A stretch of DNA of 38,734 nucleotides from Bacteroidota bacterium (GTDB lineage: Bacteria; Bacteroidota; Bacteroidia; Cytophagales; Cyclobacteriaceae), in the NCBI GenBank assembly GCA_013285945.1, contig JABDGP010000011.1, forward strand, positions 20,307 to 59,040, given 5' to 3'. The translations under genes and the position numbers were made by a program. Position 1 is the first letter of the stretch; each line of letters opens with the position of its first letter. Shown here one piece after another: positions 1 through 38,734 of the stretch. The notes beneath the pieces were generated by a model. That model saw only the letters and a program-made list of their open reading frames with translations. It did not search any database and was not told the DNA's origin.

Positions 1-2
1 GA

Positions 3-104
3 GAAAGGCTTCAATTTGACAGGTTTCAATTAACCCTGGATGATTATCTGCTTTTATTGACCCATAAATTTTATTACTTTTCAAGCTTACAAAATTATTC
101 ATGA
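3..104 (+). CDS. Possible 3' end of an upstream gene (partial, weak)
   Basis: One frame is open from the window edge for 33 codons and ends in a TGA that overlaps the ATG of the next gene in an ATGA arrangement, the type of junction seen at several real gene pairs in this window. The peptide is rich in Leu, Tyr and Phe and I do not recognise it. An open frame this short can arise by chance, so this is only a candidate; the alternative is that these 100 bases are upstream non-coding DNA. Confidence 0.2.
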   Translation, partial: ERLQFDRFQLTLDDYLLLLTHKFYYFSSLQNYS

Positions 105-1258
105 AGAGAAAGTTTAGAATGGGAATGGTAGGCGGAGGCCTCACTTCCTTTATCGGACCGGTGCATCGCAAGGCAGCAGGTATTGATGGGCAAATTGAAC
201 TCGTGTGCGGTGCATTCAGCATAGATCCTGCTGAGTCATTAGAAACTGGTAAATCACTTTTCCTTAATCCCAAGCGAGTATATACCACCTATTCTGAAAT
301 GTTTGAGAAGGAAAAGAATTTACCTCCTGACCAGCGGATTGACTTTGTAAGTGTAGTCACTCCAAATCACGTTCATTATGCCCCAACCAAGATGGCATTA
401 GAATGTGGCTTTCATGTGATGGTGGAAAAACCCATTGCATTTTCGTTGGCAGAAGCCAATTCGTTGAAAAAACTGGTTGATAAGACGGGACTGATATTGG
501 CATTGGCTCACACCTATACCGGTTACCCGATGGTAAAAGAAGCCCGCCACCTGATACGATCGGGGAAGATTGGAAAAGTGCGCAAGGTATTTGTAGAGTA
601 TCCGCAAGGCTGGCTTTCGGCTCCCCTGGAAAAGGAGGGTAATATGCAGGCTTCATGGCGTACCAACCCTAAGCAATCGGGAATGGGTGGAGCCATTGGT
701 GACATTGGTACACACGCTGCTAACCTTGCCGAATATATCACCGGAGCAAACATCACTGAGGTGTGCACGATGCTCAATACAGTGGTAACTGGTCGTTTGT
801 TGGATGACGATAACTCGATGCTGGTGAAGTTTGACAATAATGCTACGGGTGTGTTACTGGCAACTCAGGTTGCTGCAGGTGAAGAAAATAATTTGAATAT
901 CCGCATCTATGGTGAAAAAGGAGGCATTGAATGGAGGCAGGAGGAACCGAACACTCTGGTGTTGAAATGGCTCGACAAACCAAAGGAAATCCTGAGAGCG
1001 GGGTGGAGCTATTTGTCTGACGATGCCAAGCGATACATCCGCACTCCGGCGGGTCATCCTGAAGGCTACCTTGAAGCATTTGCAAATATTTACCGCTCAT
1101 TCACCAATGCTCTTAAAGATTATAAACCCGGCAAGAAAATTAATGCAGAAAAATATGATTTCCCTGATGTTGGTCATGGTGTACGCGGGATGACTTTTGT
1201 GGAGACCGTGGTAAAATCAGCGAAGTCAAACAAGAAATGGGTGAAGATTAAAAATTGA
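101..1258 (+). CDS. Gfo/Idh/MocA family NAD(P)-dependent oxidoreductase
   Basis: This is a 385-residue soluble dehydrogenase of the Gfo/Idh/MocA family, which oxidises or reduces sugars, inositols or related polyols with NAD(P). The N-terminal Rossmann region begins with a glycine-rich turn (GMVGGG, residues 8-13). The diagnostic EKP motif is at 109-111, with the family's catalytic lysine at 110. A conserved GDIGTH stretch lies in the C-terminal alpha/beta domain near residue 200. Length is normal for the family. The substrate cannot be told from sequence; relatives often sit beside sugar isomerases or epimerases, but the upstream neighbour is outside the window. The ATG at 101 places the Rossmann turn at the usual distance from the N-terminus. 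No Shine-Dalgarno sequence is visible. Confidence 0.9.
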   Translation: MKRKFRMGMVGGGLTSFIGPVHRKAAGIDGQIELVCGAFSIDPAESLETGKSLFLNPKRVYTTYSEMFEKEKNLPPDQRIDFVSVVTPNHVHYAPTKMALECGFHVMVEKPIAFSLAEANSLKKLVDKTGLILALAHTYTGYPMVKEARHLIRSGKIGKVRKVFVEYPQGWLSAPLEKEGNMQASWRTNPKQSGMGGAIGDIGTHAANLAEYITGANITEVCTMLNTVVTGRLLDDDNSMLVKFDNNATGVLLATQVAAGEENNLNIRIYGEKGGIEWRQEEPNTLVLKWLDKPKEILRAGWSYLSDDAKRYIRTPAGHPEGYLEAFANIYRSFTNALKDYKPGKKINAEKYDFPDVGHGVRGMTFVETVVKSAKSNKKWVKIKN

Positions 1259-1306
1259 GGTTTCGTTTTCAAAGTGTCTAATTGTTTAACCTTAGATTGA
1301 AAGATT

Positions 1307-1744
1307 ATGAAAGGTTTTTTTGAACATCAATACTTATCGTACAAGAAAAACCACATTAAGAACTTGCTCGCGTTGGCCAAGGCCGATGGTTTTGTGCATG
1401 AGAAAGAACAAAAAATGTTGTTCAAAATTGGGAAGCGGTATGGCCTTAAAGAAAGGCAAGTGAAGGAACTGATTGATAGCAAAGAGAAATATGTGGTCAA
1501 TGTTCCGGATAATTTCCATGATCAGATGAATGTGCTTTACGATCTGATGCTGATGGTGTGGGCCGATGGTGTCGTGGAGAAGAAGGAGATTGCTTTTTGT
1601 GAAAGCCTGGTAAAGCAATTTGGCTTGAAAAAGGAAATTGTGAAGTGGCTTTTGCAGGAGGTTTTTGAAAGAGGAACACCACCACCACCTGATGAATGGG
1701 AGGAGCTTGAAAAAGAGGCCAGCGAGAAGTTTGTAAAAAAATAG
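1307..1744 (+). CDS. TerB-like (tellurite-resistance fold) cytoplasmic protein
   Basis: A 145-residue all-helical protein with two acidic half-repeats, LAKADGFVHEKE near residue 23 and VWADGVVEKKE near residue 83. The ADG followed by E-x-E pattern is typical of the TerB / DjlA N-terminal fold, in which these acidic residues can bind metal. There is no signal peptide or membrane helix, so it is probably cytoplasmic. In Bacteroidota such proteins are usually stand-alone and of unknown function; no other ter gene is nearby, so a tellurite role should not be assumed. The C-terminus is charged. It lies 48 bases after the oxidoreductase and converges with the next gene. Confidence 0.75.
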   Translation: MKGFFEHQYLSYKKNHIKNLLALAKADGFVHEKEQKMLFKIGKRYGLKERQVKELIDSKEKYVVNVPDNFHDQMNVLYDLMLMVWADGVVEKKEIAFCESLVKQFGLKKEIVKWLLQEVFERGTPPPPDEWEELEKEASEKFVKK

Positions 1745-1753
1745 CCGAGGCTA
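1735..1753 (-). terminator. Rho-independent terminator for the minus-strand gene at 1760-2158
   Basis: Read on the minus strand, the sequence AGTAGCCTCGGCTATTTTTT forms a short stem (TAGC/GCTA with a CTCG tetraloop, extendable by weaker pairs) followed by a run of seven T. It begins just after the stop of the minus-strand gene, and its T run lies inside the last codons of the convergent TerB-like gene. The stem is short, so efficiency is uncertain. Confidence 0.45.
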
Positions 1754-1759
1754 CTTATT

Positions 1760-2158
1760 CTAGTGAATATCTACGCCCGTTAGTTTCAATTCAAACTGGT
1801 CTGCAAGGTTGGCGACTTCCTGCACCATTTCCTTGATCGTTTCTTCCGAAATGCCAATAAGAGAGGCAACTGCTTCAATCTGCAGATAATTTTCTTTGAT
1901 CACAAAGCGGCAATAATTGAAGTAAGCCGTTTGCTCCAATAGCATTTTAAAATCAAGATCCGGTTTGACGGCACACACCTTAGAGTTAAGCGATATGAGT
2001 TTGCGATTATAGAGTTCATTTTGGGTAATTCTGCCCAGCACCGTTTGAAAGCGCCCTCCCGAAACAGGCATGATAATTATTGAATTGGATTGGTCGTATT
2101 CTGTGTATTGGCCGCCAATTTGTTCGGCATATTTTTTCATTAAAGAACTGAGTTCCAT
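1760..2158 (-). CDS. Hypothetical protein, possible YbjN/chaperone-like fold
   Basis: A 132-residue soluble protein without signal peptide or membrane helix. The alternating strands and helices (a strand around NSIIIMPVSGGRFQ near residue 25, a central IVS-like segment, and a long C-terminal helix ending in a Leu-rich part) recall the YbjN / type III chaperone-like fold, but there is no signature motif and this is only a resemblance. It is convergent with the TerB-like gene with only 15 bases between the stops, and divergent from the kelch gene. The ATG at 2158 fits a compact N-terminus. Function unknown. Confidence 0.6.
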   Translation of the reverse strand: MELSSLMKKYAEQIGGQYTEYDQSNSIIIMPVSGGRFQTVLGRITQNELYNRKLISLNSKVCAVKPDLDFKMLLEQTAYFNYCRFVIKENYLQIEAVASLIGISEETIKEMVQEVANLADQFELKLTGVDIH

Positions 2159-2271
2159 TGTGGTGGGGTTTAATGCAAGATAATAAATTCAATATTCTAT
2201 TTGTACAATCTTGAAATTGATGCTTGTTTTGGAGTATTATTAAAAAGCAAATTGAAACTAAGTACATTACT

Positions 2272-4026
2272 ATGAGACATTTTACAAAAATTGTATTGGT
2301 CGGATGCCTGTTGTCAACAAGTGCGTTCTTAAACGCTCAAAGTTGGAATTCCGTGACCACCTTTCCTGGTCCTTATCCCTCAAGATCAAGTACAGTTAGT
2401 GTTTCGGTGGGAACGACCTTATACTTTGGGCTAGGATTTGATATAAACAGTGGGGTAACACTGCAAGATTTTTGGGGATACAACACACTCACAAACACCT
2501 GGACACAATTACCGAATTTTCCTGGGAGATCAAGATATGCATCATCTGCCTTTGTGATTGGCTCAGACATATACGTTGGTGGAGGATTATGGACCCCTGG
2601 GCCGGGAGATTCTTGGACAAATGATTTCTTTGTTTTCCACTCACTTACGAATACCTGGGGCAATGTGCCAAACTTTCCGGTCAAGGTTGGAAAAGCGGTA
2701 ACCTTTACCATAAATGGTAAAGGTTACGTAGCCTGTGGAGATAATTATAATGACCTTGCATTAAACAGCCTTTATTGCTATGACCCGAATACCATGACGT
2801 GGACCCGTAAAGCAAATCTACCAACTGGCGGGAGAACATATCCAATAGGATTTGCGATAAACGGTTTTGCCTATGTCGGGGGAGGAGAATTTCTAGAGCC
2901 ACTTCTACCTTCAATTTACTATTCGGATTTTTGGCAGTACAACCCAGTAGCCGATTCGTGGACGCAAAAAAATAATATTAATAACGAAGTTAATGCATCT
3001 GGCGTAGTGATTTTCGCAATTTCAGCATCAGATTGCTCTTATGGGTATGCAATCGGTGGTAGTCAAGGTAACGGAACTACTGGAACTACTATCAGATATA
3101 ATCCAATAAGTGATTCTTGGACTAAATTGGCAACAATACCTATTTCTGCTGGAGAAGCCGGGTGTATCATGAATGGTGTTTTATATGCTGGGCTAGGAGC
3201 AGCAAATACTGCTAATGGAACCATATACTCCTTGAACGTGTATAATACCACTATAACTTTACCATCACCAATTTGTACCACTGGGACCGCTACTTTCCAA
3301 AATGCGCCACCTTATACGACTTCAACTACATGGATTTCAAACAATACAAACGTTCTTAATATAGACTCCAATACTGGAATAGCATCAAGGGTTGGTAATG
3401 CGAGTGGCATGGTTACAGTATCGGCTTCGATAAATACTTCGTGTTCCACAACACAATCATATCCTATAAATGTTTGGGTAGGCCCTCCTAATTCACCCTT
3501 ATCGCTGAATAAGAATATAAACCCAATGTGTGTTGGTCAATTCATTGGCGTTTCCATTAATCCAGTCCCTGGTGCGACCAGTTATAATTGGTTTTCTAAT
3601 ACATCTAACCTTGAAGTTAGTGGTGCAGGTAACTTTGGAAATATCTCCGCTGATAATGTTCCCGGCGGAACGTTTTCAATCCAAGCGATAAATTCTTGTG
3701 CTACGACCCAAACTAATTATCATGTTAGTGTTCAACAAAGTTGTTCAGGCGGTGGAACAATGTTATTAGTTGCCTCTCCCAATCCAGCGTCATCTAATTT
3801 AGCTATTCAGCTTTCTGATAGTTTATCCTCTAACCAGCAAGACAAGAAATTGGATCAGGCATACCAAATTGTATTGATAGATCGCTTTTCCCGAAAGATT
3901 TTTTCAACCCAATCTAACGACAGGAGGATAGAAATACAGGTTGGAGATTTACCATCTGATATTTATTATCTGAATGTGTTTTACAAGGATTTGGTTCTTC
4001 AAAAGCAGATAGTAATAAGACGATAA
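2272..4026 (+). CDS. Secreted kelch-repeat protein with C-terminal T9SS-type sorting domain
   Basis: Starting at ATG 2272 the product is 584 residues; an in-frame TTG at 2224 would add 16 residues ahead of the signal peptide and is less likely. It has a signal peptide (hydrophobic VLVGCLLSTSAF, then NAQ). About five to six kelch-type blades follow, recognisable by W-T-x-L/K-x-N/P and Y-V-G-G-G, forming a beta-propeller over roughly residues 25-325. Ig-like or PKD-like beta modules with paired cysteines occupy about 330-490. The last 80 or so residues carry the ASPNPASSNL motif and a beta-rich end, as in type A sorting domains used by the type IX secretion system. The likely location is the cell surface or outside. 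The partner or substrate is unknown. It converges on tamB. Confidence 0.85.
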   Translation: MRHFTKIVLVGCLLSTSAFLNAQSWNSVTTFPGPYPSRSSTVSVSVGTTLYFGLGFDINSGVTLQDFWGYNTLTNTWTQLPNFPGRSRYASSAFVIGSDIYVGGGLWTPGPGDSWTNDFFVFHSLTNTWGNVPNFPVKVGKAVTFTINGKGYVACGDNYNDLALNSLYCYDPNTMTWTRKANLPTGGRTYPIGFAINGFAYVGGGEFLEPLLPSIYYSDFWQYNPVADSWTQKNNINNEVNASGVVIFAISASDCSYGYAIGGSQGNGTTGTTIRYNPISDSWTKLATIPISAGEAGCIMNGVLYAGLGAANTANGTIYSLNVYNTTITLPSPICTTGTATFQNAPPYTTSTTWISNNTNVLNIDSNTGIASRVGNASGMVTVSASINTSCSTTQSYPINVWVGPPNSPLSLNKNINPMCVGQFIGVSINPVPGATSYNWFSNTSNLEVSGAGNFGNISADNVPGGTFSIQAINSCATTQTNYHVSVQQSCSGGGTMLLVASPNPASSNLAIQLSDSLSSNQQDKKLDQAYQIVLIDRFSRKIFSTQSNDRRIEIQVGDLPSDIYYLNVFYKDLVLQKQIVIRR

Positions 4027-4068
4027 GTAGCTGTGATGTGCTTGATCAGTGTCTAGAGACAGCTACTT
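4025..4068. terminator. Convergent hairpin spanning both stop codons of the kelch gene and tamB
   Basis: Perfect 10-base inverted repeats, AAGTAGCTGT at 4025-4034 and ACAGCTACTT at 4059-4068, are separated by 24 bases. The left arm includes the last two bases of the kelch stop codon and the right arm includes the tamB stop codon (4063-4065). It could act as a two-way transcription barrier between convergent genes. There is no long T run on either strand, so it may not be a classical intrinsic terminator. Confidence 0.45.
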
Positions 4069-7000
4069 TGTTCCATCATCGTCATCTTGCTGCTTTGGTT
4101 TTTGCCGCAGTTCTCTACGCCTGCGGTCGCGGGCGGCTGTGAGCAAGTCTTTAAACGTGTTGAAACTCTGGGTGTTCATCAGGCTGAAGCCTGTAGTAAT
4201 AGCAGCTTGTGAGCCAATGGAAGACGTCAACTGGTTGATGTTGGTACGGTTATACATTTTTACTTTGAACTTGCCATCAGGCGTAAGTAAATAATCCACA
4301 GTCCAGTCACCCAGTACGTTGGCCGTTTCAGACCTTACATATTGGTTGTTGAAAGCGCCATCACGGGTTACGCGCAAACGGCCGTTGAGAAACGAGTAGG
4401 AGAGGCGCAGCTGAAATGTATTGAATGCTTCCTGATCGAAATTGCCCAAGTCAAAATTGATCTCCAGATTTTGGTCTACCTGGTTGAGCCAATAGCTCAG
4501 CTGGTTGGAGAATAATTCACTTACACTGCCATACAAACTGCCGCCAGTAGCGAAGGCATCTTGAGGTGAGAAACGTCTGAGCACAATCAGACTAAATACC
4601 TGCCTTTTCATTTCCTGTTCATTCAATTGGGCTTTGAAAGCCTTGAAATCGTTATTCAATGACTCTGACGTGCTAAAACCATTAGTGTCAACGAGTGGTA
4701 CTAAATTCGGTAAATCATTGGCTACAATATCAAAATTGATTTGCGGTGACATCATCGGCCCGTCAAGCTTTAATAATACTTCAACAGGATATTTCCTTCG
4801 CATTGCGATTGAGTTTGCAATGTTTGGAGCTGTAATTATTGGACCAAAGGACACGAGCTGTTTATAGCTTGCGGTGAGAGCCAATGTAGCTTCGTACGGA
4901 TCACCAAACCATGTGATTCGACTTCCTTTATTGATCGTAAATTCCTTATTGATGATATCATATAAAGTAAAATTGTAATTGCCTCGTTCAAATTCGAAAG
5001 TGCCCAGCATGTTGAAGTCACCTTTCGTATCAAGTTGCAGTTTGAGGTCTCCATTGCCGTAACCGCGAATAATATCGCCTGACTTTATATCAAAAATTAT
5101 CTCGGCATATGCGTCAGGTGTGATGTCAAGGTTCAAGTCCATGGTAATACCGGTAGGCTCGTTCTTGATTTTAGCCTTAGGAGTTTCTTTTTTGAGATGA
5201 ACAGTGTCAGCAAAACTCACAAAGCTTATAAAGTCTTTCTTAACGGTTGTTTCCTGAGTACCATTAAGCGGAATAAAAATGCGGGTCTTTTTATCTGATC
5301 GTGCAGTTGCCGAAATCTTTAAGTTATTCAGCGGTCCTTGCATATTCAGGCTGCCGCTGCCGTAGGCTTGGCCATAAAAAAGACTGTTGTCTTTGGCTGT
5401 GGTGTTAAGTAGTTGAAAATTCTTGAACTCAGCATCCAGGTTGATCCTAATCTCATTGTAATTCTTGTGAGCCAAGGTGCCGTGAAGAGAAGCTTTATTC
5501 TTCAAGTCATCGGTCAGGTTAAAGTCTTTTAAAAGAATTTGAGTAGGGGTAAATCCCAAGGAACCTGAGAAATAGTATTTTGTTTTCAAATAGTCAATCA
5601 TCAGCTGGGCTGACTGGATTTTTCCTTCACCTTTAACAACGGGCTGCAGGAAAGTGCCGGTGATGGTGTAGTTGCCAGTAAGCGCGCCATCCATTTGCGA
5701 AAAGATTCCTCGCATGAATGGCTCAATAATTTTTATGTTGGTGTTTTCCAGTTTGGCATTCACCGATAACGGATTACCTAAAGCAGGATCATAAAAACCT
5801 TCCATTTCAACCGTACGTTTGCCGCTCCGCTCCAGCGAAAAATTCAAATCAAAGCGTTTTAGTTCGCGGTTCCATTGGTTCGTTCCCAATACATCGCCCA
5901 CCAGAAACTCGTCTATCGTCAGGTCTTTGACCGAGATATTGTTTTGCACGAATGGATTGTGGTACAAGTCGCGGGCCTGAACCTGACCATTAATTACCCC
6001 TGAGACTTTTTCCTGCAACACTGAATTCAAAATATCAATATTCAGACTATCAATGCTTAAGGTAAGAATGCGGTCTGGGTTTTCAGAAATAAACCCATCC
6101 AACTGACCAGACTCATTGCCGTGATTTATGCGCATGTGATGTACGCTCACTTCGCGACCTCGTATCAACAAATGATTTTGCGCGCTGACGGTCCAATATT
6201 CATCAAAAATGCGTGCCTGTGTTGGTAAAATCTCAAGCCGAATACTGTCAGTCAAAAAATCAAGTGCGGCATTCATTCGTAAGGTATTTGTATTGCCTTC
6301 CTGATCAGCATTGAAAACAAAATCAACATGATTTCGATTCCACTGTGCATCGGCGAAAACGTTTTTGGTTTTTAATGCCTTAGAGAATTCCTGAGTTGCA
6401 GAATGTAAAGTCAGGGATGCTTTTCCTTGAATACTGTCGCGTGGCTTGGAGCTGCTGAAGTCGAACCCATTCCCAGTAAAGATTTTGCCCTGATAAACGA
6501 CCGTATCCAGTTGGCCTTTAAAATTCAATGCAGAGGTGGTGCCATGTGAGAAATTGCCACTAAACTTTGTGCCAGAGGATATGAAGAGATCAATGTTGCT
6601 CAATACCGCTAAAGGTAACATGTCGTGTACTTCCAGATTGAATGCGGCTTGATAAGGGTCTTTCGCCGAAAGGCTTTTCTTTTTATAATAGGCCGCCAGT
6701 GTCGGACGATCGTTTTGCAACGAGAGGTAAAACTCAGTAACCAGTTTCTGTAAGTCACCAAATAAGACGGAGTATTGGTAGTTCCCTTTAAGGTTAGCGT
6801 CAGCAATAGAACTTCGTAAACTTAATTGTCTCGCGGCATCGTCTTTTGAGGAAATAATATGAACCGAATCGAGTTCGAGCGCTTTGTGATTGTATTCCAC
6901 CAAAGTATTACGCAAAACCACAGAGCCATATAAACTGTCAAGTTTCAGGCCACTTGTGTTTACATCAAAATAAGAACGGACAAATAGTGGTTCTTTAATG

Positions 7001-8631
7001 AAACCAAGCTTATCAAGGAAAAGCGTGTCAAGATTTGCTTTTACTTTGATCAGCTCTTTTCCCTTTCTAAAGTCGATGAAGCCGTTAGCACTGAATTTTA
7101 AATTGGGGTCATCAATAGAAACATTTCCATTGAAGAGTTGAGCCGCAAAACGCGCATTGGTAGCAATATTGGCGTAGTTGTATTTGCGAAAACCCAGCGA
7201 GTTTATTTTTCCGCTGAGTGTAAAGTCAGTGTTTTCGCGGTCGAGCCCTTTGCCCTTGATTTTACCACTTAGCGTTACGTTTTGAAAATTGACGGAATCA
7301 CTCAAATACGAACCGAGCTGAAAATTATCCAACGCCAGATTTCCGCTAAATGTAGATTGTTCTGTTGCCTTCTCATTTATTTTCAGGTTCACGTCCGTTT
7401 TTATTTTTCCAAGGCTTGTGGCCAAACTTCCTTTAGAGACAAAGTCGTTGATGAAGCCGGTAAATTCCGCCTGAATTTTTGTGTTACCCAGTGGCTTCAC
7501 CAATCGGAAAATATTTTCGGGCATTAAGAAATGAATGTCGCTTTGTCTAATAATACCTTCTCTGATTTTCAAATCGATAAATGTTTCATTGATATTAGGC
7601 ATTCCGTCCATGCTTAGCCGTCCGGCAATCCTGGTGTTCCCCATGGCAAGATTCATGTTACGAAAAACGAACCGGGTGACTTTTCCGCTGAGTAAACCAC
7701 TCAATTCAAGTGGCTGCGGCAATGGAGGAAGCCCATAGGTGAACCATGCAAGGTCATTCGGATCGAGTATGGTGTTTTTCAATTTTGCATTGAAGTGCAC
7801 TTTGTTGTTGAAATCACTGAGGTCATCCATGCTTTGATACTTAAAGATGACAGTGTCTGAAATAAAACTATTGCCCGCCTTAAGTTTTGCATTCAAAAAC
7901 TCCATGGAGCTCTGTGAAACACGAAAGTAGGTGCTGAGGTCTTTTATGTTTAGCTGAGTTTGCTGATCAAATATTTGAAGAGAGGCTACATCAAATTGAA
8001 TGGTGTCACCGATGATCTGAAATGCAGATATGTTACCGGCACTGACATCCAGTTTAAAATGATGGTAATCAAAGCCGTCCTGAATCGTGTCCTTGTTTGC
8101 ATCGTTGTAAATAAGTTTGGAATGATCGAGCTCAATCTTGCCGATGTTTAACTTTGCTGAGCTGTGACCGCTACCCCCCGACGTGAATTTTTCATTGATC
8201 TTTTTTATAAAGACATTAATGTTCAGATTTCTGGATGTGTCGTCTTCCGCAATTTTTGACAAGCTTACTTCGGCACGATCCAGCTTGGCAGCGTCAATAT
8301 TTATCTGGTTGTCTTTCAATAGGCTAAACAATGCAAAATTCACAGAAAGCGTGCCCACCGTAATCATTTCATTATTTTCAGTGTCTTTGATTTTTACATT
8401 TTTCATTTCCAACCGATCGTACCAGCGCAAGTTTATGCTCTCTACAGTTGTTGGAAACCCCACGACTTGCGAAAACCCCGATAGATAACGGCCAATAAGT
8501 GCAGTCTGAACTTGTGGAAATTGTAAAATCAAGAAGGAAAGTGTGAATAGCGCCAGTGACGCGAAGATCGTGTACAAGAAAATTTTCTTGCTCCAAAACA
8601 GAATCCGGTTTTTAATAACTTGCAAGTTCAT
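4063..8631 (-). CDS. tamB: TamB-family translocation/assembly module (DUF490)
   Basis: A 1522-residue protein with one N-terminal membrane anchor (about residues 16-36) followed by a very long, repetitive beta-strand region and a conserved C-terminal DUF490-type domain (about 1150-1480, with GRLRVTRDG near 1430). This is the architecture of TamB/AsmA-like bridge proteins, which span the periplasm as a hydrophobic groove and are linked to outer-membrane protein insertion and lipid transport. No tamA is in the window; in Bacteroidota TamB often works with TamL or BamA-type partners encoded elsewhere. The C-terminal tail is basic then acidic (RRRRELRQKPKQQDDDDG). The ATG lies in a CATG shared with the tsaD start on the other strand. 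Function is inferred from the family. Confidence 0.9.
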   Translation of the reverse strand: MNLQVIKNRILFWSKKIFLYTIFASLALFTLSFLILQFPQVQTALIGRYLSGFSQVVGFPTTVESINLRWYDRLEMKNVKIKDTENNEMITVGTLSVNFALFSLLKDNQINIDAAKLDRAEVSLSKIAEDDTSRNLNINVFIKKINEKFTSGGSGHSSAKLNIGKIELDHSKLIYNDANKDTIQDGFDYHHFKLDVSAGNISAFQIIGDTIQFDVASLQIFDQQTQLNIKDLSTYFRVSQSSMEFLNAKLKAGNSFISDTVIFKYQSMDDLSDFNNKVHFNAKLKNTILDPNDLAWFTYGLPPLPQPLELSGLLSGKVTRFVFRNMNLAMGNTRIAGRLSMDGMPNINETFIDLKIREGIIRQSDIHFLMPENIFRLVKPLGNTKIQAEFTGFINDFVSKGSLATSLGKIKTDVNLKINEKATEQSTFSGNLALDNFQLGSYLSDSVNFQNVTLSGKIKGKGLDRENTDFTLSGKINSLGFRKYNYANIATNARFAAQLFNGNVSIDDPNLKFSANGFIDFRKGKELIKVKANLDTLFLDKLGFIKEPLFVRSYFDVNTSGLKLDSLYGSVVLRNTLVEYNHKALELDSVHIISSKDDAARQLSLRSSIADANLKGNYQYSVLFGDLQKLVTEFYLSLQNDRPTLAAYYKKKSLSAKDPYQAAFNLEVHDMLPLAVLSNIDLFISSGTKFSGNFSHGTTSALNFKGQLDTVVYQGKIFTGNGFDFSSSKPRDSIQGKASLTLHSATQEFSKALKTKNVFADAQWNRNHVDFVFNADQEGNTNTLRMNAALDFLTDSIRLEILPTQARIFDEYWTVSAQNHLLIRGREVSVHHMRINHGNESGQLDGFISENPDRILTLSIDSLNIDILNSVLQEKVSGVINGQVQARDLYHNPFVQNNISVKDLTIDEFLVGDVLGTNQWNRELKRFDLNFSLERSGKRTVEMEGFYDPALGNPLSVNAKLENTNIKIIEPFMRGIFSQMDGALTGNYTITGTFLQPVVKGEGKIQSAQLMIDYLKTKYYFSGSLGFTPTQILLKDFNLTDDLKNKASLHGTLAHKNYNEIRINLDAEFKNFQLLNTTAKDNSLFYGQAYGSGSLNMQGPLNNLKISATARSDKKTRIFIPLNGTQETTVKKDFISFVSFADTVHLKKETPKAKIKNEPTGITMDLNLDITPDAYAEIIFDIKSGDIIRGYGNGDLKLQLDTKGDFNMLGTFEFERGNYNFTLYDIINKEFTINKGSRITWFGDPYEATLALTASYKQLVSFGPIITAPNIANSIAMRRKYPVEVLLKLDGPMMSPQINFDIVANDLPNLVPLVDTNGFSTSESLNNDFKAFKAQLNEQEMKRQVFSLIVLRRFSPQDAFATGGSLYGSVSELFSNQLSYWLNQVDQNLEINFDLGNFDQEAFNTFQLRLSYSFLNGRLRVTRDGAFNNQYVRSETANVLGDWTVDYLLTPDGKFKVKMYNRTNINQLTSSIGSQAAITTGFSLMNTQSFNTFKDLLTAARDRRRRELRQKPKQQDDDDGTK

Positions 8632-9649
8632 GGTTCAACCACTACATCCAACAATCCTTGCGATAGAGTCTTCGTGCGATGAAACTTCTGCATCGGTGAT
8701 ACGGTCGGGCAAGGTACTCAATAATGTGATAGCCTCACAAGCCATACACCACAAACATGGCGGTGTTGTACCCGAATTGGCGTCACGCGCGCACCAACAG
8801 AACATTTTACTTGTAGTTAACGAGGCGATGCAGACCGCTGATATAAAAGGTAATGAATTAAATGCCATTGCATTTACACGAGGACCAGGGCTAATGGGCT
8901 CGTTGCTTGTAGGCGTTTCATTCGCCAAAGGAATGGCCCTTGCACTCAGCATCCCGATGATTGAAGTGAATCATATGGAGGCGCATGTACTTGCGCATTT
9001 TATAAATGAACGTCCGACCTTTCCATTTCTATGTTTAACGGTAAGTGGTGGCCACACCCAAATCGTCCTCGTCAAAGATTATCTGGATATGCACGTGATA
9101 GGTGAGACTCAGGACGATGCCGTGGGAGAAGCATTCGATAAAGCTGCAAAAATGATGGGCTTGCCGTATCCTGGCGGACCGCTAATTGATAAGTTTGCGC
9201 AATTAGGAAATGCTAGTACTTTTAAGTTCTCACAAACAGTAATGCCCGGACTTGAATTTTCCTTTAGCGGCATCAAAACTGCATTCCTGTATTTTTTGCG
9301 CGACCGAAAAAAAGAAAATGAAAAATTTGTAGAAGAAAACCTGAATGATATTTGCGCCAGCCTGCAAAGACATTTGGTACAAATGCTTTTACAGAAATTG
9401 AAATTGGCAGCTCAACAGACCGGCATAAGGGAAATTGCTATTGCCGGGGGAGTTGCGGCTAATTCAGGTTTAAGAAACGAATTGGCACAAACTGCTAAGG
9501 AGCTAAACTGGAAAATCTTTATTCCCGAATTTCAATACTGCACCGACAACGCTGCAATGATCGCAATGGCAGCACACTATAAATTCTTAGCCGGGAAGTT
9601 TTGTTCTATGGATGTGGCGCCAATTCCAAATCTGGCTATTGGAGGCTAA
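8630..9649 (+). CDS. tsaD: tRNA N6-adenosine threonylcarbamoyltransferase TsaD
   Basis: TsaD transfers the threonylcarbamoyl group to A37 of ANN-decoding tRNAs, working with TsaB, TsaE and TsaC. With ATG 8630 the protein is 339 residues, the usual size. It begins with ILAIESSCDETS (residues 9-20), has the metal-binding HMEAH motif (His115, His119), the SGGHTQ segment, the PGGP loop, IAGGVAANSGLR, and a late CTDNAAM motif with the third metal ligand. A GTG at 8543 would add 29 residues that do not resemble the family and would lie wholly antisense to tamB, so the ATG is preferred. Its start overlaps that of tamB, so its promoter and leader must lie inside tamB coding sequence. It ends four bases into the convergent small gene. 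Confidence 0.96.
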   Translation: MVQPLHPTILAIESSCDETSASVIRSGKVLNNVIASQAIHHKHGGVVPELASRAHQQNILLVVNEAMQTADIKGNELNAIAFTRGPGLMGSLLVGVSFAKGMALALSIPMIEVNHMEAHVLAHFINERPTFPFLCLTVSGGHTQIVLVKDYLDMHVIGETQDDAVGEAFDKAAKMMGLPYPGGPLIDKFAQLGNASTFKFSQTVMPGLEFSFSGIKTAFLYFLRDRKKENEKFVEENLNDICASLQRHLVQMLLQKLKLAAQQTGIREIAIAGGVAANSGLRNELAQTAKELNWKIFIPEFQYCTDNAAMIAMAAHYKFLAGKFCSMDVAPIPNLAIGG

Positions 9650-9891
9650 TCTACTTTCTGTTTCTCAGTTCCCGCCTTTTCGCCCGCATTGTTTCTTAGT
9701 GAATCTGATTTTATAAATTTTTTGCCGCGATGATGTTTTCCCTGACCATTGTTTGAATGCCTCATCATCCGATGAGCCATGTACCTACCCATTTTGTGGT
9801 GACTTGTTACCCGGCCTGTGAGAAATCCGAGTCCAAAGAAAACTATGACGATCAAAAGAATAGCAAGCCAATTTTTATTGAAAGTTTCCAT
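9646..9891 (-). CDS. Small His/Met-rich single-pass membrane protein
   Basis: An 81-residue protein with one strong membrane helix (about residues 8-27, LAILLIVIVFFGLGFLTG) followed by a basic tail rich in histidine and methionine: SHHKMGRYMAHRMMRHS and then GKHHRGKK. I do not recognise a family. A short N-terminus followed by one helix suggests the tail may face the periplasm, where His/Met clusters commonly bind copper, zinc or nickel; that is an inference from composition. Its stop overlaps the convergent tsaD stop by four bases. It lies about 93 bases downstream of the 3-hydroxybutyryl-CoA dehydrogenase gene on the same strand. Confidence 0.65.
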   Translation of the reverse strand: METFNKNWLAILLIVIVFFGLGFLTGRVTSHHKMGRYMAHRMMRHSNNGQGKHHRGKKFIKSDSLRNNAGEKAGTEKQKVD

Positions 9892-9984
9892 GGTATGTTA
9901 AATTTTTAATAAGACCGTTTTATTTCTTAAAAGTTTAAATTGAATCAAAAGAATTCAACGAGAGGTTGTGATGATGCCTTACAT

Positions 9985-10875
9985 CTATTTAGAGAACCGC
10001 TCAGCAACTGCCAATTCCTTACTTCCGGCTTTGTACTGATAAAATCCGCTACCTGATTTTACTCCTTTATGGCCAGCCTGCACCATATTTATAAGTAGCG
10101 GGCATGGTGCATATTTCGGATTGCCGAAGCCGTCGTGAAGAACACGCAGTATAGAGAGGCAAACATCAAGGCCAATAAAATCAGCTAGTTGCAATGGGCC
10201 CATCGGGTGCGCCATACCAAGTTTCATTACAGTATCTATTTCACTTACGCCAGCCACACCTTCATACAAAGAATAGATTGCCTCATTGATCATTGGCATG
10301 AGAATACGATTGGCAACGAAGCCAGGATAATCATTTGCTTCAACTGGTATTTTCTCTAGTTTTTTTGAAAGTGCCATTATCGATTCCGTAGTTTCATTGC
10401 TGGTGGAGTAGCCACGGATGACTTCTATCAACTTCATTACGGGCACCGGATTCATAAAGTGCATACCAATTACTTTTTCTGGCCGCTTGGTAACCGAAGC
10501 AATCTTTGTAATCGAAATAGAAGAGGTGTTAGTCGATAAGATAGCAGTTGACTTGGCAGCCTCATCCATTTCTTTGAAGATTTTAAGTTTCAGGTCGATG
10601 CTTTCGGTGGCAGCTTCAACAATCAAATCGGCATTGGCAATTCCATCCTTGATTGACGTAGAGGTTGAAATATTTGCTATCGCTTTTTGTTTTATTTCAG
10701 CACTGATAGCTCCTTTCTCAACTTGCCTCGCTAAATTTTTATCGATAGTCGCCAGCGCTTTTTTCAGGGAGTCTTCAGATATGTCGATGAGTGAAACATT
10801 ATATCCATGCTGAGCAAAGACATGGGCAATTCCGTTTCCCATTGTACCCGAGCCGATCACTGCGATGTTATTCAT
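9985..10875 (-). CDS. 3-hydroxybutyryl-CoA / 3-hydroxyacyl-CoA dehydrogenase
   Basis: A 296-residue NAD-dependent dehydrogenase that interconverts 3-hydroxyacyl-CoA and acetoacyl-CoA, in fatty acid oxidation or butyrate/PHB-type metabolism. The N-terminal Rossmann motif GSGTMGNGIA is at 8-17. The catalytic pair is His139 (in GMHFMNPVPVMKLIEVI) and Glu151, with Asn189 in FVANRI; the spacing of these three matches the short-chain HAD family. The C-terminal 3HCDH domain has GPLQLADFIGLDV and the end GSGFYQY. The size is that of stand-alone Hbd/PaaH-type enzymes rather than multifunctional FadB. No thiolase or hydratase is adjacent. The lipoprotein gene upstream on the same strand is 37 bases away, so co-transcription is possible. 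Confidence 0.92.
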   Translation of the reverse strand: MNNIAVIGSGTMGNGIAHVFAQHGYNVSLIDISEDSLKKALATIDKNLARQVEKGAISAEIKQKAIANISTSTSIKDGIANADLIVEAATESIDLKLKIFKEMDEAAKSTAILSTNTSSISITKIASVTKRPEKVIGMHFMNPVPVMKLIEVIRGYSTSNETTESIMALSKKLEKIPVEANDYPGFVANRILMPMINEAIYSLYEGVAGVSEIDTVMKLGMAHPMGPLQLADFIGLDVCLSILRVLHDGFGNPKYAPCPLLINMVQAGHKGVKSGSGFYQYKAGSKELAVAERFSK

Positions 10876-10912
10876 GATTTAAAACTTTAAAAGTTGAAAT
10901 ATTCGTGCAAGT

Positions 10913-11272
10913 TTATTCAATCACAACTTCTTTTGCCAATCCTACAGCATTAAATCTAACCGACAATCTTTTAGGTGATTGTGATGGCATCTGGCACTTT
11001 GCAGAAGGCTCTATATAGTAATAGAAAAATTTCTGGTTGCGCTTATAAAGCTCATTTTGGTCGGGCCGGCCCAGTAGAGCAATTATTTGATCTTCAGATA
11101 GCCCTTTCAGTTTATTTTTCTGTGAAGTCAAAAGGTCAAATGATTTTTCGCGAATGTGATTGCATCCGTTTTTGTCGTCCTTCCAATGGCTCTGGTCGAT
11201 GCCATCTAGCGTAGGCAAAGGTTTGCTGCACGCAGCAGCAATAATAATAAATCCAATAAATAATTTTTTCAT
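10913..11272 (-). CDS. Small lipoprotein, SmpA/BamE-like pattern
   Basis: A 119-residue protein with a lipoprotein signal: a short hydrophobic segment ending in IAAAC, predicted lipidation at Cys15. The mature part has LSEDQIIALLGRPDQ (about residues 59-73) followed by a tyrosine-rich strand KFFYYYIEP. This G-x-P-D after a helix, then an aromatic strand, is the pattern of the SmpA/OmlA (BamE) fold. Two further cysteines occur in the mature part. The resemblance does not establish a role in the Bam complex. Divergent from the membrane-protein gene at 11334. Confidence 0.65.
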   Translation of the reverse strand: MKKLFIGFIIIAAACSKPLPTLDGIDQSHWKDDKNGCNHIREKSFDLLTSQKNKLKGLSEDQIIALLGRPDQNELYKRNQKFFYYYIEPSAKCQMPSQSPKRLSVRFNAVGLAKEVVIE

Positions 11273-11333
11273 CGTTCGGTTTTTACCCTCAATTCAAATT
11301 AACTTGCGGACGGATTAATTTCAAAAGTAGTAC

Positions 11334-11774
11334 ATGGCAATAAAAATCTTCAAAGTAATCTGGTTCTTTTCTCTGTTGGGTGTGCTGGCGGTCTTTATGT
11401 ACGTGTATGCTTCATTGCCCGAAACCGTTGTGATCAACGAAAATCCACAGGCTGTAAGCTTGTCTAAAGAGAGTTTGTTTTATGTAGCGCTTGCCCTGAT
11501 CGCTGTCTCTAATATGCTGGTATTCGTCATCAGTAGAACTTTTCCGGAGCAAGATTACAACTTTAAGGCATGGTTTTATGGCCTCGTTGTGTGTATCAAC
11601 CTTTTCTTTGTAATTGGCCTGAGTTTTATTAGCCTTTATAATAGTGGTGAAAAGTTTGATTATGCGCGCCTTGGCTTCATTATTTATGGAAGCTTGGTAT
11701 TGCTGATCGTGTGGTCAATTAGCTGGCCTGTATATCGAATAGTGCAAAAATTTTTCCATAAACAGCTGGTTTGA
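11334..11774 (+). CDS. Four-helix integral membrane protein, unknown function
   Basis: A 146-residue protein with four predicted membrane helices, at about residues 7-26, 45-66, 80-102 and 112-132. The loop after the first helix has SLPETVVIN, a pattern seen in small Bacteroidota membrane proteins around the DUF1648 type; I cannot place it firmly. No catalytic motif is visible. It is divergent from the lipoprotein gene, about 60 bases apart, and is followed by roughly 190 bases before parE. Confidence 0.6.
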   Translation: MAIKIFKVIWFFSLLGVLAVFMYVYASLPETVVINENPQAVSLSKESLFYVALALIAVSNMLVFVISRTFPEQDYNFKAWFYGLVVCINLFFVIGLSFISLYNSGEKFDYARLGFIIYGSLVLLIVWSISWPVYRIVQKFFHKQLV

Positions 11775-11968
11775 TAATTTGTTTTCCTTCCTTGAATATC
11801 AACGCTTTATTACTAGTCCCTTCGTTTATAGTTGTAAGTGGTATCCTATCGGCAAAGCATGAAGTGTGATAAAATTTTCCTTTCTTTAATGAAGTATTGT
11901 CCGTTCTATTTTTTGGATAAAACTTTTTTATTTTTTTAGCTCTCTGATTTCTAAAACGTAACTGCAGC
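11775..11968. other. Intergenic region upstream of parE
   Basis: About 190 bases without a credible gene. The 3' half is very A+T-rich, with several T runs (11909-11914, 11924-11929, 11931-11937), and presumably holds the parE-parC promoter. I looked for a TTTG / TAnnTTTG pair and did not find one with convincing spacing. Confidence 0.35.
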
Positions 11969-13846
11969 ATGGCGAAGGATAGTATGGAATATAATGAATC
12001 GAGCATTAGATCGCTCGACTGGCGCGAGCACATTCGCTTACGCCCCGGAATGTACATCGGCAAGCTGGGCGATGGCTCAAGCAAAGACGATGGCATTTAT
12101 GTGCTTGTAAAAGAAGTGATCGACAATTGCATTGACGAGCACATGATGGGCTATGGTAAAATAATTGACGTTAAGATTACCGACCAAAAAGTCGTGGTTC
12201 GCGATTATGGCCGGGGTATTCCGCTGGGAAAAGTAGTCGATGTTGTTTCGAAAATAAATACAGGCGCCAAGTACGACTCTGGTGCGTTCCAAAAATCGGT
12301 GGGGTTGAATGGAGTGGGTACGAAAGCCGTGAACGCTCTCTCTAATTACTTTAAAGTGCAAGCTTTTCGCGATGGCGCAACAAAACTGGCCGAGTTTAAA
12401 AAGGGAGTTCTCACCAACGACCCTAAACAATCAAAGTCGCCCGATAAGAATGGAACACTGGTAGAATTTGAACCGGATGATACGATGTTCAAGCACTATC
12501 ACTTCATTCCCGAATATCTGGATGACTTGATGTGGAACTATGCATTCCTGAATGCCGGTCTTACAATTAATTACAATGGACGGAAGTTTTATTCGAAAGA
12601 TGGACTGCTTGATCTGTTAAAACAAAAGTCCGACCCTGAAGAAATACGCTACCCGATTATTCATTTTAAAGGAGAAGATATTGAAGTTGCACTGACGCAT
12701 GGCAATCAATATGGTGAAGAATATTATTCTTTTGTCAATGGTCAGAATACAACGCAAGGCGGTACACACTTAGCGGCATTCCGCGAAGGAATAGTGCGTG
12801 GCGTGCGGGATTTTTATAAAAAGGATTTTGACGCAGCCGATATCCGTGCAAGTATCATCGGAGCGGTTGCTGTTCGAGTGCAGGAACCCGTGTTTGAATC
12901 GCAGACCAAAACAAAACTTGGTTCGATCAACATGGCGCCAGAAGGTGTTTCGGTGAAAAACTTTGTTGGTGATTTTGTAGCGAAAGAGTTGGAGATCTAC
13001 TTGCACAAAAATGCAACCGTGGCCGATTCGGTACTCAAGCGGATATTGCAATCCGAACGCGAGCGCAAAGAAATCGCCGGTATAAAAAAACTTGCCAACG
13101 AACGGGCAAAGAAAGCAAACCTTCACAATAAAAAACTTCGCGACTGCCGCTTTCATTTTGATGATCAAAAAGGAGAGAAGGGAACAGAGTCGGTGATTTT
13201 TATAACCGAAGGAGATTCGGCCAGCGGTTCGATCACTAAATCGCGTGATGTAGAAACGCAGGCCGTTTTCAGTTTGAGAGGTAAACCACTCAACTGCTTT
13301 GGACTCACCAAAAAAGTAGTTTACGAAAACGAGGAGTTCAATTTGCTGCAGCATGCGCTAAATATCGAAGATGGACTTGATGGTTTGCGTTACAACAAGG
13401 TGATTGTAGCAACTGATGCAGACGTGGATGGTATGCACATTCGCTTACTGCTGATGACTTTCTTTTTGCAATTCTTTCCAGACTTGGTGAAGGCCGGGCA
13501 TGTCTATATTTTGGATACTCCGCTCTTTCGTGTTCGAAATAAAAAAGAAACCATTTATTGCTACAGCGAAGAAGAACGACAAGATGCTGTGAGTAAATTA
13601 GGGAGCAAACCTGAGATCACACGTTTTAAAGGATTGGGAGAAATTTCGCCGGAAGAATTTGGAACATTCATTGGTGAGAACATACGCCTTCAGCCTGTAT
13701 TGATCGATAAAGAAAAGCACTTGATCAAGACACTCGAATTTTACATGGGCAAGAATACGCCCGACCGTCAGGATTTTATTATTGACAACTTGCGGATTGA
13801 ATTGGACAAGGTAGAACCACTCGAAGAAAAAGAAGTTGAAGCTTAA
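11969..13846 (+). CDS. parE: DNA topoisomerase IV subunit B
   Basis: The 625-residue ATPase subunit of a type IIA topoisomerase. The GHKL ATPase has [10 protein letters not shown] (near residue 47), DYGRGIP and the ATP-lid motif [16 protein letters not shown]. The transducer follows. The TOPRIM domain has the catalytic [10 protein letters not shown] (Glu414) and the metal-binding DADVDG (Asp483, 485, 487). It is the short B subunit without the insertion of proteobacterial GyrB. Placement six bases before parC identifies it as topoisomerase IV (decatenation of daughter chromosomes) rather than gyrase. Start ATG 11969 gives a normal N-terminus with RPGMYIG soon after. Confidence 0.93.
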
Positions 13847-13852
13847 ACTATA

Positions 13853-16708
13853 ATGGCAAAGAAGAATTTACCTGTTAAGGCGAAAAAAGGAGAAGACGGA
13901 GTAGTCCACTCCATCGCTATTGATGGCATGTACGAAAACTGGTTTCTCGACTATGCTTCGTATGTAATCTTAGAGCGCGCTGTTCCGCGTATTGAAGACG
14001 GCTTTAAACCCGTGCAACGCAGAATCATGCATGCGCTAAAAGAGATGGACGATGGTCGCTTTAATAAAGTGGCCAACGTAATCGGAAGTACGATGCAGTA
14101 TCATCCGCATGGCGATGCTGCCATTGGTGAGGCCACTGTCAATTTAGGTCAAAAGGAAATTTTATTTGATACACAAGGAAACTGGGGGGATGTGCGCACA
14201 GGTGATCCTGCGGCAGCCCCTCGTTATATTGAAGTGCGGCCTTCCAAGTTTGCATTGGACGTAGTCTATAACCCTCAGACCACCGAGTGGCAGCTTTCGT
14301 ACGATGGAAGAAAAAAGGAACCAGTAACTCTCCCTGTAAAATTTCCTTTGCTGCTGGCACAAGGTGTGGAGGGGATTGCCGTTGGCTTGTCCACAAAAAT
14401 ATTGCCTCATAATTTTTGCGAGTTAATAAAGGCATCGATTGATGTATTGAAAGGAAAGAGCCCTAAAATCTATCCCGACTTCCCAACAGGTGGTATTGCC
14501 GATTTTTCGGAATATGATCAGGGTTATCGCGGTGGAAAAATAAAAGTTCGTGCCCGAGTAGAAATCATTGACAAGAAAACGATAGCGATCAAAGACATTC
14601 CTTTTGGAACCACCACCACTTCGGTGATGGAATCCATTGTGAAAGCAAGTGAGAAAGGAAAGATTAAAGTCAAGCAGGTGGTTGACAATACTGCCAAAGA
14701 CGTTGAGATTCTCGTGAACCTTCAGCCCGGACTTTCGCCTGAGATTGCCATTGATGCACTGTATGCATTTACTGATTGTGAGGTTTCCATTTCACCAAAC
14801 GCCTGTGTGATTGTTGGCGACAAGCCAATGTTCATGAAAGTGAACGAAATCCTGAAAGTAAATACCGAGAATACAGTGGTATTGCTGAAGCGCGAACTGG
14901 AAATAAGACGCGGTGAACTAATGGAGAAGATTTTATTTTCTTCACTTGAAAAGATATTTATCGAAAAAAGAATTTATCGCGACATTGAAGAGTGCGAAAC
15001 GTTTGAAGATGTCATCTCCACCACAGATAAAGGACTGAAGCCTTATAAGAAACAATTCTATCGCGAGATCACTCGTGATGATATACTCCGATTGTTGGAG
15101 ATTCGGATTAAAAGGATTTCTAAATACGATTCGTTCAAGGCTGATGAACTGATGCGCGACCTTGAAAAAGAATTGAAGGAAGTGCTTCATCACCTCAAAC
15201 ATTTGACTGAGTACGCAATCGCTTACTATCAAAGTTTGTTAGATAAATACGGAAAAGGTCGTGAGCGTAAAACTGAAATAAAGAGCTTCCAATCTGTTAC
15301 GGCAACTGAAGTAATTGCAAACAATCAGAAATTGTACGTAAACAAGGAAGACGGCTTCATAGGCTGGGGACTGAAAAAAGACGAGTTCATTGCCGATTGC
15401 TCTGAGTTGGACGATGTGATTGCCATTCGCCGTGACGGCAAAGTGAAAATCAGTCGTATCAGCGAAAAAGTGTTTATGGGCAAAGATATTTTGCATGTTG
15501 GCATCTGGAAAAAGGGTGACGAACGAATGGTTTACAATTTGATTTATAGCGATGGCAAGAGCGGAAAGACTTTTGCAAAACGGTTTGCTATGCCGGCTAT
15601 CATTCGTGATAAAGAATATAATCTCGATCAGGGAAACCCAAATAGCAAAGTTCATTATCTCAGTGCCAACCCGAATGGAGAAGCCGAAATTGTAGAAGTG
15701 AAGTTGAGCCAAAGCAGTACTGCCAGAAAGAAGATTTTCGATTTCGATTTTTCTGAAATGGAAATCAAGGGTCGCGGCGCTCGCGGAAACACAATTACAA
15801 AATATCCAGTGCGCAAAGTTGATTTTAAAGAAGCAAAAGGCTCTACACTCAGCGGACTTGAATTATGGTTTGACGAAGCAAGCGGCCGACTAAACAAAGA
15901 CAAACGAGGCTGGCATGTAGGAAAATTTGATGGTGATGACCAGATTATTTCGATTACCAAATCGGGTAACTATAAAATTTCAAATTATGAATTGACAACC
16001 CGGTTTGAGCCGGAAAACAAAACCTTGCTGATCGAAAAATTCAATCCTAAGAAAGTTATTTCGGCCGTGTATTGGGATGGTGAGAGCAAGCAACATTTTG
16101 TCAAGCGTTTTCAGATTGAGACAACGACGCCTGATAAAGAGTTCAATTTTATTACTGAAGGAATCGGTTCGCGGCTTGAGTTTGTCACAACTTCGGATAA
16201 TCCCGAGGTGGAAACTGAAGTAGTGAAAGGAAAAGGCAAGGATAAAGAAACTGAAGTTGTCAACCTTGAGGATCTTATTGATGTAAAGGGCTGGAAGGCA
16301 CTTGGCAACCGGCTGTCGCAACATAAGGTCACCAAAGTGAAACCGGTGGAGGAGCCGGAAGACACCGGCCTTGAAGAAGGTGATGAAGAAAACGAAATGA
16401 TGACTGTTGAAACCGGAAAAGGCTCTCAACCGTCAAAAAAAAAATGGGAAGAACCAACGGAGGGCGAGCAAGCAAGCCTCTTCGAAGCAAGCCAACAGCA
16501 ACAAAGCCAGCCGCTCATCAACGGGCAGCCAGCCAAAGGCAAAAACCAAAGACCAAAAGCCGAGCAAGCAGACCTCTTCGAAAAGGAAAAAGAAGAAAAT
16601 GAAAAGGTAGAGAGTAAGAAGATAAAAGTGGAGGGTGAAATGTTTAAAGAGAAAGGCGAAGACACAAAAGGATTTAGCCCAGGGGAAACGATAGATTTAG
16701 ATTTATAG
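13853..16708 (+). CDS. parC: DNA topoisomerase IV subunit A with long charged C-terminal tail
   Basis: The DNA-cleaving subunit, 951 residues. The breakage-reunion domain is near the N-terminus: PVQRRIMHAL, then QYHPHGDAA, with the catalytic Tyr125 in APRYIEVRP. The quinolone-determining region and coiled-coil gate follow, then a C-terminal beta-pinwheel (about 500-820) with divergent repeats. The last 110 residues or so are low-complexity, acidic, Lys- and Gln-rich and probably disordered. They hold two short motifs, QASLF (873-877) and QADLF (905-909), resembling sliding-clamp-binding peptides. The end, GETIDLDL, looks like a conserved tail. Co-transcribed with parE (six-base gap). The OmpA-family gene follows after 45 bases. 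Confidence 0.93.
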   Translation: MAKKNLPVKAKKGEDGVVHSIAIDGMYENWFLDYASYVILERAVPRIEDGFKPVQRRIMHALKEMDDGRFNKVANVIGSTMQYHPHGDAAIGEATVNLGQKEILFDTQGNWGDVRTGDPAAAPRYIEVRPSKFALDVVYNPQTTEWQLSYDGRKKEPVTLPVKFPLLLAQGVEGIAVGLSTKILPHNFCELIKASIDVLKGKSPKIYPDFPTGGIADFSEYDQGYRGGKIKVRARVEIIDKKTIAIKDIPFGTTTTSVMESIVKASEKGKIKVKQVVDNTAKDVEILVNLQPGLSPEIAIDALYAFTDCEVSISPNACVIVGDKPMFMKVNEILKVNTENTVVLLKRELEIRRGELMEKILFSSLEKIFIEKRIYRDIEECETFEDVISTTDKGLKPYKKQFYREITRDDILRLLEIRIKRISKYDSFKADELMRDLEKELKEVLHHLKHLTEYAIAYYQSLLDKYGKGRERKTEIKSFQSVTATEVIANNQKLYVNKEDGFIGWGLKKDEFIADCSELDDVIAIRRDGKVKISRISEKVFMGKDILHVGIWKKGDERMVYNLIYSDGKSGKTFAKRFAMPAIIRDKEYNLDQGNPNSKVHYLSANPNGEAEIVEVKLSQSSTARKKIFDFDFSEMEIKGRGARGNTITKYPVRKVDFKEAKGSTLSGLELWFDEASGRLNKDKRGWHVGKFDGDDQIISITKSGNYKISNYELTTRFEPENKTLLIEKFNPKKVISAVYWDGESKQHFVKRFQIETTTPDKEFNFITEGIGSRLEFVTTSDNPEVETEVVKGKGKDKETEVVNLEDLIDVKGWKALGNRLSQHKVTKVKPVEEPEDTGLEEGDEENEMMTVETGKGSQPSKKKWEEPTEGEQASLFEASQQQQSQPLINGQPAKGKNQRPKAEQADLFEKEKEENEKVESKKIKVEGEMFKEKGEDTKGFSPGETIDLDL
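16465..16582 (+). repeat. Duplicated 22-base unit in the 3' end of parC
   Basis: Two in-frame copies, at 16465-16486 and 16561-16582, are identical at 20 of 22 bases (they begin CGAGCAAGCA and end CCTCTTCGAA). They lie 96 bases (32 codons) apart and encode EQASLFE and EQADLFE. Such DNA-level identity in otherwise low-complexity sequence suggests a recent internal duplication or selection on both copies. Confidence 0.8.
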
Positions 16709-16753
16709 GATTTATTTGACTTTAATTAAGAATAATATCTCAACCCCATTGGA

Positions 16754-17416
16754 ATGAAACTTATACAATTGGTACTCCTCACTTTAATGCTCGGAGATGT
16801 TTATTCACAATCTGATGAAATCATAGTACAAGGAAAGGTAAAACAAACCATTTCCGGTAAAGGGATTTTTTCAAAAACCGTTTACAAAAGCTATCCTACC
16901 GGCAGCCTCACGGGTTCCTTCAACGACAGCTCATTCTTATTTTCAATTTTTGGTTCGTCCAAATATCAGGTTACCGCAAGCGCCACAGGATTTATACCTC
17001 GTACAGTAATTGTTGATCCGAAAGAATCTTCCAATAATAAAATCACCCACGATATTGAACTGACGCCCACCAACCAGACCGTCAGGCTCGATCACCTGAT
17101 TTTTGATATGGGCAAGGCAGTGATCAAGCCGGTATCATTTACTGAACTTGATGAACTCGTTGCCATGATGAAGGCAAATACCAAAGTGGAAATTCAACTC
17201 GAAGGCCATACCGATAGTCAGGGTAGTGCCGAGGCGAATATGAAACTCTCACAAGATCGTGTAGAGGCCGTTAAAAAATACCTAAGCTCAAAGGGCATAG
17301 CTAAAGACAGAATTAAAACCAAAGCCTTTGGTGGAACTCAACCGCTGTCCAAAGATAAATCGGAGCAGGCAAGGGCACTAAATCGCAGAGTAGAGATGAG
17401 GATTTTGAAAGATTAA
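16754..17416 (+). CDS. OmpA-family peptidoglycan-associated protein
   Basis: A 220-residue secreted protein: signal peptide (LVLLTLMLGDVYS, cleavage before QSDE), a beta-sandwich-like middle (about 25-110), and a C-terminal OmpA domain (about 115-220). The OmpA domain has LIFDMGKAVIKP, then LEGHTDSQGSAEANMKLSQDR with the meso-diaminopimelate-contacting Asp and Arg expected of the family, and finally LNRRVEM. Such proteins tether the outer membrane to peptidoglycan. No lipobox is seen. It lies 45 bases after parC on the same strand, so read-through is possible, though the functions are unrelated. Confidence 0.88.
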   Translation: MKLIQLVLLTLMLGDVYSQSDEIIVQGKVKQTISGKGIFSKTVYKSYPTGSLTGSFNDSSFLFSIFGSSKYQVTASATGFIPRTVIVDPKESSNNKITHDIELTPTNQTVRLDHLIFDMGKAVIKPVSFTELDELVAMMKANTKVEIQLEGHTDSQGSAEANMKLSQDRVEAVKKYLSSKGIAKDRIKTKAFGGTQPLSKDKSEQARALNRRVEMRILKD

Positions 17417-17456
17417 CTCAATTTTTTATCACGACCTCTGTAAATTATTTAAGAAG

Positions 17457-18851
17457 CTAATTAACCAATGTTGTAACTAGTTCTCCGGCACCTCCTGTTG
17501 AAAGAGAAAATGGTCTTGAAACATAAATTGAGAATCCTTCTCTTGCAACAATTGCCTTCTTCAATTCTGCACGTGCAGAGAAATAATCATAAAAAGACAT
17601 TTCCATGTCGCTCAGGAAAGCACTTGATACGATAATCGTTGCAATATTAAATTTCTTCGGTGAAGCTGTGTAATCGGGATTTCGAATGCCTGCCAAAGTA
17701 ACGATATCGGTTGCACTCACTTTAGTTACTGGCCCTTGAAGAATCGCACCTGGTTCTATAGCCTGTGTCTGGTCGTTAAAAATAATATGATCTTTTACCT
17801 GACTGGCTGGCTGTAACCCCATCAGGTATAACTCTAAGTCATTAAAAACTGTAGGGCTGGTATTCTGTACAATTTTCCAATTGTTTGCATCTTGCTGTAC
17901 CAGGTCATATGGAAAAGATAAGCCTTCTCCGCCAGGACCTGAGTAACCCATGATGCCACTGGCCAGGTCAGAAACTGGCCAATGCGGCTGTCCTACTGCA
18001 AAAGGCCCGCTAAGGTAGTTGATCCACTGATGACCGAGTTCATGTTGGTATCCCACAGACGCGCCATCAAGAAACGTAGTGTTTGGGAATACACTGATGC
18101 CGGTAAGCTTACCGGAAGACCCGAATTGACCAGACATGTCGACTGCGTCCATTCCGAGACCAGTCACGGCCTGCTTCACAATATTATGATGTCGATTATC
18201 ATTAAAGCCGGGAAATATGATCACAATGAAGTCGTAGTCATCGCCGAAATGCTGATAAAAGATATTTGTATAGTTATTGATGAGTTGATCATCATCAAAA
18301 ACGGTTGATCCTTTGGTTATAATATTGACCAGGTGAGGGGTCTTTTGAACCTGATCGTTTACTTTTTCTACTGTGAGTTGTGGGATAGAGTCAGTAGATA
18401 CCTCGGCAAATACATTGGAGTATCCAGCTATAACACTAATACTTATGGAGCCAAGAAATGGCCGGCAAGTGCTGATTGAGGCCAAGTTGGATAAGATTTT
18501 TTTTGAATCGAGGGTAACAGAAAAAATTTCATCATTGGCTATCTTGTCTCCCCCTTGGCCATCATCCCGCAAAGGAATATTCTCCCCCCAGACAGCGTTC
18601 AGAATAAAATTGGATCTGCCATCGATAGACCTGAATTCCAAAAGCACAGGGCCATCATACTTACTCGATATTACGCGAGGCGTAAGGACTGTAAAATTAT
18701 GATTGGTATCACTTCCTTGTGCTGGTAATTCTGAATTCGAAGGAGGTGAAGATGAAGGAGGCGTGATAGGAACTACACCCGGGTCTTTCGAGTCGTGGCA
18801 AGATGTAACTAACAAGAGTAAAAATAGCAAGCTTAAACTGAGGTGCTTCAT
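17457..18851 (-). CDS. Putative lipoprotein zinc metallopeptidase (HELGH motif)
   Basis: A 464-residue lipoprotein with lipobox LVTSC (Cys18), then a Pro/Ser-rich linker (about 25-45). An N-terminal beta-sandwich (about 50-155) has a RDDGQGGDKIANDE loop, like the acidic calcium-type turns of secreted-domain proteins. From about residue 170 there is an alpha/beta domain with HELGHQW at 270-276, the HExxH zinc site (His270, Glu271, His274). A third ligand is unclear; His290 or a later acidic residue is possible. IMGYSG at about 300 may act like a Met-turn. FNDLELYLMGL lies near 336. The family is unknown to me. It has its own promoter-like element at 18892-18923. It is expected at the outer membrane or cell surface. 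Confidence 0.72.
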   Translation of the reverse strand: MKHLSLSLLFLLLLVTSCHDSKDPGVVPITPPSSSPPSNSELPAQGSDTNHNFTVLTPRVISSKYDGPVLLEFRSIDGRSNFILNAVWGENIPLRDDGQGGDKIANDEIFSVTLDSKKILSNLASISTCRPFLGSISISVIAGYSNVFAEVSTDSIPQLTVEKVNDQVQKTPHLVNIITKGSTVFDDDQLINNYTNIFYQHFGDDYDFIVIIFPGFNDNRHHNIVKQAVTGLGMDAVDMSGQFGSSGKLTGISVFPNTTFLDGASVGYQHELGHQWINYLSGPFAVGQPHWPVSDLASGIMGYSGPGGEGLSFPYDLVQQDANNWKIVQNTSPTVFNDLELYLMGLQPASQVKDHIIFNDQTQAIEPGAILQGPVTKVSATDIVTLAGIRNPDYTASPKKFNIATIIVSSAFLSDMEMSFYDYFSARAELKKAIVAREGFSIYVSRPFSLSTGGAGELVTTLVN

Positions 18852-18891
18852 AGGTTTATAAGATTATGAAATGCTAAACCAGCAAAACTCA

Positions 18892-18923
18892 CAAAAATGT
18901 AAGGTTGTTATGTCACTTGCAAA
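18892..18923 (-). promoter_or_regulatory. Bacteroidota-type promoter for the HELGH lipoprotein gene
   Basis: On the minus strand, TTTG (at 18920-18923, inside a T run) is followed after 18 bases by TACATTTTTG (18892-18901). This resembles the primary sigma-factor consensus of the phylum, TTTG near -33 and TAnnTTTG near -7, with two extra T. Transcription would start near 18885, giving a leader of about 35 bases before the ATG at 18851. Confidence 0.45.
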
Positions 18924-18966
18924 AAATAATAAGTCGGAACAGTATAGAGTACCTAAATTTACGGGA

Positions 18967-20175
18967 CTAAAATTCCATCGATAATACTTCTGGGCTTTCT
19001 TCCACTATCATCTTATAATGTGCCAGCTTTCTAAAAATCTCAGCACTTGGGCGTGGTCTGCGCTCTTTCGTTTCAAGATCGCATTCATATAATCCAAACT
19101 TGCGAGTAGGCCCCAGATGCCATTCAAAATTATCCCATGTACTCCACCAAAAATAGCCCCGTATATCAATTCCGTCTTGTAAGGCCTGATGCAAGATTTT
19201 GGCGTAATCGATGATAGCTTGTTGTCGAAGTGTATCACTTTCATCACAAACTCCATTCTCAGTAATGATGATTGGTTTCTTGTATTTCTTCCAATAGCGG
19301 TCAATGCAGGTGCGTAATCCTTCGGGATGATATTCCCACATGTCGTCATGCCTGCGGCCAAGCTGTTTCATTTTCTCAGGCGTATCGATATAGGTGATTG
19401 GCATCGGATCATGCGGAACGCGGGCATAATAGCTCATTCCAAAGAAATCCACCTTTTCAAAATGCTTCGGCACCCATTCCATAAACCACCAGTCGCTCAG
19501 CCTGGCCGGAAACCAGCCCAAAACATTCTCAGCCGAAAAGACAATTGTATTGTGCGAAATGCCAACCGGCTGATTTGGGAATTTTAATTTAATGTAATCA
19601 TAGACCTGATCGTGCGCTTTGCCCATATTTTTTACGGCTATGGCCGCCTTCACTGGGTTATTCTTAAATGGCGGAAAGAAACCAGTTATCCATCCGTTGC
19701 TCGCATACACGTTGGGTTCATTGAATGTATTCCAATGACTCACATATTCACCAAAAGTATCAACAGCCTTCTTTGCAAAATCTACCCACAAATAGATGTT
19801 TTCCTCTTTCTCCCAGCTGTCTAGTGCGGCAAACCATTTAGGATTGGTGAAGTGGTGTAATACCATCATTATTTTTACTCCGCGCTGGCGGAGATCATTC
19901 AATAATGACAGATATTCATTTACCGTAGCCGGATCAAATTCTCCCAAAGGACTACGTTGCAATTTGCTCCACATAGGCCCCATCCGGTAAAAAGGAGCAA
20001 GGGCGGCAATCAACTCAGCGTCTTCTTTTAACTTCAGCTCATGGTCGGTGGTGCGATCAAAAACGTACCCATCTTTGGACTTCACGCCTTGCCAATCGTG
20101 ATCAAAGGCAGTCTCAATCTGCGTGGCGGCTGTGCTGGTGCCAAAAATAAAATCCTTTGGAAAGAGGTATTGCAT
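18967..20175 (-). CDS. Glycoside hydrolase family 1 (beta-glucosidase/galactosidase type)
   Basis: With ATG 20175 the enzyme is 402 residues, short for GH1 (usually about 440-480). An in-frame TTG at 20190 would add five residues and is less likely. It starts with FPKDFIFGTSTAATQIE, the GH1 opening. The acid/base Glu153 is in NTFNEPN and the nucleophile Glu306 in IITENG. The +1 loop is HHFTNPKWF and the closing motif is WSTWDNFEWHLGP then FGLYECD. It uses HFT instead of the more usual HWDLP, as in the subfamily close to archaeal and some Bacteroidota enzymes. No signal peptide, so it is cytoplasmic and acts on imported disaccharides or glucosides. The substrate cannot be fixed from sequence. 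No adjacent sugar transporter. Confidence 0.9.
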   Translation of the reverse strand: MQYLFPKDFIFGTSTAATQIETAFDHDWQGVKSKDGYVFDRTTDHELKLKEDAELIAALAPFYRMGPMWSKLQRSPLGEFDPATVNEYLSLLNDLRQRGVKIMMVLHHFTNPKWFAALDSWEKEENIYLWVDFAKKAVDTFGEYVSHWNTFNEPNVYASNGWITGFFPPFKNNPVKAAIAVKNMGKAHDQVYDYIKLKFPNQPVGISHNTIVFSAENVLGWFPARLSDWWFMEWVPKHFEKVDFFGMSYYARVPHDPMPITYIDTPEKMKQLGRRHDDMWEYHPEGLRTCIDRYWKKYKKPIIITENGVCDESDTLRQQAIIDYAKILHQALQDGIDIRGYFWWSTWDNFEWHLGPTRKFGLYECDLETKERRPRPSAEIFRKLAHYKMIVEESPEVLSMEF

Positions 20176-20245
20176 GGTTTGAAGGTGCAATATTAACTAA
20201 AGCGCCTTTCTCCGTGCTTTTCTTTTTTCAATCAATAGCAGGCTT

Positions 20246-20253
20246 TACATTTG
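20246..20253 (+). promoter_or_regulatory. Promoter -7 element directly before a small gene
   Basis: TACATTTG matches the phylum's TAnnTTTG -7 element exactly. It ends six bases before the ATG at 20260, so transcription would start at or very near the start codon, giving a leaderless or almost leaderless mRNA. No TTG is visible at the expected -33 position, only a T-rich stretch. Confidence 0.35.
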
Positions 20254-20259
20254 CTTAAC

Positions 20260-20451
20260 ATGAACCGCTCAAAAAAAATATTCGCCTTTCTTTCAGTGAT
20301 CTTTTTGCTGCTGCTTTTTTACGCCAGTTACGACATCAGCACACGCACTACGTTCCCCGGATCAAAACCTCAACTTAAAGAGCGGATTAAAAAGCAATTT
20401 TTGAAGGCAGATTCAATCAAGCCCGATTCGGCAAAAGCAATTCATCGCTAA
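20260..20451 (+). CDS. Small single-pass membrane protein, unknown function
   Basis: From ATG 20260 it encodes 63 residues: a short basic N-terminus (MNRSKK), one membrane helix (IFAFLSVIFLLLLFYASY) and a charged, mostly polar tail with several Lys and Asp-Ser pairs. An in-frame TTG at 20251 would add three residues and is unneeded. Not recognised. It is divergent from the GH1 gene. A strong intrinsic terminator lies about 110 bases downstream. Confidence 0.6.
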   Translation: MNRSKKIFAFLSVIFLLLLFYASYDISTRTTFPGSKPQLKERIKKQFLKADSIKPDSAKAIHR

Positions 20452-20557
20452 AAACGACTATTTAACAGCGAAATCTTCATTTTGCCGACACCCAGTTTCA
20501 CAGCTATGTGACCAACTATATTTTAGCATCAGATTAAAGCCAACTATAGACAAGATT

Positions 20558-20595
20558 ATCCCCTGAGGTCAAGGACTTTGGGGGATTTTCTTTTT
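20558..20595 (+). terminator. Rho-independent terminator downstream of the small membrane protein gene
   Basis: ATCCCC (20558-20563) pairs with GGGGAT (20581-20586) around an inner, partly paired segment (AG..GACTT), followed by ATTTTCTTTTT. The stem and T tract are of typical form for an intrinsic terminator on the plus strand. Confidence 0.7.
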
Positions 20596-20651
20596 AGGAC
20601 ATCCTGTTTTTTTCTGGCGGCCCGTCAATGCGAGACGCAAAGGCCCGGGCT

Positions 20652-20667
20652 TCCCGAAGACTCGGGA
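20652..20667. repeat. Short GC-rich inverted repeat (hairpin)
   Basis: TCCCGA and TCGGGA are exact inverted repeats around AGAC. It lies next to an 8-base palindrome, GCCCGGGC, within the GC-rich intergenic block. It looks like a dispersed extragenic palindrome, but only one copy is in this window. Confidence 0.5.
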
Positions 20668-20810
20668 CGCTGCAAGTCCGCCCATCACACCAGTCCATTT
20701 CACTTCGTGCTTTCCACTTCTATCTCTGGCCGTGCACCGTTGCCACCTCACCTGTTATATCTTTTTAGCCTTCCCTGTTTTTTGTACATTGGGATTTTAA
20801 TTCCAATGCT

Positions 20811-21347
20811 ATGAGAAAGATTTTGATGACGGTAGCTGGGCTTGTAATTGCTGTTCTTACCCACGCCCAAAAGTTCACAGCTGAAAAAAGCACAGTCAAA
20901 TTTTTCTCCGATGCGGCTATTGAAGACATCACTGCTACCAATACCAAATCCAGTAGCATATTCAATGAAGCTACCGGAGAGATTGTCTATTCTATTCCTA
21001 TTAAAGAATTTGAATTCGATAAATCGCTCATGAAAGATCACTTCAATGAAAAGTACATGGAATCAGATCAGTTCCCCAAGGCAACATTTCAGGGAAAAAT
21101 TTCTGATTATCAACCGGCCGCTACTGGCGCACAAAAGGCTACCGCCGTTGGCAAGCTCACTATTCACGGCGTAACGCAAGACGTGACGATTCCTGGCACG
21201 ATTGAAAATGCCGGTGGCAAAATCACTATGAAGGCCAAGTTTATGGTGAAACTCGTAGATTATAAAATAAAGATTCCCCAACTGCTTTGGAAGAACATTG
21301 CCGAGCAAGTGGAAGTAACAGTAGAATTTAACTATACCGCACTATGA
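20811..21347 (+). CDS. YceI-family periplasmic protein
   Basis: A 178-residue secreted lipocalin-like protein with signal peptide (MTVAGLVIAVLTHA, cut before QKF). It starts with FTAEKSTVKFFSDAAIEDITATN and shows the YceI features: a strand pattern for an eight-stranded barrel, FNEKYMESDQFPKATFQGKI near residue 85, and LTIHGVTQDVTIPG near residue 125. YceI proteins bind amphiphilic isoprenoids such as polyprenyl or ubiquinone-type molecules in the periplasm. It overlaps the next gene in an ATGA junction, so the two are translationally coupled. The ATG at 20811 is chosen because it begins the signal peptide. Confidence 0.9.
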   Translation: MRKILMTVAGLVIAVLTHAQKFTAEKSTVKFFSDAAIEDITATNTKSSSIFNEATGEIVYSIPIKEFEFDKSLMKDHFNEKYMESDQFPKATFQGKISDYQPAATGAQKATAVGKLTIHGVTQDVTIPGTIENAGGKITMKAKFMVKLVDYKIKIPQLLWKNIAEQVEVTVEFNYTAL

Positions 21348-22261
21348 AGAACATTTTTACGATTTTATTTTTAATGTCAGTAGTAAGCTTACAGGCTCAG
21401 GACGACCTGATGAAAGAATTGGAACAAAATAAGAAGCCGGAAACCAGCTACGTAGGCCAAACCTTTAAGGGAACCCGTATCGTCAACGGACAATCAGTGG
21501 AGACGAAAGGCAAGGGCGAACTCGAATTCATTTTTGCGCACCGTTTTGATAAAATTAATTCAGGAAGTTATAATGCTTTCGGATTTGATGGCTACGCAAT
21601 TGTTCGGCTTGGTTTGGAGTATGGAATCACCGACCGCCTTGGTGTATCTGTTGGCCGGACTTTTTATGGTGGTAATAAAATGGTAGATAGCTATGTTCGG
21701 TATAAGGTCGCCAGACAAAGCACAGGAGCAAATAGTTTTCCGGTTACGATCACCGCCATAGGCACAGTCACCTATCAGGCGTTTCCCAATGCTGCCGACG
21801 CGGCCCAGTTGGGTATCCCGCTTCCCAGCACATCAGACAGAATGGGTTACGTTGCCGAAGTTCTTTTCGCCCGGAAATTCTCATCTACATTCTCGGCTCA
21901 GGTCACACCCATTTTTGTACACAGAAACGCCGTCAATAAATCGATTGAGAATAATGATGATTATGCCGTTGCCTTTGGCGGCCGTTATAGGTTAACCCGC
22001 AGTTTTTCGTTGATTGGTGAATATTACACCAGACTGAATGCCAATTCAAATTCACCGTACTATAATTCAGCGGGCTTGGGTGTAGATATTGAAACCGGAG
22101 GACACGTATTTCAATTGGTATTCACAAATAGCCTTGGGCTGAATACACAAACTATCGTGACACAAACGGGCGGCCCCAATGACGGTAATTTGGGCAAGGG
22201 CGATGTTCACTTTGGGTTTAATATTACCCGCACGTTTCAGGCAGGAAAAAGAAAACAATAA
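21344..22261 (+). CDS. DUF5777-type outer-membrane beta-barrel protein
   Basis: A 305-residue protein with signal peptide (ILFLMSVVSLQA, cut before QDD), followed by alternating amphipathic strands ending in aromatic residues, as in outer-membrane barrels. The segment FKGTRIVNGQSVET and the later GELEFIFAHRFDKINSG match my memory of the DUF5777 family of Bacteroidota. The end, VHFGFNITRTF, looks like a final barrel strand. Translationally coupled to the YceI gene upstream; the pairing suggests a joint periplasm-to-outer-membrane role in handling a lipid or quinone, which is an inference. Function of the family is unknown. Confidence 0.82.
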   Translation: MKNIFTILFLMSVVSLQAQDDLMKELEQNKKPETSYVGQTFKGTRIVNGQSVETKGKGELEFIFAHRFDKINSGSYNAFGFDGYAIVRLGLEYGITDRLGVSVGRTFYGGNKMVDSYVRYKVARQSTGANSFPVTITAIGTVTYQAFPNAADAAQLGIPLPSTSDRMGYVAEVLFARKFSSTFSAQVTPIFVHRNAVNKSIENNDDYAVAFGGRYRLTRSFSLIGEYYTRLNANSNSPYYNSAGLGVDIETGGHVFQLVFTNSLGLNTQTIVTQTGGPNDGNLGKGDVHFGFNITRTFQAGKRKQ

Positions 22262-22315
22262 GCCGGCCTGATTTGAGGTTTTTAATGATCCTGAGCTAAT
22301 CCAAGCCTTAACCAC

Positions 22316-23707
22316 TTGCTGCTATTTTCCATCATCGGTTATCTCTGTCTGACAATCGGTATTGGGTATGTGGCCTCTCGGAAGGTCAAAAACGCTGGTG
22401 ATTTTATGTTGGCTGGCCGCAGCCTGCCGTTGGCGCTTAGTTCGGCTGCGTTGTTTGCTATCTGGTTTGGATCAGAAACCGTCTTTGGCGCCTCCGCCGA
22501 ATTTTTAAAAGGTGGCTTGTACTCTGTTATCGAAGATCCGTTTGGCGGTGCGTTGTGTTTAATTCTCTTTGGCCTTTTTTTCGCCCGCAAGCTGTACAAT
22601 ATGAACCTGCTTACGCTGGGCGATTTCTTTGAAGTTCGCTACAGCAAACGAACAGAGCTTGTAGCGAGCTTTTTTCTGGCTCCACCTTATGTGGGTTATA
22701 TCGCAGCGCAGTTAGTAGCAATGGGGCTCATCCTCAATATTGTTACAGGCTTGCCGGTGTGGCAGGGAGCGGTCATCGCAGCAAGCGTAGTTACATTTTA
22801 TACTTTCATTGGCGGCATGTGGGCCATTTCAGTCACTGATTTTTTTCAGAGTATTGTTATTATCATTGGCTTGGTGACACTCGCTGTAATTCTCGCCTTA
22901 AAATCGGGTGGCGTTGTAAAAGTTTTTAATGAAATGCCTGCGGGGACTTTTCGGTTTTTACCTAAGCCAGAATTTAAAGAAGTCATCGTTTACATCAGTG
23001 CCTGGTCAGTGCTTGGGCTTGGCTCGTTGCCATCACAAGATGTATTTCAGCGCGTCATGTCGTCTGGCTCGGTGAAGGTGGCAATACGCTCGTGTTTCAT
23101 CGCTGCCGCTCTTTATTTAAGTGTGGCAATGCTGCCTCTGTTTATCAGCACTTGTGTAAAACACTTATACCCCGATTTTTCCCAAGGCGAAGCACAACTG
23201 GCCTTACCGCGTATGGTTCTGGCGCATACTAATATTTTTATTCAGGTGTTGTTTTTTGGTTCGTTACTTTCTGCAATCATGAGCACGACGAGCTCAGCCA
23301 TGCTGGCGCCGGCAGCGATTTTTTCGGAGAATCTTATCCGGCCACTAATGAATAATAAATTGAGCGATAAACAATTGCTGCTTACAACCCGTTTATGTGT
23401 GCTGGGCTTCAGTGTTGCTGCAACGGTGATGGCTTGTTTGCGTACCAATATCTACCACTTGGTTGGCGAATCTTCCATCCTCAGTTTGGTCTCTTTGTTT
23501 GCTCCGCTGGTGATGGGCCTGTATTGGAAAAGAGCTAATAGTATGGGTGCCTTACTGGCAATGGTATGTGGTACTGTCACTTGGGCGATATTTGAAATTT
23601 ATGAGTCGGGCTGGCCCAGTCTATTACCAGCTACAATTGTTAGTTTTGCAGCAATGATTTTTGGAAGTTTATTGTTAAAGAAAGATAACTCAGCAATTTT
23701 AAAATGA
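22316..23707 (+). CDS. Sodium:solute symporter (SSS family)
   Basis: A 463-residue transporter with about 12-13 membrane helices, starting with the first helix and then GIGYVASRKVKNAGDFMLAGRSLPL, the standard opening of the SSS family. Further family segments are FATIWFGSE-like at about 48, TFIGGMWAISVTDFFQ (about 165-180) and the SAIMSTTSSAML stretch near 320, where the sodium site lies. The substrate is unknown; this subtype is often annotated as a proline/pantothenate/sugar-like symporter. The start appears to be TTG at 22316. No ATG lies in this frame between the upstream stop at 22292 and that point. It overlaps the OsmC gene by an ATGA junction. Confidence 0.9.
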   Translation: MLLFSIIGYLCLTIGIGYVASRKVKNAGDFMLAGRSLPLALSSAALFAIWFGSETVFGASAEFLKGGLYSVIEDPFGGALCLILFGLFFARKLYNMNLLTLGDFFEVRYSKRTELVASFFLAPPYVGYIAAQLVAMGLILNIVTGLPVWQGAVIAASVVTFYTFIGGMWAISVTDFFQSIVIIIGLVTLAVILALKSGGVVKVFNEMPAGTFRFLPKPEFKEVIVYISAWSVLGLGSLPSQDVFQRVMSSGSVKVAIRSCFIAAALYLSVAMLPLFISTCVKHLYPDFSQGEAQLALPRMVLAHTNIFIQVLFFGSLLSAIMSTTSSAMLAPAAIFSENLIRPLMNNKLSDKQLLLTTRLCVLGFSVAATVMACLRTNIYHLVGESSILSLVSLFAPLVMGLYWKRANSMGALLAMVCGTVTWAIFEIYESGWPSLLPATIVSFAAMIFGSLLLKKDNSAILK

Positions 23708-24123
23708 TAAAGATCGAACTCTCCCGTCTGGATAATGACTTCAACATGGAAGCGGTGAACGACACTGGGAACAAAATCCTATTGGATGGCTCACCTGCCG
23801 ATGGCGGGCACAACCGCGGCATGCGGCCAATGCAAACGTTACTTGCCGCAATGGGAGCCTGCAGTGCTATTGATATTGTAAGTATTTTACGCAAACAACG
23901 CGAAGAACTTAAAGACATCAAGATTACAGTGACCGGCGAACGCCAAAAAGATGTTACGCCTTCGCTTTACACGGAAGTTCATGCGCACTACAAACTCTTC
24001 GGAAATATTGATCAGGATAAGGCACAAAAAGCAGTGAGCCTGTCGGTGGAAAAATATTGCTCGGTGGCAAAAACACTGGAGAAGACCGCGAAAGTGACCT
24101 ACAGTTTTGAAATTCTCAAATAG
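23704..24123 (+). CDS. OsmC-family peroxiredoxin-like protein
   Basis: A 139-residue OsmC/YhfA-type protein. Features are the N-terminal beta region, GMRPMQTLLAAMGACSAIDIVSILRK (about 39-64) with the first cysteine at the start of the central helix (near residue 53), and a second cysteine in VEKYCSVAKTLE (near residue 119). Such cysteine pairs reduce organic hydroperoxides in this family. It overlaps the symporter by four bases and ends about 30 bases before metZ, so the three genes form one unit. Its partner thiol is unknown. Confidence 0.88.
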   Translation: MIKIELSRLDNDFNMEAVNDTGNKILLDGSPADGGHNRGMRPMQTLLAAMGACSAIDIVSILRKQREELKDIKITVTGERQKDVTPSLYTEVHAHYKLFGNIDQDKAQKAVSLSVEKYCSVAKTLEKTAKVTYSFEILK

Positions 24124-24152
24124 CTACAATACTTAAACGCATAACTAACACC

Positions 24153-25331
24153 ATGGCCGGGAAGAAAAGAAATTTTGAGACTGATGCCGTTCGTACACAA
24201 AACGAACGAACTCCTTTTCGGGAGCATTCTACTCCATTGTATTTAACATCCAGTTTTGTTTTTGAAGATGCAGAACAAGCACGAGCTCTCTTTGCCGATG
24301 AAGTTCCGGGAAATATATATACTCGTTTCTCCAACCCTAACAGCACCGAGTTCATTGAGAAGCTTTGTTTGCTTGAAGGCACTGAGGACGGAATTGCTAC
24401 GGCATCTGGTATGGCAGCAATGTATATTAGCATGGCGTCATTGTTAAAAGCCGGCGATCATGTACTTGCATCCCGGTCCGTATTTGGCTCGACTCACCAG
24501 ATACTTAATGTCATTTTTCCAAGGTTTAACATTGACTATTCTTATGGTGACCTAAGTAATCCGGACTCATGGGAAAAATTGATTCGCCCTAATACAAAAA
24601 TGATTTTTGTTGAGACACCATCCAATCCGGCTCTGGACATTATCGACTTGGAGTGGCTGGGTAAACTTGCCGATAAGCATAAGCTTATTTTAAATGTTGA
24701 TAATTGTTTCGCCACTCCCTATTTACAAAACCCGGCTCAGTGGGGAGCGCATCTGGTAACGCACTCTGCTACCAAATTCATTGATGGACAAGGTCGGGTA
24801 ATCGGAGGAGCTGTATTAGGTAAGAAGGAGTTAATTAAAGAAGTGCGATTTTTTGCGCGACATACCGGCCCGTCGATGTCGCCATTCAATGCCTGGGTCT
24901 TATCCAAGAGCCTTGAGACATTGGCTGTGCGAATGGAGAAGCATTGTGCAAATGCATTGGAGCTTGCACAATGGCTGGAGAAAAGGAGCGAGGTAAAGTA
25001 TGTCAAGTATCCTTTTCTTGCTTCGCATCCGCAATATGCCTTGGCAAAGAAACAGATGCGATTAGGCGGAGGTGTGGTGACTTTTGAAATTAATGGAGGT
25101 ATTGATGGTGGCAGGAGATTTCTGAATTCGTTAAAAATGATTTCGCATTCTGCCAACCTTGGTGACACGAGAAGTATTGCTACGCATCCGGCTTCGACAA
25201 CTCATTCGAAATTAACAGATGCCGAGCGCGAGGCCGTTGGCATTACGCCCGGACTCATCCGTGTGTCTGTGGGGCTTGAAAACATGCACGATGTGATTGC
25301 CGATATTGAGCAGGCATTTAGTAAAACCTAA
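24153..25331 (+). CDS. metZ: O-succinylhomoserine sulfhydrylase (Cys/Met metabolism PLP enzyme)
   Basis: A 392-residue PLP enzyme of the Cys/Met metabolism family, which in this subgroup makes homocysteine directly from O-succinylhomoserine and sulfide. Motifs are TSSFVFEDAEQAR near residue 32, YTRFSNPNS at 56-64, SGMAAM at 85-90, VETPSNPALDIID at 153-165, and the PLP lysine Lys208 in HSATKFIDGQGR. The IDGQGR sequence after the lysine is characteristic of MetZ rather than cystathionine synthase or lyase. Near the end, NLGDTRSIATHPASTTH is the family's C-terminal signature. Last gene of the symporter-OsmC-metZ unit; converges on the RNA ligase. Confidence 0.92.
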   Translation: MAGKKRNFETDAVRTQNERTPFREHSTPLYLTSSFVFEDAEQARALFADEVPGNIYTRFSNPNSTEFIEKLCLLEGTEDGIATASGMAAMYISMASLLKAGDHVLASRSVFGSTHQILNVIFPRFNIDYSYGDLSNPDSWEKLIRPNTKMIFVETPSNPALDIIDLEWLGKLADKHKLILNVDNCFATPYLQNPAQWGAHLVTHSATKFIDGQGRVIGGAVLGKKELIKEVRFFARHTGPSMSPFNAWVLSKSLETLAVRMEKHCANALELAQWLEKRSEVKYVKYPFLASHPQYALAKKQMRLGGGVVTFEINGGIDGGRRFLNSLKMISHSANLGDTRSIATHPASTTHSKLTDAEREAVGITPGLIRVSVGLENMHDVIADIEQAFSKT

Positions 25332-25352
25332 GAACTAACCTTCGGGATTCCT

Positions 25353-26378
25353 TTAGGGCAGAAGCAGTTCATTAATGTCTGATTCAATTCTGGCTTTCAG
25401 CCATTTGTTTTGGTGCTCGCTTAATTCATTAAGAATGTTATTGTTGCTTTCATTAAAATCGAAAAGAACATCGCGCAAAAATTCATTTTTTATATCCTGC
25501 ATTCTCTTTTCATTTTGCAGGTCAATAGCTCCTATTTTAGAGATTGCACTATTCAGCCTGTTTTGAGTTAGGTGCTTCCTCAAATCAGTCAGGAGAAAAG
25601 AAAGTTCTTCGAGATGAGATGACACGTTTGGAGTATAAGACCATTTCTCGGCTTCATGAAATTTTTCTTCCTCATCGAATTCCGGATTCTTTACTTTTAG
25701 AATCGGCCTCGGGTTTTGCTGAAGAACGCTTTGATGATTTAATGGCTTGATTACCACGCCTTCAATCAGGTTATTTTCCAATGCCGGGAGGCCTAATTGA
25801 GACGGAACCTGAGAGTTTATTCTGATATTGAAATTTAAGGCGTCATTTAATTTTCCTGAAAACAGTATTTTGGCATGAACCAGATTGAACTTTTCAAAAT
25901 AAGAAATAGCTTTTTGGTAATCCAAATAGGACTTGGCTTGGGTATTATGAAACCCAAGCGCAATGTCAAATGCATAAAACTCAATTGTTGGAGAATAATA
26001 GATGCCTGTTTGTATTGCCTGAATATTAGTGTCCAGATTTACATTCGAATGCGGATATTTTCCACCAAAGAGTTCCCCATATAGCACATACTTATCGGCC
26101 TTAAAGTCATGACTTAGCTCTTCAAATAACCTGATTACATTTTCTTCAATCCTGCTAACGATCAACTGAAATCCAAAGAAGTCGTCGGTCCACTTTATTG
26201 GTTCCTTTCTTTTAGCAAAACTGAGGTTCTTATTTTCATAAACGAAACTGAAGTTAGCTCCGTGTACTTTTTCAGTGACAACCCATTTTAATTTAGTTAT
26301 GTCATGCGCAGCTTTTTCATTTTTGTCAAATGATTTTAAGTTTTTAGATATCTTTTCATACTCCGAAAAATCGCTCAT
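25353..26378 (-). CDS. T4 Rnl2-type RNA ligase
   Basis: A 341-residue ATP-dependent RNA ligase related to phage T4 RNA ligase 2, which seals 3'-OH/5'-phosphate nicks in duplex RNA. The nucleotidyltransferase motifs are in order: motif I TEKVHGANF with the adenylated Lys37, the GELFGG segment at 101-106, motif III EFYAFDI at 133-139, motif IV EGVVIKP at 206-212 and motif V LKVKN at 227-231. A helical C-terminal domain (about 245-341) is present, as in T4 Rnl2, so it is full length. It is more AT-rich to the eye than its neighbours. It lies 101 bases downstream of aspS on the same strand. Physiological substrate unknown; RNA repair is the usual suggestion. Confidence 0.88.
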   Translation of the reverse strand: MSDFSEYEKISKNLKSFDKNEKAAHDITKLKWVVTEKVHGANFSFVYENKNLSFAKRKEPIKWTDDFFGFQLIVSRIEENVIRLFEELSHDFKADKYVLYGELFGGKYPHSNVNLDTNIQAIQTGIYYSPTIEFYAFDIALGFHNTQAKSYLDYQKAISYFEKFNLVHAKILFSGKLNDALNFNIRINSQVPSQLGLPALENNLIEGVVIKPLNHQSVLQQNPRPILKVKNPEFDEEEKFHEAEKWSYTPNVSSHLEELSFLLTDLRKHLTQNRLNSAISKIGAIDLQNEKRMQDIKNEFLRDVLFDFNESNNNILNELSEHQNKWLKARIESDINELLLP

Positions 26379-26479
26379 GGAATAAGACTTAGTAAATAGA
26401 AAATATTTAGATTAAGAATAGCCAATCGATTTGGGTTTGATCCAATCGACCGGTTTTAATTGTACAGAAGAATTTCCGA

Positions 26480-28231
26480 TTATTTCTTCTTCACCTCAAT
26501 TCCCAACTCATTCAACTGGGCTTGAGAAATTGTTGAAGGAGTATCGATCATTGTATCACGGCCGGCATTGTTTTTTGGGAACGCAATAAAATCCCTGATC
26601 GAGTCTGCTCCGCTGAAAAGTGAACATAGTCTGTCGAAACCAAAGGCAATACCACCGTGCGGAGGCGCACCAAATTCAAAGGCCTCCATTAGAAAACCGA
26701 ATTGCTTTCTTGCCTCTTCATCGCTGAAACCAAGTTTACTGAACATCAGTTGCTGCGTGGTCCGGTCGTGAATCCGTATAGAGCCACCACCAATTTCTGT
26801 TCCGTTCAATACCATGTCGTAAGCATTGGCGCGTACATTTCCTGGGTCTGTATCTAATATGGCAATGTCTTCGCGCTTAGGCGAAGTGAATGGATGGTGC
26901 ATGGCATTCCATCGTTTCGTTTCCTCATCCCATTCGAACAAGGGAAAATCAAGCACCCACAATGCTGCGAACTTGCTTTTATCGCGCAAGCCAAGTTGAC
27001 CTGCTACATGAAGGCGTAGTTCACTCAATGCTTTGCGTGTCTTATCTTTTTCTCCGGCTAATATTAAAATCAAATCACCGGCTTCGGCATTAAACTTCTG
27101 AGCGAACTTGCTCAGCTCAATTTCGTCGAAAAACTTGTCGATCGAGGATTTGAACGTGCCGTTTGCTTCGCAACGCAGGTAGACCAAGCCCTTGGCTCCC
27201 ACTTGTGGGCGTTTGACAAATTCAGTGAGCTCATCAATTTGCTTGCGTGTATAGGTGGCGCAACCTTTAGCGCAAATACCCACTACCAGTTGTGCGTCGT
27301 CAAAGACTCCAAAGCCTTTGCCTTGTGCTACGTCATTGAGATCCGCAAATTTCATCTCAAACCGGGTATCTGGTTTATCCGATCCATAGTACTTCATTGC
27401 ATCGGCATAACTCATGTGCGGCACATCTTTCAGCTCAATGCCCTTTACTGCTTTGAAAAGATGACGCACCAATCCTTCAAATGTTTTTAGAATGTCTTCT
27501 TGGGTTACAAAAGACATCTCACAATCTATTTGAGTGAATTCTGGCTGGCGATCGGCACGCAAATCTTCGTCGCGAAAGCATTTCACAATTTGATAATACC
27601 GGTCAAAGCCCGACACCATCAGCAACTGTTTAAAAGTCTGAGGCGATTGTGGCAAAGCATAAAATTCGCCCGGATTCATGCGCGAAGGCACAACAAAATC
27701 GCGCGCCCCTTCTGGTGTGCTTTTAATAAGAATGGGAGTCTCTACTTCGATGAAATTGAGGCTATCAAGATAAACTCTGGTCTGTTGGGCCATTTTATGA
27801 CGGAGTTGTAAACTCTCACGCACTGGGTTTCTACGCAAATCGAGGTAACGATATTTCATCCTGAGATCTTCACCGCCATCCGTCTCATCTTCAATAGTAA
27901 ATGGAGGGGTTTTCGATGAGTTCAAAATCTCCAGTAAAGAGACTTTTATTTCGATTTCCCCGGTAGGGATGTTCATATTTTTAGAATGCCGCTCTGCAAC
28001 CAATCCTTCTACTTTGACTACGAACTCCCTTCCCAAGGTTCTGGCAGTATTTATAAGTGAGGTCTCACTTTTGCCTTCTTCCAAAAATAGTTGAGTTACG
28101 CCATATCTGTCGCGCAGGTCGATCCAAAGCAAACTCCCTTTATCGCGGGTACGTTGCACCCATCCCGTAAGGGTAACTTGTTTATTTACATCGCTAATCC
28201 GCAGTTCACCGCAAGTATGTGTACGAAGCAT
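26480..28231 (-). CDS. aspS: Aspartyl-tRNA synthetase
   Basis: A 583-residue class IIb synthetase of the bacterial type. The N-terminal OB anticodon-binding domain is at about 1-105 ([22 protein letters not shown]). The catalytic domain has motif 2 [18 protein letters not shown] at 220-237 and motif 3 [10 protein letters not shown] near residue 530. The GAD insertion lies between (about 290-410), which marks the bacterial form. Length is normal. Without knowing whether a GatCAB pathway is present I cannot say whether it is discriminating for Asp. It is divergent from the secreted protein at 28316. Confidence 0.97.
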
Positions 28232-28315
28232 TGGTATTCTTATTAATTTCGAACCGCGAATTTAGTTAAATCGGTAATAGAATTGTAAATCGAACGTTGT
28301 AAAAAGAAATTATTC

Positions 28316-28861
28316 ATGAAGATATTAGTCCCGTTCTTCCTATTGCTTTCTGTTGGGTTTGCACCCACCAAATTGGTGAAGACCAAAATCACGAATGACA
28401 TCACGGTGTCATTGCCCACCACTTTGATGCCGATGACGGAAGAGGATATTGTACAGCGCTACCCGTCAGTTCGTGCACCACTTGGCGCATTCACAAACAA
28501 AAACAGGGATTCTGATTTTAGTGTAAATATCTCTGCTACTCAATGGCCTGACTCAGATATTGAATTGGCGGCTAAGTTTTTTAAGTCGGGGATACAAAAC
28601 TTGTATGATAGGGTTGACATGATCAATGGTGGCATCCAAATCATTAACAAAAAGCAATTTATTTTTTATGAGTTTGAGTCGCGCGTCAATGGTAATAAAC
28701 TCATGGAAGGTGAGCGCCAGCCTATTTTTCGTTACTCGTATGTTCAGTATTACATTGGAAAAGACCGCACCCTAGTGTTTGCCTTTAACTGCGCTAAGGA
28801 TCACCGAGCCGAGTGGCAGGAAACTGTACGTGCGATGATGAAATCTGTAAAAGTAAAGTAA
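28316..28861 (+). CDS. Secreted hypothetical protein
   Basis: A 181-residue protein with a signal peptide (ILVPFFLLLSVGF) and no lipobox. The mature part looks like a single alpha/beta domain with central strands (NISATQW, FIFYEFESRV, RYSYVQYYIG, TLVFAFNCA) and a C-terminal helix ending in RAMMKSVKVK. The strand-helix order resembles PsbP/Mog1-like folds, which are common in small exported Bacteroidota proteins, but no signature motif confirms it. Divergent from aspS. Confidence 0.65.
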   Translation: MKILVPFFLLLSVGFAPTKLVKTKITNDITVSLPTTLMPMTEEDIVQRYPSVRAPLGAFTNKNRDSDFSVNISATQWPDSDIELAAKFFKSGIQNLYDRVDMINGGIQIINKKQFIFYEFESRVNGNKLMEGERQPIFRYSYVQYYIGKDRTLVFAFNCAKDHRAEWQETVRAMMKSVKVK

Positions 28862-28910
28862 GTTCGTTAGCAGTTATTGGTTGACCGCTTATTCACACTA
28901 TCGCCGATGT

Positions 28911-29564
28911 CTATCTTTTAACTAAGTATTCAGGGATTTTCACACCAGTCTTCAAATCAGGATCGGGGATAGGAGCGCGGTGTTCGATTTTTAATGGGAC
29001 CACCCCAGCCCAAACATCCATTGAATAGTCCTCTTCGTCATCTTTGGGTGGGCCAGTACGGACTTTTGCAGAAGCTTCTTTTATTTCGATTGATAAGAGC
29101 ATGGTCGTTTTCCATTCATTTTCGGTTGGCTTACGCACATCGTTCCATCGGCCACGGCACATTTTTTCAGTAAACGCTTCAAGTGCGTCATACAACTCAT
29201 CTTTGCTTTCCACCAATTGAGGTTCGCCAAAAATCACTACCGAACGATAATTTACGGAATGATGGAACGCAGAGCGCGCCAACACTAATCCGTCCATCAA
29301 CGTCACGCTCACGCAAACCGATTGTTTTTTGTCCCGAAGCTCACGCATGTAAAAACTACCAACTGAACCATGGATGTAGATTTTATCCTCAATCCTCACA
29401 AAGCCTGTGGGGATTTGAAAAGGCTGACCTTCGCGCACATAAGCCAGTGTACAAAACAATGCTTCATCTAAAATTTGAAAGACAGCCTCTTTGTCGTACA
29501 CGCCCCGTTTGGGAAGCCGCGTGATTTCGGTTTTATCGGTAATAGGAAACTTGCTCATGTCCAT
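28911..29564 (-). CDS. FMN-binding split-barrel (pyridoxamine 5'-phosphate oxidase-like) protein
   Basis: A 217-residue protein of the flavin split-barrel superfamily (Pyridox_ox_2 / NimA-like group). Features are the opening RLPKRGVYDKEAVFQILDEA, the first barrel strands CTLAYVREGQPFQIPTGF, IYIHGSVGSF, and VNYRSVVIFGEPQLV. This group includes nitroimidazole reductases and putative flavin or heme-related enzymes; true PNPOx residues for pyridoxamine phosphate are not evident, so no vitamin B6 role should be assumed. Last gene of the minus-strand train; 87 bases after ilvE, so it may have its own promoter. Confidence 0.85.
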   Translation of the reverse strand: MDMSKFPITDKTEITRLPKRGVYDKEAVFQILDEALFCTLAYVREGQPFQIPTGFVRIEDKIYIHGSVGSFYMRELRDKKQSVCVSVTLMDGLVLARSAFHHSVNYRSVVIFGEPQLVESKDELYDALEAFTEKMCRGRWNDVRKPTENEWKTTMLLSIEIKEASAKVRTGPPKDDEEDYSMDVWAGVVPLKIEHRAPIPDPDLKTGVKIPEYLVKR

Positions 29565-29651
29565 GATGATAGGATTAAGAAGTAATTAAATGTGAGGAAT
29601 AATTTGAATGGCCTTGGAAATTTTCAGTCCTCAACCATTCAAATTCAGATA

Positions 29652-30722
29652 TTATTTTATGTAATGGTTCCATCCGTGCACGTCAGGTTCGTGGCCCATG
29701 CGGATGTCATTCAGTTTTTTCTTTGCACGTAATTGAAAACTCGTCGGTGTCACAGCAGGCAACTCATAAACTCTTCCATGAATGCTGATGGCAGCGATCG
29801 GGCTCACTACGGCTGCCGTGCCCACGCCAAAAGCTTCGGTAAGTGTTCCGTTTTTAAAGCCTTCTTCAAGTTCGGCTATGCTCACTTTACGTTCTTCCTT
29901 TTCAATACCCAGCGATTGGGTCAACGCAAGAATAGAGTTACGGGTGACACCATCAAGCAGAGAGGTAAGAAGCCCTGGCGTAACCAATTTTCCATTGAGG
30001 ACAAACATGACGTTCATAGCGCCAGATTCGTCAATATACTTGTGCTCTTTGGCGTCTGTCCAAAGTACTTGATCAAAACCTTGTTTCTGTGCTAGCATGG
30101 TTGGATAGAAGGCGCCACCATAGTTGCCGGCACATTTAGCATAACCGGTTCCACCCTCGGCAGCGCGTACATATTCTTCTTCCACTTTCACACGCACAGG
30201 CTTTGTAAAATAAGGAGCCACCGGGCAAGTGAGAATGACAAAACGATACTCATCTGAAATCTTAACTCCGAGGCGTGACTCGGTAGCGAACACGAATGGA
30301 CGAATGTAAAGCGAAGAGCCTTCGGCAGTAGGTATCCACGGCTCATCTAATTCTACCAAAGAGGAAAGACTGGTGATGAACATTTCTTCGCTTACAGAAG
30401 GCATACACATACGCTCAAGCGATTTATTCATTCGCTGATGATGACGCTGTGGACGAAAAATACTGATTTGTCCGTTTTTATTTTTGAATGCCTTCATGCC
30501 TTCGAAAATCGACTGCCCGTAATGTAAAGCGAGCATCGCCGGTGACATCAACATTTCGCCAAAGGGAACAATTTTTGGTTCCTGCCATTCTCCGTTCTTA
30601 TAGTCAGCCACTACCATGTGGTCGCTGATGTAAGTGCCAAAGCCGAGATTAGAAAAATCAACCGTGGACAAGCGCGATTTCTTCACGCGTTCAATCTGAA
30701 TAGGTGCGGTCATTACGGCCAT
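29652..30722 (-). CDS. ilvE: Branched-chain amino acid aminotransferase (class IV)
   Basis: A 356-residue fold-type IV PLP aminotransferase that makes valine, leucine and isoleucine from their keto acids (and the reverse). It is the long form shared with eukaryotes and many Bacteroidota. PMLALHYGQSIFEGMKAF (about 61-79) contains the substrate-binding region. PLP-binding Lys196 is in YAKCAGNYGGAF. It also has DESGAMNVMFV and GVGTAAVVSPI, both near the cofactor. No ilvB/C/D genes are adjacent. It lies 30 bases downstream of the decarboxylase gene. Confidence 0.93.
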   Translation of the reverse strand: MAVMTAPIQIERVKKSRLSTVDFSNLGFGTYISDHMVVADYKNGEWQEPKIVPFGEMLMSPAMLALHYGQSIFEGMKAFKNKNGQISIFRPQRHHQRMNKSLERMCMPSVSEEMFITSLSSLVELDEPWIPTAEGSSLYIRPFVFATESRLGVKISDEYRFVILTCPVAPYFTKPVRVKVEEEYVRAAEGGTGYAKCAGNYGGAFYPTMLAQKQGFDQVLWTDAKEHKYIDESGAMNVMFVLNGKLVTPGLLTSLLDGVTRNSILALTQSLGIEKEERKVSIAELEEGFKNGTLTEAFGVGTAAVVSPIAAISIHGRVYELPAVTPTSFQLRAKKKLNDIRMGHEPDVHGWNHYIK

Positions 30723-30752
30723 ATTAATTGGGTTTTGTTGTGTAAAAATACT

Positions 30753-32168
30753 TTAGTTTGTTACCAAATGAAAATTCATTTTTGAATATACCTCAAGCAG
30801 TGCTTGCCATGTAATTTCAATATCTTTTTCGGTTGTCATCCAGTTGCTAAAAGCAGCACGTATTCCAGGCTTGCCCTGATAAACAGTAGGTGTAAAAAAC
30901 GCCCGACCATCGGCTCTTACCGCATTCAAAAAATCCTTGATAATTTCCGAAGACACATTTTCCTGAGCGAGTGTAAAGCAGATCACATTCATCCTTACAG
31001 GAGCCAGAAGTTTAAATTGTTCAGACGAATCAATTTTTTGACCAAGAGCTTGAGCGAGAGAACAGTTTCTTTCAACAATTTCCGCATGGCCTTCCTTTCC
31101 GTATGCCATAAGAGAAAACCACGCAGGCAGAGAGCGCCAACGCCTGGAGTTTTCGGGTGTGTAGTGATAAAAGTCAGGACTTAGTGCAGGATCACCTAAA
31201 TAGGCGGCACTGTTTTGAAATACTGTCATCTGTAGATCCTTGTGACGTGTGAATTGCATTGCAGAATCATATGGAACATTGAGCCACTTGTGAGCATCAA
31301 TGCAAATTGAGTCGGCATGGTTTACTCCACGCATCAAATGTTTGTACTTATCGGATGCCGCTGCAAAGCCACCGAAGGCTGCATCTAAATGCAACCAGAA
31401 GCCGTATTTCTGCTTCAGCAGGCCAATGGCTTCAAGATCATCGAAATCGACAGTATTTACAGTTCCGGCATTAGCTACTACGATTATTGGATTAGCCTGA
31501 TGCTCTTGCTTTAAGAAATTTTCAAGCTTATCAATGTCAATGGCTTCGTGGCCAGGAAGTGTATCTATTTTTATTAATGACTTTCTCCCAAGCCCGAGCA
31601 TCGATAATGATTTATAAATGCTGGAGTGAGGTGTGCCACTTATAATTTTAAAATTCAAATTTGAAAGCCCTTGTTCAGCTACGTTAATGCCTGCCTTTTC
31701 GCCAGCCCACTGTCTTGCCAAGGAAAGGCCAACAAAATTTGACATCGTAGCACCTGTTACGAATGTGCCGAAATAGTCGGGATCGATTCCGAATAGCTGT
31801 TTTAAAAAGTGCAATGTTACCCGCTCCAATTGTGGTGCAACAGAGTCGTTGCTTCCGCAGTTATTTTGATCAAGAGCCGAAACCATCCAATCTCCAGCAA
31901 CTGAAGCGGGAGTAGAGCCGCCCGTTACAAATCCAAAGTATCTCGGCCCTGCACTATTACCAATCTGATCCAAATAGTTTTTTGCGAAATAGTCTATAAC
32001 TGAATCAGCTCCGATACCATTTTCTGGCAAGTCAATTAATGGCAAGTTTTTTACAGTTCGGCCGGGTGGAAGACTTTGCTGCTTCTCAAAATAGCCCATG
32101 GCTGTCTTTACAGTGTTATCAAGAATGGCACGAATACCTTCGCTGTCTTTTTTTAGTAACTCGTTCAT
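30753..32168 (-). CDS. PLP-dependent group II amino acid decarboxylase
   Basis: A 471-residue decarboxylase of the aromatic-L-amino-acid / glutamate / diaminobutyrate family. It has the cofactor-stacking His181 in GTPHSSIYK, Asp262 in HLDAAFGG, which holds the PLP pyridine, and the Schiff-base Lys294 in CIDAHKWLNVPYD. The family's GNPASVAGDW-like segment is present as STPASVAGDW (85-94). Substrate cannot be told from sequence; this subfamily is often annotated as aromatic-L-amino-acid decarboxylase. It starts three bases after the upstream DinB gene and is followed by ilvE, so the three are co-transcribed. Confidence 0.9.
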   Translation of the reverse strand: MNELLKKDSEGIRAILDNTVKTAMGYFEKQQSLPPGRTVKNLPLIDLPENGIGADSVIDYFAKNYLDQIGNSAGPRYFGFVTGGSTPASVAGDWMVSALDQNNCGSNDSVAPQLERVTLHFLKQLFGIDPDYFGTFVTGATMSNFVGLSLARQWAGEKAGINVAEQGLSNLNFKIISGTPHSSIYKSLSMLGLGRKSLIKIDTLPGHEAIDIDKLENFLKQEHQANPIIVVANAGTVNTVDFDDLEAIGLLKQKYGFWLHLDAAFGGFAAASDKYKHLMRGVNHADSICIDAHKWLNVPYDSAMQFTRHKDLQMTVFQNSAAYLGDPALSPDFYHYTPENSRRWRSLPAWFSLMAYGKEGHAEIVERNCSLAQALGQKIDSSEQFKLLAPVRMNVICFTLAQENVSSEIIKDFLNAVRADGRAFFTPTVYQGKPGIRAAFSNWMTTEKDIEITWQALLEVYSKMNFHLVTN

Positions 32169-32171
32169 AGC

Positions 32172-32621
32172 TTATCGGGTATCTATTAACCTGCGATGAT
32201 AATTTATTTGACCAAGGTGATAACCTAAATGGGATGAGAGATGAAATAGGAAATAGCCTGTGGATGTTTTTTCTTTTAACACCAGCAGCGGGTACTCATC
32301 CGCCAATTGTTCATCGGTCATAGTTTTTAAAACTTTGTCGACTACTACAACCGTCTCTTCAACCATTCGTACCAATTCTTTTTGAGGAATATTTTTGGAG
32401 GCGAACTCCGCATCGCGGTTCCTGACATAACCGGTTTTGCCAATCACTGTTCCGATGAAATGATTCAGATTACCTACCAGGTGCAGACAAAGGTTTCCGG
32501 CTGAGTTGGCAATCTCTTTTTCAATTTTCCAAAGGTTTTGCTCGTGGCGATAAAGGGCAATTTCGTCCTTCAATTTCTCAAGGTCTTTGATAAATACTTT
32601 TCTCAGTTCTTGAATTATCAT
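32172..32621 (-). CDS. DinB-superfamily protein (second of the pair)
   Basis: A 149-residue four-helix-bundle protein of the DinB/DUF1572 type. Metal-binding histidines are expected at NLCLHLVGNLNHF (about 43-55, one helix) and HLSSHLGYHLGQINYHRRL (about 127-145, the last helix). The family includes mycothiol- and bacillithiol-dependent transferases and maleylpyruvate isomerase-like proteins; which thiol this one uses is unknown. It follows OsmC by 19 bases and precedes the decarboxylase by three, so it is inside the operon. Confidence 0.82.
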   Translation of the reverse strand: MIIQELRKVFIKDLEKLKDEIALYRHEQNLWKIEKEIANSAGNLCLHLVGNLNHFIGTVIGKTGYVRNRDAEFASKNIPQKELVRMVEETVVVVDKVLKTMTDEQLADEYPLLVLKEKTSTGYFLFHLSSHLGYHLGQINYHRRLIDTR

Positions 32622-32640
32622 GGATTATTGATTAGTGATT

Positions 32641-33108
32641 TTAATTGATTACGGTTGGCTTATGATGAACAGGAAAGTTAACCGAGCGGGCAATGAAGCA
32701 TAGTTTCTCAGCCTGATCATGAAGCTCTATTGCTCTCTCATTCATCGAACTGTCTTTCACTTTTACTTCCGGATTCAATGTTACTTCGGCAAGCTGACCG
32801 CTGCCGTCAGGGTTTTCCACCATCGTGCCGGTTGCGTTGTCGCTATATTCTAAAACTACAACTCCATTAATAGCACACACATGCAGGTATGACAGCATGT
32901 GACAAGAAGATAAAGCAGCAACAAGCAACTCTTCAGGATTATATCTTGCCTTGTCACCACGAAAATGCGGATCGGAGGAGGCTAGCAGGTTTGGTTTGCC
33001 TTCAGCTGAAATCAGGTGATTGCGGGTGTAGGCACGATAATCTGAAGTACCGGTTCCTAAATTACCAGTCCACTCAATGTTTAGCGAGTAATGATGTTCC
33101 TTGTTCAT
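32641..33108 (-). CDS. OsmC-family peroxide-detoxifying protein
   Basis: A 155-residue OsmC-fold protein distinct from the one at 23704. The central helix has AALSSCHMLSYLH (about residues 65-77), with the first cysteine following the family's pattern, and the second cysteine is in EKLCFIARSVNFPV near residue 136. It has the YNPEELLVAALS segment of the Ohr/OsmC-like group, whose members reduce organic hydroperoxides. It begins inside the DinB stop (ATGA) and is followed 19 bases later by a second DinB gene. Confidence 0.88.
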   Translation of the reverse strand: MNKEHHYSLNIEWTGNLGTGTSDYRAYTRNHLISAEGKPNLLASSDPHFRGDKARYNPEELLVAALSSCHMLSYLHVCAINGVVVLEYSDNATGTMVENPDGSGQLAEVTLNPEVKVKDSSMNERAIELHDQAEKLCFIARSVNFPVHHKPTVIN

Positions 33109-33605
33109 GAGTTTAGTGCACTGATTATTTCATTGATTCTGACTAAATGATGATCATCATGTTCAGCATCAAACCACGCAAGGTCCACGGGCGTCATTTG
33201 TACTTTAAGTCGTGGGTGCAACGATGATTTTTGCAACTGCCCTTCCGTAAGTGTTTGATATTTTCTTATGTTTTCTGTTCGAGACTTTCTTAACAAGTCG
33301 ATTACCTTTTCGATTGGCCATGTGCTATAATCCTTAGGTTCAAAGACGGCCGGGGACATTATTGGTATGCCGGCGGTCATTTCATCAACGCGCTTGTTAC
33401 CAATTCCGTCTACTTCAGCTAAATGACCAATGTTCTCTTTGACCGACCATTTTCCATTTAATTTTTCTGAAAGCATTTTATCGTTGATGCCCCTCACTTT
33501 TTGCTCTACGCGAATTACAGTGCCGCTCAAACGTTCAAGGAAATACGGAAGCATTTCGGCAGTGTAACCAAATTTCAGATTTCGTTCAAACCAGGGGAGG
33601 GCCAT
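33105..33605 (-). CDS. DinB-superfamily protein (first of the pair)
   Basis: A 166-residue four-helix-bundle protein. The metal-binding histidines are in ENIGHLAEVDG (near residue 61) and in the C-terminal WFDAEHDDHHLVRINEI (about 143-159), the usual layout of DinB/YfiT-like proteins. GKWSVKENIGHLAEVD is close to the DinB_2 signature. The protein probably acts as a metal- and thiol-dependent transferase or hydrolase in the cytoplasm. Its stop overlaps the start of OsmC by four bases. The GNAT gene upstream is 31 bases away. Confidence 0.86.
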   Translation of the reverse strand: MALPWFERNLKFGYTAEMLPYFLERLSGTVIRVEQKVRGINDKMLSEKLNGKWSVKENIGHLAEVDGIGNKRVDEMTAGIPIMSPAVFEPKDYSTWPIEKVIDLLRKSRTENIRKYQTLTEGQLQKSSLHPRLKVQMTPVDLAWFDAEHDDHHLVRINEIISALNS

Positions 33606-33636
33606 TTATATTAAATGTTAATTGGTTAATAGTTAA

Positions 33637-34116
33637 TCATTGTGAGAGCCTTGTCAGTTTCAATTCCATTTTTATGTCACTTCTTTTATATGGCCCGTCA
33701 AGCGGAATTTCTACAAATCCTAGTTTTTTATATAACGCAATGGCGGTTTTCAATTTCGTGTTGGAGTACAAAATGATTTTGTCCGCCCCTGCCTCTTTCG
33801 ACCATTGTATGGCTGCTTTGGCGACTGCCTTTCCTATCTTCTTGCCTTGAAACTTTTCATCCACGGCCATCTTCGTAAATTCATAAACTTTCGGTGCAAC
33901 AAGTTTTATGGCAGCTGTACCTGCAATTTCTTTATCATAGGTTCCTATTAAAATTGTGCCTCCTGTTTTCAAAATATGATCTTCAGGATTTTGTAACACT
34001 TCGAAGTCAATTGGTTCCATCCAAAAATATTTTTCAATCCATGTGCGGTTTAGTTTTTCAAACCACGGCTGGTGTTCGGGCCTGTAATTTATTACTTCGA
34101 TAGTTGGGCCTTCCAT
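33637..34116 (-). CDS. GNAT-family N-acetyltransferase
   Basis: A 159-residue acetyltransferase. The acetyl-CoA pyrophosphate-binding motif appears as KFQGKKIGKAVAKAAIQW (about 89-106, Q-x-x-G-x-G/A form). It is preceded by the strand YEFTKMAVDE and followed by IILYSNTKLKTAIALYKKLGF, the usual end of the GNAT core. Substrate unknown. The ATG at 34116 lies 25 bases inside the end of the EamA gene in another frame, suggesting translational coupling. Confidence 0.87.
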   Translation of the reverse strand: MEGPTIEVINYRPEHQPWFEKLNRTWIEKYFWMEPIDFEVLQNPEDHILKTGGTILIGTYDKEIAGTAAIKLVAPKVYEFTKMAVDEKFQGKKIGKAVAKAAIQWSKEAGADKIILYSNTKLKTAIALYKKLGFVEIPLDGPYKRSDIKMELKLTRLSQ

Positions 34117-35006
34117 GAATTTTTCAATTGATAGCCTTTGTTGACAATATAGATGCCAAGCAACGTGATTCCGATGGCAGCCAATATCCCTGCATTTAGT
34201 TTCTCATCCAATACCAACCATCCAAGGATTACGGCAATCACAGGATTGATATACGCATACAGTGATACAATCGTCATGGGTAAATGGCCGATGGCATAGA
34301 AGTAACAAGCGTAAGCTGCCACCGAACCTACAAGTATCATATAGGATAATGAGATTACTATTTCGGAAGTCCATTGAATGCCTGTATAACTATCAAAAAT
34401 TAAACTCAACGGAATGAGGAACAGCCCGCCGAACAACATTTGCAAGCCGGCATTCATGAATGGATCTGTTCCTGTGTTTTTCTTTTTCACCCACATCGTG
34501 CCTATTGCCCAACTCAGGTTTGCCAGGAAAATTGCAATGATACCCGTGATGTATTCAGGGTTATAAAACTCTATGAGGTGTTCTTTAAAGATTAGTGCAA
34601 TACCGCCGAGGCCGGCAAGTAAGCCAAAGATGATTAAGGCCGTGGGGCGCTCTTCACGATTCACTGTAAGATTGATGATAACTGTCCAGATGGGCATCAT
34701 CGAGCAGATAACAGCAGCTACACCGCTCGAGACATTTACTTCTGCCCAACCCACGATACTGATTCCCAGCGTACACATCAATAGTCCGCCAACAGCTTGA
34801 TTGAAAACGACCTTACCTGATGGAATTTTTTTACCGGCTGCAAGCATGATAGCAGTGAGAATAGATCCGGCGAACAAAAACCGAATTACCGAGAAAAGAA
34901 ATGGAGGAAATTGAGTCACACCGATACGCAACACAAGGTAAGTAGTGCCCCATAAAACACACACGGCACCCAGAGCGAGATAAGCGAGTAGTTTTTTATT
35001 TTCCAT
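34092..35006 (-). CDS. EamA-family (DMT) transporter, ten helices
   Basis: With ATG 35006 the protein is 304 residues, standard for the DMT/EamA family, with ten membrane helices in two EamA repeats (about 5-135 and 150-290). The opening LAYLALGAVCVLWGTTYLVLR is a typical first helix, and AYINPVIAVILGWLVLDEKL is the conserved end of the second repeat. A longer frame reaching 35141 would add 45 basic, non-hydrophobic residues and is probably not translated, because a different small ORF occupies that DNA. Exports or imports small metabolites; direction and substrate unknown. Confidence 0.9.
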   Translation of the reverse strand: MENKKLLAYLALGAVCVLWGTTYLVLRIGVTQFPPFLFSVIRFLFAGSILTAIMLAAGKKIPSGKVVFNQAVGGLLMCTLGISIVGWAEVNVSSGVAAVICSMMPIWTVIINLTVNREERPTALIIFGLLAGLGGIALIFKEHLIEFYNPEYITGIIAIFLANLSWAIGTMWVKKKNTGTDPFMNAGLQMLFGGLFLIPLSLIFDSYTGIQWTSEIVISLSYMILVGSVAAYACYFYAIGHLPMTIVSLYAYINPVIAVILGWLVLDEKLNAGILAAIGITLLGIYIVNKGYQLKNSWKAQLSK

Positions 35007-35011
35007 TGCTG

Positions 35012-35110
35012 TTATAAAATATGGTATTGAATGGCGAACACGATTATGCCAACGATAATCCCTGCGGCGATTAGCCATACTCGCTTTGATCGGATTGCGT
35101 TGCTGAACAT
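35012..35110 (-). CDS. 32-codon single-pass membrane ORF upstream of the EamA gene (candidate)
   Basis: ATG at 35110 opens a 32-codon frame ending in TAA at 35012-35014, five bases before the EamA start. The product MFSNAIRSKR followed by VWLIAAGIIVGIIVFAIQ is a short basic N-terminus, one clear membrane helix and a few polar residues. A stop lies one codon upstream of the ATG, so the start is fixed. The positive-inside layout and tight spacing make it a credible small membrane protein or leader peptide coupled to EamA. It is short enough that chance cannot be excluded. Confidence 0.45.
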   Translation of the reverse strand: MFSNAIRSKRVWLIAAGIIVGIIVFAIQYHIL

Positions 35111-35331
35111 AGTTCAAATTTTCCCAAATAAACGGATTCATAACAGTTTCAGTTTTAATAATGTTAACCAGATCAGTTTTGACTTTACTTTTCTTTTGAA
35201 AATGATAAATCGGGTTTTAGAAAATTCTGTTTAGCGTGGAATTACTTCATAATGTTTTTTCAATAGGTGAAGTGAATTCATTTTATCTTGTGCTTTTAAT
35301 TTGCCAGAAATTAAAATTGTAGAGACCAACC

Positions 35332-36462
35332 ATGACTTACACACTCGATCTGTTCGCAATTTTTATCTTTCTCGGGATCGTACAGGCTGTTTTTCTCTCT
35401 TTGTTTTTCTTTTCAAAAGAAAACAGGAAGATAGAAGCCAATGTCTATGAAGGATTAATGGTGATGAGCATGGCAGGTTGCACCTTCGAAATCTTTCTAT
35501 GTTATACCGGCTATATTATGAAGTGTTTGTGGCTGGTCGATTTTTCGGAGTCACTTGCCTTTGTTATCGGGCCGGCCTTCTATCTTATGGTGATTAGCCT
35601 GATCCATGGCAAGACAAGCAAAACCCGCTACTATCATTTTATAGTTCCGCTGTTGTGGTTGCTTCTTCAGATTCCGTTCTTAATTCAGTCAGATGATGTT
35701 AAGTTCAACGCATGGATTGGGGCGTATCATCCTCCTGGGTTGCACTTTAGGGATACACACTCGGCCTATGCCGGCGATTTATTCAGTAACCCAAGCCATG
35801 CTGAGCTTATCCTGATTCATTTGAGTATCTACATGGTCCTTGGGTTGATTGCAACTGTCAAAGCCTTTCGCGTAAAGAAGGAATCCTTCTGGCGCGCTCA
35901 GCATATCACTTTTGCAAAGTTGCGCTCAAGAGTAGTGCAGACTGTGTTCGTTATTTTTCTGATATTTATCGTGAAGCTTTTTAACCCTGATGACACAGGT
36001 GACCATCTTTTTGCAGCCTACATTTCTATTCCAATCTACTTAATAAGCTTTCAGGCTATCCGTCAGTCGGGTTTCTTCAAACAACCTTCTCTTACCGACC
36101 CGCAGAAATACAAAAGCTCTTCGGTAACTGCTGAGCAGCAGAACATGCTCTTACAGAGATTGAATGAGATTATGGCCCTGGAGAAACCTTTTTTGAAACC
36201 GGATTTCTCCTTGCCGGACCTAGCCGGTCAAATGAAGGTGTCTGTTCATCAGCTTTCGCAGATTATTAATGACGGACTTGGCAAAAGTTTCTTTGAGATG
36301 ACTGCCGAATTCCGCATCGAGGAAGCCAAACGGTTGTTAAAGGCAAAATCTAATATAAAAATCGAAGAGATCGCTGAGGAGGTAGGCTACAACTCCAAGT
36401 CATCATTCAATACTTCTTTCAAAAAGATTACCGGCAAGACCCCGAGTGAGTGGCGAGGGTGA
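35332..36462 (+). CDS. Membrane-bound AraC-family transcription regulator
   Basis: A 376-residue protein with about seven membrane helices in the N-terminal part (about 5-235) and a C-terminal AraC-type DNA-binding domain (about 270-376): PDFSLPDLAGQMKVSVHQLSQIIND for the first helix-turn-helix and KIEEIAEEVGYNSKSSFNTSFKKITGKTPSEWR for the second, the last being the classical AraC signature. Membrane-anchored AraC regulators of this layout are common in Bacteroidota and respond to unknown envelope signals. It is followed 109 bases later by an acyltransferase that it may control; no operator was identified. Confidence 0.9.
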   Translation: MTYTLDLFAIFIFLGIVQAVFLSLFFFSKENRKIEANVYEGLMVMSMAGCTFEIFLCYTGYIMKCLWLVDFSESLAFVIGPAFYLMVISLIHGKTSKTRYYHFIVPLLWLLLQIPFLIQSDDVKFNAWIGAYHPPGLHFRDTHSAYAGDLFSNPSHAELILIHLSIYMVLGLIATVKAFRVKKESFWRAQHITFAKLRSRVVQTVFVIFLIFIVKLFNPDDTGDHLFAAYISIPIYLISFQAIRQSGFFKQPSLTDPQKYKSSSVTAEQQNMLLQRLNEIMALEKPFLKPDFSLPDLAGQMKVSVHQLSQIINDGLGKSFFEMTAEFRIEEAKRLLKAKSNIKIEEIAEEVGYNSKSSFNTSFKKITGKTPSEWRG

Positions 36463-36571
36463 TTTCCTGGCTCTGCCAGCGTTCGACTTTATAAAATCGC
36501 CATTCCAGACTATAAAAACAGCCTTACTTTGGTAAGAAGCCTCCGTTATTTGTTCAAAAAATAAAACATTT

Positions 36572-37741
36572 ATGAGCCAACTAATAACCAATACCGATCA
36601 ATTATCAACAAGACGCCACGACCTCGACTGGCTGCGTCTTATTGCCATTATCATTCTGCTTTTCTTCCATACGGGCATGCTGTTCAACATGTGGGGCTGG
36701 CACATCAAAAACAATGAGACCTCTGCTTCTTTTCAATATTGGATGATTTGGTCTCATTATTTCAGGATGCCCCTGCTCTTGTTTATTTCTGGTGCGGGCA
36801 CATTCATGGCGCTTGGCAAACGTACTCCCCGACAATTCAGACGTGAGCGCTTTCGTAAACTGTTCATTCCGCTCGTCTTTGGAATGTTTGTAGTAGTACC
36901 TCCACAGATTTACTATGAACACATTAAAGACTATAACGGCTACTGGGATTTCTATAAGACGGTTTTCAACTTTGTTCCATATCCAAAAGGAAGCCTTAGC
37001 TGGCATCACTTGTGGTTTATACTATACCTGTTGATCTATTCCTTGTTGGCTTTGCCATTGTTGAAATATCTGCGGTCAGAGAAATCAGAGAAATTTAAAC
37101 AAGGAGTTTTCAGGCTTCTTTCAAGCCCGGCTGGACTTCTGTTTATTCCTGCCGTCATTATGTTGGTTACACAAATAATATTGCGTCCCTTCTTTCCTGA
37201 AGAGACCCATGATCTTGTAAAAGACTGGGCTTTTTTCACTTTCTATTTTTCGTTTTTCATTTTCGGCATTCTATGCTATTCTAATTCCAACTTGTGGACA
37301 GCCATAGGGCAAAACCGCAAGTCGTTACTTGTAGCATTACTCTTCGCGCTCATTCCGTTTTATACTTGTTACTTTCACTTTCGCGAATTGATCACTTTGC
37401 CATGGAGCATGGACACAGTAGGAACTATTTTTGATGTGGCGGCAATTTTTGTAAGCTGGTTCACCGTGATTACAATAATAGCTTATGGTCAGCATTACCT
37501 TAATAGACCTCACCGCTGGCTGTCGATTGCAAACGAGGGGCTATACCCGTTTTATATACTTCACCAGACGGTAATCATTGCAATTGGCTATTACATTTGT
37601 CAATTGCCATGGAGCATTGCAGCTAAGTATTGGAGTGTCAGTTTTCTTACACTGTTCAGTTGTATTGCTTTTTACCTGATACTGATCAGGCCATTTAATG
37701 TAATGCGACTTTTATTTGGAATGAAATCGAAAAGCAAATGA
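36572..37741 (+). CDS. Membrane acyltransferase (Acyl_transf_3, OafA/MdoC type)
   Basis: A 389-residue integral-membrane acyltransferase with about ten to eleven helices. The family's R-x10-H motif is present: Arg22 and His33 in LDWLRLIAIIILLFFHTG. It also has RFRKLFIPLVFG near residue 90 and LSWHHLWFILYLLIYS near residue 135, which resemble MdoC/OpgC and OafA homologs. Such proteins transfer acetyl or succinyl groups to glycans or lipids across the membrane. The acceptor cannot be told from sequence. Located between the membrane AraC regulator and a DUF3667 gene. Confidence 0.9.
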   Translation: MSQLITNTDQLSTRRHDLDWLRLIAIIILLFFHTGMLFNMWGWHIKNNETSASFQYWMIWSHYFRMPLLLFISGAGTFMALGKRTPRQFRRERFRKLFIPLVFGMFVVVPPQIYYEHIKDYNGYWDFYKTVFNFVPYPKGSLSWHHLWFILYLLIYSLLALPLLKYLRSEKSEKFKQGVFRLLSSPAGLLFIPAVIMLVTQIILRPFFPEETHDLVKDWAFFTFYFSFFIFGILCYSNSNLWTAIGQNRKSLLVALLFALIPFYTCYFHFRELITLPWSMDTVGTIFDVAAIFVSWFTVITIIAYGQHYLNRPHRWLSIANEGLYPFYILHQTVIIAIGYYICQLPWSIAAKYWSVSFLTLFSCIAFYLILIRPFNVMRLLFGMKSKSK

Positions 37742-37803
37742 TCTTGTTTTGATCTCCGATGTTAAAGAGAAATTATATCTTTACCAATGAGACATTGTCG
37801 ACG

Positions 37804-38517
37804 ATGGAAAACATGAATTCAATTATTTGCAAATCGTGTAAGCAACCTGGTGCCGGCAATTATTGCTCTAACTGTGGTCAGACACTTAGCATCAAGCGAA
37901 TATCCTTCAAAACTTTGATCAAGGAGGTAATCCATTTCTTCACTCATTTGGATAAGGGGATCCTCTACACGATAAAGCAGCTCATTAAAAACCCAGGCAG
38001 GATGCAACTGGCTTACATTGAAGGTGATCGCAATAAACATCAGAAGCCATTTGCTATGTATTTTGTTTGCGCAACGCTAATAGGTCTGATTTTATACTGG
38101 ATAAATATTTTGTTGGCAACGTATTATCAGGCCGGTAACGCCGGTGAGGAGTTTTTCTTCCATAAGTATATGGTTGCGTTCTTGTTATTGGCGATACCTT
38201 TCTCAAGCCTGATCACCTATCTGTTTTTCTTTTCCTCGAAGTTTTATTTCTCGGAAATAGGAGTGATGCAACTTTACACGGTGTCGATGTTTTTCCTGAT
38301 AGTGATTGCCGCTAATTTGTTGCGATTGATTTGGCCGCAACTGGAGACTAGATATATTGAACTTCCGGCGATAGTGATTTATAATACAATCACATTTGTG
38401 AATTTTTTTACCGGTGCCAAATGGAAAATAGTTGTTAAGAGTATCCTATGCTCAACAATCTTTTTTCTTGCAGTAACTTATCTGCAGGATTTTATAGTCG
38501 AAAATTACTCACATTAA
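37804..38517 (+). CDS. DUF3667 membrane protein with N-terminal zinc ribbon
   Basis: From ATG 37804 the protein is 237 residues; an in-frame upstream ATG at 37759 would add 15 residues and an ATG at 37813 would remove three. The N-terminus has a four-cysteine zinc ribbon, CKSC and CSNCGQ (about residues 9-27), then an amphipathic stretch KEVIHFFTHLDKG and about four to five membrane helices. This matches the DUF3667 family of Bacteroidota. Function unknown. It starts about 60 bases after the acyltransferase and is probably in the same transcription unit. Confidence 0.82.
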   Translation: MENMNSIICKSCKQPGAGNYCSNCGQTLSIKRISFKTLIKEVIHFFTHLDKGILYTIKQLIKNPGRMQLAYIEGDRNKHQKPFAMYFVCATLIGLILYWINILLATYYQAGNAGEEFFFHKYMVAFLLLAIPFSSLITYLFFFSSKFYFSEIGVMQLYTVSMFFLIVIAANLLRLIWPQLETRYIELPAIVIYNTITFVNFFTGAKWKIVVKSILCSTIFFLAVTYLQDFIVENYSH

Positions 38518-38547
38518 TCACACTGCTCAATTGCTGTAGTCTATTGC

Positions 38548-38734
38548 CTAAGCAGATTTTTTTAACCCATTCACCAACATATCAGCCAGTTGCTGGCCAA
38601 GTGACAGGGAATCGATATTACTGCTTGGATCATACCATAGCGGCATCCAGTTGAGAGAGGAAAATAGTGTCATCACCGCCAATTTTTTGTCGATGTTGCT
38701 TTTGAACTCACCCTTATTGACGCCTTCTTCAATA
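38548..38734 (-). CDS. TetR/AcrR-type regulator, C-terminal end (truncated by window edge)
   Basis: A minus-strand frame enters from the right edge and runs 61 codons to a TAG at 38548. The peptide has IEEGVNKGEFKSNID, LNWMPLWYDPS, LSLGQQLADMLVNGL, which is the typical end of TetR/AcrR regulators (an acidic E-G-x-x-x-G-x-F segment, a N-W-x-x-x-W-Y segment and a final amphipathic helix). The DNA-binding part lies outside the window. Convergent with the DUF3667 gene. Confidence 0.72.
   Translation of the reverse strand, partial: IEEGVNKGEFKSNIDKKLAVMTLFSSLNWMPLWYDPSSNIDSLSLGQQLADMLVNGLKKSA

Follow-up and report, generated by a model that had tools for sequence, protein, structure and literature searches.

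Conserved clamp-type motifs in the tail of Bacteroidota ParC and a putative transcriptional slippage site that may provide topoisomerase IV with two tails

The topoisomerase IV subunit ParC of Bacteroidota is proposed here to bind the sliding clamp through a peptide in its flexible tail, which would tether the enzyme to DnaN behind the replication fork, the site of precatenane formation. The window analysed is the whole stretch of 38,734 nt from contig JABDGP010000011.1 (positions 20,307-59,040, forward strand; assembly GCA_013285945.1, Cyclobacteriaceae). In its clade the motif is internal, present once or twice and not terminal, and the DNA of the tail appears to be read in two frames. Slippage of RNA polymerase on a run of ten A's (A10) would give mRNAs with 9, 10 or 11 A's. 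One frame would then yield ParC with an acidic tail, the clamp motifs and a GETIELDL-type end. Read one base on, the message would give ParC a Lys-rich tail that resembles H1 and is expected to hold DNA. Tetramers of mixed composition could in this way be directed to the clamp, bulk DNA or both. We hold with good confidence that clamp-tethered ParC in Bacteroidota and slippage at A10 giving two ParC isoforms form one explanation.

Clamp-type motifs in the ParC tail

The 951-residue ORF of the window is topoisomerase IV ParC and not GyrA, as established by its model matches, the adjoining parE-like ORF and a separate gyrA (Table 1). The Pfam match covers residues 42-452 (E 1.7e-102), and the NCBIfam scores are 1340 bits for NF009397 (cut-off 780) and 784 for NF007209 (cut-off 644). 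On the NCBIfam gyrA models the protein scores far below cut-off, and a distinct GyrA encoded elsewhere in the same genome passes those cut-offs. The parE-like ORF is matched by every NCBIfam gyrB/parE model, each below its own cut-off.

Table 1. Positions of the features in the window
Feature	Position	Strand	Remarks
parE-like ORF, topoisomerase IV subunit B	11969..13846	+	immediately 5' of parC; Pfam GyrB-type domains
parC, topoisomerase IV subunit A	13853..16708	+	951 aa in frame 0; PF00521, NF009397, NF007209
A10 run, proposed slippage site	16435..16444	+	5' of both motifs
+1 frame behind the A10 run, Lys-rich tail	16445..16610	+	TAG stop 16608-16610
First clamp-type motif QASLF	16469..16483	+	aa 873-877; codons CAA GCA AGC CTC TTC
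Second clamp-type motif QADLF	16565..16579	+	aa 905-909; codons CAA GCA GAC CTC TTC
Conserved C-terminal segment GETIDLDL	16682..16705	+	aa 944-951; family tails

The frame-0 tail of parC is acidic and bears clamp-type motifs. The first-pass annotation had placed QASLF and QADLF in this tail, in the contexts EQASLFE and EQADLFE and 32 codons apart, which was confirmed. Its reading of both as clamp-binding peptides is partly supported: each fits the clamp-motif consensus Q-phi-x-[L/M]-[F/L], where phi is L, I, V or A, as given in the available text of PMC13254535. The AlphaFold model predicts no structure for residues 834-951 (pLDDT below 50), but it is poor overall (mean pLDDT 52), and the unstructured tail is therefore weak evidence.

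The motif is a common property of ParC in the phylum. A clamp-type motif was found in 178 of 232 distinct ParC tails from 66 family-level groups, against about 7 expected from shuffles, and in 56 of the 66 groups; in 162 of the 178 motif-bearing tails it ends no more than 10 residues from the C-terminus. In the family-level group of the window, Q..[LMI]F occurs in 75 of 96 distinct tails, whereas 200 shuffles of the tail residues gave 1.1 on average and never more than 4, so the motifs exceed chance. The other subunits gave no clamp-type motif, namely 0 of 50 GyrA tails and 0 of 74 ParE tails, where little was expected by chance (own shuffle means 0.03 and 1.42, respectively). Within the clade defined below, all 57 usable genes hold one or two motifs in one or the other frame, and the motif is kept while the surrounding tail drifts. 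The motifs are thus retained in close relatives, and the absence that the first-pass annotation had named as counting against its reading was not observed. Among the rows of the ParC tree that have no A-run, 26 of 33, Fulvivirga included, have no Q..[LMI]F. The internal double motif of the window is, to judge from these tails, the local form of a class-wide ParC feature.

Because the motif lies in most ParC tails and in none of GyrA or ParE, and because DnaE of the window's genome carries the identical pentapeptide QASLF, tethering of ParC to the clamp is likely widespread in the phylum. The DnaN of this genome aligns with solved clamps, keeps the pocket pieces TDGHR and VMP, and has an Arg that aligns with the clamp Arg near 152; Asn occupies the position that we equate, by our own residue mapping, with E. 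coli Arg-246. That the QxxLF peptides bind a partner other than the clamp is unlikely. Such a reading could draw on the 54 of 232 tails that have no motif and on the predicted nature of the clamp binding, but the clamp consensus is matched in its variable middle positions, in placement at the terminus and in the occurrence of forms with five and with six residues, and the replicative polymerase of this genome contains the identical pentapeptide.

The A10 run and the two frames behind it

The A10 run, which like the second frame behind it had escaped the first-pass annotation, is the only run of A or T of at least nine in the window and one of five sites with at least ten A's in the 2.93 Mb genome. 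A run of A9-A11 stands at the same place in 59 of 91 distinct ParC tails, and 50 of these are A10. In a tree of 90 ParC cores, a branch with support 100 separates the 57 usable A-run genes from the rest, as a clade that unites the window lineage with Chryseolinea and its kin. Excluded from the A-run counts (rows L001-L111) are the GyrA row L002, three rows at contig ends (L012, L078, L089), two rows in which the ParC ORF is broken and a short ORF carries the tail, with Q..LF in both cases (L059, L073), and 14 duplicates of other tails. In L054 and L055 the run is present, but they stop short of the tail end and lie outside the usable set. A possible RNA hairpin at CCUCUUCG was weighed by visual inspection only.

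Two types of gene are found in this clade. The clamp tail is in frame 0 in 47 of the 57 genes, and the Lys-rich tail is in frame 0 in the other 10 (Chryseolinea type); the motif is doubled in 47 of the 57. A segment like GETIDLDL occurs in 47 of 47 clamp-in-frame-0 tails and, by a looser pattern, in 10 of 10 out-of-frame clamp tails; some other family members have a similar segment and then a terminal QLGLF. The frame-0 type changes three times on the ParC tree, and the two types would require opposite shifts for the second tail.

In the window, an mRNA with A9 would encode a ParC of 918 residues, the last 57 of which have a computed pI of 12 and a charge of about +21. The +1 frame is at least 40 residues long with K+R of at least 0.28 in 43 of the 47 clamp-in-frame-0 genes, and short in the remaining four (L057, L068, L074, L085). 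Over the first 50 codons these 47 genes have 15 stops in the +1 frame against 45.8 expected, and the frame carries 554 Lys against 349 and 195 C/F/W/Y/I/L/M/V against 499. The reverse type agrees with this: in each of the 10 Lys-in-frame-0 genes the clamp tail, here out of frame, runs for 85-134 residues with two Q..LF, and it has no stops in the first 50 codons, where 36.3 were expected. The length of the +1 frame alone was not unusual in the 47 genes (57 residues, where synonymous shuffling gave 45, with a median P of 0.3), and codon choice, the reverse gene type and an invariant-Leu control were therefore used as tests. Acidic DNA rich in GAA/GAG tends to give a basic reading in the +1 frame. 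Among 31 tails that have no A-run, an outgroup from which copies of A-run tails were removed, a +1 frame of this length and composition was found in 4. A bias is also seen in the +2 frame of these 47 genes, with 63 stops where 158.1 were expected and 368 Lys against 163.2; in 27 of them, the window's included, this frame is Lys/Arg-rich and reaches at least 40 residues.

The codon of the motif Leu provides the invariant-Leu comparison. It is CTC in 99 of 104 motifs (80 of 84 and 19 of 20), which reads Ser in the Lys-rich frame. All 37 sequences compared have CTC at the two motif Leu columns, whereas at the other 39 invariant Leu columns no single codon exceeds 62%. These 37 sequences were chosen for two Q..LF, a choice that fixes the residue and not the codon; their fully conserved motif columns follow by construction and were not used as evidence. 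A dispersed DNA repeat was considered as the cause of the CTC fixation and dropped, since CAAGCNNNCCTCTTCG has six genome matches at up to one mismatch and is exact only at the two parC sites. The likeness of the two motif copies at the DNA level, which the first-pass annotation had pointed out, would be partly due to the Lys-rich frame that also reads this DNA. The tail DNA is conserved in both frames, and the stop counts and the CTC codon support selection on the shifted frame.

Expression of the second tail and the dnaX parallel

A parallel is offered by dnaX of the family. Among the best 30 of 92 matching genomes, a run of A9-A11 is present in dnaX in 30 of 30 family loci; 25 are two-ORF genes in which tau requires a shift, and 5 are single long ORFs. 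To judge from these ORFs, dnaX shows the same interchange of frames as parC. In the available text of PMC3711429, transcriptional slippage gives gamma and tau from the A9 run in dnaX of Thermus thermophilus and, by interpretation, from 10 A's in dnaX genes with two ORFs.

The run could instead be a contingency tract, on which slippage of DNA polymerase switches the genomic frame heritably, so that a population would contain clamp-tail and Lys-tail cells and transcriptional slippage would be unnecessary. Such phase variation would suit a homopolymer whose frame-0 type has switched at least three times in the clade, once together with a run of 9 (L053). However, the frame is stable between most species, with three changes over 57 rows in a set of one genome per species, and A10 is present in 8 of 10 Lys-in-frame-0 genes as well as in 40 of 47 clamp-in-frame-0 genes, so most swaps are not due to the present run length. 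The 25 of 30 dnaX loci (best 30 of 92) in which tau is possible only by a shift also point to slippage in expression, and phase variation is considered quite unlikely.

Programmed ribosomal frameshifting on A_AAA_AAA, which would yield the second tail at translation, is very unlikely. A-rich heptamers are known -1 sites (PMC3711429, available text), and a -1 shift would suit both the Chryseolinea-type parC and 24 of the 25 two-ORF dnaX genes among the best 30 of 92. The 47 clamp-in-frame-0 genes, however, keep the +1 frame, with its 15 stops, and not the -1 frame, which has 63 stops and no more than 18 residues in 17 of the 47. One type of site would have to shift ribosomes both ways, whereas transcriptional slippage can add or drop a base. 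The view that an acidic Q/E/K-rich tail produces the motifs and the basic +1 frame by chance, and that the Chryseolinea type consists of assembly errors in the run, is extremely improbable and largely contradicted already. Homopolymers are error-prone, and a basic +1 frame also occurs in 4 of 31 tails that have no run. However, shuffling produced about 7 motif-bearing tails where 178 were observed, the motif Leu is always encoded by CTC in the 37 sequences compared, and both frames are kept in ten loci, including named strains of Chryseolinea lacunae, C. serpens and Chryseosolibacter histidini.

Relation to known systems and possible meaning

The proposed ParC peptide is of the same type as bacterial clamp-binding peptides such as that of E. 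coli DNA polymerase II, often with the same five letters and likewise C-terminal (PMC3716654, PMC5731819). In the available text of these papers, Pol II uses QLGLF (residues 779-783), the structure of which was solved on the clamp (PMC3716654), and its change to QLGAA shortens the stay on the clamp (PMC5731819). Unlike in these binders, the carrier here is a subunit of a type II topoisomerase, and in the clade of the window the motif lies inside the tail, is mostly doubled and is dual-coded. With dnaX of T. thermophilus and two-ORF dnaX genes with 10 A's (PMC3711429), and with dnaX of its own family, parC shares an A9-A10 run, two expected C-termini and the presence of either product in frame 0, but the short dnaX product stops soon after the run, whereas each frame of parC encodes a tail of its own.

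A link between topoisomerase and clamp is known from eukaryotes, where topoisomerase II alpha and topoisomerase 1 are partners of PCNA (PMC9690074, Table 1); here the clamp and the motif are bacterial, and the bacterial column of that table, in the available text, names no topoisomerase. In E. coli, the C-terminal domain of ParC also couples topoisomerase IV to chromosome machinery, with MukB as a known recruiter (PMC5061553, available text); the partner there is an SMC complex and here, by prediction, the clamp. According to the available parts of reviews, SeqA separates topoisomerase IV from the fork in E. coli, and in B. subtilis the enzyme is spread evenly over most nucleoids; both would, by analogy, count against clamp tethering. 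The literature search returned no report of a topoisomerase IV-clamp motif in the available text of the papers covered, which included PMC3716654, PMC5731819, PMC13220808, PMC12926913, PMC13254535, PMC4456610, PMC5061553, PMC10863985, PMC9690074, PMC5872134, PMC11253446 and PMC12448304. It likewise returned none of parC slippage or frameshifting, including the available text of PMC3711429, PMC5009743 (in part) and PMC1088944; the main text of PMC3711429, supplements aside, uses neither topoisomerase nor parC in its available part.

Summarizing, topoisomerase IV is probably a clamp client throughout the phylum, and parC of the Chryseolinea and window clade a second slippage gene of the dnaX kind, with both tails under selection. 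If true, the phylum-wide clamp hook of ParC would directly explain, for Bacteroidota, how topoisomerase IV gets to newly replicated DNA, and would mirror in bacteria the link between PCNA and topoisomerases. A tail coded in two frames, if true, would be unusual in that two C-termini overlap in the DNA of one core housekeeping gene.

Clamp-type motifs in ParC tails

The genome carrying the window (2.93 Mb in 130 contigs, 78% complete) encodes the window ParC and one GyrA, and DnaN, DnaE and DnaX were likewise located there. ParC is low in complexity over its final ~120 residues, and residues 834-951 are without structure in an AlphaFold model that is poor overall (mean pLDDT 52). QASLF and QADLF, described in the first-pass annotation as peptides of the type that binds the sliding clamp (DnaN), were found at the positions it gave.

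Features of the parC locus in the window
Feature	Position	Strand	Remarks
ParE-like ORF	11969-13846	+	ORF calling; directly precedes parC
parC, 951 aa	13853-16708	+	PF00521 at aa 42-452; NCBIfam NF009397 and NF007209 above cut-off
A10 run	16435-16444	+	sole A or T run of at least 9 within the 38.7-kb window
QASLF, clamp-type motif 1	16469-16483	+	aa 873-877
QADLF, clamp-type motif 2	16565-16579	+	aa 905-909

The consensus Q-phi-x-[L/M]-[F/L] and a six-residue form of the motif are described in a passage of PMC13254535. Excerpts of PMC3716654 and PMC5731819 report that the QLGLF peptide of E. coli Pol II was solved on the clamp and that its change to QLGAA shortens the stay there. The DnaN of the window's genome aligns over its full length with solved clamps, 8dt6 being the closest, and retains TDGHR and VMP, two segments of the peptide pocket as mapped in this work from E. 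coli with residue names from the same part of PMC3716654. The DnaE of this genome carries QASLF, identical to the first ParC motif, followed by GG.

ParC tails were sampled from the genome's own family-level group (own family), then from the order, class and phylum. Where no ready locus existed, 140 regions were fetched as a selection among the listed matches (60 own family, 80 other groups, hand-picked at one or a few per group); L245 and L270 yielded no ParC tail, and L246 was omitted as a repeat of a genome already included. Removal of identical and open-ended tails left 232 distinct tails from 66 groups, which were scored for the five-residue Q..[LMI]F or the six-residue Q..[LM].[FL]. A clamp form was present in 75/96 own-family tails (residue-shuffle mean 3.3), 36/58 from the rest of the order (1.8), 63/73 from the rest of the class (2.1) and 4/5 from other classes (0.2), and it ended at most 10 residues from the C-terminus in 63, 35, 60 and 4 of these tails, respectively. 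At least one motif-bearing tail was found in 56 of the 66 groups, and QLGLF at the extreme C-terminus was a frequent form in the own family. Neither form occurred in 54 of the 232 tails; 21 of these belong to the own family, and those of group f60, which are very short, are also among them. Chance expectation was small in both controls: no clamp form was detected in 50 GyrA tails of a class sample (30 ready loci and 20 fetched, of 110 matching genomes; shuffle mean only 0.03) or in 74 ParE tails of close relatives (only 1.42). The retention of the motif in relatives supports, as far as sequence goes, the clamp-motif reading of the first-pass annotation and extends it to the class.

Other features of these tails were also observed. 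The end G-x-T-I-[ED]-L-[DE]-[LF], at 16682-16705 of the window and in other ParC tails, resembles the six-residue motif minus its Gln (cf. QVELEF) and could act as an additional, weak site for the clamp; tails of group f121 (L175, L180, L183) have GDQINLL or GDQISLL at this position. Short in-frame insertions (e.g. SPYAEASGD, NPPYAKASGD, PFSAEATGD, FPFAPASGN) interrupt otherwise alignable tails of L033, L036, L040, L049 and L052 and are reminiscent of small palindromic elements that have entered coding sequence. At locus L328 a 341-aa ORF with QISLF (- strand, frame 2) adjoins a second DnaE-like gene; it may encode a mutasome-type protein equipped with a clamp motif of its own.

The A10 run and the two-frame tail

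Loci L001-L111 gave 91 distinct usable ParC tails, of which 59 have A9-A11 at the same place (A10 in 50). The window's genome has five sites of at least ten A's (six overlapping matches); one of them besides the parC run, an A10 site in L395 (G000:C9, 1552, - strand), lies within a 147-codon open frame. Outside the own family, runs of at least nine A's late in the tail were seen in 3/136 ParC tails (L296, L297, L307), and L190, an own-family terminal-QLGLF tail outside the A-run analysis, has an A9 run.

Two of the 59 tails run off their contig, and the remaining 57 genes fall into two types. In 47, the window included, the genomic frame (frame 0) carries clamp motifs (two in 37, one in 10), and in 43 of these the +1 frame behind the run is Lys-rich (at least 40 aa, K+R at least 0.28). 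In the other ten (L008, L009, L011, L053, L063, L076, L077, L079, L082, L084), which include Chryseolinea lacunae, C. serpens and Chryseosolibacter histidini, the Lys-rich tail is in frame 0, and the +2 frame, 85-134 aa long, has two Q..LF and a similar C-terminal end in 10/10. The Lys frame follows the clamp frame by one base in both types, except in L068, where it is at +2. For the window, A10 gives the 951-aa ParC with a tail pI of 4.9; A9 gives a predicted 918-aa protein with a tail pI of 12, and A11 a predicted 916-aa protein with a likewise basic tail.

In a FastTree tree of 90 ParC cores, tail excluded, a single branch with a support of 100 separates the 57 genes from all the rest, which amounts to one change; the midpoint root does not distinguish gain from loss of the run. 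Among the 57, the frame-0 type changes three times. L053, which has A9, is placed among clamp-in-frame-0 genes, and therefore one base may suffice to swap the type.

Constraint on the shifted frames

Shifted frames were compared with a null made by resampling synonymous codons according to the codon usage of the gene concerned. In the ten Lys-in-frame-0 genes, no stop was counted within the first 50 codons of the out-of-frame clamp tail (36.3 expected), and the mean length of this tail is 105 aa versus 17 (P <= 0.01 in 6/10, largest P 0.15). For the 47 clamp-in-frame-0 genes, the counts in the +1 frame are 15 stops versus 45.8 expected, 554 Lys versus 349 and 195 C/F/W/Y/I/L/M/V versus 499; the length of this frame is not unusual (57 versus 45, median P 0.3). 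The +2 frame of these genes partly shares the bias (63 stops versus 158.1; Lys 368 versus 163.2), and is cut to at most 18 aa in 17/47. Since 4/31 tails without the run also have a basic +1 frame, this basic make-up alone is weak evidence.

The codon at the motif Leu is also constrained. Both motif Leu columns are CTC in 37/37 aligned sequences with two internal motifs, while no single codon exceeds 62% in the other 39 invariant Leu columns of that alignment, and CTC makes up 335/2576 remaining Leu codons in 38 two-motif ORFs. At the motif Leu it occurs in 8/71 cases in the own family outside the two-motif set and in 2/72 outside the family; its fixation is confined to the two-internal-motif relatives and absent elsewhere. 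A genome search showed that the motif DNA does not belong to a dispersed repeat. By gene type, CTC accounts for 80/84 motif Leu codons in the 47 genes and 19/20 in the ten. The four exceptions among the 47 are in L057, L068, L074 and L075, the first three of which are also among the four genes with a short +1 frame (with L085). Shifted by one base, CTC TTC becomes TCT TC., read as Ser and then mostly Ser.

Probable slippage and the two ParC tails

To reach the second tail, one kind of run would have to be shifted in opposite directions in the two gene types; transcriptional slippage can do this, -1 ribosomal frameshifting cannot. Independent support comes from dnaX. In the window's genome (L394), the dnaX frame closes two codons past an A10 run, with tau continuing in another frame. 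Among the best 30 of 92 matching own-family genomes (L398-L427), A9-A11 was present in dnaX of 30/30, with 25 two-ORF genes in which tau needs a shift and 5 single long ORFs. A two-ORF dnaX with 10 A's is interpreted as slippage in a passage of PMC3711429, which also quotes A9 for T. thermophilus dnaX. These runs make it very likely that slippage on A10 is a working device in the own family, one that the parC genes of a single clade also seem to employ.

Reviews (PMC11253446, PMC12448304) state that filaments of SeqA separate E. coli topo IV from active replication and that B. subtilis ParC and ParE are spread evenly across the nucleoid in the majority of cells, in contrast to the clamp tethering behind the fork proposed here. 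Topoisomerases are listed among PCNA partners, and none among bacterial clamp partners, in Table 1 of PMC9690074. Clamp peptides and dnaX-type slippage are known kinds of device; in the open-access literature searched, in part as excerpts, no report of either a ParC clamp motif or parC slippage was found, which is not proof of absence. The second, dual-coded ParC tail is probably expressed by slippage. With the clamp tail, topo IV would be retained on DnaN behind the fork; with the basic tail, it would be retained on DNA generally.
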